Origin: Candidatus Poribacteria bacterium
GTDB taxonomy: Bacteria; Poribacteria; WGA-4E; WGA-3G
DNA: 64,000 nucleotides
NCBI GenBank assembly: GCA_022828145.1
Contig: JAJEJA010000073.1
Coordinates: 1 to 64,000, forward strand
Direction of reading: 5' to 3'
In this document: piece after piece, positions 1 to 64,000 of the stretch
Layout: each line of letters starts with the position of its first letter
How positions within the stretch are numbered: the first letter of the stretch is position 1
Notes under the pieces: model-generated
Database searches by the model: none
What the model was told of the DNA's origin: nothing
The model's input: the letters and a program-made list of their open reading frames with translations, nothing else
Program-made: the position numbers and the translations under genes

Positions 1-42
1 ACCCATAGGTGTAAAGTTAAGAACTTTTCGATGTCTGAAACC

Positions 43-220
43 CTCTTCAGTCCCGTAGGGACGCTATGTTTATAGTTAAACGTTATACAGACCCTCTTTA
101 GTCCCGTAGGGACGATATGTGTAGTTGCTCATCCTGATATAAACATATCGTCCCTACGGGACTGAAGATACCGTGGATAAACGCGATCTATAAACATATC
201 GTCCCTACGGGACTGAAGAC
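43..220. repeat. Palindromic repeat family A, four copies
   Basis: Four copies of a roughly 30 bp element with core CGTCCCTACGGGACTGAAG preceded by TATAAACATAT. The copies at about 43-77 and 93-124 are inverted relative to those at 138-170 and 189-220. The core CGTCCCTACGGGAC is partly self-complementary. Further copies lie at about 23368-23399 and 23419-23450, and two interrupted copies lie at 5480-5672. Spacing and orientation are irregular, so this is not a CRISPR array. No convincing gene is present in 1-651. Confidence 0.8.
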
Positions 221-275
221 ACATCAATAATAAATTCATTTTCTTAAATTGACGCATAAGGTGGTTGCAGAAAGA

Positions 276-381
276 AGCACAATCAAGGATGAATGTGCTA
301 CGGTGAAGTATTACATTTTTGGCTACAACAGGCACAATCTAACAGAATGTGCTACAAAGAAGCACAAGCTAACAGAATGTC
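276..381. repeat. Repeat family B, three degenerate copies
   Basis: Three short elements of the GTAGCACA...TGTGCTAC type (about 26-30 bp, inner part ATC-AAGGATGA-AT or ATCTAACAGAAT) at about 276-303, 331-356 and 359-381. The ends form an imperfect inverted repeat. The same family recurs at 1806-1917, 9121-9213, 28667-28716 and as a tandem array at 33936-34128. Confidence 0.7.
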
Positions 382-651
382 TCTTATTGGTGAAGGGAAA
401 ACCTTTACGCGTCCGTTTAGGTACATAGCACTCCGCTGGAGTGCAGTCCGTTGACAATCCTTTTTCTATAGACATATTGCTCCGCTGGAGCAAGTGTACT
501 GCCATCGGAATTTAGACCCTACCTTAGACAAGATTGTGATATAATTACAATCTAACAGTAGTAAGATTGAATTTTTCGCTTGCATTGCAACAGAAAATAA
601 TCTAAATTATGGCATCTTAACAATTATATTTCCGAACAAGGAGATTGCTAT

Positions 652-1737
652 ATGGCAGTACGAGTAGGTATTATTGGTACAGGTGGCATTTCACGTGCAC
701 ACCGGAGTACTTATGAGAAAGTTGGCGGTTTTGAGATTGTTGCCGTGTGCGACATTATCAAGAGTAAAGCAAACCAAGCCGCTGAAGAGTGGGGTGTCCC
801 AAAAGAAAACGCTTTCTCAAGTTACAATAAGATGCTTGAGATGGATGAACTTGATGCTGTGAGTGTCACTACTTACAATCAGGGACATCGACGACCGACG
901 GTTGCTGCATTGAACGCTGGTAAGCATGTCCTCTGCGAAAAACCGATGGCAGCGACGCTTCCTGATGCCACTGCGATGGTACGCGCTGCAAAGGCAACAG
1001 GTAAAATCTTACAAATCGGTCTTAATCCCACTTTTAGTCCGAGGCTTCAATTTGCAAGAAAGTTATATGACGAAGGGTTACTCGGTGATATCTATTACTC
1101 TGAATCCGCAGGGTGCAGACGGCGCGGTAATCCGGGACATACATTCATCTATAAAAAGACAGCTGGTGCAGGGGCAACTGTTGATATCGGTGTCTACAAC
1201 ATGCATAGATCGCTGTTTGCGATGGGTTATCCGAAACCGGTTCGTGTCTCTGCTATAACCCAAGACTACATATCCATGCAGGACCCGAGGTTCCAAGGCA
1301 AGATGGATGTTGAAGAGTTCAGTGCGGCATGGGTCCGATTTGACAATGGTGGTGTCATGGTATTTAAGATCTCTTGGGCAGTGCATGCGGACTCACTTGG
1401 TGGCAATTTTCATCTCGGCACAAAAGCTGGGATTTCATTGGACGGACCGGTTGTTTTCGCTGATGCTTATGCAGGTGATCTGAAGAAATTTGTTGAATCA
1501 GAGGGATTAACAGCGGAACCGAACCCACCTGATGGTATGACGACTATACGTTTCTCCGGTTTTCCAAATGAGGACAACTGGGCAGCACAGATGATTGCAT
1601 TCCGTGAAGCCATCAAAGTAGATGCACCGTCACCGATACCACCAGAGGGTGTACTTCTTACAAATGTGATAATGGATGGTATCTTTCGTTCCCATGAAAC
1701 TAAGAAAGAGGTAGCAGTTAAAGTACCTGAAATTTAA
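652..1737 (+). CDS. Gfo/Idh/MocA family NAD(P)-dependent oxidoreductase
   Basis: A 361-residue protein of the length usual for this family. The N-terminal Rossmann fold shows the nucleotide-binding GIIGTGGISRAH stretch from residue 6, and the family signature EKP lies at about residue 97, followed by the C-terminal substrate-binding domain with the KxxGxxG-like IYKKTAGAGATVDIG segment. Family members oxidise or reduce sugars, cyclitols and related compounds; the substrate cannot be read from the sequence. The start is supported by an AAGGAG ribosome binding site 7 bases upstream of the ATG. It stands alone between repeat-rich gaps and ends just before a hairpin terminator, so it is probably monocistronic. 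Confidence 0.93.
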   Translation: MAVRVGIIGTGGISRAHRSTYEKVGGFEIVAVCDIIKSKANQAAEEWGVPKENAFSSYNKMLEMDELDAVSVTTYNQGHRRPTVAALNAGKHVLCEKPMAATLPDATAMVRAAKATGKILQIGLNPTFSPRLQFARKLYDEGLLGDIYYSESAGCRRRGNPGHTFIYKKTAGAGATVDIGVYNMHRSLFAMGYPKPVRVSAITQDYISMQDPRFQGKMDVEEFSAAWVRFDNGGVMVFKISWAVHADSLGGNFHLGTKAGISLDGPVVFADAYAGDLKKFVESEGLTAEPNPPDGMTTIRFSGFPNEDNWAAQMIAFREAIKVDAPSPIPPEGVLLTNVIMDGIFRSHETKKEVAVKVPEI

Positions 1738-1752
1738 AGGAAATTGTATTTC

Positions 1753-1785
1753 AAAAGGCGGGGATTTTATTCTTCGCCTTTTATT
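1753..1785 (+). terminator. Rho-independent terminator after the oxidoreductase
   Basis: An 8 bp perfect stem AAAAGGCG/CGCCTTTT (1753-1760 and 1775-1782) with a 14-base loop, followed by TTATTTG, 15 bases after the stop codon of the oxidoreductase gene. Confidence 0.8.
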
Positions 1786-1805
1786 TGTTAGTGAGGTGGT
1801 GTTTC

Positions 1806-1917
1806 GTAGCACAATCAAGGATGAATGTGCTACAGCCTGATAAGTTCGTATTCTAAGCATAATGCTTTTTTTGGTGATGAGGGTTGTGTAGCACAATCAA
1901 GGATGAATGTGCTACAG
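1806..1917. repeat. Two copies of repeat family B
   Basis: GTAGCACA...TGTGCTACAGC elements at 1806-1835 and 1888-1918 in the same orientation with the inner sequence ATCAAGGATGAA. They lie in the convergent gap between the oxidoreductase and the ferredoxin cluster. Confidence 0.75.
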
Positions 1918-1954
1918 CTGGATAGTGATAAAGAACAGGTACAGATTTTAGTAT

Positions 1955-1996
1955 AAAACAGGTGGTGTACTGTTTTAAGTACACCACCTGTTTTTT
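1955..1996. terminator. Bidirectional terminator of the ferredoxin operon
   Basis: A 16 bp stem (AAAACAGGTGGTGTAC at 1955-1970 with its complement at 1979-1994) flanked by A-rich sequence on one side and a T run on the other, so it can act in both directions. It lies 33 bases beyond the stop codon of the last ferredoxin gene on the minus strand. Confidence 0.85.
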
Positions 1997-2028
1997 GTTG
2001 CTTGATTACACCTTCATATTGAGGTGTG

Positions 2029-2292
2029 CTATTCAAAATATGCGGCGTTTATCTCTATGAAATGCTCCCATTCTTCTGGGACATCCTCTTCCATGAAGAT
2101 TGCCTCAACGGGACATTCGGGTTCACATACGCCACAATCGATGCATTCTTCGGGATCAATGTAGAGCATTTCAACCTCTTCAAATTCCTCTTCTGCATCT
2201 GTTGGATGGGGATGTATGCAATCGACAGGACAGACATCAACACAAGAGCTGTCTTTTTCGTCGATGCAAGGTTCGCAAATTACATAAGTCAT
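2029..2292 (-). CDS. 7Fe-type ferredoxin, copy 1 (last of three)
   Basis: An 87-residue ferredoxin. It has the Thermus/Azotobacter-type seven-iron pattern: EPC-x7-C-x3-CP-x2-C in the first half and CIDCGVCEPECPVEAI in the second, followed by the family's EEDVPEEWEHFIEIN tail. In this family Cys 8, 16 and 49 bind a [3Fe-4S] cluster and Cys 20, 39, 42 and 45 a [4Fe-4S] cluster (established for Azotobacter FdI; residue numbers are those of that protein). An acidic insert separates the two halves. It carries electrons in the cytoplasm; its partner is unknown. AAAGGAG precedes the ATG. Third ferredoxin of a probable sigma-unknown-unknown-Fd-Fd-Fd operon. Confidence 0.95.
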   Translation of the reverse strand: MTYVICEPCIDEKDSSCVDVCPVDCIHPHPTDAEEEFEEVEMLYIDPEECIDCGVCEPECPVEAIFMEEDVPEEWEHFIEINAAYFE

Positions 2293-2337
2293 AATAGAAT
2301 CTCCTTTATATTAAATTATATCAAACAATTTATCAAC

Positions 2338-2619
2338 TTATACGCCGTTTTTCTGTTTTTTGTAATAATCAGCGTTTATTTCAATGTAATGTTCCCATTC
2401 TTCAGGGACATCGTCTTCAAAAAAGATTGCTTCAACGGGACATTCAAGTTCACATACGCCACATTCAATGCATGTATCTGGATCAATGTAGAGTTGATCT
2501 ACTTTGTTGTATTCATCAGATTCATCAAACGGATTTGGACGAATGGATTCACATGGACATATATCAACACACTTACTATCTTTTACATCAACACACGGTT
2601 CACAGATGACGTAGGTCAT
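2338..2619 (-). CDS. 7Fe-type ferredoxin, copy 2 (divergent cysteine)
   Basis: A 93-residue paralogue of its two neighbours with the same N-terminal MTYVICEPC stretch, the CIECGVCELECPVEAI second motif and the DDVPEEWEHYIEIN tail, plus a longer lysine-containing C-terminus. The first motif differs: where the other two read CPVECI or CPVDCI this one reads CPCESI, so the usual non-ligand Cys (position 24 in Azotobacter numbering) is Ser and a new Cys is placed two residues earlier. All seven expected cluster ligands are still there. GGAGAAG sits before the ATG. It is separated by 45 bases from copy 1 and by 50 from copy 3. Confidence 0.94.
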   Translation of the reverse strand: MTYVICEPCVDVKDSKCVDICPCESIRPNPFDESDEYNKVDQLYIDPDTCIECGVCELECPVEAIFFEDDVPEEWEHYIEINADYYKKQKNGV

Positions 2620-2669
2620 TTTCTTCTCCTATTATTATATCCTATTTCCGTAAAATGTCAAATATTGTT

Positions 2670-2942
2670 TTATTCTTGAAAATAGTCAGCGTTTATTTGT
2701 ATGAAATGTTCCCACTCTTCAGGAACTTCTTCTTCAACGAAAATAGCCTCAACGGGACATGCTGGCTCACATATAGCACAATCAATACACTCCTCTGGGT
2801 CAATGTAGAGTTGTTCTTCTTCATCAAATTTATCGGGGTTATTGGGGTCATCACGCATTGGATGTATACATTCCACGGGACAGATCTCAGCACATGCGTG
2901 GTCTTTAACATCAATGCAAGGTTCGCAAATTACATACGTCAT
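2670..2942 (-). CDS. 7Fe-type ferredoxin, copy 3 (first in the series)
   Basis: A 90-residue ferredoxin starting at the ATG at 2942, chosen because it matches the MTYVICEPC start of both paralogues and has GGAGAGGAG upstream; the open frame extends 20 codons further but those codons lie over the end of the preceding gene. Both cluster motifs are intact (EPC-x7-C-x3-CPVEC and CIDCAICEPACPVEAI). The acidic insert between the motifs is the longest of the three (RDDPNNPDKFDEEE). The tandem triplication with diverged inserts suggests paralogues specialised for different partners or redox potentials, which is an inference. Confidence 0.94.
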   Translation of the reverse strand: MTYVICEPCIDVKDHACAEICPVECIHPMRDDPNNPDKFDEEEQLYIDPEECIDCAICEPACPVEAIFVEEEVPEEWEHFIQINADYFQE

Positions 2943-2976
2943 TTTGTTTTCTCCTCTCCTATTATTTTTTACTGCT

Positions 2977-3885
2977 TTAGGCATAAGGATATGCTCGGTC
3001 ATTTAATAGACTTGCTTCATTCCAATTCATTTCGCTTGTCCATTCAGGTTTTTTGCCTTCAATCTCTCCCATACCGTAACCAAGCACGCGATAGTTGATA
3101 CCTGTCATCACCGTGAGACGGAATGCCAATTCTTCAGCTTCAGAAATGTGCACCTCTATTTCAGGTTCCTTTACTAACTCAAACCCCTGATGCAGTAGTC
3201 TTACCTGTAGTCCGTGCTTTTCTATTTCTGATTGTAATCGTTGTGCTGCTTGTTGTACCAGCGAAAAGTCTACATCAATGTAACTTACCTCTTGATAGAG
3301 TCTAAACCCGCCGTGCCGAATGTATGCTTTTATTTCAAATTCTTCAGGTATAGAATCTTGTGGCATTTCTTTTATTACGGTTTCTAATTCTATCATATCG
3401 TCTGTCTGGTAGTCTGATGGATCATCTGGAAGAATTATTACCTTTATACCTGCGTGATAGACTTCAAATGGTAGTTCTTGTTCCGTAATTAGAGATTGAA
3501 ATACCTCTTTTACTTCTACCACTCGGTGCGTGGCTATCGTGAGTTTTTCAATCTTATTGTGTATTTCAGATAACGTGCTTCTGTGAGTAATCGTCCAGTT
3601 TCCGGTTATCGAGTTTTTGTTCAGATATGCATCTAATGCAGCTTCACCTTGCCAGTGCTTTAATATTGTTTCTTTATACTGCTTTGCTTTCTTTTCAGGT
3701 CCATGCACTAACTGACTATGCTGCTTTGCTGTTAGTTCAGTACCTTCCGCTAACTGCTTTAACTGTTTTTCTGTTGGTTTAGTACTTTCCACTATCAAGA
3801 GTGTGCCACCGTCAACCACGTCAACCGGTATTGCCAGTTCCTGAATTATGGATCTTAGTATTTCACTTACTTCAATAGGTTTCAC
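2977..3885 (-). CDS. Unknown protein with HGGFR and LLHxGF motifs (paralogue of the next gene upstream)
   Basis: A 302-residue cytoplasmic protein (no signal peptide or membrane segment) that I do not recognise. It is a paralogue of the gene at 3943-4665: both begin with an EVxEhhxxhIxELxhPhxhVD segment, and both contain HGGFR (191-195 here) followed about 37 residues later by LLHQGFEL (230-237) and an AFRLTV stretch (254-259). The N-terminal segment occurs twice inside this protein (about 5-27 and 124-147), so the protein has an internal duplication. Start is GTG at 3885 with a strong AAAGGAGG site; this GTG overlaps a TGA in the frame that the upstream paralogue would use if its frameshift were repaired, which argues for translational coupling. 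It lies between an ECF sigma gene and three ferredoxins. Confidence 0.8.
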   Translation of the reverse strand: MKPIEVSEILRSIIQELAIPVDVVDGGTLLIVESTKPTEKQLKQLAEGTELTAKQHSQLVHGPEKKAKQYKETILKHWQGEAALDAYLNKNSITGNWTITHRSTLSEIHNKIEKLTIATHRVVEVKEVFQSLITEQELPFEVYHAGIKVIILPDDPSDYQTDDMIELETVIKEMPQDSIPEEFEIKAYIRHGGFRLYQEVSYIDVDFSLVQQAAQRLQSEIEKHGLQVRLLHQGFELVKEPEIEVHISEAEELAFRLTVMTGINYRVLGYGMGEIEGKKPEWTSEMNWNEASLLNDRAYPYA

Positions 3886-3942
3886 GGTTTTTCCTCCTTT
3901 ACTGTCTGTGTTGCGGGGTGTTTTCCATGTTTATGCTGAAAC

Positions 3943-4665
3943 TTACCAGTGTCGGTGTCTATAACGCCAACACGAAATGCGGATATTTGCGCTGTTGCAT
4001 TCGGTAATATTTAGTACATCTTTCCCTGAAACTGCTGTGAAATTGTAGGTGTCCATCACATAGTTGATATTTAGGGTTTCATCTATCAACTTTGTAATCT
4101 GTTTGACATGTGCAAGCGGTAAGGTCTTTTCAGACTCGTTTTCTAATTTGAAACCTCTATGTAGCAGTTTCGCCTTTGTCTGCTTTTCCTTTAGTACCAT
4201 TTCAAAACGATCTGCTATACCTTCAAGCTGAGATGTGCTAATTTCTCCGTCTGTCGTTTTCTCTATACGGAATCCTCCGTGCAGGATTTTTATTGGGTAA
4301 CGTGATGTGTCTCCTTCATGCAATGTGACCAGTCTGAAACCGTAATCTGTGTACTTGATAGCCATTTCGTTATGAATAATAACAGATTCAAGGAGAGGAA
4401 CAATTTTGAAATAATCCAAAAATTCATCTAACGGGGTGTTTGCATCGGTTTTCGTATAGAATTTCATAATGGAACCTTCTCCGGGGGGTTGTGTATGGAT
4501 TTTACCGTCTGAGTTCCATTGATGTATTACATCTTTTATACGTGTCTCAGTTGTATAGTCTTTTCCATCTGATTTCTCGTTTGGTAAGAAGTCAACGATG
4601 TTAATGGGTAGTTTCAGTTCTGCGATTACGGTTATGAGTAATTCTTTGACCTCTTGCGGTGTCAT
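3943..4665 (-). CDS. Unknown HGGFR-motif protein, probably frameshifted near its 3' end
   Basis: A 240-residue open frame, not recognised. HGGFR is at 129-133, LLHRGFKL at 167-174, and the N-terminal EVKELLITVIAELKLPI matches the paralogue. The last 15 or so residues (rich in R, W and H) do not resemble the paralogue, but the +1 frame from about 3990 reads SAFRVGVIDTDTGKF and continues to a TGA at 3882-3884, which overlaps the GTG start of the next gene. That matches the AFRLTV region of the paralogue, so the ancestral gene probably ended at 3882 and a one-base indel near 3988-3994 truncated it (or the read is wrong there). AAAAGGAG precedes the ATG, and an ECF-like promoter lies at 4687-4716. 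Confidence 0.75.
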   Translation of the reverse strand: MTPQEVKELLITVIAELKLPINIVDFLPNEKSDGKDYTTETRIKDVIHQWNSDGKIHTQPPGEGSIMKFYTKTDANTPLDEFLDYFKIVPLLESVIIHNEMAIKYTDYGFRLVTLHEGDTSRYPIKILHGGFRIEKTTDGEISTSQLEGIADRFEMVLKEKQTKAKLLHRGFKLENESEKTLPLAHVKQITKLIDETLNINYVMDTYNFTAVSGKDVLNITECNSANIRISCWRYRHRHW

Positions 4666-4686
4666 TTGTGTTCTCCTTTTAGAGAG

Positions 4687-4716
4687 TAAGAATGCAAAAC
4701 GGTTGAAAAGGTTACA
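4687..4716 (-). promoter_or_regulatory. Candidate ECF promoter before the HGGFR-ferredoxin genes
   Basis: Read on the minus strand: TGTAACC (4716-4710), 16 bases, ATTCTTA (4693-4687). The first 15 bases, TGTAACCTTTTCAAC, and the CATTCTTAC around the -10 are identical to the site before the sigma gene at 5405-5434. It sits 21 bases above the start codon of the 240-residue gene, inside the sigma-ferredoxin operon. AACC-type -35 elements are typical of ECF sigma factors. Confidence 0.7.
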
Positions 4717-4736
4717 TCTATCTGTGATATTCTTTG

Positions 4737-5360
4737 TTAGTCTGTCTGTATATTTTCTTCTTTACGAAATATGTTATCAAATTCTCCGGGATATTCTGCT
4801 TTCATCCAATTGCGAATTCTCTTTTTTGCTCGATGGAACCGCACCTTCGTTGCTGACAGTGCAATGTTCAGTGCATCAGCGATTTCATCCAGAGGCATTT
4901 TCGGGTTTGTCAGTTTCATATCAAATACCTCTTGTTCAGACTTCGGTAGCCGTTGTGCTAATGCATGGACAATCTCTATCTGTTCTTTTGCGATAATACG
5001 GTAAATGGGAGAGCGGTGTTCAAGGTCTACCAGATACGCTTCAGGATTTCCTTCAATTGAAGTGATTTCAAGCTTCGTTTCGATGTGTCGGAAGTGCGCT
5101 GCCACAAGTTGATGTGCAATACTAAACAACCAACTTGAAAAACTCTTAGGATTACGTAGTGAACTGAGATTCTGATGGACTTTAATAAATGTCTCTTGTA
5201 CTAAGTCTTGTGCGGTTTCCCAGTTGTCAACACGTCTATAAAAGAAGCTGAGGAGAGGACCTTCGTAACGGTGATAGAGGATTTCGAATGTACCATCATC
5301 GGTATTGTCTAAATTGTTAGTTATGTAATCTTCGTCATGGATTTTATCCATTTCTATCAC
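4737..5360 (-). CDS. ECF-type RNA polymerase sigma factor
   Basis: A 207-residue sigma-70 family protein of ECF layout: region 2 at about 22-95 (FEILYHRYEGPLLSFFYRR, then DLVQETFIKVHQ, then SWLFSIAHQ) and region 4 at about 130-190 with the helix-turn-helix PLDEIADALNIALSATKVRFHRAKKRI. No region 3 and no C-terminal extension. It directs RNA polymerase to a special promoter set. No classical anti-sigma gene is adjacent; the genes downstream are the two HGGFR proteins and three ferredoxins. The promoter at 5405-5434 shares its sequence with that at 4687-4716, so the gene is likely autoregulated and drives the rest of the cluster (inference). Confidence 0.93.
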   Translation of the reverse strand: MIEMDKIHDEDYITNNLDNTDDGTFEILYHRYEGPLLSFFYRRVDNWETAQDLVQETFIKVHQNLSSLRNPKSFSSWLFSIAHQLVAAHFRHIETKLEITSIEGNPEAYLVDLEHRSPIYRIIAKEQIEIVHALAQRLPKSEQEVFDMKLTNPKMPLDEIADALNIALSATKVRFHRAKKRIRNWMKAEYPGEFDNIFRKEENIQTD

Positions 5361-5404
5361 CGTTTTTTGAGTTGCTCAATAAGATTATGCTACCTTTTGT
5401 TATG

Positions 5405-5434
5405 TAAGAATGTAATTTCGTTGAAAAGGTTACA
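5405..5434 (-). promoter_or_regulatory. Candidate ECF promoter before the sigma gene
   Basis: Minus strand: TGTAACC (5434-5428), 16-base spacer, ATTCTTA (5411-5405), 45 bases above the ATG of the sigma gene. Near-identical to the second site at 4687-4716, as expected for autoregulation. Confidence 0.7.
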
Positions 5435-5479
5435 TAATTGGGACTCAATAATAACAATTCTGGAAAGTTCCTACCCAAG

Positions 5480-5672
5480 AGGCGGGGTAAACATTTTTCT
5501 ATAAACATATCGTCCCTACCAAATCAACGCCAAATGCGCGTTTGGCATTTGTCGGGACTGAAGAAAGGCGGGGTAAACATTTTTCTATAAACATACCGGT
5601 CCTACCAAATCAACGCCAAATGCGCTTGGGCGAATACGCGTTTGGTATTCGCCATGATTTGGCGAGACTGAA
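5480..5672. repeat. Tandem pair of family A repeats, each interrupted by a palindromic insert
   Basis: Two tandem units (about 5480-5565 and 5566-5672) each start GGCGGGGTAAACATTTTTC, then TATAAACATA and the left half of repeat A up to CCTAC, and resume with GGGACTGAAG (or GAGACTGAATA). Between the halves lies a palindromic insert beginning CAAATCAACGCCAAATGCGC. The first insert is about 35 bp with stem GCCAAA/TTTGGC; the second is about 60 bp with nested stems CCAAATCA/TGATTTGG and GGCGAATAC/GTATTCGCC. Confidence 0.75.
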
Positions 5673-5713
5673 TATCGGTAAATGTTTGGAGACTAACACA
5701 TTTATTTTACGAC

Positions 5714-6085
5714 TTATTCCGTTGGTTTGCGTGGCGGTCTTTCGTCAACGGGTGCTTCTTCTTTACTTATGATTTCAACAAGCCGATACGCATACCGTCC
5801 TACGTCCTGAATTCCTTCTGGTCGTTCATGAAGACTGACTTTTAGGGTGTAGATGTATCCCTCCTCATATTCAAGACCTTGTATAGCCTCATAGAAGAAA
5901 TGCCATGCCTCTGCTTCCTCGTTGTATTCAAGGTAGCATTCCTGTGGATGCGCTCCAATACATTCTGTTCTATAGGGACCTATAATGAGTATTTCAGTAT
6001 GGTCTTCCTCATCTCGGTCACATCCAATGGTTAGGGATAGGAGGATGAGTGTGATTATAGGGATTTTTTTAATTGCATTTTGCAT
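5714..6085 (-). CDS. DUF4377 lipoprotein
   Basis: A 123-residue protein with a lipoprotein signal peptide (KK, hydrophobic ILLSLTIG, lipobox-like LTIGC at about 18-22). The body follows the DUF4377 pattern: IGPYRTECIGAHPQECYLE, then WHFFYEAIQGLEYEEGYIYTLKV. Two cysteines in the EC-x8-C unit are probably paired outside the cytoplasm. The family is small, envelope-attached and of unknown role, sometimes fused to META/HslJ domains in heat-resistance lipoproteins (family knowledge). Two bases separate it from the end of the aconitase gene upstream on the same strand, so it is likely cotranscribed with it. Confidence 0.85.
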   Translation of the reverse strand: MQNAIKKIPIITLILLSLTIGCDRDEEDHTEILIIGPYRTECIGAHPQECYLEYNEEAEAWHFFYEAIQGLEYEEGYIYTLKVSLHERPEGIQDVGRYAYRLVEIISKEEAPVDERPPRKPTE

Positions 6086-6087
6086 TG

Positions 6088-8760
6088 TTATTCTCCACTT
6101 AGGAAATTCCGAATTACATAATCCAGAATCCCGCCGTGCTTATAGTATTCTACTTCTACGGGTGAATCAATACGGATGCGTAATTCAGTTATGAGTGTGT
6201 CCCCGTTTTGTCTGACGATTTTCATGTTTGCGATTTGTCCCGGTTGCAGGTTGTCTGCAAATCCTGTGATGCTGATAATCTCGCTTCCGTCAAGGTTTAA
6301 GGATTGTACGTTTTCTCCATCCATAAACTGAAGCGGTAAAATCCCCATCCCGATTAGATTACTGCGGTGTATCCGTTCATAACTTTCTACAACGACTGCC
6401 TCCACGCCGAGGAGTTTCGGTCCCTTTGCTGCCCAATCTCGTGAACTTCCCATACCGTAGTCTTGACCCGCAAAGAGGACTGTCGGAATACCATTCTCTT
6501 GGTAGTGGTTTGCTGCTTCATAGATTGTCGTCTGTGTTTCCTGTGGATAGAGCATAGTGTATCCGCCTTCAACATCAGGTGTTATCAGGTTACGGACACG
6601 TCGGTTTGCAAAGGTTCCACGGCTCATGACTCGGTCATTGCCGCGTCTTGCGCCGTAGGTATTGAAATCACGAACCTCAACCCCGCGTTCCTGTAGATAG
6701 CTGCCAGTAGGACTCAAGGCAGCAATTGCGCCTGCAGGTGAGATATGGTCTGTCGTGACAGAATCTCCAAAAATCCCGAGTATACGGGCATCAAAAATAT
6801 CTGATATCGGTGCAGGTTCCCGTGAAAAACCTTCAAAGAAGGGAGGGTGCTGTATATAGGTGCTTCTTTCGTTCCAAGGATAAAGGATACCTGTTGCTCC
6901 TGCAAGTTCTTCCCATTCGGGTGCTTGATTGCCGATGGATTCATACATCTCTTTGAATGTGCTTCGGTTTACAGCAGTGGCGATCATTTCGGCGATCTCT
7001 TGACGTGTGGGCCATATATCCTTGAGGAAAACACCCTCTCCTGCATCACTGTATCCGATAGGTTCTGTAGCCAGATCAATATCGATTCGTCCTGCAAGAC
7101 CAAACGCGACAACGAGTGGGGGTGACATCAGAAAATTGGCTTTGATCTCAGGATGCACACGCGCTTCAAAGTTTCTGTTTCCACTCAAGACGCTTGCGGT
7201 TACAAGGTTTTCAGCGTCAATCGCATCCTGAACGACTTCATTGAGGGGACCGCTATTACCAATACAGGTCGTGCAGCCATACCCTACGACGTTATATCCG
7301 ATTTTATTTAAATAAGGTAGTAAACCGGTGTTCCGTAGATATTCAGTTACAACGCGCGAACCGGGGGCTAAACTCGTTTTTACATAGTCAGGAACACGTA
7401 AACCTTTTTCTACTGCTTTTTTTGCAAGCAATCCTGCCCCGATCATCACTGATGGATTGCTTGTATTGGTGCAACTGGTAATGGCAGATATGACGACAGA
7501 ACCGTGTTTAACTGTTCCTTTACTTGCTATTTCTGTTACTCCAAATCCATCATCTGTAATGGGTCGTGTCAGCAGGTCATTAAAGGTTTCTTTAACATCT
7601 GACAACGGAATTCGGTCTTGTGGACGTTTTGGTCCTGCTATACTCGGTTCAATTTCACTCAGATCAATTTCTAACACATCAGAGTATTCTACATCACCGA
7701 GGTGCGGTATCCCGAATAGGCCTTGTGCTTTAAGATAGCTCTCTACGAAATCCACATGTGTTTCATCACGACCTGTGAGTCTGAGATAGTGCATCGTTTC
7801 AGCGTCTGGCGGGAAGAATCCTATCGTTGCCCCGTATTCAGGACACATGTTGGATATTGTTGCGCGATCTGGCAATGCGAGTGCTTCAACACCTTGACCG
7901 AAGAATTCAACAAATTTTCCGACGACTGATGCTTCTCTAAGTTGTTGTGTTACTGTTAATACGAGGTCGGTCGCTGTTACACCGTCTTGTAGTTTTCCTT
8001 TCATGTGAACACCGAGCACTTCAGGTGTTAGTATGTATACCGGTTGTCCCAACATTGCTGCTTCAGCTTCAATTCCGCCAACCCCCCATCCGACGATACC
8101 TAAGCCGTTAATCATCGTGGTATGAGAATCTGTTCCGACGAGTGTATCAGGATATGCTACTACGTCTTCTACCATGACGACCTGAGCAAGATACTCAAGA
8201 TTCACCTGATGCACAATTCCGATTGATGGTGGAATGATATTGAATTTTTCAAAAGCCTGTTGTCCCCACTTTAGAAACTCATATCGTTCTTTGTTGCGTT
8301 CAAATTCTTTTTGTGTGTTGAACTGAAAAGCATTTTCTGTTCCGTAAGCATCAACTTGAATTGAGTGGTCTATGACTAAATCAACAGGGACAAGCGGTTC
8401 GATCATGCTGGGATCGCCACCGAGTTTGTCTACAGCAGAGCGCATTGCAGCGATATCAACGACAAGTGGAACTCCTGTGAAATCTTGTGCGACGACACGA
8501 GCAGGTTTGAACGGTATTTCGGCAGATTTTGGATTCTTGGCATCCCAATTTGCTAAGTTAATGATATCTTGTTCGGTGATCTGATGTTCATCATAATTCC
8601 GTAGTAATGATTCAAGTAGTATACGAATACTTACAGGTAAGGTCTCTATTGAAACGTTGCATGCTTCACTTAATGTAGGTAGTGAATAGTAGACGCAATC
8701 AGAAACGTCGTTTTTTAAGTTCTTGCGGGTATTGAATAGATTGTGAGAAGGATGGGACAT
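6088..8760 (-). CDS. Aconitate hydratase
   Basis: An 890-residue AcnA/IRP-type aconitase of full length. It interconverts citrate and isocitrate in the TCA cycle using a [4Fe-4S] cluster. Visible are [36 protein letters not shown], the first cluster Cys in [17 protein letters not shown], the other two in [14 protein letters not shown], and the swivel domain with [20 protein letters not shown] and [23 protein letters not shown] lies upstream of the ATG. It is followed after 2 bases by the DUF4377 lipoprotein. No other TCA gene is nearby. Confidence 0.97.
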
Positions 8761-8829
8761 TTACAAACTCCTATAATGATTTGTTTTAATGTCATTTTAT
8801 CACAGGAACCGTTTAAATTCAATTCATTT

Positions 8830-8929
8830 GAAGGATGGAAGAGGGGAGGGTGGAAGAGGGGAGTGGAAGGGTGGAAGAGGGGAGTGGAAGGATGGAAGAA
8901 AGGAAGGAGGGAAGAGGGGAGGATGGAGT
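8830..8929. repeat. Purine-only degenerate tandem repeat
   Basis: About 100 bases with only purines and scattered T on the plus strand, built from short units like GGAAGAGGGGAGT and GGAAGGATGGAAG. Many GGGG and GGAGG runs. It lies about 70 bases upstream of the aconitase start, on the template side. The rest of 8761-9239 holds two or three family B repeats and a GAATCGCGGAAGTTGCGGAG stretch related to one near 28557; no gene seen. Confidence 0.8.
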
Positions 8930-9120
8930 AGGTTCTTGGTGGATTGAGTGTTTGTGATTAGGGTTAATGTTTTTATTTTTTGTTAGAATCGCGGAAGTTG
9001 CGGAGAACATGCCAGTTAACATAGCTGGCGCGGAAGTGTGTTTTAGGGACTTCAAGGTATTTTCATGACTATCAGGGGCTCTGTAAGCTACGGAGAGGTA
9101 TATAATGGAGGATGTATGTT

Positions 9121-9213
9121 GTAGAAGATGCACAATCTAACAGAATGTGATACGAAGAGAAGCACAATCAGGGATGAATGTGCTACAAAGAAATGCACAT
9201 TCTGTTAGATTGC
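9121..9213. repeat. Cluster of three family B repeats
   Basis: Elements GCACAATCTAACAGAATGTG (about 9130-9149), AGCACAATCAGGGATGAATG (about 9161-9180) and an inverted one, GCACATTCTGTTAGATTGC (about 9196-9214). They lie just downstream of the NPCBM gene on the minus strand. Confidence 0.7.
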
Positions 9214-9239
9214 TGAGAAATATAAGATGTAAGAATGTT

Positions 9240-10016
9240 TTAATAGCGTGACTTTAGATGTCCCCAAATGGTTGGGAGTTTGTTTGCGGGTTCAACAGCA
9301 GTTGCTTCTGAGGTTAGGAGTTTTGCATCTCCTAAACATGAGTGGTCACAACCTAAACCGTCGCCGCCATCTCCCATTACGATTGTGAGTTCTTGTGCGT
9401 TTGCAGGAATTTCAAACTCAACTTTTAAGGGGTCAACGTTTTCACCATCTAAACTTCCTGTTAAGGTATCCGTTTCAACTATTACATTGCCATCAACAGA
9501 AAAGGTGAAATGACTGCTGCCACCATGTCCACAACCGCCAGGGTCTTTTTCATCTGACATGCCAGCATAAGCTTCAAAGTGTGTATAATCTGCACCTGTT
9601 AGGTCGTAGACAAAAGTTCCAACTGAGTGTGCGCCGAAACCGCGTTCAAAGTAAGTTCCACCAATGACGATATGGTTTCGTGTTGTTGCCCCTTCACCGA
9701 TTGTAACGTTGTCAAAGTTCAACGGACCACCCCAACCTGTCCATTGACCTGCATCGTTTTTTGGAATTAGTCCACATCCATTTGGGTTGGGTTGAGTTCC
9801 TCCGACTAGAGCGAGGTAGACAACACCTGCACGGGTATCCTCTTCAACGACCATATCGTAATCGTTTGGGGTTGCGACATCTTCGGAAGACACCTCTGAT
9901 ATTGCCACAGCACCAGGTCCATCCAAGTTAGTGCAATCATTTTTATCAGCATAGACACTAAAGATTAAAGCCGCAATTAGTGTTAGACATAAAGCAGAAA
10001 TATAACTAAGTTTCAT
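9240..10016 (-). CDS. Secreted NPCBM-domain protein (copy 1)
   Basis: A 258-residue protein when started at the ATG at 10016, chosen because it has GGAGG upstream and begins directly with a signal peptide (MKLSYISALCLTLIAALIFSVYA). After an acidic stretch it has an NPCBM-like carbohydrate-binding domain, seen as ERGFGAHSVGTFVYDL, YTHFEAYAGMSDEKDPGGCGHGGSSHFTFSVDG and GDGGDGLGCDHSCLGDAKLL. Such domains bind glycans or sit next to glycosidases (family knowledge). It ends in AVEPANKLPTIWGHLK, a motif also at the end of copy 2 and at the junction to the sorting-like domain of the WD40 protein at 41520-43859. About 65 percent of residues look shared with copy 2. Confidence 0.88.
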   Translation of the reverse strand: MKLSYISALCLTLIAALIFSVYADKNDCTNLDGPGAVAISEVSSEDVATPNDYDMVVEEDTRAGVVYLALVGGTQPNPNGCGLIPKNDAGQWTGWGGPLNFDNVTIGEGATTRNHIVIGGTYFERGFGAHSVGTFVYDLTGADYTHFEAYAGMSDEKDPGGCGHGGSSHFTFSVDGNVIVETDTLTGSLDGENVDPLKVEFEIPANAQELTIVMGDGGDGLGCDHSCLGDAKLLTSEATAVEPANKLPTIWGHLKSRY

Positions 10017-10066
10017 TGTTATAAACCTCCATTTGAGATAAAAAAACATTTTAATTGACGTAACAT

Positions 10067-10220
10067 AACGTGAGTTTGATAATTAAATCAATATGCGTTG
10101 TAGGTCGGGTAGAGGCACGAAACCCGACATGTATTGCTCTATAATGGATCAAGATGTTGGGTTTCGTGCCTCAACCCAACCTACGTAAGTTATTTGTTCT
10201 GATTTATCAAACTCACGTTA
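10067..10220. repeat. Inverted-repeat element, family C copy 1
   Basis: A 154 bp element with terminal inverted repeats AACGTGAGTTTGATAA / TTATCAAACTCACGTTA (imperfect inside). The interior is itself an inverted repeat reading GTAGGTCGGGTAGAGGCACG on one side and its mirror GTGCCTCAACCCAACCTACG on the other. No coding capacity. Located between the two NPCBM paralogues. Confidence 0.85.
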
Positions 10221-10250
10221 ACATATACAATAAGCTGCTCTTCACAAAAA

Positions 10251-11063
10251 TTAATAACTCTCTTTCAGATGTCCCCATATTGTTGGGAGTTTGTTTGCGG
10301 GTTCCACTGCCAGTGCTTGTGCGGTTAGGAGTTTTGCATCCCCAATTGTTGAATGGTCGCAACCGACGCCATCGCCGCCATCCCCCATTACAATCGTGAG
10401 TTCTTTAGCACCTGTAGGGATATCAAATTCCACCTTTACTGCATCTATATTTTCGTTATTCTCGGACCCTGTAAGTCTTTCAGATTTAAATGCCTCTTTT
10501 CCATCAATTGAGAAGGTAAAATCACTACTTCCTCCATGGTTGCATCCGGTTGGGTCTTTTTCATCTGACATACCGACATAAGCTTCAAATCTTCGGTAAT
10601 TATCCCCAGATAAATCGTAAACCAGTGTTGCTATAGCATGTGCACCGATTCCACGTTCAAAATAGGTGCCGCCGATTACGATATGGTTTCGCGTAGTTGC
10701 CCCTTCACCGATGGTGACGTTATCAAAGTTAAGAGGACCTCCCCATCCTGTCCATTGGCTGGCATCATTCTTGGGAATAAGTCCACAAGCGTTCGGAGTC
10801 GGTTGACTCCCGCCGATCAAGGCGAGATAGATAACACCTTTACGGTCGTCCTCTTCAACGACTTCATCGTAATCATTCGCTGTGCCGACACTTTCATCAT
10901 TTACTTCCGATATTGGTACTGCCCCATCACCGTCTATGTTTGTACAGTCGTCTTTACCAGCGTATAGGTTGAAGGCAACTCCGATGGTAAGCGCAATCAG
11001 GAATGTGAATCGTATTGGATGTTTCCATCCATTGTGTGTTCTCTGTCTACTAACTCTGTTCAT
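10251..11063 (-). CDS. Secreted NPCBM-domain protein (copy 2)
   Basis: A 270-residue paralogue of the gene at 9240-10016. A longer basic N-terminus precedes the hydrophobic signal segment FTFLIALTIGVAFNLYA. The NPCBM-like domain shows ERGIGAHAIATLVYDL, SDEKDPTGCNHGGSSDFTFSIDG and MGDGGDGVGCDHSTIGDAKLL. It ends with AVEPANKLPTIWGHLKESY. AAGGAGG lies before the ATG. The two copies are separated by a 154 bp inverted-repeat element, so they probably arose by tandem duplication followed by element insertion. Function is likely extracellular carbohydrate binding; no catalytic domain is attached. Confidence 0.88.
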   Translation of the reverse strand: MNRVSRQRTHNGWKHPIRFTFLIALTIGVAFNLYAGKDDCTNIDGDGAVPISEVNDESVGTANDYDEVVEEDDRKGVIYLALIGGSQPTPNACGLIPKNDASQWTGWGGPLNFDNVTIGEGATTRNHIVIGGTYFERGIGAHAIATLVYDLSGDNYRRFEAYVGMSDEKDPTGCNHGGSSDFTFSIDGKEAFKSERLTGSENNENIDAVKVEFDIPTGAKELTIVMGDGGDGVGCDHSTIGDAKLLTAQALAVEPANKLPTIWGHLKESY

Positions 11064-11523
11064 TGTTTTTCCTCCTTAACTATAGATTAGTGTTAGATTG
11101 AATAAATGTATAACTGACGTTTGCGTCGTGTGTAACGCAAGCTGAACGTAACAAAAGAAACCCACAACGATCCAAAATGGACGTGTGGGTACAGCAACGG
11201 TAGAACTACCGCAGCATTCAAAGTTGTTTTGCCGTAATGTGTTGTTATATTTAACAGTGACGTTTGCGGGGGGGGGTCTAAAAACCGATGTTAAAAAAGT
11301 AATATCAAGCAGGATAGCAACCCAATTGTCGCGCAGACAATTGAGATATGGTGCGTTTCTTTGGACAAAATGATGGTTACTTTCTCGGTTTTTCATTGGT
11401 CCCACCTACATAAAGCGTATCTAATACTGGATAATTCAGAACATAGAAGCGTCCTTTTCTTACAGAATTTCAACTGACAAATAGATTATACTTTCTGAAT
11501 GCAGTTTATATATCAAAATGACG
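11064..11523. other. Intergenic region without a gene, with several hairpins
   Basis: Holds GACGTTTGCG twice (about 11113 and 11258), a hairpin GTTTGCGT/ACGCAAGC at about 11116-11142, CCCACA/TGTGGG around 11162-11188, GGTAGAACTACC at about 11199-11210, a run of about nine G at 11269-11277 and the palindrome CAATTGTCGCGCAGACAATTG region at 11323-11343. No open frame of convincing composition. Nothing recognised. Confidence 0.5.
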
Positions 11524-11952
11524 TTAATTGTAAGAACAGAGTTCTTCTGGAGAAAATAGGATTGCCAGTTCGGACTCAGCATTTTCTTTGCAATCTGATG
11601 CATGCACAAGGTTATATGTGATGTCAGTGGAAAAATCGCCACGGATGCTTCCCGGAACAGATTTTAGGGGATCGGTTTCTCCATTAATTAGACGGACTAA
11701 ATCAATTGCGTTGTTTCCTTTGATTGCAATTGCGACAATAGGTTTTGAGGTCATAAATTCTATGAGTTTCTCATAGTATGGTCGTCCTTTATGAATAGCA
11801 TAAAGTTCTTCCGCTTTGACGCGAGAGAAATTCAATAACTTTAGTCCAATAAGTTTTAGTCCTTTTCTTTCGTATCGGGAAATTATCTCACCGATAAGTC
11901 CGCGTTCAACGCCATCTGGTTTCACCAAAACAAGTGTCCGTTCTAATACCAT
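11524..11952 (-). CDS. Nucleoside diphosphate kinase
   Basis: A 142-residue enzyme that transfers the gamma phosphate from ATP to nucleoside diphosphates. The start MVLERTLVLVKPDGVERGLIGEII is the standard Ndk opening, so the ATG at 11952 is preferred over an in-frame ATG eight codons upstream. The active-site His is in the NLVHASD segment (family NxxHGSD), and PGSIRGDF is present. Length is usual for the family. A small inverted-repeat element (11979-12111) sits directly upstream and may carry or disrupt its promoter. Confidence 0.96.
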   Translation of the reverse strand: MVLERTLVLVKPDGVERGLIGEIISRYERKGLKLIGLKLLNFSRVKAEELYAIHKGRPYYEKLIEFMTSKPIVAIAIKGNNAIDLVRLINGETDPLKSVPGSIRGDFSTDITYNLVHASDCKENAESELAILFSPEELCSYN

Positions 11953-11978
11953 TTTTTCTCCGATTTCTCTGAACATAT

Positions 11979-12111
11979 CTAGTAGACAGTCCAGACTAAG
12001 CTTTTGGGTATAAGTAATAGTCGGGAATCGGAGTTCCCTCCTACAGAAAGACTATTGGTAGGAGCGATCTCCGAATCGCGACCTACATATTTAGTCTGGA
12101 CTGTCTACTAG
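11979..12111. repeat. Inverted-repeat element, family D copy 1
   Basis: A 133 bp element with about 21 bp perfect terminal inverted repeats containing GTCCAGACTAA / TTAGTCTGGAC. Inside are AGTCGGGAATCGGAGTTCCCTC-like and GGTAGGAGCGATCTCCGAATCGCG-like segments, themselves partly mirrored. A second copy with the same interior is at 38897-39020. It lies between ndk and the GNAT gene, which are divergent. Confidence 0.85.
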
Positions 12112-12137
12112 GTATGAATGATAATCTAATAGGTGTC

Positions 12138-12166
12138 TTGACACCTTACTATTTTAAGTATATGAT
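12138..12166 (+). promoter_or_regulatory. Sigma70-type promoter for the GNAT gene
   Basis: TTGACA (12138-12143), 17-base spacer, TATGAT (12161-12166), about 50 bases upstream of the GNAT start codon. Consensus -35 and near-consensus -10 with ideal spacing. Confidence 0.75.
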
Positions 12167-12216
12167 ATTCAAAAAAAAATGTCAATAATTTTATAATTTC
12201 ATTATGCGGGGTAGAC

Positions 12217-13197
12217 ATGTATAAAATATTAGGAAATACTGTTCTTAAAACAGGTCAACAGATGGAAGTGGGTGTGATATCTGCTCCTGATGCATCACAC
12301 GCTGAGGAGATAATGAAGTTTCTCGGACATAAACCGGGTATTTTCAAATGGCATATTGATAGGTGTGTGACGGAATCAATGGATGCATTAGAGACACGGT
12401 TTTATGTAGGGAAGGTTGAGGACGCAATAATTACCAACATCATGACCGTGGAACATGAGGGAATAGGGATATTGGGTCATGTTTTTACACTTCCCGATGA
12501 GAGAAGGAAAGGGGCATGCAAAGGTGCAATGGCTTTTCAAATGGAGGATTTTCGACAACGGAAAGGACGCGCCCTCTACCTTGGGACAGGATATGATGGA
12601 CACCCATACCATATATATAAAGGTTTTGGATTCGAGAGTGTTATACCCGAATCTGGTTTTATGAAGTATTATGTGAATTCAGATTTTGAGGAAACGTATT
12701 TCTCACCTTCTTCCGTTAAGACGAAATCTGTTGAATGGTGTGATTGGTCAAAAATCACAGCACTTTCAAGTATTACTTGTGGACCTGTATTGCGAAATCT
12801 TAAATGGAGGTCTTACGGTCCAACGAATTTTGAGGCGGGGTTCCTCATTTTTAAACAGGATTTGGAAGCGAATGATGTTTATCACGACGCGAAGATGTTA
12901 GTTTCGTCAGATGGTGCGATTGTTGGTTGGGGAACTCTAAGTCGTGATACACGTTGGCGTCCAGAGATTGCTGTTTTGGATATTTTCTTCCATCCAAATT
13001 TTGCAGATGATGCTTCTTTATTACTTTCTTCACTGTCTTTTCCTGATTTTAAGGTTCAGTGTTATGTTGAGCACACTGCTGAAGATAAGGTGGCGATATT
13101 AGAAGATGTAGGATTTATTTCTGAAGGTAGACTCTTAAATCAGTTTACATATTTGGATATGCCTTACGATGTATTGGTATTTGCGCGTCAGGGATAG
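12217..13197 (+). CDS. GNAT-family N-acetyltransferase
   Basis: A 326-residue protein. The acetyl-CoA binding signature is in the first half: HVFTLPDERRKGACKGAMAFQMEDFRQRKGRALYLGTG fits GNAT motif A (V-x-P-x-x-R-x-x-G-x-x), followed by HIYKGFGFESV, the usual motif B region. The second half (about 170-326) is a further, more diverged GNAT-like fold ending in AILEDVGFISEGRLLNQFTYL, so it is probably a double-GNAT protein with one degenerate half. The substrate is unknown. A good promoter lies upstream; no Shine-Dalgarno is obvious apart from GCGGGG. Confidence 0.82.
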   Translation: MYKILGNTVLKTGQQMEVGVISAPDASHAEEIMKFLGHKPGIFKWHIDRCVTESMDALETRFYVGKVEDAIITNIMTVEHEGIGILGHVFTLPDERRKGACKGAMAFQMEDFRQRKGRALYLGTGYDGHPYHIYKGFGFESVIPESGFMKYYVNSDFEETYFSPSSVKTKSVEWCDWSKITALSSITCGPVLRNLKWRSYGPTNFEAGFLIFKQDLEANDVYHDAKMLVSSDGAIVGWGTLSRDTRWRPEIAVLDIFFHPNFADDASLLLSSLSFPDFKVQCYVEHTAEDKVAILEDVGFISEGRLLNQFTYLDMPYDVLVFARQG

Positions 13198-13225
13198 GTG
13201 AGTGTTAATTTAATCTCACATATAT

Positions 13226-16200
13226 TTACTTAATGACGACGATTTTCCCAACCTTTTGAACACGTTCGTCGTCCTTTGTCGCTGTGAATTTGTAGATATA
13301 GACGCCATTTGCAAGCGGATCACCGTCCGCATCTAATCCATCAAAGTGGTATTCGTTGTAAGAGGTAGAGGCATCAAGTGTATCTACCGATGTGATGAGT
13401 TTACCTGTCAATGTATAAATTTTAAGACTGACTTTGTCGGCACTTCGGGTGAGATAGTATGCGAAATCTGTGCCTTTTCCTTTGCCTTGTCCTGGTTTGA
13501 ATGGGTTTGGGAAGTTTGCGATGTTCTTTATCTCAAATCCACCTGAGACTTTTGCATTGAGTTCAGCATCGTCTACATTTCCGTTTGCATCATGTGCTTG
13601 CAAGCGAATTCTTAGATTTCCACTCTGTAATGCAGTTGCGGGTGAGTAGGTTACCAGAAGTAGATTGGTATTGGTTGCCGAGGTAGATAGGGTGTATTCA
13701 TCTTGTGGTATTCTTTTTCCGTTTTGTGTGAGGATTATTTTATCTGGATGTGGATCAATCCCGTTGGCATCTTCAATCCTTGCTGTGAATGTAGGGGCAT
13801 CAGGGATGTAATCTCCATCAATAAACCCTTGGTTTTCGACAGTTAAAGAGAGTGTTGGCGGGGTACTATCTGTATGTGAAAGCAGTGCAAAGGTACCGGG
13901 AAGCGTAACCGCTGCAGAGATAGAGTCATCGTTTTCTATCTGTTGTCCGCTGCGAATCCAATTTCCCGTTTCATCGTCTCTCTTATAGATGTATTTTTTA
14001 TAGTTGTTTGGGGTATCAGGTGTTGTTTCTACAAAAGTAACTGTACCCTTCAAATCAGTTTCATCAGTGCCTTCAACAGTAACGGCAAGACGGTATGCCA
14101 GAGCGGACGTTGGATCAACTACATTGGATGTATACGTTATATCTGGTTGGTTAGGTATTGTCAATGCTTCGGTTTCAAAAGTAATTACCGACGAGGTATT
14201 GGCATTCTCATCTGGGATGGAGAAATGGAATATACCGTCTGGACTCTGGATTGGTGTTCTGATGTTATCGGGTGTTAGAAACAATCGGTTGTTGGTAAAC
14301 TCAATTGAAGCGAAGTTATTGAATTCATTGGATTCCTGCACAACCCCATAAGGATTTTCGTCTGAAGTCATGTCAACCAAAATAGCGATAAGGTGTTTAC
14401 CGGGGAGGGGTGTCCAAGGTACTCCTACCACTGTTATCTCATTGGCACTTACTTCCGATAGTATCTGTTGTTTTCCTCCGATTAGTGTTGCGTTTTCCAG
14501 CGTTTCCCGTGTGATATTTTGTGTATCAACGTTTTCATCGACAGGTATTTGAAAAAAGTGCACGGGTATATTCTTTGCGGGAATATTTCCGTCGTTCAGT
14601 ATCTGAACTGATAGGGGATAGGGAGCATCACTACTCCAGTTGATAGTATCTTGTAAGACAGAGAGGTCCGCTTCCGCTTCACCGACATCAAAGGTAACGA
14701 GCTCAGTGTGAAGTAAATGTCCATCTAAAGGTTTTATCTGAATGATATAATCAATCTGTCTGCCCCTGGAACGAGTAGGGATGGGTTCCTCGGTTCTAAA
14801 TGTATTTCCTTCAATGTGAATCATTGGAATTGGCTCTGCATCTTCATGTATGGATTTGATGACATAATCGCTCCAGAACAGTGTCATTTTTTCAATTAAC
14901 TTATGATCGGTGACATTAGCGACTACGTGTATGGGTTGTTCAGGGGCGGCGGGCTGTGGTTCAGTTTGATGGTTTTTAATATAGTTATCAATAGGCGTAT
15001 AAGCTGCGTATCCGATAGCATCTTCATCACTGTTCCATGCATACACTCTTAGATTAAAAGCCTCAAATTCACTGTTGTAAGGGAGTTGTATTTGTGTTTC
15101 AAATTTCCCATCTACCACTTGAACAGTTTGAATACGCGGTGTGTTATCCAATGCGTGTCGCGTATCCATATCGGTAGATCGGTATGATGTTCGTTTTTTC
15201 TTCGTTTGTCGTATTATAGGATTGGGTAGCACGGTGATTTCGGCATCTCCAGTGAAGTCAAGATTGGGTAACCTCCCTGATACAGTTACCTCTGTACCTG
15301 TCACGAAGTCGTGCTTGTTAGTAACCTGTTTTAGATTGGATGTGACGTGTAATTCTGTATGTGGTAAGATCAATTCTGTTGCTGGATCCCCGAAAAGTGT
15401 AAAGATATTGGCTAAGTCTGGATATCCGGGTAAGAGGATAAGAAAGTTGGTTTTTGCTTCAGCGACAATTGCCCCTAAGTGCTGTGTTTTGTCATTAAAA
15501 ACGACTTTGAATATTTCTGTGTTAAGAATATGGTCTTGTAGTAGTAACCCTATGCTTGTGCCTCCGATGACTCCGATTGCTCCGCCGGTTTCTGATCTAA
15601 GGAATTCTTCTGCCAGGCATCCACCTGGGATATCGAATGCCCCTGTAAAACAGGTCATACTGATGACAAAAGGCAATTGTGATATATTTGTTAAGTTTAT
15701 ATGTGGGTCCTCCAAATCCATCATCCGACTGGATGCCCATCTTCCGCCTCCACCGTGTCCGACATAATTTACGATGCTTGCTCCTGCGTTGAATCCATTG
15801 ATTACTTGTCTTCCGACAGGCGTAGTGCCTTCTCCGAGTGTTAGTTCATCATCTGCGGTTGGGGGTGCATAGATGACCTCAGTCTCATATTTTTTTGTTA
15901 AATCACTATGCTCAACGAGTGAATCGGTCTGGTGGTGAAAATCGGCATCAGAACCTGCAAGCATAAGTATACGTTTGTACCAGGGACCTCTATTTCTATT
16001 GCTTTCATAGTTGATTGCGCGTTCTACAAAAATCCGTGCCTCAACACTATTTGCCACTGGTACTCTTCCTATTAACAGGTCAGGAAATTGATCATCTCCC
16101 CGGATTGTTGTAAATTGGTGATCGCTTGCGGAAGACCCGTACCCTGGCACTTGTATCTGTATCGTAGGTACAGTGCTTGTTTTTTCTCTTAGATTTGTGT

Positions 16201-18565
16201 CGCCAAATAGTAAGACATAAGTCGGTGCTGGTGGTTGCCAGTTTTGATAGGCGTATTTTAGGAAGTCCTGGAGTGCATAAGGATTTGGAATTCCGTGATT
16301 GAATTCATCATATATATTTTGAACTTGCACTATTTTTGTTCGCAAACCTTGTTTGCTCCTGAAGTTAGCAAGTGGCTGTGCATCCCGGACGAATTCGGCA
16401 TCCGTAATAATTATGTAATCTGCGCCGTTCTGTGTATTCTTTAAATCTGATGGTGTATCCTTTATGATCTCTACCGGTTTTTGGTATTTATCTCTTGTTA
16501 GGGCGATGTATTGGATGGATGTATTGAATTCGTTTTGTTCACTGTTTTGATACTGTTGTCCGCTACCGATCTGCACAGATTGGAAATCTACATGAAAGAT
16601 ACCTGGATTATCCTCATCTTCGGTTGGTGAGATTCCAACAAAACGTGTTCCATCAACGCCATAGATTTCAATGTTGGGATTAGTGAAGTCTTTTAATTTA
16701 ACCTTAAAGGAGATATTTTCATCACCTTTTGTTTCTTCTGCACCGTCTGTTTCTTCTGCACTGTCTGTTTCTTCTGGTAGAATTGTAATAGAGAAAGGTA
16801 GTATATTTTCTGTTGCTTGATATGTCCGCCAATAATCAACTTCGAACCAGTTCATCATGATAAGATCAATACCGTGTCCGCCTTGGCTTATCATGTTTAT
16901 TGTATTCTGTCCACTGATGAGATTTGATTGCGATATCTGTCTGTTTTCAAATCGATATTCTGTATCACCGATCCATTCAGCTGCTCCGAGTATGCTCTTA
17001 TCGTTCAACCAGAGGTCAGCCAAGTGTGCCCCGGTAGACCTTCCGTGTAGAATGATCCTAATAGTGGCTTTTTCGCCGGTGCCGGCGACTCCGTGCAGCG
17101 TAAAAGGAAAAGCTCTTCTTTGTGGTGCGCTAACCTGTGCCCAGAACCAGCTATCCTTAGGCAGTTCTGGCAAAGCATTAAGATTGAAATTTCGTAATAG
17201 AATCCCCTCACCGAACTCGTCTATATCAATATCGTCTGGCAGTCCATAAGTTTTAAATCGCCGAAACTGTAAGTCTCTTTCAATATGAACCCGTGTTAGA
17301 AAACTGTTAGGTTGATGGAGTATAGGTGTGTCGTTAAAAGATGGATTAGTTTCTGACGACAGCACAGTAGTTTCCATTCTAAGTCCTGGTCCGTTATTCC
17401 ATGAGAGCCAATAGACGTTCACATCAGAATTAGGATCAATGTAAGTATTCTTGCCACTGTGCCGTTGTGCGTAGAAGATAATCTCACTGTTGGCATCCAA
17501 TCCAGTAGCATTATCTAAAGTCTGTCCGTTGCGATAATTTCGTATGTAGATAGGAATCTGCTTACCTTTATTTGATAGTGATACTGTATTTGGTTTGATT
17601 GATGAAATGTCAACACCTGCTGCGATTAAGTCACTTCCTGTGATGTGATACATCCCTGATTCTGCGATGATAATCCTATATCGTGGTGATGTAATTGTGG
17701 GTGCGCTCTGTATTGTAAAACGTGAATGCGTTCTTGTAAGATCTGAAGATTGGGTAAGATCTGTAGATAGTGAGAGATCACCTCTCGGCGTTGTTTGGCT
17801 AATCGGAGATCTCCACTGCTTTGCAGTATTGGGATTGATGAGCATTTTTCGATATATTTCCTCGTATACAGCAGATTCGGGACGAGGGAAACTACTAACG
17901 GCTGAAGGTGCTTTTGCATCACCAATGAACTGCACTTCAACAACAATACGGTGATATAGTTTAACGACACGACTTGCAGGATTATATTGTACTGGATATA
18001 TTTTCAAAGGAAGGACACGATTCTCTCTTATCCATCCTGCTGTCCCGATCTGTGCAAGCTTTTTCGGTAGGAAACCATCTATAGTTGAAGGATTTACTGC
18101 ATTGTTGTCTCGGTTTGTCTTTTCGGTGTTCGGGTGGAATTCTATCGTTTTCAGCTTGTGTTTTAGTTGAAACGTAGTAGATTCTGTGCTTTCGAGTATC
18201 CGCACGGTAAAACTTGCGTCAGAAGGAACCCCTATCAGGGCAGTTTGCATTGGGAGCATAAAAGAGGCATGTTCAGTTGTGTAATGGCAATTTGAAAAAG
18301 ATAGACTTTGGAATTGTTCACCGTTATGCTCCAGTGTATCAATGTCAAAGTCAGATCTGTCAATAGAGAGTTGCAATGTAACCCCTTGTGTGGACGCAGC
18401 CAACAATTCGACCTTTCCCTCAACATGTTTAATATCATTTTTATTTTTGCTTGCGGAAAACTGACTGTCGCTGTGGTTCAATGCAGTTTCAATGGGTAAG
18501 ACATTCCCAAATGAGACACATAATAAGATGAGTAAAATTGCTGCGAGGACAGAAGTGTATTTCAT
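13226..18565 (-). CDS. Giant secreted C25 (gingipain/PorU-type) cysteine peptidase with FlgD-like C-terminus
   Basis: 1779 residues. A signal peptide covers about 1-20. A propeptide-like region with VVKLYHRIVVEVQF at about 190-205 is typical of C25 proteins. The peptidase domain runs from about 715 (YIIITDAEFVRDAQPLANFRSKQG) to 1065 (LFGDPATELILP). The catalytic His is in NYVGHGGGG (about 937) and the Cys in SMTCFTGAF (about 970). CARDB-like and beta-sandwich segments follow. The last 90 residues (FPNPFKPGQG..., VSLKIYTLTGKLITSVD, LANGVYIYKF) form a FlgD/type-A-sorting-like domain ending KVGKIVVIK. In Bacteroidota, PorU of this family is the type IX sortase; a surface role here is inferred. 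No ribosome site is obvious. Confidence 0.9.
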   Translation of the reverse strand: MKYTSVLAAILLILLCVSFGNVLPIETALNHSDSQFSASKNKNDIKHVEGKVELLAASTQGVTLQLSIDRSDFDIDTLEHNGEQFQSLSFSNCHYTTEHASFMLPMQTALIGVPSDASFTVRILESTESTTFQLKHKLKTIEFHPNTEKTNRDNNAVNPSTIDGFLPKKLAQIGTAGWIRENRVLPLKIYPVQYNPASRVVKLYHRIVVEVQFIGDAKAPSAVSSFPRPESAVYEEIYRKMLINPNTAKQWRSPISQTTPRGDLSLSTDLTQSSDLTRTHSRFTIQSAPTITSPRYRIIIAESGMYHITGSDLIAAGVDISSIKPNTVSLSNKGKQIPIYIRNYRNGQTLDNATGLDANSEIIFYAQRHSGKNTYIDPNSDVNVYWLSWNNGPGLRMETTVLSSETNPSFNDTPILHQPNSFLTRVHIERDLQFRRFKTYGLPDDIDIDEFGEGILLRNFNLNALPELPKDSWFWAQVSAPQRRAFPFTLHGVAGTGEKATIRIILHGRSTGAHLADLWLNDKSILGAAEWIGDTEYRFENRQISQSNLISGQNTINMISQGGHGIDLIMMNWFEVDYWRTYQATENILPFSITILPEETDSAEETDGAEETKGDENISFKVKLKDFTNPNIEIYGVDGTRFVGISPTEDEDNPGIFHVDFQSVQIGSGQQYQNSEQNEFNTSIQYIALTRDKYQKPVEIIKDTPSDLKNTQNGADYIIITDAEFVRDAQPLANFRSKQGLRTKIVQVQNIYDEFNHGIPNPYALQDFLKYAYQNWQPPAPTYVLLFGDTNLREKTSTVPTIQIQVPGYGSSASDHQFTTIRGDDQFPDLLIGRVPVANSVEARIFVERAINYESNRNRGPWYKRILMLAGSDADFHHQTDSLVEHSDLTKKYETEVIYAPPTADDELTLGEGTTPVGRQVINGFNAGASIVNYVGHGGGGRWASSRMMDLEDPHINLTNISQLPFVISMTCFTGAFDIPGGCLAEEFLRSETGGAIGVIGGTSIGLLLQDHILNTEIFKVVFNDKTQHLGAIVAEAKTNFLILLPGYPDLANIFTLFGDPATELILPHTELHVTSNLKQVTNKHDFVTGTEVTVSGRLPNLDFTGDAEITVLPNPIIRQTKKKRTSYRSTDMDTRHALDNTPRIQTVQVVDGKFETQIQLPYNSEFEAFNLRVYAWNSDEDAIGYAAYTPIDNYIKNHQTEPQPAAPEQPIHVVANVTDHKLIEKMTLFWSDYVIKSIHEDAEPIPMIHIEGNTFRTEEPIPTRSRGRQIDYIIQIKPLDGHLLHTELVTFDVGEAEADLSVLQDTINWSSDAPYPLSVQILNDGNIPAKNIPVHFFQIPVDENVDTQNITRETLENATLIGGKQQILSEVSANEITVVGVPWTPLPGKHLIAILVDMTSDENPYGVVQESNEFNNFASIEFTNNRLFLTPDNIRTPIQSPDGIFHFSIPDENANTSSVITFETEALTIPNQPDITYTSNVVDPTSALAYRLAVTVEGTDETDLKGTVTFVETTPDTPNNYKKYIYKRDDETGNWIRSGQQIENDDSISAAVTLPGTFALLSHTDSTPPTLSLTVENQGFIDGDYIPDAPTFTARIEDANGIDPHPDKIILTQNGKRIPQDEYTLSTSATNTNLLLVTYSPATALQSGNLRIRLQAHDANGNVDDAELNAKVSGGFEIKNIANFPNPFKPGQGKGKGTDFAYYLTRSADKVSLKIYTLTGKLITSVDTLDASTSYNEYHFDGLDADGDPLANGVYIYKFTATKDDERVQKVGKIVVIK

Positions 18566-18609
18566 AAGTATTGTATAGTAGAATTTGTAATAGGTGAGAA
18601 GGGATCATC

Positions 18610-19209
18610 TCACTTTTTTTGTGTGAGGTGGTATACCTCTATTTCACGCACTTGTGCTACAGATGGTCGTACAACGCGGAAATGAGGCAGATATTGACCA
18701 GCGAGTTCTCTACGTTGATTGACAATCTTGTCGCCAGGATCTCGTGTGAATTTGTTTACGATGATATCATCTACGGTCCGTGAGACGTTTATTCTTATCA
18801 TTTGTGTTTTAAAGTTCAATCTATCGAATTCAAAGATAGGTTGTGCCCGTTTTCCTTCTAAGTTCCGTCTTTGTATCACATTTTTAAACGCCTGCCATTT
18901 ACCCGTATCAGGATTCAGATATTCCATCTCAAATCTGAATAGGTTTCCATTGTGAACGACAATTTTGCGGACAGGATGCACATCTGCAAATCGTATGATG
19001 AAGTTTCGTACATTTGCAGCTGGAAGTGTTGCTACAGTTTCAGTATTACCATCATTCAATCCTGGATGGTTTGATTCAGTGCCGTATTTTGCACGTGCAA
19101 TGTTCTCGCTATATTGTGTTGACAAGACGTGAGCAAGTCGGCATGCATTCAGAGAGAGACAGACACAGCATAAGCTGATTATGCTGACAGTATTTATCCA
19201 GACAGACAT
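18610..19209 (-). CDS. Lipoprotein with discoidin-like domain
   Basis: A 200-residue protein if started at the ATG at 19209; the open frame reaches 19287, overlapping the vertex-protein gene, but only from 19209 does the sequence begin with a proper lipoprotein signal peptide (VWINTVSIISLCCVCLSLNAC, lipobox LNAC). The rest resembles the F5/8-type C (discoidin) beta-sandwich: NHPGLNDGNTETVATLP, RNFIIRFADVHPVRKIVVHNG, FEMEYLNPDTGKWQAFKNV, TQMIRINVSR and a C-terminal REIEVYHL, the usual last strand. Such domains bind glycans or surfaces. It lies between the EutN genes and the giant C25 peptidase on the same strand. Confidence 0.75.
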   Translation of the reverse strand: MSVWINTVSIISLCCVCLSLNACRLAHVLSTQYSENIARAKYGTESNHPGLNDGNTETVATLPAANVRNFIIRFADVHPVRKIVVHNGNLFRFEMEYLNPDTGKWQAFKNVIQRRNLEGKRAQPIFEFDRLNFKTQMIRINVSRTVDDIIVNKFTRDPGDKIVNQRRELAGQYLPHFRVVRPSVAQVREIEVYHLTQKK

Positions 19210-19268
19210 GGTTGTTGGTGTATGCTTAGTGTGTATGCGTTGAAGCTGCTTTCCGATTTCAATACTAC

Positions 19269-19571
19269 CTATTCTTCCTGTTCCCATTTTGTTTCCTCCA
19301 GAAATGACACATCAAAATGATCGACGATTCCCATGATGAGTTCTCTAATTGGTGCGTTCTCTATACCGAATACTTCTTGTGCAACACCGGGTCCAGCCCC
19401 AACGATGACGGTATCTCCTTCACCCGCACCGACATAGTCGACTGCAATTGTTGGTGTTCGGACAAGTTCTGACCTAAGACTTATGGGTTGAACAAGCAAC
19501 AAGGTGCGATTCTGATATGCAGGATGCTTTATTACAGAGACAACTTTGCCGATGACTTTTGCGAGGTACAT
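19269..19571 (-). CDS. EutN/CcmL-type microcompartment vertex protein, copy 1
   Basis: A 100-residue protein of the EutN/CcmL/PduN fold, which forms pentamers capping the corners of bacterial microcompartments. Seen: YLAKVIGKVVSVIKHPAYQNRTLLLVQPI (the family's first strand pair), AVDYVGAGEGDTVIVGAGPGVAQ (family DxxGAGxGexVlvxxGsaAr) and a C-terminal IMGIVDHFDV (family aiVDxVel). The second conserved half is preserved, so it should fold. No BMC-H shell gene or cargo enzyme is in the window. It follows the second EutN gene after a 154 bp mobile repeat. Confidence 0.93.
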   Translation of the reverse strand: MYLAKVIGKVVSVIKHPAYQNRTLLLVQPISLRSELVRTPTIAVDYVGAGEGDTVIVGAGPGVAQEVFGIENAPIRELIMGIVDHFDVSFLEETKWEQEE

Positions 19572-19590
19572 AATTCTGATTCCTTAATAG

Positions 19591-19744
19591 TAACGTGAGT
19601 TTGATAATTAAAATGCAATATGCGTTGTAGGTCGGGTTGAGGAACGAAACCCGACATGTATTGCTATAATGGGTCAAGATGTTGGGTTTCGTGCCTCTAC
19701 CCAACCTACGTAGTTATTTGTTCTGATTTATCAAACTCACGTTA
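19591..19744. repeat. Inverted-repeat element, family C copy 2
   Basis: A 154 bp copy with ends TAACGTGAGTTTGATAA and TTATCAAACTCACGTTA and the GTAGGTCGGGTTGAGG / CCTCTACCCAACCTACG interior. It separates the two vertex-protein genes. Confidence 0.88.
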
Positions 19745-19776
19745 ATTTACCATAAAGAAGGTTGGAAGATCCACTC

Positions 19777-20073
19777 TTAGTATGATGATTCTTTGATTGT
19801 CTTCTCGTCAAGTGTGACAGTATCAACGATACCGACGATTGCCACGTCTACCGGCATTCGTCTGCCGGGTAGTACCCCAACAGCATCTCCACCTGTAACG
19901 TAATAGACGATTTCACCTATCCCAGCGTCTTGTAGTGTATCAACTGCGACAATTGGTTTTGAGATAGACGTGTAGTTTTCATCTAACGGTTGTAAGAGGA
20001 GAAGACGTGTACCTCCTAAACTTGGATCTTTTCTTGTAGCGACGACAGTCCCGATTACTTTTCCTATATCCAT
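19777..20073 (-). CDS. EutN/CcmL-type microcompartment vertex protein, copy 2
   Basis: A 98-residue paralogue of the gene at 19269-19571: MDIGKVIGTVVATRKDPSLGGTRLLLLQPLD at the start, IVAVDTLQDAGIGEIVYYVTGGDAVGVLPG in the middle and VAIVGIVDTVTLD at the end. It has the Gly-rich turn of the pentamer family. Two different vertex proteins together, without hexamer shell genes, is unusual. Upstream on the same strand is a two-component system (20247-23293) that may control them. A family C element lies in each flank. Confidence 0.93.
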   Translation of the reverse strand: MDIGKVIGTVVATRKDPSLGGTRLLLLQPLDENYTSISKPIVAVDTLQDAGIGEIVYYVTGGDAVGVLPGRRMPVDVAIVGIVDTVTLDEKTIKESSY

Positions 20074-20105
20074 TAGTATAATCTCAATCTACATTTATTC
20101 AACAT

Positions 20106-20226
20106 AATGTGAGTTTGATAAATCAAATTTTCGTATTCGAGATGCGTGAATTGTAGCACAAACTTTCAGTTTGTGGCACATTTTCGCAAACTGGAAAGTT
20201 TGCGCTACATTTATCAAACTCACGTT
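20106..20226. repeat. Inverted-repeat element, family C copy 3 (different interior)
   Basis: Ends AATGTGAGTTTGATAAATC and TTTATCAAACTCACGTT as in other family C elements, but the interior is a GTAGCACAAACTTTCAGTTTG...CAAACTGGAAAGTTTGCGCTAC mirror module, whose GTAGCACA/TGCGCTAC ends resemble family B. The same interior occurs in the copy at 30849-30993. Confidence 0.85.
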
Positions 20227-20246
20227 CAATATAAGATGGAACAACA

Positions 20247-21689
20247 CTATTTGATTCCGTATTCATTTAACTTTGTATGAAGTGTGTTTCTGTTAATGCC
20301 AAGTATTTCTGATGCCTTACTGCGATTACCTTCAGTATGTTGAAGCACAATTTCAAAGAGCGGTTTTTCATAAGTTTCTCTGATTTCTGCATGGAGTTCA
20401 CTCCCATCTGTTTCAGATTCCAGATAGAGAGAGACCTGTTGTTGCAGCAAGGCATATACTTGTTGAGCGATATTCTGACTCTCTATGGGATTTTCAGGTT
20501 CTTTTTCAAAGAGTTGTGGAAAGTGTTCTGTGAGAAGCATTTGTCCTGAACACATGACAAGTGCACGTTTGAGAGCATTCTCCAGTTCTCGCACATTTCC
20601 GGGCCAATGATATGCAATAAGTTTCTCTATTGTATCAGAGGAGATACTAATCTTAGGAATTTGATATTCCTGAGCAAACTGATTGGTGAATAGATCGATG
20701 AGTTGTGGAATATCCTCTTTCCGTTCTCTTAGAGGCGGTAGAGAAATCGGGACAACATTCAAACGATAATATAGGTCGTCACGAAATGTTTTTTGTGCTA
20801 TTGCGTTGTTCAATTTCTGATTTGTAGCGGCGATTATTCTGACATCTACTTGTCGCGTTTCGTTACTGCCGACAGGTTCGATCTCCCGTTCTTGTAGGAC
20901 ACGTAACAGTTTCATCTGAATATCAATAGGGAGTTCTCCCACTTCATCAAGAAAGATTGTGCCGCTGTCGGCTTGTTCGAACTTTCCCTTCCTGTCAGCA
21001 TGTGCATCGGTAAATGCACCTTTGACGTGCCCAAAGAGCGTACTTTCAATCAAGCTTGGTGGGATCGCACTGCAATCGACCACGACAAATGGGTTTTCAC
21101 TGCGTGGACTATTCTTATGAATGAGTTCTGAGACTAATTCTTTTCCTGTGCCGCTTTCTCCCATAATCAGTACGGTTTCATCACTCACAGCGGCACGACC
21201 AATTATCTGATATACAGTTTGCATAGCGGGACTCTGCCCCACCATTCTACCTTGTGCATCAATGGTCTGTGAATTGACCAACGATGGGTGTGCAGCTTTG
21301 ATTTCACGTTCCTCTTTTGTAATAGTTGCAGCGGTTGCTGCACGCGCGACAATGTTAAGCAGTTCCTCTTTATCAATAGGTTTTGTAAGGTAACTATACG
21401 CGCGGCGTTTCGCGGCTTCAATAGCCGTTTGTGTTGTACCGTGTCCAGTGATGACGATAATCGCAGCTGATGGATTGCGTTTCTGAAGAGATTCAATTAA
21501 CTCCAGTCCATCTACATCCCCTAAAAATATATCCAACAGTATGACATCAAACTCATCTTGCTGTACACATGTGATTGCATCTTGCCCATTTTTTGCTTTG
21601 ACAGTTTGGTATCCTGCCTTTTCAAGTACAGCACTTAGGACTAAACGTAAACTATGGTCGTCATCTGCGATGAGTATTGAATAGGACAT
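20247..21689 (-). CDS. NtrC-family sigma54-dependent response regulator
   Basis: 480 residues. Receiver domain at 1-120: DD near residue 10, phosphoacceptor Asp in VILLDIFLGDVDG (about 53), Lys in YLTKPIDKEEL (about 104). AAA+ domain at about 150-385: Walker A GESGTGKE, GAFTDA in the sigma54-contact loop position (consensus GAFTGA), Walker B GTIFLDEVGELP, sensor segment YYRLNVVPISLPPLRERKEDI. C-terminal Fis-type helix-turn-helix (NRSKASEILGINRNTLHTKLNEY). It activates sigma54 promoters when phosphorylated by its partner kinase encoded 11 bases upstream. Targets may include the adjacent vertex and surface genes, but I see no clear TGGCA-N7-TGC site. Confidence 0.95.
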   Translation of the reverse strand: MSYSILIADDDHSLRLVLSAVLEKAGYQTVKAKNGQDAITCVQQDEFDVILLDIFLGDVDGLELIESLQKRNPSAAIIVITGHGTTQTAIEAAKRRAYSYLTKPIDKEELLNIVARAATAATITKEEREIKAAHPSLVNSQTIDAQGRMVGQSPAMQTVYQIIGRAAVSDETVLIMGESGTGKELVSELIHKNSPRSENPFVVVDCSAIPPSLIESTLFGHVKGAFTDAHADRKGKFEQADSGTIFLDEVGELPIDIQMKLLRVLQEREIEPVGSNETRQVDVRIIAATNQKLNNAIAQKTFRDDLYYRLNVVPISLPPLRERKEDIPQLIDLFTNQFAQEYQIPKISISSDTIEKLIAYHWPGNVRELENALKRALVMCSGQMLLTEHFPQLFEKEPENPIESQNIAQQVYALLQQQVSLYLESETDGSELHAEIRETYEKPLFEIVLQHTEGNRSKASEILGINRNTLHTKLNEYGIK

Positions 21690-21700
21690 ATTTTTCTCAA

Positions 21701-23293
21701 TTATAGAAACGAATCGGATGTGTTTGGTATGGATATAATGAACGCAGTACCCGTTGATAACTCAGCATCAACTTCAATACTGCCTCCATATTCAGCGAGT
21801 ATTTTCTGACTGATATACAATCCAAGGCCTGTCCCTTTCTGTTTCGTTGTATAGAATGCGTCAAAGAGCTTTTGCACATCGTTTGCTGAAATACCAGGAC
21901 CGGTGTCTTGTATCCGAATAGTGGTCATTTCTGTTCCTTTAAATTTTCTTATATTATAGGCAGTATTAATAGTTAGGGTTCCGCCTTTATCCATTGCCTC
22001 AATAGCATTGGAAAACAGATTGACGATTACTTGTGTCATCGCATCTTGATTGACGTTCATAGATGGACATTTGCTATATTTACGGATAACATCAATTTCA
22101 TATCGGTCAAATTCTGGCTGATAAGTAGCGATGCAGCTATCCAGCAACTCGTGAATATCACACTGTTCTGCATCTGCTGTTGCTGGTTTCCCGAAAGCGA
22201 GTAGTTGTTCAATTGATCGGTTAAGTCGGTCTACCTCTTTGATAATAATAGCGGTGTATTCATCGATTTCTGCTTGTTCTTCATCAGATAGCGGCACATT
22301 TCTAATACCATGTCTATCGTTAGGTTCACTGAGAAGTTGTGTTGCTAAACGTATACTTCCTAACGGATTTCGTACTTCATGTGCTATTGTGGTAACGAGT
22401 TTGCCGAGAGCTGCGAGTCGTTCAGATTGCACCAAAGCGTCAATTGTCTGCTTGATTTTCACTCTCTGTGCGATAATTGCGGCGATGATCTCTAATACAT
22501 GTAAGTCTTCTGCAGCAGTCAGCTCGTCTTTCGCCTTGTCAATCCGGAGTGTACCAATAATTTGGTCTTCAACAATTACTGGCAGACACCAAAAGTCAAT
22601 TTTGTCTTTAGATTCTACCTCTTCTGGCGGCAGTAATATAACGGAAGATTTAGGAATACGTTGATGTGGTATTCCTCTTGCTTTTCCATCAGCTAAGACT
22701 TTTCTTTCTATTTCTTCAATTTGGTGGTCTGTTCCTCGTTTTAGTTCAGCTTCAGTTAATCCTAAATTCACTTCAATTGGTTGAACGATCTGTCCATTCT
22801 CATATAGGTTCAAAGTTCCGCGATAGATGCCGAGATGTTGGGACAGGATTTCAATTGTTCGATGAAATAGTTCTTCAAGTTCAAGGGCAGCATTTGCAGT
22901 TTGACTAACTTCGGAAACAACGGATAGGTTGCGAACCCGTTTCTCTAATGTTGTTTTTGCCATGCTAATCTTATCCATCTCTTCTGTGCGATTTAGTCTT
23001 TGAAACTGTAGTTGCCGAATAGTGCTAACAAGATTAAACGCAATAATAGGGTATAGAAATGCTATTGCGATACCTCCAATGTTTGTTGGGTTCGTAAAGG
23101 CATAGAACAAATTTGCAACAGTTGTCAAACCGAGTAGTATGTTCTGGCTTCTTGCATTCTGATATGCAGCTGCAATAAGTATGACCCCATAATATACGTG
23201 TGATATAATCGGATAATATTGGTGTATTTCTGACACAACATAAACGAGAATGTTGACACATAACACACCGAGAGCTAATAGCAGCGTTCTCAT
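21701..23293 (-). CDS. Sensor histidine kinase with membrane and GAF domains
   Basis: 530 residues. About four membrane segments in the first 100 residues (LALGVLCVNILVYVV onward), a short coiled linker, a GAF domain at about 125-280, a HisKA domain with the phosphorylated His in TTIAHEVRNPLGSI (about 307), and a HATPase domain with NLFSNAIEAMDKGG, DTGPGIS and GTGLGLYIS. It phosphorylates the NtrC-type regulator encoded immediately downstream. No periplasmic sensor domain is seen; signal perception probably uses the membrane part or the GAF domain. Confidence 0.94.
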   Translation of the reverse strand: MRTLLLALGVLCVNILVYVVSEIHQYYPIISHVYYGVILIAAAYQNARSQNILLGLTTVANLFYAFTNPTNIGGIAIAFLYPIIAFNLVSTIRQLQFQRLNRTEEMDKISMAKTTLEKRVRNLSVVSEVSQTANAALELEELFHRTIEILSQHLGIYRGTLNLYENGQIVQPIEVNLGLTEAELKRGTDHQIEEIERKVLADGKARGIPHQRIPKSSVILLPPEEVESKDKIDFWCLPVIVEDQIIGTLRIDKAKDELTAAEDLHVLEIIAAIIAQRVKIKQTIDALVQSERLAALGKLVTTIAHEVRNPLGSIRLATQLLSEPNDRHGIRNVPLSDEEQAEIDEYTAIIIKEVDRLNRSIEQLLAFGKPATADAEQCDIHELLDSCIATYQPEFDRYEIDVIRKYSKCPSMNVNQDAMTQVIVNLFSNAIEAMDKGGTLTINTAYNIRKFKGTEMTTIRIQDTGPGISANDVQKLFDAFYTTKQKGTGLGLYISQKILAEYGGSIEVDAELSTGTAFIISIPNTSDSFL

Positions 23294-23310
23294 GCGATCT
23301 ATAACCTATT

Positions 23311-23450
23311 GGATAGTCCAGACTAAATAAGTAGGTCGGGTTTCGCTTCGCTCTACCTAAAAGTTTCTATAAACATATCGTCCCTACGGGACTGAAGATG
23401 ATTTGTGTTCTGTTTTTCTATAAACATATCGTCCCTACGGGACTGAAGAT
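23311..23450. repeat. Half family D element plus two family A repeats
   Basis: 23311-23360 starts GGATAGTCCAGACTAAATA like one end of family D, then runs into GTAGGTCGGGTTTCGCTTCGCTCTACCTA. Family A copies (TATAAACATAT followed by CGTCCCTACGGGACTGAAG) follow at about 23368-23399 and 23419-23450 as direct repeats. Confidence 0.75.
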
Positions 23451-23472
23451 CAGGAGTTCCACGTTTTTCTTT

Positions 23473-23626
23473 TAACGTGAGTTTGATAAATCAGAACAAA
23501 TAAATACGTAGGTTGGGTTGAGGAACGAAACCCAACATCTTGACCCATTATAGAGCAATACATGTCGGGTTTCGTGCCTCTACCCGACCTACAACGCATA
23601 TTGCATTTAATTATCAAACTCACGTT
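23473..23626. repeat. Inverted-repeat element, family C copy 4
   Basis: A 154 bp element, TAACGTGAGTTTGATAA to TTATCAAACTCACGTT, in the opposite orientation to copy 2 as judged by the interior (GTAGGTTGGGTTGAGG first). It ends 3 bases from the stop codon of hisH, so it may act as its transcript end. Confidence 0.88.
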
Positions 23627-23629
23627 CTT

Positions 23630-24253
23630 TTAAGAACACCCCTCATCGACTTGCCATTTCAGGAAGTTATCCAACATTTTTAATCCGACGCGACCACTTT
23701 TCTCCAGATGAAATTGTGTTGCCACAATGTTTCTATATGCTATTGCACTACAGAATTCTATACCGTAAACTGTTTGACCGATAACTGCCTCCTTCATATC
23801 TGGCACAGGATAATATGAGTTTACGAAATAAAAATGTGCGGGATTTGGGACATCTTCAAATACCTTGTGTGGACGAACTTGTGCTACTTCGTTCCATCCG
23901 ATCTGCGGAACTTTGAGTCCATTGTGTTTAGGGTACTTCTTTACTGAACCGTGTAGAAGTCCGAGACAATCGGTGTCTTCTTCCTCACTATGCTCAAATA
24001 GTATCTGAATACCGATACAGATACCTAACATGGGGCGACCCGATTCGTAGAATTTGCATAGTACGTCGTCAAGAGATCGCTTTTTCAGATTTTCCATAGT
24101 TGCTTTTGCGGCACCAACACCAGGGAAGATCATGCGTTCTGCGGAAAGTATTATGTCTGGATCGTCAGTTATCTTGTTTTCATAACCGAGCTGGTCCAAT
24201 GCGCGTGCCACACTTGTAAGGTTACCGGCTTTGTAGTCTATAATTGCAATCAT
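23630..24253 (-). CDS. hisH: Imidazole glycerol phosphate synthase glutaminase subunit HisH
   Basis: A 207-residue class-I glutamine amidotransferase that supplies ammonia to HisF in histidine synthesis. Catalytic Cys in PMLGICIGIQILFE (about 80), His and Glu in VATQFHLEKSG (about 186-188), and the opening MIAIIDYKAGNLTSVARAL is typical HisH. It is the only histidine gene in the window; it is placed after the riboflavin genes, 14 bases from ribH, so it may be cotranscribed with them. hisF must be elsewhere. Confidence 0.95.
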   Translation of the reverse strand: MIAIIDYKAGNLTSVARALDQLGYENKITDDPDIILSAERMIFPGVGAAKATMENLKKRSLDDVLCKFYESGRPMLGICIGIQILFEHSEEEDTDCLGLLHGSVKKYPKHNGLKVPQIGWNEVAQVRPHKVFEDVPNPAHFYFVNSYYPVPDMKEAVIGQTVYGIEFCSAIAYRNIVATQFHLEKSGRVGLKMLDNFLKWQVDEGCS

Positions 24254-24267
24254 TTGTTATATTTTTG

Positions 24268-24747
24268 CTATCTATCAAGTGCTTTGAGTTGTCTGTTTAG
24301 GTTTGCCATTTCAATAGCGGTTACAGCTGCTTCAGATCCTTTGTTTCCGGCTTTTGTTCCAGCTCTTTCAATTGCCTGTTCAATTGTGTCTGTCGTAATA
24401 ATTCCGTAGATAATAGGGACACCCGTGTTTAGTGCTACTTGTGCGATACCTTTTGCACTTTCACCTGCGACATAATCAAAATGCGGCGTAGCACCCCGGA
24501 TAACTGCCCCGATACAAATGAGTGCATCGTATCTACCGCTATCTGCAAGTTTTTTTGCCACGGTTGGTGTTTCAAAAGCACCGGGAATCCATACGACATC
24601 TATGTCATCTAAGTTGCCGCCATGGCGTTTTATTGCATCAAGTGCGCCATCTAAGAGTTTCGTGGTAATAAAGCTGTTAAACCTACTGACAACGACTCCG
24701 AATTTTAATCCGTTACAATTCAGGTCACCTTCATATATATTTGGCAT
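24268..24747 (-). CDS. ribH: 6,7-dimethyl-8-ribityllumazine synthase
   Basis: A 159-residue lumazine synthase, which condenses 5-amino-6-ribitylaminouracil with 3,4-dihydroxy-2-butanone 4-phosphate. Seen: [67 protein letters not shown] (the substrate and phosphate-binding part), [29 protein letters not shown]. The ATG at 24747 gives the family-typical start MPNIYEG; an in-frame ATG at 24798 lies inside an inserted family C element. Penultimate step of riboflavin synthesis, in line with ribD, ribE and ribBA upstream. Confidence 0.95.
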
Positions 24748-24773
24748 ATTGTATAAATTTCCTGCAATTATGG

Positions 24774-24842
24774 TAACGTGAGTTTGATAATTATGCAATA
24801 TTCATTGTAAGTTATTTGTTCTGATTTATCAAACTCACGTTA
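24774..24842. repeat. Short family C element upstream of ribH
   Basis: A 69 bp deletion derivative: TAACGTGAGTTTGATAA, about 35 bp of the interior (ATGCAATATTCATTGTAAG), then TTATCAAACTCACGTTA. It lies between ribBA and ribH, inside the operon. Confidence 0.85.
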
Positions 24843-24856
24843 TGGTAGAATATTGT

Positions 24857-26074
24857 TTATAGGAGATGTCCGAGTTTCGTTCGTTTCGTCTGCAAATAAT
24901 TCTGATTATAACAGTTTGGTGTTGTCTGTAAAGGGATCTGTTCAACGATTTCCAACCCGTATCCTGATAGTCCTTTGACTTTTTGAGGGTTGTTCGTCAT
25001 GAGTTGCATCTTTTTCACACCTAAATCAACGAGTATCTGTGCCCCGATTCCGTAATCTCTTAGATCCGGTGGATATCCGAGCCTTTCGTTTGCTTCGACT
25101 GTGTCAAGTCCTTCATTATCTTGTAGGCTATATGCTCGGATTTTGTCTTTGAGTCCCATGCCTCTGCCTTCTTGCCGCATATAAAGTAGCACGCCTCTTT
25201 CCTCTTTCTCAATGTTTCCGAGTGCGATTTTTAGCTGCTCACCGCAGTCGCAGCGCAGCGAGCCGAAAACATCACCTGTCAAACATTGTGAGTGAACCCT
25301 AACTAAGATGGGACCTTTATCGCGGATTTTTCCTTTGGTTAAAGCGATGTGGGTTTCTGTTGAATCACTCGGTGCTGGTGTGCCATCAACGTTACTTTCG
25401 TAAGCGTGGAGTTTGAATTCCCCATGCACAGTCGGAATTGCTGCAGTTGAGACTTTTTTGATAAGCGTTTCAGTGCGTCTACGGTATGCAATGAGGTCAG
25501 AAATGGTAATGATTTTTAAATTGTGTTCTTGTGCAAATTTGAATAGTTCGGGGACACGTGCCATGCTACCATCATCGTTCAATACTTCACAGAGAACGCC
25601 TGCGGGATATAACCCTGCGAGTCTTGCTAAATCCACTGTCGCTTCCGTATGTCCTGCGCGCCTGAGAACACCGCCGGGTTTCGCTTCTAATGGAAAGATG
25701 TGTCCTGGCCGTACAAAATCGGTTGGTACAGCATCTTCATCAACGAATTTTTTGATAGTATATGCGCGTTCCTGTGCTGAAATCCCGGTAGTAACTTCCT
25801 TCGCATCTATCGTGACAGTAAATGCAGTTTGCATCTGTGCGGTGTTGTCTACCACCATTGGATAAAGCTGCAGGTCAGTGAGCCGTTCGGAACAGGTTGG
25901 TAGACAGATTAACCCGCGTCCGTATTTTGCCATAAAGTTGATTGATTCAGGTGTTACCTTTTCCGCCGCCATGATCAGGTCACCCTCATTTTCGCGGTCG
26001 GGTTCATCAACGACGATAATCATCTCACCGTCTTTAATAGCTGAGATTGCATCGGGAATGGTACTAAATTCCAT
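24857..26074 (-). CDS. ribBA: Bifunctional RibBA (DHBP synthase / GTP cyclohydrolase II)
   Basis: A 405-residue fusion. Residues 1-200 are 3,4-dihydroxy-2-butanone-4-phosphate synthase (DEPDRENEGDLIMAAEKVTPE, RPGHIFPLEAKPGGVLRRAGHTEATVDLARLAG, LCEVLNDDGSMAR). Residues 205-400 are GTP cyclohydrolase II with the zinc ligands in SQCLTGDVFGSLRCDCGEQL and the catalytic RQEGRGMGL region, then GAQILVDLGV and TNNPQKVKGLSGYGL. It makes both riboflavin precursors. It lies 24 bases after ribE. Confidence 0.97.
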   Translation of the reverse strand: MEFSTIPDAISAIKDGEMIIVVDEPDRENEGDLIMAAEKVTPESINFMAKYGRGLICLPTCSERLTDLQLYPMVVDNTAQMQTAFTVTIDAKEVTTGISAQERAYTIKKFVDEDAVPTDFVRPGHIFPLEAKPGGVLRRAGHTEATVDLARLAGLYPAGVLCEVLNDDGSMARVPELFKFAQEHNLKIITISDLIAYRRRTETLIKKVSTAAIPTVHGEFKLHAYESNVDGTPAPSDSTETHIALTKGKIRDKGPILVRVHSQCLTGDVFGSLRCDCGEQLKIALGNIEKEERGVLLYMRQEGRGMGLKDKIRAYSLQDNEGLDTVEANERLGYPPDLRDYGIGAQILVDLGVKKMQLMTNNPQKVKGLSGYGLEIVEQIPLQTTPNCYNQNYLQTKRTKLGHLL

Positions 26075-26098
26075 AAATCTGTCTCCACCTTGCGTTTT

Positions 26099-26743
26099 TT
26101 AGGCATACCCATGTTTTTGTAGGTAGTTTAAATCTATTGTATTGACAGGTGTTTTCTGATTCTGTATTAACGTTTCTATGTAACGTGCCATAACATCTAC
26201 CTCAATATTGACAACGTCCCCTACCCGCTTATTGCCCAGGGTTGTAACATTTAAGGTATGCGGAATGAGTGTCACTTCGAATTTGTTGTCAGGAACATTA
26301 GAAATCGTTAAACTCACGCCATCGACAGCAATTGAACCTTTATAGGCTATGTAAGGTCTAACATTTTGGCTGACTGTGACCTGCATAATGGACGAAGAAC
26401 CTTCTCTTTTCCATCCACTGATAGTGGCAATTTCGTCAACATGTCCTAAAACAAGATGTCCTCCCAGTCGGTCTCCTAATCTAAGTGACCGTTCCAGGTT
26501 GACAGGTGTGCCGACTCTACATGAGCGTAACGTAGTCCTGCGACATGTTTCTTCGCTAATGTCAGTGATAAATCCATCTTCATTGCGTTCGCGTACTGTT
26601 AGACAAGGGCCGTTAACTGCGATACTATCACCTACCTGTGTATCTTCCATCACATTCTCGGCATTGATTTTGATAGTAAGACCGCTGGATTTTGTATGTA
26701 CTTCGGTGATCGTTCCGATTTCTTCAATGATTCCGGTAAACAT
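26099..26743 (-). CDS. ribE: Riboflavin synthase alpha subunit
   Basis: A 214-residue protein with two lumazine-binding repeats: MFTGIIEEIGTI at the start, GDSIAVNGPCLTV in the first and GSIAVDGVSLTIS in the second; GGHLVLGHVDEIATI joins them. It dismutates two lumazines into riboflavin. Its start overlaps the 3' end of ribD by 20 bases, so translation is probably coupled. Confidence 0.96.
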   Translation of the reverse strand: MFTGIIEEIGTITEVHTKSSGLTIKINAENVMEDTQVGDSIAVNGPCLTVRERNEDGFITDISEETCRRTTLRSCRVGTPVNLERSLRLGDRLGGHLVLGHVDEIATISGWKREGSSSIMQVTVSQNVRPYIAYKGSIAVDGVSLTISNVPDNKFEVTLIPHTLNVTTLGNKRVGDVVNIEVDVMARYIETLIQNQKTPVNTIDLNYLQKHGYA

Positions 26744-27845
26744 TATTTGTCAAATACCCTTCAATTAACAGATCGCGTTCAAATTGCGTGACTGTAAGTT
26801 GTTCTAATTCAGGTGCTTCTGTCAGATGCTTTATGCCTTCACCGTCAAATACGCCGCGTGCTTCTTTTCCTCCGATAAGTTTCGGAGCAATAAAACACAG
26901 GAGCTTATCCACAATCTCTGAAGAGAGTGCGCTTGCGTTGACCTTTCCGCCTCCTTCAACCAAAACACTTGTTATACCGCGCTCCCCTAATAACGCCATC
27001 AATGATTTAAAACAGACCTGGCCATCTTTTTCAGGTATAACGAAGACTTCTGCTCCTGCTTCTTTTAGAGCCGCTATGTTTTTCTTAGAAGCATTAGGTG
27101 TAACAGCAATAATGACATCTGCATCACTCTGAGAGTTAATGACTCTTGCATCAGGAGGTGTGCGTCCGTGTGAATCTAATATAATACGTGTTGCGTCTTT
27201 TCCCTGTTTGTCTGTTAATCTTGTCGTTAATGCTGGATTATCACTGATAACGGTTCCGATTCCGACTAATATTGCGTCTACTTCATCACGTATTTTATGA
27301 ACTCGGTGTCTTGATTCGGGTGATGTTATCCATTGCGATTCACCTGTTGCAGTTGCGATTTTTCCATCAAGGCTCATTGCCGTTTTGAGTATTACGAAAG
27401 GGTATCCTGTTTTGATGTATTTTATGTAGATTTCGTTTAGTTTCTCTGCTGCATCTTGACACAAACCGATGTTAGTTTCTACTCCTGATTTTTCTAATAT
27501 TTTTATACCTTTCCCCGCGACTTTAGGATTCGGGTCTTCGTGTGCAATATATACCTTTGCGATTTCGGCATTCAGGATCGCGTCCGTACAGGGGGGTGTT
27601 CGTCCTGAATGGCAACACGGTTCAAGGTTGACATAGAGTGTAGCACCTTTTGCGTTTTCTTGTGCTGCGCGTAATGCATGTATCTCTGCGTGCGGTTCAC
27701 CTGCTTTTTGATGATATCCTTCGCCTACGATTTTTCCTCCATTGACTATCACCGCGCCGACATAGGGATTTGGACTTGTTCGTCCTCTTCCGTATTCCGC
27801 TAAAGTTATGGAGCGTTTCATAAATACTATGTGTGTGTTATGCAT
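26724..27845 (-). CDS. ribD: Bifunctional riboflavin biosynthesis deaminase/reductase RibD
   Basis: A 373-residue fusion. The N-terminal deaminase (1-145) has the zinc site HAEIHAL (about residue 53) and EPCCHSGRTPPC (about 77-88). The C-terminal reductase (about 150-370) has ILKTAMSLDGKIATATGESQWITS, DAILVGIGTVISDNPALTTR and LVEGGGKVNASAL. First gene of ribD-ribE-ribBA-ribH. The leader of only about 65 bases has no room for an FMN riboswitch and shows none of its conserved elements. Confidence 0.96.
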   Translation of the reverse strand: MHNTHIVFMKRSITLAEYGRGRTSPNPYVGAVIVNGGKIVGEGYHQKAGEPHAEIHALRAAQENAKGATLYVNLEPCCHSGRTPPCTDAILNAEIAKVYIAHEDPNPKVAGKGIKILEKSGVETNIGLCQDAAEKLNEIYIKYIKTGYPFVILKTAMSLDGKIATATGESQWITSPESRHRVHKIRDEVDAILVGIGTVISDNPALTTRLTDKQGKDATRIILDSHGRTPPDARVINSQSDADVIIAVTPNASKKNIAALKEAGAEVFVIPEKDGQVCFKSLMALLGERGITSVLVEGGGKVNASALSSEIVDKLLCFIAPKLIGGKEARGVFDGEGIKHLTEAPELEQLTVTQFERDLLIEGYLTNNVYRNH

Positions 27846-27910
27846 AGGATTGTAACACCTACAACACTATTCCTTTAATAAGTATACCACATTTTCAGTA
27901 CAATTGAAAA

Positions 27911-28396
27911 TCATTTTAGTGACTTCAGACAATCGATGAGTTCTGTCTGGTCAACCCTATCAAACTGATGTGATCCGATATACATATACCGGACAATGCC
28001 GAGCATGTCAATGATGAAGGTTGCTGGTCGTGCAATGTTGTATGCTTCAAAGCTGAGCCAGTGATATACGCCATAACTTTTGATAACGCTACGATCTTTA
28101 TCTACTAATAGGGGGAAGGTAATACCGTTACGTTCAGCGAAACCGCGTAATTCCCGGGGCCACTGTCCTGCAATAGCTAACGGTGTTGCGTTATGTGTTG
28201 CATAATCCTCAACGTGTTCTTGTACAGCAGCCAACTGGCGGCGGCTATTGGGTCACCATGTGCCTCTGAAGAAGGTCAGAATTACGTGCTGTTCTTCCTT
28301 AAAGGATTCAAGTGTCACTATCTGCCGACGATGTGATGGCAGTGAGAATAGTGGTGCTGTATCACCAATGTTTAGGATTTTGTTTTGTCTTGGCAT
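27911..28396 (-). CDS. Peroxiredoxin-like selenoprotein (in-frame TGA as selenocysteine)
   Basis: Reading through one TGA (28253-28255) gives a continuous 161-residue AhpC/TSA-like protein: NIGDTAPLFSLPSHRRQIVTL, then ILTFFRGTW-[TGA]-PNSRRQLAAVQEHV, then FPLLVDKDRSVIKSYGVYHW and RPATFIIDMLGIVRYMYIGS. In cysteine homologues this place reads FRGxWCPxCRRQL, so the TGA replaces exactly the redox-active Cys and the second Cys is Ser (UxxS). The two halves are in the same frame. A stem-loop with apical AGTT lies 16 bases after the TGA, fitting the bacterial SECIS model. The protein probably reduces peroxides or is a thiol oxidoreductase. The start is the ATG at 28396; no clear ribosome site. Without selenium it would be truncated at 47 residues. 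Confidence 0.82.
28224..28245 (-). promoter_or_regulatory. Putative bacterial SECIS stem-loop
   Basis: On the minus strand, starting 8 bases after the TGA: GCCGCCGCC-AGTT-GGCTGCTGT folds as a stem of seven pairs with two C.U mismatches and a four-base loop AGTT. The loop starts 17 bases after the TGA and has G at its second position, both as required by the published bacterial SECIS pattern (G in the first two loop bases, 16-37 base distance). Confidence 0.55.
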
Positions 28397-28442
28397 GGTG
28401 GTATTTTCGCATAAATACGGGATTGTGTCAAGTGTGAAAGAT

Positions 28443-28720
28443 GGGTGTGTAAAGTTTCTGTTCCTTGTCTGAACCAGGATTTTCAAGATTTCCAGGATAA
28501 GACTCCTTCGATTAGATGAAGCGGGTGTGTAAGTATTTTGTCACTTTATTTGTCTGAATCGCGGATTACACGGAGGACGCGGAGGACGCGGAAGGGGTTT
28601 CTGGATCATTATGTGTCTTTGATCGGTTACAAAGCAGCAGAATCTGGAAGAATGTTGCTCAAAGATGCACAATCTAACAGAATGTGCTACAAAGAAAGGC
28701 ACAATCTGGAAGCATGTTAA
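28443..28720. repeat. Intergenic patch of mixed dispersed repeats
   Basis: Contains GGGTGTGTAAAGTT (28443-28456; recurs inverted at 44050-44064 and 51812-51825), CTTGTCTGAACCAGGATTTT with mirrored CCAGGATAAG, GGGTGTGTAAGTATTTTGTC at about 28523, TGTCTGAATCGCGGATTAC with GGAGGACGCGGAGGACGCGG at about 28551-28590, and two family B repeats at about 28667-28716. No gene seen between the redoxin and the beta-helix protein. Confidence 0.6.
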
Positions 28721-28787
28721 TTATTGACGAAGGTGTTGGCTAAATGAACAGTGTTCTTATTGAATGACACTGGTGGTTCTAAATCTC

Positions 28788-28816
28788 TTGACATATTCGT
28801 GATTTTGTGATAAAAC
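28788..28816 (+). promoter_or_regulatory. Possible promoter giving a leaderless transcript
   Basis: TTGACA at 28788-28793 with TAAAAC at 28811-28816 after 17 bases (or GATAAA at 28809 after 15). Transcription would begin at about 28823, the A of the start ATG of the beta-helix gene; no ribosome binding site precedes that ATG. Confidence 0.4.
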
Positions 28817-28822
28817 AATGAT

Positions 28823-29899
28823 ATGAAAAATATACGAAGTATTATACAAAATATTATACGACATAAGGGCGTTTACATTATCAGTATTATCAGTTTCTAT
28901 CTTGTATGTCAGGGGTGTGCATTAAATCCTAATACAGGGGGTTCAACGTCTGGTATTATAGAAAAGACTGGAACACTCACTGAAAATGAGGTGTGGGATG
29001 GTCGGATCTATATCACTGGCACTGTTATCGTACCAGAAGGGATTAATCTGACAATTCGTGCAGGAACAATCGTTGGATTTGAAACTTATGATGAACCGAG
29101 TAGTCTGATTGTTCAAGGTGAACTCTATGCGGAGGGGGCACCGAACAGAATGATAGTATTCGGATCATTAGGTAAACAGCAACAATTAACTAAAAAAGAG
29201 ACAGATACTGCTCCGACACAACAGAACATCAAAGAGATCTTTGGACAGAAACCCAGATCACCAATTGGTACTTCCACACCATCAATGAATGCACTGCCTC
29301 CAAAGGCGGGAGATTGGGATAGTATCATCATTGAAGCACAAAGTCCAAACAGTCGTTTCACGTATTGCCGTATTCAACATGCTACTAACGGGATCATAGC
29401 TAAGACCGATAATGTCCAGATAGAAAATTGTCTTTTCAGCGATAACAATATTGGTGTGCTGTGTGAAAATGCGAATCCAACTATTTCAGCAAACGAGTTT
29501 AATAGGAACGGTACTGGGGCACAGTTTGGAGGGGCTGCAGCACCAGAGGTAGAATTCAATGCGTTTACTGCTAATCGCTTTGGCATTGTTTGTGAAGATG
29601 ATTCACGTCCGAGGATAAGTAAGAATAACATTAGATCTAACTATGAAAATGCAATTACGTGTTATTCTACGTCCTCTCCTGAGGTAGTATCTAATAATAT
29701 CACACAGAATATGGGGTGGGCAGTATACGATGGTGGAAGACTCAGAGACAATTATATAAGCGGTAACAAACAGGTAGGACCTAATGTTACAGAACAGAGC
29801 ATAAGCACACAGAGCGATCAGTTCTATAGTGTAGATGAGGTATTTGATCCGAGAACAACACCGGTTGCCGAGGCGGGAGTCCCGCAGGATAACTTTTAG
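28823..29899 (+). CDS. Right-handed beta-helix lipoprotein
   Basis: A 358-residue protein with a lipoprotein signal (basic start, YIISIISFYLVCQGC lipobox at about 30). The body shows parallel beta-helix (NosD/pectate-lyase-like, DUF1565-type) repeats: VWDGRIYITGTVIVPEGINLTIRAGTIVGF, TYCRIQHATNGI, IENCLFSDNNIGVLCENANPTISANEFNRNGTG, VEFNAFTANRFGIVCEDDSRPRISKNNIRSN, EVVSNNITQN. Such folds bind or cut carbohydrates at the cell surface; no catalytic residues can be assigned. It ends 4 bases before the UbiA-family gene. Confidence 0.85.
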   Translation: MKNIRSIIQNIIRHKGVYIISIISFYLVCQGCALNPNTGGSTSGIIEKTGTLTENEVWDGRIYITGTVIVPEGINLTIRAGTIVGFETYDEPSSLIVQGELYAEGAPNRMIVFGSLGKQQQLTKKETDTAPTQQNIKEIFGQKPRSPIGTSTPSMNALPPKAGDWDSIIIEAQSPNSRFTYCRIQHATNGIIAKTDNVQIENCLFSDNNIGVLCENANPTISANEFNRNGTGAQFGGAAAPEVEFNAFTANRFGIVCEDDSRPRISKNNIRSNYENAITCYSTSSPEVVSNNITQNMGWAVYDGGRLRDNYISGNKQVGPNVTEQSISTQSDQFYSVDEVFDPRTTPVAEAGVPQDNF

Positions 29900-29903
29900 T
29901 CTT

Positions 29904-30839
29904 ATGAGTCGTATCAAAGCTTATCTTGAACTTATTCGTTATCCTCTTTTTGCTATTCCGATTGTTGCGACGCTTCCGGGTGCGCTTATAGCCAGTGATG
30001 GACAATTGACGTGGCGTGTGGTAGCAGCACTTCTGATTGCACTATTCGGTTACTTCGCGGGTATGATAAAGAATGACTACTTTCATCGTGAAACAGATGC
30101 GTATACAAATCCTAATCGTCCGTTACCATCCCATCGGTTAACTCCGCGTCAAGCATTAGTACCTGCAAGTGTAATTTATGCTACCTGTGTTATCTGCGGT
30201 TTCTTGCTCAGTATCAAAGCGGGTTTGTTGGTGATGGCATTGGTTGCCATTTCACACCTTTACAATGCATTTTTCAAGGCGAAAGGTATCTTAGGAAGTC
30301 TAACGTTACCGTTAGGTATTGGACTATTAAACATTTTCGGTGCCTTGGTGGTAATTGGCAACAACCCGGGCAACATCCCGCGTTTAGTATGGTATGCTTT
30401 TGGTGCAACTACGTTATACGATCTGGGTACGCATATCACAACTACGTTTAAGGACATCTCACGCGACGAGAAGCACGGCATAATGACGACACCGATCCAA
30501 TTGGGTATACGTCCGGCACTTTTATTGTCTGCTTTTGCGACGGTTCTTGCTTTTGCAGTTGCCCTTCTACCGTATTGGTTAGAACCACTTGAGCAGAAGA
30601 CGTATGCGGTTTGGGTTATCCTTGGATTGCTTGCAGTCGTAATTACACGAGTTCCACTCTATTTACGACCGACTGAGAAGAACGGATATTTTGCGTTGAA
30701 GGGTTCAATGATCGGTTCTATTCTCTTTTTTCCGTGTCTGATTGGGGTAAAGTTGTCTGTTGTTGTCTGTGGTGCTGTGATTTTACCGTTGCTTTTTGTT
30801 ACGATGCTATTGCTGAGAACATCAAGCCAAGAGGTATAA
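29904..30839 (+). CDS. UbiA-family prenyltransferase
   Basis: A 311-residue integral membrane protein with about eight or nine hydrophobic helices. The first Asp-rich motif is in IKNDYFHRETDAYTNPNRPLPSHRLT (NDxxDxxxD with Arg-Pro-Leu-Pro, classic UbiA) and the second in FKDISRDEKHGIMTTPIQLG. It attaches a prenyl chain to an aromatic or sugar acceptor; the acceptor is unknown. The ATG at 29904 gives the natural start MSRIKAYLELIRYPL; the open frame extends 23 codons upstream over the previous gene. Tightly spaced with the beta-helix gene, so cotranscription is likely. Confidence 0.9.
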   Translation: MSRIKAYLELIRYPLFAIPIVATLPGALIASDGQLTWRVVAALLIALFGYFAGMIKNDYFHRETDAYTNPNRPLPSHRLTPRQALVPASVIYATCVICGFLLSIKAGLLVMALVAISHLYNAFFKAKGILGSLTLPLGIGLLNIFGALVVIGNNPGNIPRLVWYAFGATTLYDLGTHITTTFKDISRDEKHGIMTTPIQLGIRPALLLSAFATVLAFAVALLPYWLEPLEQKTYAVWVILGLLAVVITRVPLYLRPTEKNGYFALKGSMIGSILFFPCLIGVKLSVVVCGAVILPLLFVTMLLLRTSSQEV

Positions 30840-30848
30840 AGGATAGTT

Positions 30849-30993
30849 TAACGTGAGTTTGATAAATGTAGCGCAAACTTTCCAGTTTGCGAAAATGTGC
30901 CACAAACTGAAAGTTTGTGCTACAATGCACGCCTCCCAGACACGAAAATGGCGTAAGTGAACGCAACCGAAATGATTAATCAAACTGCCGTTA
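30849..30993. repeat. Inverted-repeat element, family C copy 6
   Basis: Starts TAACGTGAGTTTGATAAATG, contains the GTAGCGCAAACTTTCCAGTTTG...TTTGTGCTAC mirror module seen in the 20106-20226 copy plus about 50 extra bases, and ends with the degenerate AATCAAACTGCCGTTA. Confidence 0.8.
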
Positions 30994-31027
30994 GTTTACT
31001 TTTAATTCTGATTTATGGGGATATTTT

Positions 31028-32473
31028 ATGAAGAACATCGTTTTACTTATTACGGATACTTTTCGTTATGACAATCTTGGTGAAAGGGCAGATAAACCTA
31101 TTCGGACACCAATGTTAGACAAATTTGAGGCGGAACGTGCAACTGCCATTGACAAGTTCTATATGAGCAGTTTTCCGACAATACCGCATCGGACTGATGT
31201 GGCAACTGGTACTTTGGGATGGCCCCACTATGGATGGCAAGCAATTGACCTAAGCGGACCTAATCATATCGGTAGACTCTTAGCTGGTCAGGGGTATGCG
31301 ACTCAACTTATCTGCGATTGTCCGCATCTGTTCAATGCGCGTTTCCAACAAGGATTTCATGCTGCGTTCCAACATCGTGGTCAAGAGGGAGACAAACCGT
31401 TACTTCACCTGAATGATGAGATTAAGACCGTCATGCCAGATGATAAGACCCGTCCAAATCCTTCTTTCCGTGGCAATACTTTACCGAATACACACCGTTG
31501 GACAAACAGATACTATGAATATGAAGCCGAGACGTTTTCTGGTAGAACATCGGAGTCTGCTATACGTTTTTTAGAGGAGAACTATCGTTCGGGTCCATTC
31601 CTTCTATGGGTGGACTTCTTTGATCCGCACGAACCGTGGGATCCACCTGAATATATTGTCAAACGGTATGATCCAACCTACTCAGGACCTCCCATGTTAC
31701 ATCCGAACTATGGTCGCTCATCTATCTATACTGATGCTGAGTTACATAATCTTTGGGCACACTATGCGGGTGAATCTGAGTTGGTTGATAGACATATTGG
31801 TCGTATCCTTGAAAAAGTTGAGGATCTTGAGCTTTGGGATGATACGCTTGTTGTGGTGATGTCTGATCACGGCATGTCTATTGGAGAACACGAAAGAACG
31901 GGGAAATCAAACATTGACTCAGAAGATCCGAGATATTGGCCAACCTATCCTGAAATAAACCATGAGATGTTTTTAATTGCTGGTGGGGATGTGCCGCAAG
32001 GAAAGGGTCTTGATTTAATAGCACAACCGATGGATATTTTACCGACACTGTGTGATTTGGCTGGCGTTTCTCTTGATCCGCCTAAACCGTTTGAGGGACG
32101 TTCATTCGCTGACGCACTCTTGAGTGGCGATACACAGCATAGAGAATATGCGGTAACCGGTACCCACATCGGCGCGCGAAATGGAACAGTGCCACGGCGA
32201 GCGACAACACCGCTCCTTGTTACTGAGCGATGGGGATATGCACCTGTCGGTGCAGATGGTTCACCCGAACTGTTTGATCTCACAACTGATCGGCTGGCAA
32301 CGCATAATCTTGCGCCGGACAATAAAGACCTTGTATCTGAATTGCATCAACTTTTTATTGCACATCTCTTAGAGCATAATGCACCTGAGGGATTTCTCGC
32401 TTTGTGGAAGGAATCGCCTACAGGTGATGGTAAAGGAAAGTGGGCAATTGACTATCCTGAAGATGATAAGTAG
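31028..32473 (+). CDS. Sulfatase-like alkaline-phosphatase-superfamily hydrolase with Thr nucleophile
   Basis: A 481-residue protein. The fold signature is clear: metal Asp in VLLITDTFRYDNLG (D10), DFFDPHEPWDPP, and metal ligands in VVVMSDHGMSIGEHERTGKSN, with a C-terminal sulfatase-type subdomain. In sulfatases the nucleophile is a formylglycine made from Cys or Ser in C/S-x-P-x-R; here the aligned segment is T51-I-P-H-R55, so the nucleophile would be Thr, as in phosphatases and phosphoglycerate mutases of the superfamily. It is therefore unlikely to be a classical sulfatase and may cut phosphodiesters or phosphonate esters. No signal peptide, so cytoplasmic. Confidence 0.85.
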   Translation: MKNIVLLITDTFRYDNLGERADKPIRTPMLDKFEAERATAIDKFYMSSFPTIPHRTDVATGTLGWPHYGWQAIDLSGPNHIGRLLAGQGYATQLICDCPHLFNARFQQGFHAAFQHRGQEGDKPLLHLNDEIKTVMPDDKTRPNPSFRGNTLPNTHRWTNRYYEYEAETFSGRTSESAIRFLEENYRSGPFLLWVDFFDPHEPWDPPEYIVKRYDPTYSGPPMLHPNYGRSSIYTDAELHNLWAHYAGESELVDRHIGRILEKVEDLELWDDTLVVVMSDHGMSIGEHERTGKSNIDSEDPRYWPTYPEINHEMFLIAGGDVPQGKGLDLIAQPMDILPTLCDLAGVSLDPPKPFEGRSFADALLSGDTQHREYAVTGTHIGARNGTVPRRATTPLLVTERWGYAPVGADGSPELFDLTTDRLATHNLAPDNKDLVSELHQLFIAHLLEHNAPEGFLALWKESPTGDGKGKWAIDYPEDDK

Positions 32474-32591
32474 TTGATTTGGACAGGATAGCCTTAATCA
32501 ATACCTGTCGCCAGTTAATATTTTAGTGGCGCTTCGCTCTACCTGACCTACAAAGAAGACTTGACAAAACAATAGTGTGATTGGAAAGAAA

Positions 32592-33923
32592 ATGGCGACT
32601 TTAGATAAATTGGCATATAACTTGCAGGATGCATTAAGCAGTATTGTTGGTGAGCCAGGTATACTGCCCGATGATCAGGTTACTGGATATGCAGTTGATG
32701 GTATTCTCCCTAAAGCGGTGGTAGTGCCTGGAAACATATCTGAAATGCAAGATGTGCTTCGTATTGCATCCGAAAGGAATGTGTCTGTAATTCCAGCGGG
32801 TTCTGGTTCGAAGCTTGGTCTCGGTAATGTTGTTCCTGAAATAGGCATTGTCATGTCAACAAAACGTCTGAATAAGGTGATTGAATACGAACCTGCCGAC
32901 CTGACAGTGACAGTGGAATCAGGTATTAGATTGTCGGATCTACAGAAGGAATTAGCAGTTCATCGGCAGTATCTTCCGTTGAATCCACCTTACGCTGACA
33001 GGTGTACTATAGGTGGGATTGTCGCTACAAATTCTTTCGGTCCACTTCGGTTGCGGCATGGAACGGCGAGAAACTTGGTTCTGGGTTTGCATGTGATGCT
33101 TGCAAACGGCACTGTCGTCAAGAGTGGTGGTAAGGTTGTGAAGAACGTTGCTGGATACGACCTAAATAAACTCTATATCGGTTCTTATGGTACACTTGGT
33201 ATTATTACTGAGGTATCACTGAAATTATGCCCTTTACCATCACACGAATCAATACTCGCTGCGCAGTATGACACTATAGAGAAGGCAATTCATGCAGGTT
33301 TAAGTATTGTCAGTTCTCAGGTCTTACCTTCTTATGTGATTCTAAAGACTGAAGTCGCTGTTAACGGGTTATCAGAGCAGGACCCGACACTCATGGTTGG
33401 ATTTGGCGGGGAAGCAGAGACAGTCTCTTGGCAGATCGGTTCTACACAATCACAAATGGAACAAAATGGTGCTAAAAGTGTGCATGTAATTGAAGGGGAA
33501 TCTCAAGATAGAATGCGTCATGAGATACAGGAATATTCAGCAGCAGACAAAGTCTGTAATCGGATTATAGTCAGGGTGAACTTAAAACGCACTGACATGT
33601 CCAAATTTGCTGAGGCAGCGCATGAATTGACATCAGACATGATGTTCTATTTAGGTAATGGTGTGGTATATCTGAGGTTACCTGTAACGCATGGTGATGA
33701 TTCTGCCAGAGATGATTTTGAATCCACAGCAGGTATAATAACTAAACTACGTCAGCAGGTGATGGGTATGAAAGGTAATCTTACAATAGAATCTGCCCCA
33801 CCTGAATTGAAGCAACACTTAGATATATGGGGACCTATAGGTAATACGCTTGACTTAATGAAACATATTAAAGCAAAGTTTGACAGTAAATGTATCTTGA
33901 ACGCAGGACGTTTTGTTACTTAA
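32592..33923 (+). CDS. FAD-binding oxidase, glycolate oxidase GlcE-like
   Basis: A 443-residue flavoprotein with a PCMH-type FAD domain (VIPAGSGSKLGLGNV, NPPYADRCTIGGIVATNSFGPLRLRHGTARNLVLG, KNVAGYDLNKLYIGSYGTLGIITEVSLKLCPLP) and the C-terminal cap of the GlcD/GlcE group. Shorter than GlcD and lacking GlcF-type Fe-S motifs, it fits the GlcE subunit of glycolate oxidase; no glcD or glcF is adjacent, so the substrate is open. The ATG at 32592 is preferred; a GTG five codons upstream is possible. Confidence 0.85.
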   Translation: MATLDKLAYNLQDALSSIVGEPGILPDDQVTGYAVDGILPKAVVVPGNISEMQDVLRIASERNVSVIPAGSGSKLGLGNVVPEIGIVMSTKRLNKVIEYEPADLTVTVESGIRLSDLQKELAVHRQYLPLNPPYADRCTIGGIVATNSFGPLRLRHGTARNLVLGLHVMLANGTVVKSGGKVVKNVAGYDLNKLYIGSYGTLGIITEVSLKLCPLPSHESILAAQYDTIEKAIHAGLSIVSSQVLPSYVILKTEVAVNGLSEQDPTLMVGFGGEAETVSWQIGSTQSQMEQNGAKSVHVIEGESQDRMRHEIQEYSAADKVCNRIIVRVNLKRTDMSKFAEAAHELTSDMMFYLGNGVVYLRLPVTHGDDSARDDFESTAGIITKLRQQVMGMKGNLTIESAPPELKQHLDIWGPIGNTLDLMKHIKAKFDSKCILNAGRFVT

Positions 33924-33935
33924 TAAATGTTCTAC

Positions 33936-34128
33936 GAAGATGCACAATCTAACAGAATGTGCTACAAAAGATGCACAATCTAACAGAATGTGCTACGAAG
34001 ATGCACAATCTAACAGAATGTGCTACAAAAGATGCACAATCTAACAGAATGTGCTACAAAAGATGCACAATCTAACAGAATGTGCTACAAAAGATGCACA
34101 ATCTAACAGAATGATGCTCAAAGATGCA
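33936..34128. repeat. Tandem array of six family B repeats
   Basis: Six nearly perfect head-to-tail units of 29-30 bp, each AAAGATGCACAATCTAACAG followed by AATGTGCTAC; the last is degenerate and ends ATGATGCTC. Units are contiguous with no unique spacers. The array lies directly after the GlcE-like gene and before the PorX-like gene. Confidence 0.9.
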
Positions 34129-34213
34129 CCTACGGGGGAGTGTGTAAGTTCTAAAAGGATTAGTTGACTCCTGACCATCATGCAAACAGGCATTGAAAGA
34201 AAAGGGGGATAAC

Positions 34214-35836
34214 ATGGAAAATACAATTAGGAGGATTATTTGGATAAATTCTGAACTGAGCGAACCAATTATGAATACTGAATTGAAACCGTATGTCCGA
34301 CTGTTAGAGCTTAACGGCTATGATGTAACATTCAGTAGTAGCAATGATGATGCTATTGTTCTGCTCAAAAATAAAAGATTTGATGCGGTTTTGGTTAATT
34401 ATTTAGATTTATCAACCAGAGATTATAGAACCGTGGCGCGTATCCGAAGAGAGGACCCGCATATTCCAATCGTTTTACTTACTGACACAGATGACGATGA
34501 GATACAGGAAGTGGTCAGTCTATATAATATAAGCGATGTGATGATTATGCCAACAAATCCCAGACAGGTGGTTTCATCAATTGGGTTCTTGCTGGATAAG
34601 CAGCAGATGCGTGATAAGTATACACCGCAGGCTTATGTGAAGAATTTTAATAAGCAATACGGCAAACATGAGAGCAAACATGACAGGCAAGAACTGAATT
34701 CGGAGGGCGTTAACGATGAAAAAGATTGGCAGATATGGATAGATACATACCTTAGCTTCGTTGAATGGGATTTCAGGTTTGATTCCTTATCTGTTGTTGA
34801 TGAACTTAAAACTATCCATGAATCCGAAAAACGTGAGGCGAATGCTGCGTTTGCGGACTATATACAAAATACCTATAGTTCATGGTTAGAGAGTCAAGAT
34901 TCACCGCCATTATCTGTGGATGTATTTCACAAGTTTGTGATCCCTGAAATTCAGGTTGGTAAGTCAGTATTGTTTGTCGTGATGGATTGTATGCGGGTGG
35001 ACCATTGGTTCAAGATTGAACAGCTGCTGTATCCTGATTTCCACATGACGAAACACTATTATTTTTCAATTCTGCCGACAACTACCCGTTATGCTCGTAA
35101 TGCCATTTTTAGCGGCCTGTTTCCACTTGAACTTGCTGAGAGATATCCCCATCTATATGCTGAACCAGAAGAGGGAACCACAAGTGTTAACAAATATGAG
35201 AAAGAGCTCATGCGGTTACAGTTTGAGCGGAATGGTCTCACTCTCAAGCCATTTCCATACTATTTCAAGATTTTTGATGAGCATGGAGAAATCCAGTATC
35301 TGGATTGGTTGACAGATGTGAATCAAATTAGTTTTACTGCGATAGTTGTAGACTTTTTGGATATGCTGACACATCAACGTAGTGAAATATCACTCTTCAA
35401 GCAACTCATACCGAATGAGGAAGCGTTTAGGATGGTCATTGAAACATGGTTCAAGAATTCGAGACTCTATAAGATTTTTAAACTCGCAGCTGAACGTGGA
35501 CTTACCATCATCGTAACATCAGATCACGGTTCTGTGCTTTGTAAGAATGGTGTAAAAGTATCAAGTCCTCATGATCTATCAAGCGGTCTTCGTGTAAAAG
35601 AGGGCATGGAGATAAGTTGTTCCTCAGAAGCAGGTTTCCTTATTGACAATCCAGCAGCTTACGGTTTACCCAATAATGGAGGAGAAACGAACTACATTCT
35701 TGCTAAAGAGGATTATTATTTCCTTTATGAGAATCAGTATAGCACGTTTAGAAATGTGTTTGATGGAAGTTTTCAACACGGTGGCATCACCTTTGAGGAG
35801 ATGATACTGCCATGCGTTATACTTGAACCCAAATAG
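34214..35836 (+). CDS. PorX-like protein: degenerate receiver plus PglZ (phosphatase-superfamily) domain
   Basis: A 540-residue protein from the ATG at 34214 (GGGGG upstream). Residues 1-125 have the receiver fold, but the acidic pair is N12-S13, the phosphoacceptor position is N62 (VLVNYLDLS against the usual VFLDENMPG), and the conserved Lys is M112 (VMIMPTNP). Residues about 240-540 are a PglZ domain with metal-site residues in VLFVVMDCMRVDHW, LPTTTRYARNAIFSGLFPLE, IIVTSDHGSVL and FQHGGITFEEM, all kept. Receiver-PglZ is the architecture of PorX, a regulator of type IX secretion in Bacteroidota with phosphodiesterase activity (family knowledge). Here phosphorylation seems impossible, while the hydrolase looks intact. 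Confidence 0.85.
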   Translation: MENTIRRIIWINSELSEPIMNTELKPYVRLLELNGYDVTFSSSNDDAIVLLKNKRFDAVLVNYLDLSTRDYRTVARIRREDPHIPIVLLTDTDDDEIQEVVSLYNISDVMIMPTNPRQVVSSIGFLLDKQQMRDKYTPQAYVKNFNKQYGKHESKHDRQELNSEGVNDEKDWQIWIDTYLSFVEWDFRFDSLSVVDELKTIHESEKREANAAFADYIQNTYSSWLESQDSPPLSVDVFHKFVIPEIQVGKSVLFVVMDCMRVDHWFKIEQLLYPDFHMTKHYYFSILPTTTRYARNAIFSGLFPLELAERYPHLYAEPEEGTTSVNKYEKELMRLQFERNGLTLKPFPYYFKIFDEHGEIQYLDWLTDVNQISFTAIVVDFLDMLTHQRSEISLFKQLIPNEEAFRMVIETWFKNSRLYKIFKLAAERGLTIIVTSDHGSVLCKNGVKVSSPHDLSSGLRVKEGMEISCSSEAGFLIDNPAAYGLPNNGGETNYILAKEDYYFLYENQYSTFRNVFDGSFQHGGITFEEMILPCVILEPK

Positions 35837-35885
35837 AATAAAACTGCATTGTTTCAGAACAACCATTTCTCATGGAGAATCATAA

Positions 35886-37772
35886 ATGTTGACATACAAC
35901 AAGGCTATATGTTTATTTATATTGTCGTTAACCCTATTTCTAATAGTCACACCGATAAGTTTATATGCCCAGTTTGAAGACTTTGCCTTAAATGAAAAAC
36001 TTACTGATAACCTTAATGACGAAAAGGTCAGTGCTAAGGGATATATTAATCTTGACGGGGTTCAACCCGGGAGCCAATTCCAAATTGCCATTGTCGTTGA
36101 CATTGCTAAAGGATGGCATATTAACGCGTATCCTGCGGGGGAATCACTTTCTCCAACTGAGATAGTATTGCCTCAAGCACCCAACATCAGTTTCGGTGAG
36201 GTGGTGTATCCCACGGGGGACATGCTTGAGATTGCATTACTTGGTGAAGTTTCAGTCTACCACGATACAATTGCAATCGGTATTCCTGCAACTTTATCCC
36301 AAGATGCTCCCATTGAACAGATGACATTGGATTTCGTGTTGAATTATCAAGCATGTAGTGATGAACAGTGTCTATTACCTGAAACCCTTGATATATCTGT
36401 ACCCATTAATGTTGTGAGTATTGAAGAAACAGTGCAACTAATCAACGATGATATATTTTCCGGTATTACTTTTACAATGACGACAGATGTCGATGACGAG
36501 AGTCAAGGGGGCATTGCTGGTGCACTTTCAGGTGGCAAATTGTGGTTAGCATTTCTATTGATTTTTGTTGGAGGGATTGTAACAAGTTTGACGCCGTGTG
36601 TTTATCCATTAATTCCGATAACAGTATCGGTTTTTGGCGCGGGTGAATCTACGGGTATCTTTAGGTCATTTCTATTATCGCTTGTTTATGTGTTTGGGAT
36701 CGTAGTTACCTATTCCATATTAGGCGTTGCAGTGGCATCAACGGGCGCGGTATTTGGTCAAGTGATGTCGAATCCCTACGTGATTGGTTTTATTAGTGTG
36801 ATTCTTGTCGCGTTGGGTCTATCCATGTTTGGTGTTTTTGAAATTCAGCTCCCATCTTCCGTTCAGAATAGGTTAAATACAGTGGGAGGTACCGGTTTCT
36901 TTGGTGCGTTTGGCATGGGAACAGTTGCAGGCGTGATTGCAGCCCCTTGTACGGGTCCCGCATTGGCAGCTGTGTTGGCATATATTGCTACGACGCAGAG
37001 TCTTTTTCTCGGTTTCTGGTTGATGTTTACGTATGCCTTTGGTATGGGATTACTGTTTATCTGCATCGGTACGTTTTCCAGTACCCTTTCTGCACTGCCG
37101 CGTTCAGGTGGCTGGATGTATGTTTTGGAGAATATCTTTGGTATAGCAATTATAACGGTAGCACTGTTTTTCCTTAAGGACTTAGATTTCTTTGCTCCTA
37201 TCAAGAATTTGCTTCAGAATTCACTGCCGTATTTTGCGATTGCAGGGGTGTTAATCCTCATAGGCATCTGGTTGGGTAAGATAAAGGAACGATTTAAGGG
37301 AATCTCTTCAAAGATGCAAGTGCGTAAAGCATGCGGTTTGCTGCTTGCTATAGTCGGTGCTTTCATGATTGTTGGTGGACTTTCGCAACCTGTCGCTGGT
37401 CCTCATGTTAATTGGGTCTATGATGAAGCCGCCGCATTAGAAACTGCAGCACAAGAGAACAAGTTAGTCATGCTTGATTTTTATGCGACTTGGTGCGGGG
37501 CATGTAATGAATTGGACCATAAAACCTTTTCAGATCAAAGGGTCGTAGATAGGTTAGAAAGCTATGTTACTGTCAAAATTGACTTTAGTGCTAAAGTTGA
37601 CAAAACACTGAAAGAGAAATACAATGTCCCCGGATTGCCGGTTGTCATTTTTATGGATGGGCAGGGGAATATCTACGAACGTATTGAAAAGTTCGTAAAA
37701 CCAGAAAAGATGCTTGAGATCATTGATAGTGTTGAACGAAAAGCATATACTGACAAGGATGGAACATTGTAG
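35886..37772 (+). CDS. dsbD: Thiol:disulfide interchange protein DsbD
   Basis: 628 residues with the three DsbD parts. A signal peptide and N-terminal beta domain (to about 190) with the Cys pair in QACSDEQCLLPE; an eight-helix membrane domain (about 215-490) with the redox Cys in TPCVYPLIPITVSVFGAG and APCTGPALAAVLAYI; and a C-terminal thioredoxin domain with LDFYATWCGACNELDHKTF (about 535). It moves electrons from cytoplasmic thioredoxin across the membrane to periplasmic disulfide reductases and cytochrome c maturation. Followed at once by a TPR protein gene, as in several cytochrome-maturation loci. Confidence 0.95.
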   Translation: MLTYNKAICLFILSLTLFLIVTPISLYAQFEDFALNEKLTDNLNDEKVSAKGYINLDGVQPGSQFQIAIVVDIAKGWHINAYPAGESLSPTEIVLPQAPNISFGEVVYPTGDMLEIALLGEVSVYHDTIAIGIPATLSQDAPIEQMTLDFVLNYQACSDEQCLLPETLDISVPINVVSIEETVQLINDDIFSGITFTMTTDVDDESQGGIAGALSGGKLWLAFLLIFVGGIVTSLTPCVYPLIPITVSVFGAGESTGIFRSFLLSLVYVFGIVVTYSILGVAVASTGAVFGQVMSNPYVIGFISVILVALGLSMFGVFEIQLPSSVQNRLNTVGGTGFFGAFGMGTVAGVIAAPCTGPALAAVLAYIATTQSLFLGFWLMFTYAFGMGLLFICIGTFSSTLSALPRSGGWMYVLENIFGIAIITVALFFLKDLDFFAPIKNLLQNSLPYFAIAGVLILIGIWLGKIKERFKGISSKMQVRKACGLLLAIVGAFMIVGGLSQPVAGPHVNWVYDEAAALETAAQENKLVMLDFYATWCGACNELDHKTFSDQRVVDRLESYVTVKIDFSAKVDKTLKEKYNVPGLPVVIFMDGQGNIYERIEKFVKPEKMLEIIDSVERKAYTDKDGTL

Positions 37773-37781
37773 GTGAACACC

Positions 37782-38858
37782 ATGAAGACTGAAAATAGAA
37801 GGTTTTCTATATCAAAAAGATGGTTTCTATATGCCGAGATCATTGCAATAATAGGATTTTTGGTGTTGGCGTTTATTCACACACGACGTGGCGGTGCTAT
37901 TCCAGATAGCCCCCCTGTAACAGAGGCATCAAAACTGATTGAGCAAGCTGATTTAGACTATGAAAACCAGAACCTTGGTAGAGCGATTTATCTCTATTGG
38001 CAAGCATTGCACGCGTTAGAATCTGATAAGTCAGAAGAGAATAAGAGTGAACGGTTACATGTTAACTTGCGTATAGCGGATATCTACTCACAGAGCAATT
38101 GGTTAAAAGATGCAAAATCGCGTTTACAGCATGCATCATACATCCAACCTGATCATGAAGATGTTCTTCTTTGGGGGGGTAAGTTCTATCGTGATGAAGG
38201 AGAATTAGGAGACGCAACCGAACAGTTCCTAAAAGTGTTAGAGCAGAACCCGAATCATCCTGAAGCACTCTATCTGTTAGGGGTTCTCTATCAAGGTAAT
38301 AAGCAGTATGAGGAGGCATCAAAACACTATTTAAGGGCGATAGAAAACGATCCAGATTTTATCAAGATTCCAACAGAAAAAGCACCTATCGGTATACTGG
38401 CACGCCTACAGTTATCACGTACCTACAATAAGATGTTTCAGGGGTATCGCATGCTTGATAGAGAGCTTACCAGTGAAGACATGAAAGAGATTTCCCGTCT
38501 TGAAAATCAATCAATTCTTCTCTTAGAGGAAGCACGCCAGCAAACACCAGATAATCCTGAGATTATTGATGATTTAATTGGTTTACTTTATAGACGTGCC
38601 GAGGCATTGAAGCGCGAGGCTGCAACGCGACCCTACGCTGACGCCATTGAAGTGTATCAACGCATCGTTGAATTAGACTCTAACGAAATTAAAGCATGGC
38701 AAGATATGGCTGAGATATACGAGAGTTTTCTATTTGATAAACAGAAAGCTCTTGAGATGTATCAAAAGGTGTATGAACTCGAACCCCATGCAACTTTTCT
38801 CGCAATTATCCGATCACTTGAAGAAGATATAGCAGCAGAGAACGCTGATATAAAGTGA
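37782..38858 (+). CDS. Membrane-anchored TPR protein
   Basis: A 358-residue protein from the ATG at 37782 (AGGTGA upstream; a GTG at 37773 is possible). One N-terminal membrane segment (WFLYAEIIAIIGFLVLAFI), then TPR repeats from about 45: LDYENQNLGRAIYLYWQALHAL, LHVNLRIADIYSQSNWLKDAKSRL, VLLWGGKFYRDEGELGDATEQFLKVLEQNPNHPEALYLLGVLYQGNKQYEEASKHYLRAI, and ADAIEVYQRIVELDSNEIKAWQDMAEIYES at the end. It starts 9 bases after the dsbD stop codon and is surely cotranscribed. It may be a cytochrome c assembly or envelope scaffold. Confidence 0.85.
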   Translation: MKTENRRFSISKRWFLYAEIIAIIGFLVLAFIHTRRGGAIPDSPPVTEASKLIEQADLDYENQNLGRAIYLYWQALHALESDKSEENKSERLHVNLRIADIYSQSNWLKDAKSRLQHASYIQPDHEDVLLWGGKFYRDEGELGDATEQFLKVLEQNPNHPEALYLLGVLYQGNKQYEEASKHYLRAIENDPDFIKIPTEKAPIGILARLQLSRTYNKMFQGYRMLDRELTSEDMKEISRLENQSILLLEEARQQTPDNPEIIDDLIGLLYRRAEALKREAATRPYADAIEVYQRIVELDSNEIKAWQDMAEIYESFLFDKQKALEMYQKVYELEPHATFLAIIRSLEEDIAAENADIK

Positions 38859-38896
38859 TGGGTTCAATCTGGTAATAGTTTCTGTCTGTTAATAGT

Positions 38897-39020
38897 GGAT
38901 AGTCCAGACTAAACTTATGGGTATCATCAATAGTCGGGAATCGGAGTTCCCTCCTACAGAACTAAGTATTGGTAGGAGCGATCTCCGAATCGCGACCCGC
39001 ATATTTAGTCTGGACAATCC
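38897..39020. repeat. Inverted-repeat element, family D copy 2
   Basis: About 124 bp, GGATAGTCCAGACTAAA to TTTAGTCTGGACAATCC, with the same interior as the copy at 11979-12111 (AGTCGGGAATCGGAGTTCCC and GGTAGGAGCGATCTCCGAAT). Lies between the TPR gene and the tRNAs. Confidence 0.85.
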
Positions 39021-39059
39021 ATAGGTTCTGTTTGGCGCGTGCACTGCCAAAAGGCGAGA

Positions 39060-39131
39060 AGCCGATGAGAGGATTTGAACCTCCGACCTACTGATTACGA
39101 ATCAGTTGCTCTTCCCCTGAGCTACACCGGC
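39060..39131 (-). tRNA. tRNA-Thr (CGT)
   Basis: A complete 72-base cloverleaf: acceptor GCCGGTG/CATCGGC, D arm TAGCTCAG...AGAGCA, anticodon stem ACTGA/TCAGT with loop TTCGTAA (anticodon CGT, Thr ACG codon), and T arm GGAGGTTCAAATCCTCT. The CCA end is not encoded. Confidence 0.95.
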
Positions 39132-39154
39132 TTGAAATGCATTTTAAAATGAAA

Positions 39155-39227
39155 TGCCGAGAGGCAGAATCGAACTGCCGACACATAGATTTTCAGTCTA
39201 CTGCTCTACCGACTGAGCTATCTCGGC
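39155..39227 (-). tRNA. tRNA-Phe (GAA)
   Basis: A complete 73-base cloverleaf: acceptor GCCGAGA/TCTCGGC with discriminator A, D arm TAGCTCAGTCGGTAGAGCA, anticodon loop CTGAAAA (anticodon GAA), T arm GGCAGTTCGATTCTGCC. No encoded CCA. It is upstream of tRNA-Thr on the same strand with a 23-base gap, so they share a transcript. Confidence 0.96.
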
Positions 39228-39239
39228 ATCAGGTAAATT

Positions 39240-39268
39240 ATAATACCATTAACAAAAACAGTTGTCAA
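39240..39268 (-). promoter_or_regulatory. Sigma70 promoter of the tRNA pair
   Basis: Minus strand: TTGACA (39268-39263), 17 bases, TATTAT (39245-39240), 13 bases above the 5' end of tRNA-Phe. Confidence 0.75.
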
Positions 39269-39317
39269 ATAAATTTGATTCAAATGCAACGTCAAATTAT
39301 ATTATTGGCAAATTGTA

Positions 39318-39974
39318 TTATCGACTTCTCACACTGATTTGTTCGAAGGCATCTTTGGATAGATATTTCGCTAACACGTTCCGTATATCCCTTTCCGTGA
39401 GTTGTTGCGGTGTAATTAAAACACATTTGTTTTTCGATCCCTTGCTCCAATATGTTTCAAAATCCTTGTAGGTAAATCTGCGTTTGGAGAGATTGACAGG
39501 ATTCTGAAGGGTTACTTGACTTAAGTGATCATTGTAATCGGACACAGCTATAATTTCATTGGTTTGTGTTTGAAGTTTTATCATTACAATTGGGGTCCAT
39601 CCTTTTGCCAAAAAAGCTTTCAAGATATCTAAGGAACAGTTATTGATGACTGCACTATGCATCGCTGTCTTTTGCGTTGTTGCATAAAAATCATCTATCC
39701 CGCCTGAGCTGTTAGCGCGCGGTGGTTGCTTGAAAGCATTTCTAACATAAGGCATTTTTTCCAAATGAAGGGAGACTGCGTTCGGTAATTTCACTTCGTT
39801 TCGTAAGTCCGTTTTCTTGTGAACGGTAGTCACCGTTTCTGGGATGTCATATTCCCCTTTAGTTGCTGGACCGCAATTAATTGTCAGAAACACAAAAACA
39901 AGCATAGATGAATATAAAGAACATTTTAGTAGTGTTTTAAGAACTTTTCCGAAAAAGAAAATACCTCGTTTCAT
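39318..39974 (-). CDS. Lipoprotein, C39-like peptidase fold
   Basis: A 218-residue protein with an N-terminal hydrophobic segment ending in a lipobox-like LTINC (about 30-34). The body resembles the C39-like double-glycine-peptidase fold: AVINNCSLDILKAFLAKGWTPIVMIKL, then EIIAVSDYNDHLSQVTLQNP and RRFTYKDFETYW, which match the second half of that fold (usually HYVVVxGYDxxxxxVxDP...). The catalytic His is not where expected (AVSDY instead of HxVVVxGY), so it is probably a non-peptidase relative. GGAGGG precedes the ATG. Exact role unknown. Confidence 0.65.
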   Translation of the reverse strand: MKRGIFFFGKVLKTLLKCSLYSSMLVFVFLTINCGPATKGEYDIPETVTTVHKKTDLRNEVKLPNAVSLHLEKMPYVRNAFKQPPRANSSGGIDDFYATTQKTAMHSAVINNCSLDILKAFLAKGWTPIVMIKLQTQTNEIIAVSDYNDHLSQVTLQNPVNLSKRRFTYKDFETYWSKGSKNKCVLITPQQLTERDIRNVLAKYLSKDAFEQISVRSR

Positions 39975-40191
39975 GATTTCCCTCCAAATTTTAGCAAGAG
40001 CGTATTAATATTATCCTCTTACATTGCGTGAATTAATAGTCGTGAACAACTGGCTGAATCCTACAGCATATACCAATTGCGGGATTTAATCTAAATGAAG
40101 ATTGCGTTTTTAATTGGATTCCAGTAGGTGACAAAATGATACTACATGTTAGGATTAATGTCAAGTTGCTTGATACCATCCAAATAATCCT

Positions 40192-40220
40192 TTGACACAG
40201 AATACTTCTGATGCTACACT
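40192..40220 (+). promoter_or_regulatory. Sigma70 promoter upstream of the WD40 lipoprotein gene
   Basis: TTGACA (40192-40197), 17 bases, TACACT (40215-40220), about 120 bases above the start codon. The rest of 39975-40342 holds a partial family D end (GGATAGTCCACG at about 40269) and no gene. Confidence 0.7.
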
Positions 40221-40342
40221 GTTTTCCCAATCAGAGTATAAAACAAGGATACTATCTGATGATTTAGTGGATAGTCCACGTTATAGTAAGGCAGACCAAT
40301 AGTTTGCAGTATCTTGTCTTAATGCATCAAAAGGAGTATATC

Positions 40343-41446
40343 ATGAAAAAAGGTATATTGATTCTGGGCATTCTCCTTACAATTATTATAATTGGTTGTG
40401 GCGGAGATGATGAAACTACCACTGAGCCAGACGACCAGATGGTCACCAGCACAGGTGGTATGAAGACTGACGACATGGATAACCAACCCACAGATGAGGA
40501 CGTTGATGAAGGAACAGAAGAGGTGGTTGAAGAACCTGAGGAGATAGTTCCACCTGAAAGAGAATATTTCACAGGTGAACTTACAGGACATACAGCCAAC
40601 ATCTATAGTGTTGCATTCAGTCTGGAGGGTGATCTACTTGCAAGTGCTAGTTACGACCACACTGCACGTATTTGGGACACGAGCGATGGTAGCGAAATAC
40701 ACGCACTCACAGGACATACGGATCTTGTCAGATGTGTTACGTTCAGTCCAGATGGTACTATGCTCGCAACCGCAAGTTTTGACCAAACCGCACGACTTTG
40801 GGATACAAGCAACGGTTCAGAGATCCGAAGTCTAACAGGACATACAAATTGGGTTGGATATGTTGCATTCAATCCTGATGGAGACATCCTCGCAACTTGC
40901 AGTGCTGACCTATCAATCCGACTGTGGGATCCGAACGACGGTTCCCTGATCCGCACTATCACGGGGCATACGGATGTTGCCAGAAGTCTATCTTTCAGTC
41001 CGGATGGCACCATGCTTGCAAGTTCCAGTTATGACGATACTGTGCGTCTGTGGAAGGTCAGCGATGGCACAGAGGTACGGGTCTTTACTGGACATACGCA
41101 TGATGTCAACTGTGTTGTGTTCAGTCCGGACGGCAACACCCTCGCAAGTGCAAGTTCTGACACCACTATCCGCTTGTGGAACGCAAACGATGGGAATGAG
41201 ATACGAACACTCTCAGGCCATACAGCTCAAGTCATCACCGTTGCGTTCAGTCCGGATGGCAACACCCGCGCAACTGCATGTTGGGATTCTACTGTCCGTC
41301 TATGGGATCCAAATGACGGTTCAGAGATACGCGCCTATACTGGTCATACGACCAACGCCAACGCTGTTGCATTCAGTCCGGATAGTAGAATCGTCGCCAG
41401 TGCCAGTGCTGACCTAAAAATCCACATGTGGACTGCGAGTGAGTAA
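40343..41446 (+). CDS. WD40-repeat lipoprotein
   Basis: A 367-residue protein from the ATG at 40343 (AAAGGAG upstream). Lipoprotein signal ILILGILLTIIIIGC, a long acidic Thr/Glu-rich linker (about 25-75), then exactly seven WD40 repeats of 42 residues, each with TGHT near its start, FSPDG in the middle and IRLWD or similar at the end, enough for one closed beta-propeller. Probably an outer-membrane or cell-surface scaffold. The repeats are nearly identical, which suggests recent expansion. Confidence 0.92.
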   Translation: MKKGILILGILLTIIIIGCGGDDETTTEPDDQMVTSTGGMKTDDMDNQPTDEDVDEGTEEVVEEPEEIVPPEREYFTGELTGHTANIYSVAFSLEGDLLASASYDHTARIWDTSDGSEIHALTGHTDLVRCVTFSPDGTMLATASFDQTARLWDTSNGSEIRSLTGHTNWVGYVAFNPDGDILATCSADLSIRLWDPNDGSLIRTITGHTDVARSLSFSPDGTMLASSSYDDTVRLWKVSDGTEVRVFTGHTHDVNCVVFSPDGNTLASASSDTTIRLWNANDGNEIRTLSGHTAQVITVAFSPDGNTRATACWDSTVRLWDPNDGSEIRAYTGHTTNANAVAFSPDSRIVASASADLKIHMWTASE

Positions 41447-41465
41447 AATTCTTAATCACAAAAAA

Positions 41466-41503
41466 ATGTCTGAACCGGGGTTTGCTTATCTTGGTTCAGA
41501 CAT
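41466..41503. terminator. Bidirectional terminator between two WD40 genes
   Basis: An 11 bp perfect stem ATGTCTGAACC (41466-41476) / GGTTCAGACAT (41493-41503), A run before and T-rich after, between convergent genes ending at 41446 and 41520. Confidence 0.8.
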
Positions 41504-41519
41504 TCTTCTATGTCGGGAC

Positions 41520-43859
41520 CTACTTCAGTATTAACATTTTACGGGTAGCGGTAAACTGTCCGGCGGTGAGGGTGTAGAAGTATATGCCACTCGCGACCTG
41601 TTCTCCGGTATTGTTTTTGCCATCCCAGTAGTAAGCACGATCCGGATGATAATATAAACCCGCTGGTTGATGACCAATATCAATCTGTCGGATTAATTTA
41701 CCATCCCAAGTATAGATTTCTATCCGAACATCCTCAGGGGTCGAAAGTTGATAGGGTATCCACGTCTCAGGATTGAACGGGTTGGGATAGTTTTGAAAAA
41801 TCCGAGTCTTTTTAATAGTTCCCCATTTCGTGAACTGTTTACCATTAGGTTCAACGGCAGTCGGTTCATCTATAGATGTTTCCCACAATAAGATTGTACC
41901 ATCATTACTGGCACTGGCGAGTGTGCTGCCATCCGAACTGAAGGTCAACGTTGTGGTATAACTGCCACTATAGTTTCTGCCATTAAATTCTAAGAATGTA
42001 TGTAGAAGTCTGCCAGTATTGACATCCCATAGACGGACGGTGTTGTTTTTTGAACCGCTTGCAATCACATTACCACTCGGACTGAACGCAATACATCTAA
42101 ATGCAGCGCGATCGCTATCCTTAGTGATTGTGTTGCGTTGTTTTCCACTATGGACATCCCAGAAGGTGATATTCCCCGCTCTGATACCTGCAAGTATCTT
42201 ACCATCCGGACTGAAAGCCAGATTATCAGTATATCCTGCTTCCTTTGTCAACACACGTTGATGTGTTCCTGTTTCCACATTCCAAAGTCTGATTGTTTTG
42301 TCACGGCTGCAAGTTGCAATCAGTTTATCAACCGGACTCATCGCAAGGCTGCTTATGGGTAGTGAGTGTTCTGTTGGATGGAATACAGGCTTATAACCAA
42401 ATGTAGAGGGGAATGGAGCGTTGTAGGCATTAATTCTGTATCGTTCTGTGCCTGTTGCGAGATCAAAAATAGCAATGACAGAACTCCTACTATCTGCTCT
42501 TGTACTAAATTCACCAAGGGTAATTAAGCAGACTGCGGTGTTACCATCACGACTGAATAATACAGAGTCTATATCACCTATTAGACTCATAAATGTGTGT
42601 AGTTCCGAACCTGTATCTGCGTCCCATAGTCGCATCGTTCCATCAGCACTACCGCTTAAGATTGTATTATTATTCGGGTTGAAATCAAGGCTCAGGATGC
42701 AATCTGTATGTCCGCTGATGTTGCGTAATTGCGTGCCTGTTTGGGGGTTCCATATCTGGATCGATGTTCTGTTCCTATCGTTAAAAATCCTGTTTCCATC
42801 AGGACTCATTGCCATGGTATCAACGCCACCATAAGAATGTCCTGTGATTGTATTACGTATCGTGATGTTATCGGCATCCCGTATATCCCAGAACCGAATT
42901 GTGCCTTCTCTGCTTCTGCTTGCTAATGTTTTTCCATCAGGACTGAAAGCAATTTCCCGGACAGCACCTGTAGGCTCAGTCAGCTGATTTAATGGTAGTA
43001 GGTTGGATGGGTTCCAGAACTGAATAGTTCCATCTTGACTACAACTTGCTAATGTTTTTCCATCAGGACTGAATGCAATATCCAAAACTTCGTCTGGGTG
43101 CTGTGTGTTGATATTGCGCTGTTTCCAGGTGTTGATATGCCACAGACGGACGGTATTGTCTAATTCTACGGTGGCAATACGTCTTCCATCTGGATGCAAT
43201 GCAACGTTTTTGAACCCATCGGTATGTTCGGGGTAATATTCGGTGAAACTGCGTATAGATTCACCTGTCTCTACATCCAAAACATAGACGCTCTTACCAG
43301 AACCAGCGGTGGCAAGTAATTTGCTGTTTGAACTAAACGTGGCTTTGAAGACAAAGCCGTGATGCCGTGTGAAACGGTGAATGTATTCTCCGTTTTCTGC
43401 TTTCCAAAACTTGACATCTCCACCTGAGCCGCCACTTGCGATGGTCTTTCCATCTGGACTAAACGCAATGACACTGATGACAAAATGGCTATGTCCAAAG
43501 AATGTGCGGATCTGTGTACCTGTATTGACATCCCACATACATAAATAATTGCCGTTGATATCACTGACAAGTGTGTTTCCATCTGGACTGAAGGCGACAC
43601 TTTCAAAAACACCCGTTCCGCCGGTGAATAGGTCGAGCTCTTTACCTGTCTGTGCGTCGTATATCCAGATACCGATATCTGTTGCAACTGCCAGCTTTTT
43701 GCTGTCTGGTGAATAAGCGATATCATTAGCTCTGCCTTTGCCAAGACGCATTTTCGCACCATCCGGTAGATGGAATTGACCTGAGTCTTGTGAAAGACAA
43801 ACGGGTGTATTGATGTATGCGATTAAGAATGTTAGTATAATTGTGGATATATATTTCAT
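41520..43859 (-). CDS. Large secreted WD40 protein with FlgD-like C-terminal sorting domain
   Basis: 779 residues. A signal peptide (TIILTFLIAYINTPVCLS), then about 14 WD40 blades in two propellers (each with FSPDGK and IRFWD-like ends) to about 680. It then has AVEPNGKQFTKWGTIK, a motif shared with the ends of the two NPCBM proteins, and finally a FlgD/type-A-sorting-like domain (FQNYPNPFNPETWIPYQL, VRIEIYTWDGKLIRQID, VASGIYFYTLTAGQF, RKMLILK). FxNYPNPFNPxTxIxY is a hallmark of such domains in FCB bacteria, where they mark type IX cargo. AGGAAAC is before the ATG. Confidence 0.92.
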   Translation of the reverse strand: MKYISTIILTFLIAYINTPVCLSQDSGQFHLPDGAKMRLGKGRANDIAYSPDSKKLAVATDIGIWIYDAQTGKELDLFTGGTGVFESVAFSPDGNTLVSDINGNYLCMWDVNTGTQIRTFFGHSHFVISVIAFSPDGKTIASGGSGGDVKFWKAENGEYIHRFTRHHGFVFKATFSSNSKLLATAGSGKSVYVLDVETGESIRSFTEYYPEHTDGFKNVALHPDGRRIATVELDNTVRLWHINTWKQRNINTQHPDEVLDIAFSPDGKTLASCSQDGTIQFWNPSNLLPLNQLTEPTGAVREIAFSPDGKTLASRSREGTIRFWDIRDADNITIRNTITGHSYGGVDTMAMSPDGNRIFNDRNRTSIQIWNPQTGTQLRNISGHTDCILSLDFNPNNNTILSGSADGTMRLWDADTGSELHTFMSLIGDIDSVLFSRDGNTAVCLITLGEFSTRADSRSSVIAIFDLATGTERYRINAYNAPFPSTFGYKPVFHPTEHSLPISSLAMSPVDKLIATCSRDKTIRLWNVETGTHQRVLTKEAGYTDNLAFSPDGKILAGIRAGNITFWDVHSGKQRNTITKDSDRAAFRCIAFSPSGNVIASGSKNNTVRLWDVNTGRLLHTFLEFNGRNYSGSYTTTLTFSSDGSTLASASNDGTILLWETSIDEPTAVEPNGKQFTKWGTIKKTRIFQNYPNPFNPETWIPYQLSTPEDVRIEIYTWDGKLIRQIDIGHQPAGLYYHPDRAYYWDGKNNTGEQVASGIYFYTLTAGQFTATRKMLILK

Positions 43860-44250
43860 CTACGGTTTCCTATTAGGTGTTTTACACAGTTGTGCAATTT
43901 TTATGCCTGCACTGAAGGGAATATACATACGTAGTGTTGCACAATTCTGTGCATTCACCCGTTGTATTTGCAAGGACTGCACATATTTGTGCAGCCCTAA
44001 TACCTCTTATCCTGATAATCCTATAAATCAAGGTTCAGACAAATAACCATAACTTTACACACCCATGATGAATTTTAGATTGACATAATAGAAGCAACAT
44101 GTTATAATCTTTACAAAAAATGGAACAAGACAACAGAAGCGGTGTGTATATAGAATAAGAGAACAACATGTTATAATCTTTACAACATCCAAAGAATCAG
44201 ACCTAAACTGATGAAACAGAGAAAACATAAGAAAACAGAGGAAACACTAA
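43860..44250. other. Intergenic region with promoter and direct repeat
   Basis: Contains GCACAATTCTGTGC and CTGCACATATTTGTGCAG small palindromes (about 43950-43995), a mirrored TATCCTGATAATCC...GGTTCAGACAAATAA repeat relative to 28460, TAACTTTACACACCC at 44050-44064, and a 21 bp direct repeat AACATGTTATAATCTTTAC at about 44096 and 44165. No gene is seen. Confidence 0.6.
44080..44108 (+). promoter_or_regulatory. Consensus sigma70 promoter
   Basis: TTGACA (44080-44085), 17 bases, TATAAT (44103-44108): a perfect match to the consensus. It lies about 140 bases above the ATG at 44251. The -10 and flanks are repeated at 44165-44185 without a -35. Confidence 0.85.
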
Positions 44251-45306
44251 ATGAAAAACCTTTTGACAGTAATATTATCGTTACAATTTGTTTTCATTGC
44301 ACTCGGTTTTGCACAAGAGAGCTGAGGTGCGTGAAGCAACCCTACTATCCCACAAGGTGGGGGAAGTGAAGTTAGTCTAACTTCAGTAAACAAAAGATTT
44401 CAGGTGACTTTAGGTACACGAACATTTAATGCCAACGGTGGACATGAGGAAATTAAAGGGATCTCCTCTATTGGAAGTCTACCGGAAACTGTCGCTGCAC
44501 ATCGCCATGAAGTTGAGATGAATGTCGTCCGTTTTGATGTAGGATTAAGGTATCAGCTCAATAGTCGATTCCGTTTGGAAGCCATTGTCCCTTATGAGAT
44601 AAAAAATCAAAATGCAAGTATAGCTGGAATTGAAAACATCGTTGATCCTGAGGTGAGAAGAAAGATTTTACTGTATCAGAATATTCATCATAGAGACGCG
44701 ACATATCAGGGTTTTTCAGACTTTGATCTCTTGTTAGCATATAGTCAACACCGTCTCTTTCATGAGCACGGTATGTTTACTGCAAAAATTGGTACGACTA
44801 TCCCAGTTGGTAAGACTGAGGAGGATCCATGGATACTCGGCGATAAAGGACTGGAGCATCTTCATCTTCAATTCGGTACAGGTACATTCAACCCAATCGC
44901 AGATCTGCATTACAGTTTACCTCTATATGGCAGATTAAGAGCGAATGCAAGTATACGTAGTAAGGTTCCGTTCTATGAAAACAGCAAAACCTTTAAGGGA
45001 TCATGGGAAGTTACATACACGGGTGGGTTGACCTATCAGGTCGCTGATTGGCTTTCATTGCAGTCGAGTTATCTCGGTTTGTATCAATCTTATGCACATT
45101 GGGACGGTGAGATTGACATCAATACGGGGCTTCGGTTTAGCCTGGCATCATTAGGCGCGTCCATAGCGACACCCTACAATGTCCCTTTATCCATTACATT
45201 TATGTTACCCATTCAACAAGAAACACTATGGGACGACTCAGAACAGGGTAGTGATGCGTTTAAATTGGGATCATTGGTCTCGGTAACCGCAAACTATTCA
45301 TTTTAG
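44251..45306 (+). pseudogene. Outer-membrane-like beta-barrel protein with disrupted signal-mature junction
   Basis: The ATG at 44251 starts a perfect signal peptide (NLLTVILSLQFVFIALGFAQE) in the same frame as a 300-residue beta-strand-rich body from 44404 (VTLGTRTFNANGGHEE..., alternating aromatic strands, ending VSVTANYSF with a C-terminal Phe typical of barrel proteins). Between them are two TGA codons (44323 and 44332). The +1 frame over this stretch reads AEVREATLLSHKVGE, and the frame returns near a run of five G at 44356-44360, so two compensating one-base indels are the simplest explanation. Translation from the GTG at 44404 would give a protein without export signal. Confidence 0.7.
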
Positions 45307-45986
45307 TCAAGGGAGGTTTCTAACCACTCACGCAATACCCTTGCCATTTCAACAAAGACGTCCTCATCAGACTTACGTGAACGTTTCAACGTTTTGAATC
45401 CATGGTCAGCAGTGTCTATAAGATGAAGGGTTACCTTATCTCCAAGTCTCTCACAGACCGGTTCCAACAGTTCAAGTTTTGCCAACTTGTCGCGTGTTCC
45501 AGACAAGAATAACATCGGAATTGTCACATCAGAGAGGTGTTCGGCACGTTCAGTGCCTTCTTTACCTGAAGGATGCAGCGGGAAAGCAAAGAATACCAAT
45601 CCTTTAACATGTTCAATAGGTGCTTTTGCCACGGACATTGAGGACATACGTCCGCTATATGAATGTCCACCGACAAGTATTGATAATTCAGGTGCGGCTT
45701 GATATGCAGCAGCGGCAGCTGAGCGGACGGTCTGAAGGGCAACTGCTTCGGATTCTCGACCACCTCCACCCCGTTCCATATATGGAAACTGGTAACGGAA
45801 TGTTGCAATGTCTATGTCTGCTAACCTTTCAGATATAGTTTGTAACGTTGAACTTTGCATATTTGTACCTGACCCGTGTCCAAGTATTAATATCCATTTA
45901 GCGTTATCTGGACGTATAAGAATTGACGATACTTCCCCTTTTTCTGGTGTTGCGATAAATTTAGACTCTATTGCTTCATAAGCCAC
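45303..45986 (-). CDS. Alpha/beta hydrolase, TEX30/KANSL3-like
   Basis: A 227-residue hydrolase. The oxyanion region is LILGHGSGTNMQSS, the nucleophile Ser is in GGHSYSGRMSS (about 113), the Asp in LSGTRDKL (about 172), the His in DTADHGF (about 203). YQFPYMERGGGGRES matches the TEX30/KANSL3-like group (dienelactone-hydrolase-related). GTG start with AGGAG eight bases upstream. Its stop codon overlaps the stop of the convergent gene by 4 bases. Substrate unknown. Confidence 0.88.
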   Translation of the reverse strand: MAYEAIESKFIATPEKGEVSSILIRPDNAKWILILGHGSGTNMQSSTLQTISERLADIDIATFRYQFPYMERGGGGRESEAVALQTVRSAAAAAYQAAPELSILVGGHSYSGRMSSMSVAKAPIEHVKGLVFFAFPLHPSGKEGTERAEHLSDVTIPMLFLSGTRDKLAKLELLEPVCERLGDKVTLHLIDTADHGFKTLKRSRKSDEDVFVEMARVLREWLETSLD

Positions 45987-46084
45987 TTATATTTTCTCCT
46001 AATTTGTGGTGATTTCACTTACTAATTATATCATAGATCCAGACTTATGGGCATGAAATTTGTAGACATGATTATCTTAATCAG

Positions 46085-46114
46085 TTGACAATTAAGTTTC
46101 TATTTCATTATACT
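46085..46114 (+). promoter_or_regulatory. Sigma70 promoter of the LRR gene
   Basis: TTGACA (46085-46090), 18 bases, TATACT (46109-46114), about 80 bases above the LRR start codon. Confidence 0.7.
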
Positions 46115-46196
46115 TTGCATAGAATCTACACTTATGAAAGCAAATCCACGACCATCAGGATGCTGATATCCTATCTCATTATTGGAGGATTTTACT

Positions 46197-48368
46197 GTGA
46201 GAAAAATGATACCCTTTATTGCGATTCTATTATTGATCATTGGTTGTTCAACAAAACAGCAAATTGAGAATCCTGAAAAGAACATTGAAATAGAATCTGA
46301 TTCACAAAAACAGGAAAACGTTATTCAGAAGCAGACGCAGACAATCATAAATATTGAAGAAGTCAATACGCCTTCAAAAGAAAACCAGATTACACCTTCA
46401 GACACGTCAACTAAACCATCTGAATCACAGAAGCCAAAAATACCTACCAAGACCGATACACCTATAACTCCAACACCTGAACCCATTAGACCAATTACAC
46501 CGGTGAAACCTGTTAAGCATATAACTCCAATAGAAGCAGTGGAAGAGGATGTAAATGATCCTGTTGATACGCAAGAAACGACCTCAACTTTAATTGCTCA
46601 AATTCCTGATCCAAACCTATCTGCGGCGATTCGAGAATCGCTGGGAATGCCTCCAGATAATCCCCTGTCAAAAGAGGACTTGAAAGAACTGAAAACACTG
46701 TTTGCTGCCAATAGGGGTATAGTTGATATTACAGGTATTGAGAATGCAACTAATCTAATAGACTTAAGACTGGATGGGAATGATCTATTGAACCTAACGC
46801 CGCTGGCAGGATTAAAAAATTTGACACGTCTTTCATTGATGAGCAATCAGTTAACGGATATTGGTTCGCTTCAAGGACTATCACAATTAACCCACTTAAT
46901 GCTCGGACACAATAACATCCAAGATATATCACTACTGAAAGGATTAACACGTCTGAAACTCCTTTTTTTAGCAAAAAATCAGATTGAAGACCTATCAGGA
47001 CTTGAGAATTTGAAGCAATTGGAGAGTTTAGAACTATTCGGTAATAAGATAAATGAATTAACACCGTTGAAGGATCTTAATCAACTGAAACACTTATATC
47101 TTATGGAATGTGGCATAAGCGATCTGAAGCCATTACAAGGCTTAACCGAACTTACTCACCTGATGCTCAAATATAATAAGATAACTGACATATCACCACT
47201 CTCAGGATTGGTTAATCTAAAGGATTTAACCATGGATTATAATCTTATTAGCGATATTACACCACTAAACAGAATGAGAAAACTGAATCATCTGTCCCTG
47301 AATCGTAATAAAGTCACAGATATTAAGTCATTAGCAACTATGTTAGAGCTTAATAAACTGTACTTGAGTGAGAATAACATATCCGATATTACACCTCTTG
47401 CAGCATTGACTCAACTGAATGAATTAACTTTGGGTAGGAATCAAATAAGTGATATTAGACCACTTTCAAACCTATATAACCTAAACAAGCTAATGCTCTT
47501 TTCTAATAAAATCAATGATGTTACGCCTCTTGCGGAGTTAAATCGGCTGCGAACACTTTCACTTAACGTCAATCAGCTAAGCAGCATTGTTGCACTTGCA
47601 AACTTGTCAGGATTGCGTTCTTTGGAGTTGGCTGGAAATAGAATCACAGACGTTACGCCTTTGTCGTCTTTAAACAGACTCACTTTTTTAGGACTTGGTA
47701 ATAATCAGATAAGTAATATAACGCCGCTTATGAAATTAACGAGGCTTAATTCATTAGTTCTTGAAAACAATCTAATACGCGATATTACACCGATTTCTGC
47801 ACTAACTCAGCTGAAGTTCATAAGGTTTAGCAATAATCAGATTGAGGATATAACACCACTCATTAGAATATCTCAATTAAAGGATTTAAGACTTGAAGGG
47901 AATAGAATAAGTAACATTGAACCACTGGCAGAATTTAGTGATTTAACTCAGGTAAGACTTCAAAAAAATCCAATCAAGGATCTATCACCTCTTAGTGAAT
48001 TGACAAAACTAAGTCAGTTAGGAATAGGAGAGAATGAATTTACAGATCTGACACCTATTGCCACTTTAAGTAATCTCAGAGTACTTAGATTCAGCAATTC
48101 TCAACTCGTTGACTTAACACCACTAAAGACATTAACGCAACTCCAAGTACTAATAATCTCAAACAATAGAATCAAAGATCTGACACCTATTGCAGTATTG
48201 GAAAATATTCGGCACTTAAACATAGAACAGAATCAGATAACTGATATCAGCATTATAGAAAACTTAAAAAATTTAGTATATATCTCAATTTCAGGGAATC
48301 CTATTCAGGATATGTCCCAAATAGAGAAAGTCAAGAAACTGAATCCACAATTGAAGGTGAAAATGTAA
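46197..48368 (+). CDS. Internalin-type leucine-rich-repeat lipoprotein
   Basis: A 723-residue protein from the GTG at 46197, chosen for the GGAGG eight bases upstream. Lipoprotein signal (MIPFIAILLLIIGC), a Thr/Pro/Lys-rich linker to about 125, then about 22 LRRs of 22 residues of the internalin/SDS22 class (LTxLxxLxLxxNxIxDIxPL). The repeat array is uninterrupted to the end, with a short KLNPQLKVKM tail. It probably sits on the cell surface and binds proteins. It is convergent with the UxaA gene 14 bases away. Confidence 0.94.
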   Translation: MRKMIPFIAILLLIIGCSTKQQIENPEKNIEIESDSQKQENVIQKQTQTIINIEEVNTPSKENQITPSDTSTKPSESQKPKIPTKTDTPITPTPEPIRPITPVKPVKHITPIEAVEEDVNDPVDTQETTSTLIAQIPDPNLSAAIRESLGMPPDNPLSKEDLKELKTLFAANRGIVDITGIENATNLIDLRLDGNDLLNLTPLAGLKNLTRLSLMSNQLTDIGSLQGLSQLTHLMLGHNNIQDISLLKGLTRLKLLFLAKNQIEDLSGLENLKQLESLELFGNKINELTPLKDLNQLKHLYLMECGISDLKPLQGLTELTHLMLKYNKITDISPLSGLVNLKDLTMDYNLISDITPLNRMRKLNHLSLNRNKVTDIKSLATMLELNKLYLSENNISDITPLAALTQLNELTLGRNQISDIRPLSNLYNLNKLMLFSNKINDVTPLAELNRLRTLSLNVNQLSSIVALANLSGLRSLELAGNRITDVTPLSSLNRLTFLGLGNNQISNITPLMKLTRLNSLVLENNLIRDITPISALTQLKFIRFSNNQIEDITPLIRISQLKDLRLEGNRISNIEPLAEFSDLTQVRLQKNPIKDLSPLSELTKLSQLGIGENEFTDLTPIATLSNLRVLRFSNSQLVDLTPLKTLTQLQVLIISNNRIKDLTPIAVLENIRHLNIEQNQITDISIIENLKNLVYISISGNPIQDMSQIEKVKKLNPQLKVKM

Positions 48369-48382
48369 TGCTTCTTCAAGGA

Positions 48383-51076
48383 TTACATTGAAACACCTAA
48401 CAACCCTCTTGTCAACTGAAAGTCGGTATTTCCTTTACCATGCAACTTTGGTGTATATCGGCGAGATGCGGTTTCAGTTATCAGTTTCAATATCTCATTG
48501 ACATCTGTAGATTGTAGGTCTAAATCTGATCCATATTTTATCTGTGTGTTAGCATCTGTGGATGCTTGTAATAACGGAATCATTTCGTGGGATTGTAATG
48601 GTGAACCTATTATATGAGCAAACGCGAGTTCTACGCCGGTTGCACCTAATCCTGTTAGTGTTTCTGTGGGTTGATCTGTTGGCGTTTCCATAATATGTAA
48701 ACCGCTTTTTTCAAAACGTTGTCCATAAGCTAAAGATGGTGTTGAATTCAGTGAATCTGACAGGAAAGTTGCATTAGTAGGTACAACAACTGTTCCGCCT
48801 TCTGAGACTATTGTCTCTGTCAATTTCATGAGAGCTTCTGATACTGTTTTGGATGATTTTCCTGCAGAGGTTATCGCTATTGACAGATGCTCTAATCCTG
48901 CATCTATAATCGGAATCGACTGTTTATCACTTAATTGGTCGATAAACCATGTCTGGACTTTCTCTACAACTGTATCAATGCCGCCATCCAGTTGTATACT
49001 TGCCCATCCAAAATTGTCAGGAGAAATCCCCAGTTTCTGTATTTCATGTTGCATGTGATCGTTGTGTGTCTTTTCACATCCATGTTCAAGCAATAACCCG
49101 AGTGCGACAGTGGGATGGGTTAGATGTCCGATCATCGTTCGCATATAGATCTCTTCTGATCGTCCGCTTGATACACCACAACCTTCAGTATGGGGGAGTG
49201 CAATGAAACGTGAAATACCCTGTTCTTGACCGATCTTCTTATCGTTGCATCGGTGTGCGATCATCTGTGCAATCTGTCCTGAACAGAGACTTGTTGGCAG
49301 AATCAATGCTAATTGTTCAGATCGGTAACCGTTTGATGTTTGAAATGCGCGAAATGTAAAATCATAAGTTGGCAGTTCAGAATCTATCGTCTTCGTAAGC
49401 TGAATTGGTTCACCAGACTTAACTTCAGACGATTCAAATACCGGTGTTAGATCCGTATCTTCTGTCTGTTTCCAATCTCGCCATATAGATACTTGGGAGT
49501 GTCCAGCTTTTTCACCAGCGGAACGTTCACCAGAAGCCACTTTGACAGTGAGTTCCAGCGTCTCTTCACCCAGTTGTTCCATGGGTGTTCCGGTTAGATA
49601 TGCCCCTGCATTTACATCCATATCTGCTTGAAGCATTTCGTACCGCTCAGTAGTCGTGACGATTTTGATGGTAGGTACAAAAGGAAAATTTGTGATTGAC
49701 CCGTTACCGGTAACAAAGAAGATCATATTTGAACCAGATGCTACCTGTCCAGCGATACTCTCTAAGTCATTACCGGGACTGTCCATAAAATAATACCCTG
49801 GTTTGTCCATCAATTCACTGTAGTTGATGACATAATCCAAACAGACATCTGGATGTCGTTTCATCGCTGCACCGATTGACTTTATTGCGATGTTATAGAG
49901 ACCTCTATAGTTATTTCCGCCAGATGGATTTCCTTCTGCTGAATGTCCATGCCAGTGCACACGTTCTTTAAATGTCTCTATAGTATTGAGAAATTCTTTT
50001 GCAGTTTGAATGTCTCTAACATTCTGTAGTAGATATTCTTCTGCTCCTATAAGTTCATCAGTTTCTGCAAGATTTGCACAACCGCCATATCTTATTACAT
50101 CCTTCGCGACATAAGCTGCGAGTGGATTCCCTGAAACACCAGAAAAAGCATCAGAACCACCACACTGCAATGCGATTTTTAGATGTTTTAAGGATTGCTG
50201 GGTACGTTGTGTCCTATCAACTACCTCTAACCAATTCTTTATTCTCTGCTCTCCTCTGTCTATGTTAGCATCGAAACTTCCGATGATTCTAAAGAATTCG
50301 TGATGAACATTTCCAATTTCATATCCCTCGCGCAGCATATACTCTCTGAGCATGTCATTGTTAACAGATTCTGTTCCATAGTCAACAAGTAGGATAGCAC
50401 CAATGTTTGGGTGGGTTGTGAAACCTGAGAGTGTCCTGAGTAACAGATCTAAGTTATTGGGCGTACTGTTTTCTCCACCCTCAGTATGTGCTAAGTAAAC
50501 TATACCGTCGATGTTTGTATAGTTGTTAGTCAAAGCTCTACATCTATCCGTGAGGATTCTTGAGAACGCGGAAGTGCGTGCTGTTGTCCCCATAACGACG
50601 ATGTAGTTTCGTGTACCAACACCCCGTTTTCCGGGTCTTTTATAGCCTAAGAAATGTCGTTCGTCTTCATATTGCGCTATTTGTCTCCCTGGCTCAAACT
50701 GCTCTTTATCCAAAACATAAGTTTTCATTTTGTCTTTAAAGTTTGAACTTGAAGGCAGCTCAAAATCGAGGTTACGTATAGAGAGCGAATCTATCATTTT
50801 CCGATTGCACACATAGTTGCCGGGAACAATTGCTTGTGAAGCGTAACCAAATGGTAATCCCCATGACAATAACGGTTCATCTTCATCTATGTGTTGTATA
50901 GCAAATCGATGTCCTTCTAAGACAGTATGTGAAAGAGTCAGCTCATCAGTATCATTTTGTATCCGTGTGCCTGCCTCAAGTCGTTGCGTGGCAATAGCCA
51001 CGTTATCATTAGGTGTAGGCAACCTTGCAACGTCTGCAAAATTATGATGAGAGGGAACGAGTGACATATTATCCAT
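48383..51076 (-). CDS. Tandem UxaA-family (altronate dehydratase-like) protein
   Basis: An 897-residue protein, nearly twice the usual large subunit. An N-terminal SAF domain (about 20-105, TQRLEAGTRI..., LSWGLPFGYASQAIVPGNYV), then the large UxaA domain (about 130-545) with GVGTRNYIVVMGTT, LAHTEGGENSTPN and QCGGSDAFSGVSGNP. A second UxaA-like domain (about 580-890) repeats the start of the first: LILPTSLCSGQIAQMIAHR, LPHTEGCGVSSG, LLEHGCEKTHND. It probably dehydrates a sugar acid. The O-methyltransferase gene lies 12 bases upstream on the same strand. Confidence 0.87.
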   Translation of the reverse strand: MDNMSLVPSHHNFADVARLPTPNDNVAIATQRLEAGTRIQNDTDELTLSHTVLEGHRFAIQHIDEDEPLLSWGLPFGYASQAIVPGNYVCNRKMIDSLSIRNLDFELPSSSNFKDKMKTYVLDKEQFEPGRQIAQYEDERHFLGYKRPGKRGVGTRNYIVVMGTTARTSAFSRILTDRCRALTNNYTNIDGIVYLAHTEGGENSTPNNLDLLLRTLSGFTTHPNIGAILLVDYGTESVNNDMLREYMLREGYEIGNVHHEFFRIIGSFDANIDRGEQRIKNWLEVVDRTQRTQQSLKHLKIALQCGGSDAFSGVSGNPLAAYVAKDVIRYGGCANLAETDELIGAEEYLLQNVRDIQTAKEFLNTIETFKERVHWHGHSAEGNPSGGNNYRGLYNIAIKSIGAAMKRHPDVCLDYVINYSELMDKPGYYFMDSPGNDLESIAGQVASGSNMIFFVTGNGSITNFPFVPTIKIVTTTERYEMLQADMDVNAGAYLTGTPMEQLGEETLELTVKVASGERSAGEKAGHSQVSIWRDWKQTEDTDLTPVFESSEVKSGEPIQLTKTIDSELPTYDFTFRAFQTSNGYRSEQLALILPTSLCSGQIAQMIAHRCNDKKIGQEQGISRFIALPHTEGCGVSSGRSEEIYMRTMIGHLTHPTVALGLLLEHGCEKTHNDHMQHEIQKLGISPDNFGWASIQLDGGIDTVVEKVQTWFIDQLSDKQSIPIIDAGLEHLSIAITSAGKSSKTVSEALMKLTETIVSEGGTVVVPTNATFLSDSLNSTPSLAYGQRFEKSGLHIMETPTDQPTETLTGLGATGVELAFAHIIGSPLQSHEMIPLLQASTDANTQIKYGSDLDLQSTDVNEILKLITETASRRYTPKLHGKGNTDFQLTRGLLGVSM

Positions 51077-51088
51077 TATTTTGCACCT

Positions 51089-51658
51089 CTAATGTCGAAA
51101 AATGCTGACTTCAATTGCATCCTTCTTTACCCAAGGCAAATCAATATCAAACCAGTGGGTTTCACTCTGATATGTTGTTCTCACATGTTCAAGATAATCT
51201 GCCATAGAGTCTGCCCCGATACCCACATTGTCTGCCAGAATAATTGCGGGATTCGTTAGCTGCGGTTCAATAGCCTTAAAACATGGATAGTAATTGTCAA
51301 AGTTGTTGTCAAGAAAAAGAAAGTCCACAGGTTCTTTTATACTTTTTAGTATTTTCTGTGCATCTCCGATACGAGAATCAACGATGTCTGATGCACCTAC
51401 GCGTTCAAAACTGGCTCTTGCTTTCTCAGCGCGTTGTGCATCAATTTCAACAGTAATTAATCTTCCAGTACCGATTTCCTTAAGCACTCTTAGTATCCAC
51501 AGCCCGGAATATCCAATTGCTGTCCCACATTCAACGATCAGAGAGGGTTTTGCTTCTTCTACACATTTTGCAACAAACTTTGCCTTTTCGGGTCCTAACA
51601 TAGGAATTCTATCTACTCTGCACTGCTCTTCTACCTCTTTAATAACGTGTTCAAACAT
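51089..51658 (-). CDS. Class I SAM-dependent O-methyltransferase
   Basis: A 189-residue methyltransferase of the COMT/O-methyltransferase-3-like class. The SAM-binding motif is VECGTAIGYSGLWIL, with the acidic ribose contact in LITVEIDAQRAEKARASF and motif II/III regions DSRIGDAQKIL and VDFLFLDNNFDNYYP. AAAGGAGG precedes the ATG. Substrate not evident; the neighbour UxaA suggests sugar-acid metabolism, but this is weak. Confidence 0.88.
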   Translation of the reverse strand: MFEHVIKEVEEQCRVDRIPMLGPEKAKFVAKCVEEAKPSLIVECGTAIGYSGLWILRVLKEIGTGRLITVEIDAQRAEKARASFERVGASDIVDSRIGDAQKILKSIKEPVDFLFLDNNFDNYYPCFKAIEPQLTNPAIILADNVGIGADSMADYLEHVRTTYQSETHWFDIDLPWVKKDAIEVSIFRH

Positions 51659-51701
51659 ATAATCCTCCTTTTGGGTATAATAGTTTTGTCACCTTTTTTC
51701 A

Positions 51702-51769
51702 TAAGAGACGGCACACGGAGAGTGCCTACTACTATTAAGAGACGGCACTCGGAGAATGCCTACTACTAT
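51702..51769. repeat. Tandem 34 bp duplication
   Basis: Two copies of TAAGAGACGGCAC-(A/T)CGGAGA-(G/A)TGCCTACTACTAT at 51702-51735 and 51736-51769, with a third partial TAAGAG after. Each unit has the mirrored ends GGCAC...GTGCC. The rest of 51659-52098 contains AATAACTTTACACACCC (51811-51825), an IS-end-like hairpin and a promoter; no gene seen. Confidence 0.8.
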
Positions 51770-51920
51770 TAAGAGCTTATGAAATCCTAAAATTGACACC
51801 TATAGTGACAATAACTTTACACACCCTCCTTTTACATTATTTGACTTATATAGCATTGTCATGATAAAATTAGTATCAGACTATTCTCTTGATCAATAGA
51901 GTTGAACATTCATCAAGTTT

Positions 51921-51970
51921 CTTCGGTGTGGAGACCCCGCTGCTTTAGCACGGGGTTACTGACTCAACAA
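51921..51970 (+). mobile_element. Possible remnant of an IS200/IS605-type right end
   Basis: GTGGAGACCCCGCTGCTTTA-GCACGGGGTTACTGACTC: a hairpin CCCCG/CGGGG (51935-51955) with inner TGC/GCA and loop TTTA, then TTACTGACTCAAC. This resembles the right-end hairpins of IS200/IS605 elements. No TnpA or TnpB gene is nearby, so only a scar would remain. Confidence 0.4.
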
Positions 51971-52042
51971 TTGTCAACAATAAGTCAATCATACACAAAT
52001 ATCGTGTTAAGGTCAAGTCTAATCGCGCATAGTGTAAAAAGA

Positions 52043-52073
52043 TGCAACCGATTTATCTGACAGGTGTATATTA
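52043..52073 (+). promoter_or_regulatory. Candidate ECF promoter of the sigma/anti-sigma genes
   Basis: TGCAACC (52043-52049), 17 bases, TATATTA (52067-52073), 25 bases above the start of the sigma gene. It matches the TGYAACC sites at 4710, 5428 and 60758. Confidence 0.6.
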
Positions 52074-52098
52074 GAATAAACAACTCCGGAGACTTCAA

Positions 52099-52707
52099 AT
52101 GGTTGAGTTAGACGATGAATTAATGCTGCGATTCCAAAAAGGGGATGAAGAAGCTTTCAATCTATTGGTACGACGTCATCATAAACCGCTGATTAATTTT
52201 ATTGCGCGGTTTACCGGAGATAGAGACAATGCAGAGGATTTGGCACAAGAGACCTTCATACGCATATACAAGGCGGTAGATCGCTACAAACAGGGGCGCG
52301 CAAAGTTCAAAACATGGATGTACATTATTGCTAAAAATCTGTGTAAGAATGAATTACGTAACCGTAGTCGCAGAGACCGATATAGAGTCGACAACACTAC
52401 AATGAACCAACATTCCACTGACGGAGATAGTGAAGAAATTGATATTATCGCAAGCGCACCTGCCAATTCAGCTTACCAACCGGAAGTGGCACTGCAACGA
52501 AAGGAACTCAACAAGACTATTCAGGATGCGATAGGAGAATTACCTGAACAGTACAGATATCCACTCATTCTACGTGATATTCAAGGACTGAGTTATGATG
52601 AAATCAGTGATATTCTTGAATTGCGGAGCGGAACAACCAAATCACGAATTAATCGAGCACGTATAATGCTCAAGGACAAACTAAAACCGTATATGGAGAT
52701 GATATGA
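52099..52707 (+). CDS. ECF-type RNA polymerase sigma factor
   Basis: A 202-residue ECF sigma factor: region 2 at about 10-85 (DEEAFNLLVRRHHKPLINFIARF, DLAQETFIRIYKAVDRY, FKTWMYIIAKNLCKNELRNRSRR) and region 4 at about 130-195 (LPEQYRYPLILRDIQGLSYDEISDILELRSGTTKSRINRARIML). Standard length. Its stop overlaps the anti-sigma start (ATGA), so the two are translationally coupled. Confidence 0.95.
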   Translation: MVELDDELMLRFQKGDEEAFNLLVRRHHKPLINFIARFTGDRDNAEDLAQETFIRIYKAVDRYKQGRAKFKTWMYIIAKNLCKNELRNRSRRDRYRVDNTTMNQHSTDGDSEEIDIIASAPANSAYQPEVALQRKELNKTIQDAIGELPEQYRYPLILRDIQGLSYDEISDILELRSGTTKSRINRARIMLKDKLKPYMEMI

Positions 52708-53276
52708 ATTGCTTAAAGGCTGTAGAGAACTTTTCTGCACATTTTGAAGATTCACTTGATTATCAAACACTGAAACACTTTGAGGATCACATGGCAACGT
52801 GTTTGGAGTGCCAGCGAGAGTACGATCAATTCTGCCTATCAATTAAAGTATCCCAAGAATTGCCGCAGATTGAACCATCACCCGCGTTTTTGACTACATT
52901 AGAACACAAACTCGTCGGTAATGAACGTGAATCTCTAACAATATGGGAAAGAATAAGCAGACTTTTCAATATACCGCTTTTTAATATGGCGCATTTTAAT
53001 ATGACACAGAGAGTTCTTACCGGTGCAGCACTTCTACTCTTGGTTGCTGCGACAATTACCGTTGTATACCGTGATGATTTATTTCACCAAGAGACTCAAT
53101 CTAATGCCACTGCTCCTGTAATCACATCTGAAAAACAGGATATAAATAGAGATGATTTCTTTCCGATAGGAACGGGTTCTGAGTTTTCATCAATAGGTGT
53201 GTCACCCTTGATGCAACAGAACTATACCTTAAAACAAGTTAGTTACTCCGCTGTCTCAACGGGTGGAGGACTATAG
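52704..53276 (+). CDS. Anti-sigma factor with ZAS (zf-HC2) domain
   Basis: A 190-residue protein. The N-terminal zinc-binding anti-sigma motif is HFEDHMATCLECQREYDQF (H-x3-C-x2-C at about 31-38). A membrane segment follows (VLTGAALLLLVAATITVVY, about 110-128), and a 60-residue extracytoplasmic tail. It sequesters the coupled sigma factor until an envelope signal triggers release. Together with the HtrA-like gene it forms an operon of sigma, anti-sigma and envelope protein. Confidence 0.9.
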   Translation: MNCLKAVENFSAHFEDSLDYQTLKHFEDHMATCLECQREYDQFCLSIKVSQELPQIEPSPAFLTTLEHKLVGNERESLTIWERISRLFNIPLFNMAHFNMTQRVLTGAALLLLVAATITVVYRDDLFHQETQSNATAPVITSEKQDINRDDFFPIGTGSEFSSIGVSPLMQQNYTLKQVSYSAVSTGGGL

Positions 53277-53329
53277 TCTCAAATAACTTTATGAAATCGC
53301 AAAAAGGTTCTTTTTTAGAGGTAAAGGCA

Positions 53330-54400
53330 ATGTATACGCAAAAACTTGATAACAGATATCATTTACACTGTCGGTTTACATGCATTCAGAAAATATTCTA
53401 CTCAAGTATTGTCATCTGTTTTCTGTTTCTTACCACACTCAGTTATGCTGGAGAGAATATACTTCAATTGTTTGAAAAGGATTTCAAAAAAGTTGTTACC
53501 TCCTCTCGTCCCGCTGTTGTTAAAGTATTGGCTACTTACAATTCATCCAGTGAGTTTGCAAACACTATAGGAAAGGTCACACTGTTTCATCAAGACATTA
53601 GTTCTGGGATTCTACTTGACAATAAGGGACATATAGCAACGACTACTTTTTCAATGGCACCAAATAAAATTGAGATAGTTCAGAATGGTAAGAAGTTTCC
53701 TGCAGCGTTTATCGGTAAGGACGATTTCACTGACCTTGTGGTATTGAAGGCTAATCACAAATTTCCTGTTGCAATCAAGCATGGTGATTCTACCAAAATT
53801 GATACAGGTTCTCTCGTTTTGACTATCGGGAGTTCACAAGGGAATCACCCGATAGTGTCGTTTGGCATTGTAAGTGGTTGTGAGATTCTACATGCACACC
53901 CTTGTGCTGAGTTACTAAAGATCAATGCACCCGTCTCACCTGGGAATAGTGGTGGGGCGGTTGTTAATACATCAGGCGAAGTTGTTGGGATGATACTTGC
54001 TGTTCTGATGCAACCGAATCAATTAAGTGCTTTTACAATGCAGTTTCCACAACAGATGATGAATAAACAGATAATTACTTTTGCTGTTCCAATGGATACA
54101 GTGAAGTCTGTTGCTGCAAAGATAATAAAGCATGGTAAAGTGCCGCGTGGATTTTTAGGTGTGGACCTTATGAACAAAAATGAAGGTGTACTCGTAACAC
54201 GCGTATTTGAGGATAGTCCTGCACATAAAAGTGGATTGTTGCCTGGAGATCTGATTCGGAATTTCAACAAACAACCCATAAAGACTTATATAGACCTACA
54301 AAGACGTGTCTTAAACTCTTCCCCAAATTCTAAAGTCATCCTTAGAGTCATGAGAGACGGTAGTGGGAAAAACTATACTATCAAGCTAGGTGAACGGTAA
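53330..54400 (+). CDS. HtrA/DegP-like protein with PDZ domain, catalytic His replaced
   Basis: A 356-residue protein from the ATG at 53330 (AGAGG upstream; an in-frame ATG at 53291 is possible but has no site). One signal/anchor segment (FYSSIVICFLFLTTLSYA), a trypsin-like domain (about 55-250) and a PDZ domain (about 265-350: RGFLGVDLMNKNEGVLVTRVFEDSPAHKSGLLPGDLIRNFNKQPI). In DegP the triad is H105, D135, S210; here the His position reads IATTTFSMA (F107 instead of H), while D135 (DDFTDLVVL) and S207 (GNSGG) are kept. It is therefore probably inactive, a chaperone or sensor. It lies 54 bases behind the anti-sigma gene, as DegP-like proteins often do. Confidence 0.85.
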   Translation: MYTQKLDNRYHLHCRFTCIQKIFYSSIVICFLFLTTLSYAGENILQLFEKDFKKVVTSSRPAVVKVLATYNSSSEFANTIGKVTLFHQDISSGILLDNKGHIATTTFSMAPNKIEIVQNGKKFPAAFIGKDDFTDLVVLKANHKFPVAIKHGDSTKIDTGSLVLTIGSSQGNHPIVSFGIVSGCEILHAHPCAELLKINAPVSPGNSGGAVVNTSGEVVGMILAVLMQPNQLSAFTMQFPQQMMNKQIITFAVPMDTVKSVAAKIIKHGKVPRGFLGVDLMNKNEGVLVTRVFEDSPAHKSGLLPGDLIRNFNKQPIKTYIDLQRRVLNSSPNSKVILRVMRDGSGKNYTIKLGER

Positions 54401-54427
54401 GCGACACTGTATCTGATAGGCAAACAT

Positions 54428-55492
54428 TTATCTATATAATCTATGAAACTCCTCCATATATGCTTTCCCAATACCTTTGTTGTTCTTGATAATGAGCAGG
54501 TTTTCGCTGTTATTGGTCTCAGCATTTCTTGAGAAGTTATACGATCCCGTAATAACAGTCTGTTCATCAATAATTATCACTTTATGATGCATTGTGCCTG
54601 GAGATTCATCTATCCTCACTTGCATTCCTATCTCTTCCATCTTGGCATATTTAGAATGCCGTGAGATCTGTTTTTCCTCAAATACACCTCTGACAGTTAT
54701 TCCAGATTCAAACATATCCATCATGGCTTCACCTAATTCGTCATGTGTATATGAAAAAGCCATAAACGAGATGGACTTCTTCGCGCTTCTTATCTCATCT
54801 ATTAGGGGTGGAATTGTTTCACTTTTTGGGGAAAACAACGTCGTAATCTCTGTTCCATCATTAAGGGTAATCGTAGGATATGGAACATAAGATGCATTAG
54901 ATTGATTAAACTGTCCAGAGAGATACAAACTTCTGAACTCATTCGTAAAATTATTCGCAAGCGGCACAGAATCAATCCAGATAACATTGTTATCATTCTT
55001 ATACGCACCATTATATGTTATGTTGTATGAACCGGTCCATACGTATCTTTCGTCAATTACGATGAACTTATGGTGCATTAAACCACCTTCACTGGCATCA
55101 TCTTTTACAGAAATACCCACAGATTGCAGTTTCGTAATTTCCTCCTCTTCCACATATCTGTTCTCTGTAAAGACTCTCACTCTTACGCCGCGGTTATGTG
55201 CCTTGATTAATTCAGCAGCGATAGGAGACGAATTCAATTGCTGTACAGCAACATCAATACTTACATCTGCCAATCTGAGTTTATTCACAAGCAATTTTTC
55301 CAAGAACCCACTGCTATGACCCGTATACGCATCACTGAAGTAGACTTCTAATTGATATTCGCCTGATGTAGTGTCTTTACTTAGGAAATGCTTGATGGCA
55401 AATCCAATTCCAACTGCTAATGCTATTACAAGAAAGAATGGAATAAACCTGGCGTTACGGCTTTTATAATCTGTTGTTGATGTCCCTTGCAT
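54428..55492 (-). CDS. Membrane-anchored phospholipase D-like protein
   Basis: A 354-residue protein with an N-terminal membrane segment (FIPFFLVIALAVGIGFAI) and two PLD domains (about 50-190 and 210-350). Both HKD motifs are intact: MHHKFIVIDERYVWTGSYN (about 147) and MHHKVIIIDEQTVITGSYN (about 303), each HxKx4D followed by GS/GSYN. Similar to cardiolipin-synthase-like or nuclease-type PLD proteins; the substrate is a phosphodiester, lipid or DNA. The catalytic part is outside the cytoplasm if the segment is a signal anchor. Confidence 0.9.
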   Translation of the reverse strand: MQGTSTTDYKSRNARFIPFFLVIALAVGIGFAIKHFLSKDTTSGEYQLEVYFSDAYTGHSSGFLEKLLVNKLRLADVSIDVAVQQLNSSPIAAELIKAHNRGVRVRVFTENRYVEEEEITKLQSVGISVKDDASEGGLMHHKFIVIDERYVWTGSYNITYNGAYKNDNNVIWIDSVPLANNFTNEFRSLYLSGQFNQSNASYVPYPTITLNDGTEITTLFSPKSETIPPLIDEIRSAKKSISFMAFSYTHDELGEAMMDMFESGITVRGVFEEKQISRHSKYAKMEEIGMQVRIDESPGTMHHKVIIIDEQTVITGSYNFSRNAETNNSENLLIIKNNKGIGKAYMEEFHRLYR

Positions 55493-55522
55493 ATCTATAA
55501 AATACCTTTCTGATGAGCAAAA

Positions 55523-56413
55523 TTAGACACCCCACTTTCTACGTGAATCTTCTAATGGTTCTATATTGACATCCTTCTGTTTCCAAGCATAATGCCCCTT
55601 CGGTTTCTTTCCGATCCATCTCTCATCAATCGGTTCCGAAGCGAGTTGATATCGTGTATCTGCTGTAATGCGAATTCTGTTAGATGTATTGACCAAAGAT
55701 GCATGCATCAGATACATGCTGAATATAATGACATCTCCCGCAGAGAATGTAGTTGTTGTCCATCGTCCTCCGAACTTATTGATGACTTCACTTGGATCAT
55801 CACTAAAATGTCCCTCAATCAGATCTCTGTCAACATCTGATGCTCCATAAGTTTCGCGCACTTTGTCAAATCGATTTGATCCGAGACAGAATACAATTGG
55901 TCCCATATCTAACGTTACGTCACCAAATGGAGTCCAACAGGAATATAAATCTTTTGTCCCTCTCCCCATAAACACGATATCGTAATGAATTGGTGAGCCG
56001 GAACCGGGACCGGCAGTGCGCAGCCATTTAAAGTCGAAAGTCCGTGCTTCGCCTCCAAGTAGAAGTTGGAAGAAACGCATTATCGATTCACCTTCTACAA
56101 CAGCCTTGAAGCCTGGGAGATGTGTCAAATCTATATTTCCCATTGAACCTGTTGAAGTGGGTTCGGGATACTCAGGATTGAAAATACCTTTCATCAACGG
56201 TGTATCAGGCGCAAGCATTCCCTTCTCATCTAATTTCTCCAGTATCTGATGGCGGGCAGTCAGTACAGTCTCTTTGTCATGTAACCCACGGATCAATAGG
56301 TATCCATCATCTGCAATCCGATAACGCAATGCATCAGGATTATCCAAAATGTCATTACTATCCCGCATATCAATATTGACATCAATTTCTTGATTTATGA
56401 ATGGTAGCTTCAT
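55523..56413 (-). CDS. Phytanoyl-CoA dioxygenase (PhyH)-family protein
   Basis: A 296-residue Fe(II)/2-oxoglutarate oxygenase. The metal His and Asp are in SPIHYDIVFMGRG (about 140-142), the distal His in FSMYLMHASLVNTSN, and the 2-oxoglutarate Arg in RIRITADTRYQL. PhyH family members hydroxylate lipids, amino acids and small molecules; the target is not evident. Its start is one base after the stop of the SUMF1-sialidase gene, so the two are translationally coupled. Confidence 0.92.
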   Translation of the reverse strand: MKLPFINQEIDVNIDMRDSNDILDNPDALRYRIADDGYLLIRGLHDKETVLTARHQILEKLDEKGMLAPDTPLMKGIFNPEYPEPTSTGSMGNIDLTHLPGFKAVVEGESIMRFFQLLLGGEARTFDFKWLRTAGPGSGSPIHYDIVFMGRGTKDLYSCWTPFGDVTLDMGPIVFCLGSNRFDKVRETYGASDVDRDLIEGHFSDDPSEVINKFGGRWTTTTFSAGDVIIFSMYLMHASLVNTSNRIRITADTRYQLASEPIDERWIGKKPKGHYAWKQKDVNIEPLEDSRRKWGV

Positions 56414-56414
56414 A

Positions 56415-58445
56415 TCATCTCACAACTTCTGATGGTGGAGGCTCAGTTAACCATGCATAGTTGAACCGATAGTGTTGTTTGCTACTGATGAGATGTATCA
56501 TGTCATCATCTCCTTGACAAACAGCGAGGTATCCGCCCGGTTCAGCACTGTTTAAACCCAAAGTAAATAGTCGTCCATCCATAGTTTCAATTTCTCTATC
56601 AGGTCCGTCATCTGTTACCAATCTGATATTCTGCCATGTTTCACCGTCATTGTATGAAAGTGTCGTAAAAAGTCCTGTAACGGACCTCTCTTTACCAGAT
56701 GTGTCAACTATTGGCATTGTTTCAGGTGTTTTTCTACTGCCAGTGAAAGATGCCAGAAGAATTGGTCCTTCTCTCAGACGCAAGAATACACAACGTTGTC
56801 CACCAGAAACAGGAGGGAACGGACTTGCGCTGTAGTGCCATGTTTTTCCGCCATCTTCTGAGACACTCTTCGGCATTCTGCCATTTATCGAATCGCCTCT
56901 ACCGTAAGCCATCAAGCGTCCATCGGTTAGTTCAACGACTGCGGCGTGGATTCCGGCAATCCAACCACCACTTTGACCGTCTGCGAATTCTGGAATTGGT
57001 TGTGCTTCCCCCGGATCAGACCATGTTTCTCCATCATCCTGACTAATCCAGATAGCAGTGCCACCGTTACCACCACTCACTGCGTCACAAGCGAGGAGAA
57101 TTGAACCATCCTTTCTGCGAAATACTGATGCGATTGGCATGTTTCTAAGCTGATGTTCAGGCGAGATGAAACGTGGTTTTGACCACGTCGCACCATTATC
57201 ATCAGAGTAACGTATGACCAATGCCAAAGGCCCCCAGGTCGCCGCTGCAGATAGACCGTTAAAATGGTATATGCGTCCATTTTCGTTCCGCCAAAGACAT
57301 GTTGCATGGTTGTTTCTGTCGGGGGGTCCCCAGAAGGGTTCTGCTGTCTGCCATTCAGATTCCCCAAACCGTAGTCGACTTGCAGCAACAGTCAATTCGC
57401 GTCCTCTTTCTGTTACGCATGAATACCACGCTGCGAACATATCACCGTTTGGACATTCAACAATTGCAGGCACGTGATTGTGATTGGAAAAAAGTGGTCC
57501 CTTTGAACCATCAGGTATATTTACAAAAGGTATGGGGTCAGCGAAGTAAGGTTCTGCTGGGATTTTAGGTCGTTCAGGTGTGTTTTGCTTTACATTCTGT
57601 CCCCATCTTGCCACTTTCGGTTCGGGTGAGTACGTAACCGATTCCGGTAATTCACCACAGACCACACGAAAACCGATGTACCAGTGTTTATCTTCAGGTA
57701 ATGCTCCCATGCGATTAGCCGACCGTAAGTAGGTTAACAAGGTAGAATGACTTCCGCCGCGTGTAACACGGTATAGTCCTTGTTTACAGCCGATAGGGTC
57801 AACCTGTGAGTGTGATTCGTAAGGTGCATACCAATCTTGACACCACTCCTCAACGTTGCCGTGCATATCGTAGATACCCCATGGGTTCGGAGTTGTTTTC
57901 CCTACCTGTAGCGGTACAACTTCAGCTTCACCTTGGCTGCGACCTGCATCAGGATACCAACTTTCAGACACGTTTTTGTGGAATTCAGGGGGTAAAGTGT
58001 CGCCTGTATGAAAGTGTGTCGTTGTCCCGGCACGACACACATATTCCCACTCAGCTTCAGTTGGCAGTCTGTATGATCTATCCTCCTTTTGAGATAGCCA
58101 TTTACAGAAGTTTGAGGCATCAGTCCAATCAACAAAAATGACAGCCTCATCATCATCCTTTGAGAATCCGAGTTTGCCACGTAGGTGTCGGTGTTGTGGT
58201 TGGAATTCCTCAAATTGAGCATTTGTCACTTGATATATTCCGATATAGAACGGTTTTGTGACGGTGACCTCGTGTATAGGTTGTTCATCCCAATCACCAT
58301 CCCGCAAATATTCTTTTTCAGCGATTACATCGTCTGGAAGGTTGGCTTTTTCTGAACCCATTAGGAAGGTGTTAGGTTCAATTCTAACAAACTTCATGCC
58401 GATTGAATTGATGAATGAACTTTTCTGAGATTTATGATCTTTCAT
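56415..58445 (-). CDS. SUMF1-like domain fused to BNR/sialidase-like domain
   Basis: A 676-residue protein from the ATG at 58445 (a TTG seven codons upstream is possible). Residues about 10-265 are a SUMF1/EgtB-type domain: FVRIEPNTFLMGSE, EQPIHEVTVTKPFYIGIYQVTNAQFEEF, YRLPTEAEWEYVCRAGTTT, GIYDMHGNVEEWCQDWY, VTRGGSHSTLLTYLRSANRMG, IGFRVV. The two cysteines of true formylglycine-generating enzymes, in the GGSYxCxxxYC region, are absent. Residues about 290-660 resemble sialidase BNR repeats (DGSKGPLFSNHNHVPAIVE, YSDDNGATWSKP, SQDDGETWSD, SEDGGKTWH). A sugar- or surface-related hydrolase is plausible. Coupled to the PhyH gene downstream. Confidence 0.86.
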   Translation of the reverse strand: MKDHKSQKSSFINSIGMKFVRIEPNTFLMGSEKANLPDDVIAEKEYLRDGDWDEQPIHEVTVTKPFYIGIYQVTNAQFEEFQPQHRHLRGKLGFSKDDDEAVIFVDWTDASNFCKWLSQKEDRSYRLPTEAEWEYVCRAGTTTHFHTGDTLPPEFHKNVSESWYPDAGRSQGEAEVVPLQVGKTTPNPWGIYDMHGNVEEWCQDWYAPYESHSQVDPIGCKQGLYRVTRGGSHSTLLTYLRSANRMGALPEDKHWYIGFRVVCGELPESVTYSPEPKVARWGQNVKQNTPERPKIPAEPYFADPIPFVNIPDGSKGPLFSNHNHVPAIVECPNGDMFAAWYSCVTERGRELTVAASRLRFGESEWQTAEPFWGPPDRNNHATCLWRNENGRIYHFNGLSAAATWGPLALVIRYSDDNGATWSKPRFISPEHQLRNMPIASVFRRKDGSILLACDAVSGGNGGTAIWISQDDGETWSDPGEAQPIPEFADGQSGGWIAGIHAAVVELTDGRLMAYGRGDSINGRMPKSVSEDGGKTWHYSASPFPPVSGGQRCVFLRLREGPILLASFTGSRKTPETMPIVDTSGKERSVTGLFTTLSYNDGETWQNIRLVTDDGPDREIETMDGRLFTLGLNSAEPGGYLAVCQGDDDMIHLISSKQHYRFNYAWLTEPPPSEVVR

Positions 58446-58476
58446 TTTGTATATGTTTTTTCCCAATTATTGCGAT

Positions 58477-60075
58477 TCATGACCTTTGCGATGGCCTTTC
58501 TTGTAACACAGGTATGACATAACTGTGGATGCCTAACCCATCAACAGTATCTGTTTCTGCTTTAGAGATTGACTTTTCTCGATAATCAAATACTATGTAA
58601 TAACCTTCTTGTGCTTTTTCATTTTTCATGTAAGCTGCTAACTGTTTTTTTCCTAATTGATAGGATTTTTCATTTCTCCATATTTTGGTTTCAATGATAT
58701 ACTTTCTCCTCTTGTGTACAACAATGAGATCCGCTCTACCTCTACCAGTTGGTATTTCAAGAAACATAGTTGCACCAATAAGGTTTACATATTCATCAAG
58801 ATAACCGAATAAGAGATATTGACCAACAAACTCTTGAGGTGTTTCTGGCACTTGAAGAATTCTAAAACCTGCTCGGGTTATGAAGTTACTAAAGTTTTCA
58901 ATTAAAGTATGCATTTGCAGTTGTCCCCCTGCAGTGACAAATTCTCTAAAATCATGGGGTCCATCTTCAGTGAAGTATTGATCCTCAAGTCCATTGATTA
59001 AGGGTTGAAACAATTGTATCACACGTTGGAGATAGATTGGATTGTGAACAGCACACAATCCATTTTCATCTTCAGCAATTATCCCATAAGTTGCGAGTTC
59101 ACTGATGATCTCATTGTCAAGGTTGAATCGCCGGTTTTCACCATTTAGTGCGATCCCCATCAAGAATTTTTCAAGACGTGGGTCTTTCCGTAAATTTCCC
59201 GTAAGATGTGATACATTTGTGTTGCTTTCATTAAGGAGTTGTTTGTAAGCTACATTAAAATGATCCATCTGAATAATTTCAGATGTGGGTAGTTTAAGCT
59301 CCTCAGTAAGAATTTGTCCAAATCTATTTACGAGAAATGGTTGTCCAGCAGAATGTTTATGTATTGCTCCGATGACATTCGTGTCAATTTCTTGTCTAAC
59401 TTCATCAGTATATTGTGCAAAGAGTTCTTGAACCTGTTCAAGTGTAAAGTTTGATAGTTTAAACTCATCTTGGATATTAAAGGGTGATATAGAACGATCA
59501 TAATTCAGTTGGGTGATATTCTTGACACCCACTATGCCTACACTATGCGGACATCTATGTTTTGCGTTAGATAGGTAAATATGTCGTAAGGCGTGTAGAA
59601 AACCGCGGAGTGCATCAGGAGGGATTCCATCAAATTCGTCGAATATGATAACTAAACGAATGCTCTTTATAAGTTTACCAAAGTCATAAAAAAAATCAGA
59701 CATGGAAATATGGTCTGTAATACTAACTGAATTTAAGAATTTAGAGATCTGATCTTTTGGTAATTCATCTTGATCCATAATGGCAGAATTAATCTCTCCA
59801 CAGATATCCTTACCGAGAATGTCATAAAACCTATCAGCATTGCTATCCACAAATCTTTCAAAGTTTAGTTGTATTGGCAAATAATCTGTTTCATGCGCAT
59901 TTAGTCTCGTAATTGCATTTTTAAAAAAGGTTGTTTTACCTGTCTGTCGTGGTGCGAATAGCACAATATATCTACCCTGTTTCACCCGATTAATGAAATC
60001 TCGGAGTTCATCATGACGAGAGACAACATAATTTTTGTCCGGAAATACAGGACCGAATGTTCCAAAAGATTTCAT
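58477..60075 (-). CDS. AAA-type ATPase with C-terminal PD-(D/E)XK-like region
   Basis: A 532-residue protein. The N-terminal ATPase has Walker A FAPRQTGKTTF (about 40), Walker B IRLVIIFDEFDGIP (about 148) and a winged-helix-like region with PFLVNRFGQIL and a conserved VGVKNITQLNYD. It belongs to the AAA-ATPase-like/archaeal-type ATPase group with a DUF at the end. The C-terminal part has GRGRADLIVVHKRRKYIIETKIW (D...ExK) typical of a PD-(D/E)XK nuclease fold, then QLAAYM. This architecture occurs in many bacteria in variable copies and may serve in defence or mobile-element biology (inference). Confidence 0.85.
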   Translation of the reverse strand: MKSFGTFGPVFPDKNYVVSRHDELRDFINRVKQGRYIVLFAPRQTGKTTFFKNAITRLNAHETDYLPIQLNFERFVDSNADRFYDILGKDICGEINSAIMDQDELPKDQISKFLNSVSITDHISMSDFFYDFGKLIKSIRLVIIFDEFDGIPPDALRGFLHALRHIYLSNAKHRCPHSVGIVGVKNITQLNYDRSISPFNIQDEFKLSNFTLEQVQELFAQYTDEVRQEIDTNVIGAIHKHSAGQPFLVNRFGQILTEELKLPTSEIIQMDHFNVAYKQLLNESNTNVSHLTGNLRKDPRLEKFLMGIALNGENRRFNLDNEIISELATYGIIAEDENGLCAVHNPIYLQRVIQLFQPLINGLEDQYFTEDGPHDFREFVTAGGQLQMHTLIENFSNFITRAGFRILQVPETPQEFVGQYLLFGYLDEYVNLIGATMFLEIPTGRGRADLIVVHKRRKYIIETKIWRNEKSYQLGKKQLAAYMKNEKAQEGYYIVFDYREKSISKAETDTVDGLGIHSYVIPVLQERPSQRS

Positions 60076-60222
60076 AAATCTACTCCAGTAATATCAAATG
60101 ACATGCATAGTATTATAATAGCATGTAATGGGTCTTAATCCAAGAACTTAAATAAGGAAAAGGCACGCGTTAGAAGCGTACCCTTGTGGCGTGTATTTTC
60201 TAATGGAATTGAAACGTTTTAT

Positions 60223-60558
60223 TTACAACAGCACTCTTACCCGCAGCATACTTCTCCTTGACTGCTGTGTGTGAATGTTCTGCATGTTTTCCTGTCGTGT
60301 AACACTCACATGGGAAGGAACAGCAAAATTAGTACTATGTGAATCAGTTTCCTCCTCTTGAATTGTCTCTATCGCTTCATTTTTGAGATTTTGGTTAGCC
60401 TTTTCTACTTGTATTGTATTGTGATTACTATCGTCATTCCCGATTTGAAGTTGTGCCATTAAGAAGTTTTGATACCAGAAGAAACAACCGACAGCGAAGA
60501 TTATCAGGAAACCAGTACCAGCGAGAATCCAATTGTCAATTGAAAGTTCTTTTAACAT
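60223..60558 (-). CDS. Small single-pass membrane protein
   Basis: A 111-residue protein, not recognised. One membrane segment (WILAGTGFLIIFAVGCFFWYQ, about 10-30) followed by a polar, Gln/Glu/Asn-rich tail and a basic end (RRSMLRVRVLL). The candidate ECF promoter at 60735-60764 lies about 175 bases upstream on the same strand, and the sigma-BNR fusion gene is further upstream. It might be an anti-sigma-like or envelope factor under that sigma's control; this is only an inference from position. Confidence 0.5.
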   Translation of the reverse strand: MLKELSIDNWILAGTGFLIIFAVGCFFWYQNFLMAQLQIGNDDSNHNTIQVEKANQNLKNEAIETIQEEETDSHSTNFAVPSHVSVTRQENMQNIHTQQSRRSMLRVRVLL

Positions 60559-60734
60559 TTTCTATCTCCTATTTTCTGCTTGTTCTGTTGCATTTCGCTT
60601 GGTTACGATCCAATTATTTGGTTTCTGTTAGTTAATGTGTTTGACATTTGAGGTGACTATTTGTTCAAATAAAGAGTGTTGAAACTTCTGGCAAAAAATC
60701 AGATATGTTCAACTTTCCCATCCTTCAATATATA

Positions 60735-60764
60735 TAGATACAATTAAGTAGGTAAAAGGTTGCA
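60735..60764 (-). promoter_or_regulatory. Candidate ECF promoter
   Basis: Minus strand: TGCAACC (60764-60758), 16 bases, GTATCTA (60741-60735). The -35 is followed by TTTT as at the two sites of the ferredoxin cluster. The rest of 60559-61009 has no gene, only this site and the terminator at 60962-60988. Confidence 0.6.
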
Positions 60765-60961
60765 TTTTTTTCATAATTTTCACTTTTTTCTGCTATTCAT
60801 TGGCTATCGTGATGTTTTTGTGATGTATAACGACTGATTGTGATTAGTGTTTACTTGCCTTATGAAGTCTTTCTGTAATTATAGAGACGGTTGGATGGAA
60901 AAGGATTGCATTTTTTGAATGACCCGTATTACGACAAACTGACAACAAACTGGCAACAAAC

Positions 60962-60988
60962 AAAGGCGCGTTTGCTATACGCGCCTTT
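60962..60988 (-). terminator. Terminator of the sigma-BNR fusion gene
   Basis: A 9 bp perfect stem AAAGGCGCG (60962-60970) / CGCGCCTTT (60980-60988) with a 9-base loop. In the direction of the minus strand it is followed by GTTTGTTG, 22 bases past the stop codon at 61010. Confidence 0.75.
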
Positions 60989-61009
60989 TATACACAAAAT
61001 TTGTGGGGT

Positions 61010-64000
61010 TTATTCGTCAAGGGTATATCGTAGCACACCCCTGCCTTTTGTACCGACATATAGCAGATTACCGTCAACATCAAAACAGTTTACATCGTAA
61101 CCTATCTCGGGTGTAACCTGTGCCCATTTCCCGTTGTTGTCATTGCGTTGGTAAATCTTCTGTTTGAATTCACCAAAAACCTTATTTCCATCAATTGTGA
61201 GGTTGTTAATTTCTATTGCGGTTCCCTCTGAATCGGTAAGTATTTTCCAATCAGTACTGTTATCTGACATGAGAACCCCTTTATCGGTGGAAATATAGAC
61301 AGTGTTTTCAGAAAACCGTATATCCTTGTATTGTTCTACCTTGAATGGCAGATGATCAGTGATGTTGGTCCATGTTGTTCCTTCGTCGTCTGATTGTATC
61401 AATCGTCCATTCGGTTTGCCAACATAGATTCTCTTTCCTGATACTGCAAATTCAAAATAGACAGTAGAATGGACAGTCCCGAATTCATTCAGGACGATTT
61501 CATTCCCAATTATAAAGTCATGGGTGGTCACACCCGTGTCAAACCAGTTTAATGATTCGACGCTCCATCTGTAAAGTCTGTCATTTTCGGCGATATAGAA
61601 GGTGTTATCTGTCGCAGCAAAATCTGATGGTAACGTTTTTGTATATATATCGGTCATTACCGTCAAAATATTAATTGTATTTCCGTCAATATTAATTGTA
61701 TTTCCGTCATTGCCAATTCTTTTCTTCAAGCTTGGAATTTTAGAGATTTCAGATAGTTTATAGTCTTCTGATAACGTGAAAAACTTTGGCATTCCATTTC
61801 CGTTTTTTCTTGCATACAATTTTCCGTTGATATGTGCGATTCGCGGCAGCTGTTCATTAACCTGAGAGATAGGTAACCACGACTCACCCCCATCCCTTGA
61901 GTATACAAGTTGACTTTGTGTGTTCGCGTATAGAACTCCATCGGAAGCAATTAGTTGCTGTATATTGGAATTCACCATGCCAGTATTGAATTGATGCCAT
62001 GACTCACCGCCATCGGTTGATCGTCGAATACCGTAAGATCCACAGCGGAAGAAAGTCTGATCATCTAACATGACAGCGGCTGTGTTAACTTCCATAGTTT
62101 CATTCAGTGCTGTCCATGTCTCACCAGCGTTATTTGAATAGAAGTTTTGAGATGACTGCATCACGAGTATTCTGTTTTCATTTGCAGCAATTCTTACTGT
62201 TTTATCCATTTCGTTGATCCAGATGTATCCATCTTTAATTGCTGCTGCTTTAGCATCTGCAAAAGTTCTACCCTCTTCTTGTTGCTTTATACGATTTTTC
62301 TTTGGAGAAATAAACGCATAAGAATTACCTTTGTTATATAGGCGAAATAGTGAGAGTTTACCAGACGACCAATAATCAGCGTTTGCATTTGATACTTCTA
62401 TCCAGTCTGGTTCACTTAGAAGATCTACTTCAACCCTATAGTCAGATGTGTCAGCATTTGTGGTCATAAGGTTTTTCTCACCGGTTAATACATATAGATT
62501 CTCTCCAGCTGTAACCAATGCATAGATGCTATCCTTCTTTCTCCGATGTGTATTTGGTCGGTGTATTGTCTGAATTTCCCAATCATCTTCATTCAGACGA
62601 AACAGTCCTTCATCAGTACCTGCAAAAACCGTATTGTCAATTGCTGCAATTGCCGTAATTTTTCTATCAATTAAACCTTTAGGCAGTTTTTCCCAAGTTT
62701 CACCGGTATCAACTGACCGGAATATACCGTCCGTATAGGCAAGGAATATGGTCATGCTGCTTGTTGCTTGCGGTATTCCACCTGTTAAGACCATACCTAT
62801 AAGCGTACCTTCTCTACACTTGCATAGACTATCCCAAGTCTTTCCTCTGTCAGTTGAAGTGATAATTTCTGTATCCGTTGCTATAAAGAGTTTGTCGTTT
62901 CGTTCAGCGATGTGCCACCACTCCTGCGTTCCTTCTTTTTTGATGAGATTGGGTGCATGAATTTGTTTCATGAATTGCCATGTTGTTCCACTGTCTGTCA
63001 ACCTATAGAATCCCTGTAGTGTTCCAGCAAAGACATCGCCACGAGTTGATTTGAAGAGTTTTGACACTGTTCCACCTTCTGGACCTTTAGTTTGTATCCA
63101 TTGATGTTTTTGCTTGTTTATCTCGCCTTCATCCGCATGTGCCACACCAAAAAGTGATGCGTTAGATTTCTGACCTGCACCCTTGTTCTTACCTATTTGT
63201 TGCGTATTATTCGGTTTCTTTAAAAGTGTTGGTTTTTCTGGTGTTTCTATGACTATTGGCACATCAACGACCTCAATCGTCTGTTCGGATTGTGCGTTTA
63301 GGTTGTACGGTTGTTGAAATCTTGGGAGATGCTGTACTCCCGCGCCTATCAACAGTACTGCCACTATAGCAGACACAGTAGATATTGCTAAAGGTATCAT
63401 AGGTTTCGTTACAGAAGGTGTTATCGGACTGCTGTCTGAAATTCTTTGCATGATGTTCTCCGTAAATTGGGTTGGGAGTGTGAAACTATTCAGGTTTTCT
63501 TTTATCACAGATTCGTCTTCCCTTAGTTTTTTTCTTGCTCTGTGTAACCTTGTTCGAACAGCGTTTGGTGATATACCTAAGAACTTAGCTATTTCTTCAC
63601 AGGTCATTTCTGCTATGTAAAAGAGATTCATGACTGTCCGTTCGCTTTCTTGAAGTTTGCTAAGTAGTTTTTGGACTAATGCTCGTCTTTTTCTATCTGC
63701 TGCTTCTTCGCGTTGATGTGTCATATATTCTGAGTAATACACCTCCTCTAATTCTATCGGATCCATATCTTCCAGTGATTTTAAGGTTAATTTGTTCTTT
63801 CTGTGCCAGTTTTTGCATTTACGGTCTGCAATTACATAGAGCCAGCCGGAAAAACTGTTGTAGTGTTTTAGGGATGCCAGTCTCTGATGAGCAGTTAGGA
63901 ACGTATCCTGAGTAATCTCTTGTGCAGTGTGGAAATCACCGATTTTCTGCCATGCCAAAGCATGTATCTGTTTCTGATACTTTTCCACAAGTTTAGAGAA
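61010..64000 (-). CDS. ECF sigma factor fused through a membrane helix to a BNR-repeat domain (5' end outside the window)
   Basis: At least 996 residues; the frame is open to the window edge, and the first residues (KLVEKYQKQIHALAW) are already inside sigma region 2, so the true start is upstream. Region 2 at about 1-65 (GDFHTAQEITQDTFLTAHQRL, SFSGWLYVIADRKCKNWHRK), region 4 at about 105-155 (LSKLQESERTVMNLFYIAEMTCEEIAKFLGISPNAVRTRLHRARKKL). One membrane helix at about 197-218 (MIPLAISTVSAIVAVLLIGAGV), then about 770 residues of BNR/sortilin-like propeller blades (STDRGKTWDSL, SVDTGETWEKLP, STDGGESWHQF, SRDGGESWLPI, SDDEGTTWTNI). The terminator is at 60962-60988. Confidence 0.88.
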   Translation of the reverse strand, partial: FSKLVEKYQKQIHALAWQKIGDFHTAQEITQDTFLTAHQRLASLKHYNSFSGWLYVIADRKCKNWHRKNKLTLKSLEDMDPIELEEVYYSEYMTHQREEAADRKRRALVQKLLSKLQESERTVMNLFYIAEMTCEEIAKFLGISPNAVRTRLHRARKKLREDESVIKENLNSFTLPTQFTENIMQRISDSSPITPSVTKPMIPLAISTVSAIVAVLLIGAGVQHLPRFQQPYNLNAQSEQTIEVVDVPIVIETPEKPTLLKKPNNTQQIGKNKGAGQKSNASLFGVAHADEGEINKQKHQWIQTKGPEGGTVSKLFKSTRGDVFAGTLQGFYRLTDSGTTWQFMKQIHAPNLIKKEGTQEWWHIAERNDKLFIATDTEIITSTDRGKTWDSLCKCREGTLIGMVLTGGIPQATSSMTIFLAYTDGIFRSVDTGETWEKLPKGLIDRKITAIAAIDNTVFAGTDEGLFRLNEDDWEIQTIHRPNTHRRKKDSIYALVTAGENLYVLTGEKNLMTTNADTSDYRVEVDLLSEPDWIEVSNANADYWSSGKLSLFRLYNKGNSYAFISPKKNRIKQQEEGRTFADAKAAAIKDGYIWINEMDKTVRIAANENRILVMQSSQNFYSNNAGETWTALNETMEVNTAAVMLDDQTFFRCGSYGIRRSTDGGESWHQFNTGMVNSNIQQLIASDGVLYANTQSQLVYSRDGGESWLPISQVNEQLPRIAHINGKLYARKNGNGMPKFFTLSEDYKLSEISKIPSLKKRIGNDGNTINIDGNTINILTVMTDIYTKTLPSDFAATDNTFYIAENDRLYRWSVESLNWFDTGVTTHDFIIGNEIVLNEFGTVHSTVYFEFAVSGKRIYVGKPNGRLIQSDDEGTTWTNITDHLPFKVEQYKDIRFSENTVYISTDKGVLMSDNSTDWKILTDSEGTAIEINNLTIDGNKVFGEFKQKIYQRNDNNGKWAQVTPEIGYDVNCFDVDGNLLYVGTKGRGVLRYTLDE

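Follow-up and report, generated by a model that had tools for sequence, protein, structure and literature searches.

An AhpC/TSA-like selenoprotein gene with a UPNS motif, conserved in Candidatus Poribacteria

Selenocysteine (Sec)-containing relatives of the AhpC/TSA proteins are an already known kind of selenoprotein. 'Prx-like' selenoproteins are named in the Sargasso Sea paper (PMC1088965), and two reviews (PMC13188914, PMC9312934) describe Prx-like thiol:disulfide oxidoreductases of the PF00578 family that carry UxxC or UxxU motifs, the UGC forms being given separately. They also include an AhpC/TSA selenoprotein with a UxxS motif from the delta symbiont of Olavius algarvensis, assigned to cd02970 in PMC13188914 and to pfam13911 in PMC9312934, and the review listing gives TxxU as the motif of PrxU, the Sec peroxiredoxin of Eubacterium acidaminophilum. 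PMC13188914 gives MDX2448127.1 as its UxxS protein. With regard to nomenclature, PMC9312934 applies the rule that proteins with the same domain and a different Sec motif are different subfamilies. Related to the organisms, SelA and SelB co-occur in most of the sponge-symbiont bins covered by PMC5649159. The initial annotation of the DNA described here stated that no selenoprotein of this sort was known from the lineage. In the portions of the literature searched no Poribacteria selenoprotein was found, and to this extent the statement stands, but the enrichment of SelA and SelB in sponge symbionts had already been published there. The same portions of the literature yielded no UxxS motif on PF00578.

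The gene lies in the window, i.e. the whole stretch of 64,000 nucleotides that was analysed, at 27911..28396 on the minus strand. It is a frame of 161 residues running from 28396 to 27911, in which an in-frame TGA (28255-28253) occupies codon 48 and a second TGA (27913-27911) is the terminal stop. Read-through translation gives FFRGTW-TGA-PNSRRQL as the exact context of codon 48 and confirms what had been proposed for this region, namely a TGA between FFRGTW and PNSRRQL, the same frame on both sides and 113 coding residues beyond it. The matches to PF00578 (AhpC-TSA; 96.1 bits, cut-off 26, residues 10-138) and PF08534 (Redoxin; 58.2 bits) both span the TGA, and a scan of the read-through protein against NCBIfam gave no model at cut-off and eight weak matches. 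The codons of the orthologues and the existence of Cys homologues indicate that the TGA (28253..28255, minus strand) is read as Sec48, within a UPNS motif whose last residue, Ser51, is encoded at 28244..28246. The product, an AhpC/TSA-like oxidoreductase of the thioredoxin fold, is almost certainly a selenoprotein. Standard gene callers would probably truncate or overlook genes of this class.

The protein shares with the Prx-like UxxC/UxxU proteins, as the reviews list them, the PF00578 domain and a Sec that opens the xxC motif. However, the second position is Cys or Sec in the known forms and Ser in the window protein (UPNS, 51/51 distinct orthologues); with Ser51 three residues past Sec throughout, it falls outside that subfamily. 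The UxxS motif and the AhpC/TSA superfamily are common to this protein and the Olavius entry, as the latter is listed, but the window protein reaches 14.7 bits on PF13911 (AhpC-TSA_2; cut-off 27), by which membership of that family is rejected, against 96.1 bits on PF00578; kinship through cd02970 is possible. Following the same listing, PrxU also combines the AhpC/TSA fold with Sec in the active-site loop; the window protein, by contrast, has its Sec three residues further towards the N-terminus and lacks the Prx catalytic residues. Under the naming rule of PMC9312934, a PF00578 protein with UxxS would count as a subfamily of its own, and the combination of UPNS and PF00578 is not among the UxxS entries in the accessible portions of the reviews. 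The UPNS form is a variant of the Prx-like kind, which extends a known theme and opens no new kind.

Compared by sequence as well as by fold, the 1-Cys peroxiredoxin AhpE of Mycobacterium tuberculosis (PDB 1xvw, 4x0x) is one of the nearest solved structures. Both proteins have a single redox residue, but at the positions of Ser51 and Pro124 AhpE carries the Cys and Arg of the peroxiredoxins. Plasmids of Aureibacter, Rhizobium and Bradyrhizobium encode Cys-containing counterparts with about 28-30% identity; these are annotated as 'peroxiredoxin-like family protein', and we take them to be cd02970-like. Their FYRGxWCPYC aligns with FFRGTWUPNS, so that they have a CxxC motif with two Cys. The homologues yielded by the plasmid search are below 60% identity, and in the 5 of 120 matched records that were compared, column 48 is Cys in three (L135-L137; Bacteroidota, Pseudomonadota) and Ser in two archaeal proteins, in whose SPVC motif the Ser aligns with Sec48 and the Cys with Ser51.

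In the initial annotation the TGA replaced the catalytic Cys of a peroxiredoxin, which is not borne out by the alignment columns. When the protein is aligned with AhpE, Bcp4 and homologues, the Thr of PxxxTxxC corresponds to Sec48 and its peroxidatic Cys to Ser51; in AhpE, Ser51 is matched by the Cys of PLAFTGIC and Sec48 by the residue of the Thr column. Altogether, the Pro, Thr, Cys and Arg positions of the peroxiredoxins are occupied by Arg44, Sec48, Ser51 and Pro124, and the canonical peroxiredoxin of the same genome (L110, FYPLDFSPVC ... TTRGVF) has Cys at the Ser51 column and Arg at the Pro124 column. In the UxxC and CxxC relatives, the residue aligned with Pro124 is the proline of PATF, presumably the cis-proline of thioredoxins, and in the cd02970 proteins we assume a CxxC motif in which the second Cys is the Prx position. 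With Sec48 aligned to the Thr and Ser51 to the peroxidatic Cys, Ser51 takes the place of the second CxxC cysteine. The earlier description was of a resolving Cys changed to Ser (UxxS), but the Cys for which Ser51 stands is not the resolving Cys of peroxiredoxins. An alignment of 21 orthologues has a single invariant Cys/Sec column, position 48, and Gln78 and Trp79 are invariant in it as well.

An AlphaFold2 model was computed with 17 closely related rows as input. Its confidence is poor (mean pLDDT 63.6, pTM 0.64), and for this reason no distances were measured on it. The model predicts a helix at 49-60, immediately after residue 48, and a strand at 70-76, just ahead of Gln78-Trp79. The best Foldseek chains for it are Bcp4, Bcp1, AhpE and ResA, and model and fold search together would indicate a Prx/Trx-type fold.

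As far as sequence comparison can tell, the most fitting description of the UPNS protein is a single-selenol, thioredoxin-like oxidoreductase, not a peroxiredoxin. We consider it probable that this is a thioredoxin-fold selenoprotein, with UGA 48 decoded by SelB with the aid of a 3' hairpin, which acts as a single-selenol oxidoreductase. SelB and Sec-tRNA(Sec) would decode the UGA at codon 48, and the hairpin just 3' of the UGA would assist the decoding. The selenol would lie where the active-site helix begins, in the place of the first, nucleophilic Cys of thioredoxin-like CxxC proteins. From there Sec48 could attack a peroxide or a disulfide substrate, and an external thiol (a low-molecular-weight thiol or a redoxin) would clear the selenenic acid or the mixed selenenylsulfide. 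The single-selenol mechanism is the most likely one because the second Cys is Ser51 and there is no other invariant Cys. A Sec-using peroxidase or oxidoreductase had been suggested for this gene; the use of Sec is upheld, but the alignment columns do not show the active site of a peroxiredoxin.

It is also conceivable, though unlikely, that the protein works in the manner of GPx4, with Sec at the helix start, the invariant Gln78-Trp79 pair assisting and peroxides being reduced with an external thiol. The catalytic site of GPx has Gln and Trp, and the invariance of Gln78 and Trp79 in the 21 orthologues, at a place that the model predicts to be just past strand 70-76, would be consistent with such a site. 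Besides, UxxS resembles the UxxT motif given for GPx in PMC13188914. Nevertheless, PF00255 was unmatched at E up to 10, Trp79 is absent from most of the aligned homologues and the model is too weak for a distance measurement.

Considerably less probable than GPx-like catalysis is a strict Sec peroxiredoxin with the TGA at the peroxidatic Cys, which was the original proposal. It draws on PF00578 as the best Pfam family and on the presence of AhpE, a 1-Cys peroxiredoxin, and of Bcp proteins among the best PDB sequence matches. However, Ser51 stands at the peroxidatic Cys column, Sec at the Thr column and Arg44 and Pro124 at the Pro and Arg columns, whereas in separate paralogues of the same genome (FYPKDFTGGU, FYPRDFGRGU) the Sec does occupy the true Prx position or one close to it. 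A strict peroxiredoxin was rejected on the active-site columns, which contain neither PxxxTxxC/U nor the catalytic Arg.

The distribution of the gene was studied in 84 genomes of one phylum, taking as orthologues the sequences with identity of at least 58%. A match of some kind (E-value of 1e-15 or lower) appeared in 73 of them and an orthologue in 66 (partial in G054), with one TGA in 65 and no TGA in G028. By family, the orthologue is present in 56 of the 58 genomes of the window's family; two further families of the same order have it in 2/2 and 8/9 genomes, and the fourth in 0/3. A scan of named genomes with one protein query and short patterns, whose reach is close relatives, gave 34 loci, all of them from Candidatus or uncultured Poribacteria and the best one 91% identical. 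Sec is retained as the sole invariant redox residue in this large lineage of uncultured sponge symbionts.

For codon analysis, 75 orthologous loci (E up to 1e-30) were reduced to 51 distinct sequences by collapsing the identical ones and omitting one duplicate of the window gene; about 15 orthologues without a named locus are outside this set, although some of them recur among the named loci. Codon 48 is TGA in 50 of the distinct sequences and TGT (Cys) in one, and FFRGTW-x-PNSRRQL, Ser51 included, is invariant in 51/51. The median dN/dS is 0.095 before the TGA and 0.077 after it, as obtained from the 228 of 1275 sequence pairs with dS of 0.1-1.5 on both sides. The read-through of the TGA goes beyond chance, because TGA is found in 50/51 orthologues and dN/dS is low on both sides, and 28396-27911 is a real, well-conserved selenoprotein gene. 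The initial annotation had proposed looking for Cys homologues aligned at the TGA, and these exist (one orthologue and three plasmid homologues). It had also considered that relatives might conserve the stop as the terminus of a short protein, which is not so, as coding selection persists past it.

A true stop at codon 48, with a 47-residue product and a separately started downstream protein, or else a decayed gene, is very improbable. There is indeed a TTG-started ORF past the TGA (27911..28234), and TGA itself properly ends the frame; but dN/dS is close to 0.08-0.10 on either side of codon 48, FFRGTW and PNSRRQ are invariant in 51/51, one orthologue continues uninterrupted with Cys at codon 48, and the genome contains the Sec machinery. 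Both versions were rejected on the conservation of the orthologues and the low dN/dS past the TGA.

In a tree of 35 rows, for which the program gave a long-branch warning, the 16 UPNS rows (15 with Sec and one with Cys) form one clade with support 100/99. The Cys copy is nested inside it, beside the TGA-bearing L077 and L050 (support 99/94), and therefore represents a derived Sec-to-Cys change. This TGT orthologue (L070 / L034 / L108) belongs to genome G028, where selB and a paralogue with TGA (L109) are still present. The hairpin downstream of the orthologue's Cys codon remains foldable (-12.0), which suggests, from the sequence, that the change is recent. The natural reversal provides a matched Sec/Cys pair bearing on what Sec gains without a resolving Cys. 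In another genome, G010, there is a homologue (L103) with CxxC and no TGA; this assembly is 61% complete and has no SelB match over the cut-off. The pattern may fit a loss of Sec use, or may be due to incompleteness.

Profile searches of the window's own genome revealed selA (525 bits), selB (354 bits) and selD (370 bits), and a tRNA-Sec with anticodon TCA (UCA) that starts 113 nt after selB. A lack of selA, selB or selD was to have spoken against the initial annotation, and all three are present. The selD gene has a single in-frame TGA of its own, in MKKRNVRLTKTVKCAGU. Across the phylum, SelB is over the cut-off in 75/84 genomes and in 61 of the 66 having the orthologue; the five orthologue-bearing genomes without a full SelB match over the cut-off are assemblies 73-83% complete. 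Reassignment of UGA to Trp or Gly in the genome, which would equally explain a TGA read through at codon 48, is hardly credible and was rejected in view of tRNA-Sec(TCA) together with SelA/B/D, the TGA that terminates the selenoprotein gene itself, and a column 48 where Cys, and not Trp or Gly, is found in 3/5 plasmid homologues and in L070.

Synonymous entropy and constrained folding point to a candidate bacterial SECIS hairpin at 28224..28246 (minus strand), with an apical AGUU loop at 28236-28233. A stem-loop with G in the loop had been noticed 16 nt past the TGA, and it is there: the hairpin of the window is GCC-AGUU-GGC, its loop begins at that distance and G is at loop position 2. The normalised synonymous entropy has its minimum, 0.46, at codons 49-56 (0.55 to 0.85 in the other nineteen eight-codon blocks), Gln54 is CAG in 51/51 and Leu55 is TTG or TTA only. 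With positions 20-22 kept in the loop (TGA = 1-3), the mean energy of the constrained hairpin is -7.55, as compared with -3.88 (sd 0.44) in synonymous redraws, 0/100 of which were as low. Codon 48 is the first of 148 start positions by raw energy and the second by excess stability, after codon 47, the top rank of which reflects the identical stem shifted by one codon. Position 24 is G in 44 sequences, and in these the loop is AGUU; in the remaining seven it is AGUUA. Among those 44, C19-G24 pairs in 44/44, 17-26 in 43, 14-29 in 41, 15-28 in 39, 18-25 in 34 and 16-27 in 25. Column-wise codon shuffles (within column and residue) reach the observed mean energy in 23/200, no significant covariation beyond the column shuffle was detected among the 51 distinct orthologues, and RNAalifold on all 51 gave a weak consensus (-0.09). 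Since the shuffles are nearly as stable and this consensus is weak, the candidate hairpin is backed by codon choice and not by covariation. A scan of the window with Rfam at the gathering threshold returned two tRNAs only and no SECIS.

The selenoprotein gene adjoins, on the same strand, a riboflavin cluster (24857-27845), for which no FMN riboswitch was detected by Rfam at the gathering threshold. The three genes, all on the minus strand, are presumably ribD-like (26724..27845, directly downstream), riboflavin synthase alpha-like (26099..26743) and ribBA-like (24857..26074), as judged from their ORFs and the synteny. In 33 of the 34 named loci the gene is followed, on its own strand, by a ribD match, with the start of the alignment within 400 nt in 29/34. 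In family f2 the ribD match starts about 0.6 kb away in both loci, and in family f3 there was no ribD match within the stretch examined in any of 8 loci (one of which stops at a contig edge). The adjacency suggests cotranscription in one family and not a functional link.

A wider description can be put forward tentatively, namely that of a PF00578 thioredoxin-like selenoprotein subfamily absent from the reviews consulted, in which the Prx residues and the partner Cys were lost and one Sec (UPNS) remains, perhaps in a convergent GPx-like Sec-Gln-Trp site, and which has been kept nearly throughout one Poribacteria order, beside riboflavin genes in much of it.

The same genome contains 26 matches to PF00578, seven of them with one TGA, and the motifs include UPFC, UGSC, UPNC, UGC, TGGU and GRGU forms. 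The table of read-through paralogues consisted mostly of chance frames, and only those in the context of an AhpC/TSA active site were counted. Six further AhpC/TSA genes have one in-frame TGA each, with UxxC, UGC or true Prx-position (TxxU-like) motifs; they are found at C3:4802-5626, C59:175669-176885, C60:441-809 and C122:7049-7387, two of these loci being tandem pairs. Shortly after the TGA of three UxxC paralogue genes, and of L109 in G028, the same palindromic 17-nt hairpin, GCAACTCGGTGAGTTGC, occurs, its loop being GGU (L083 1638-1654, L083 2477-2493, L085 566-582 and L109 1138-1154, by sequence match). It is likely the shared SECIS of the UxxC paralogues, unlike the AGUU loop of the window gene. 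Paired adjacent TGA-bearing Prx-like genes also occur in several genomes of the Poribacteria phylum, such as those at L107 (G017; 2001-3682), L104 and L105.
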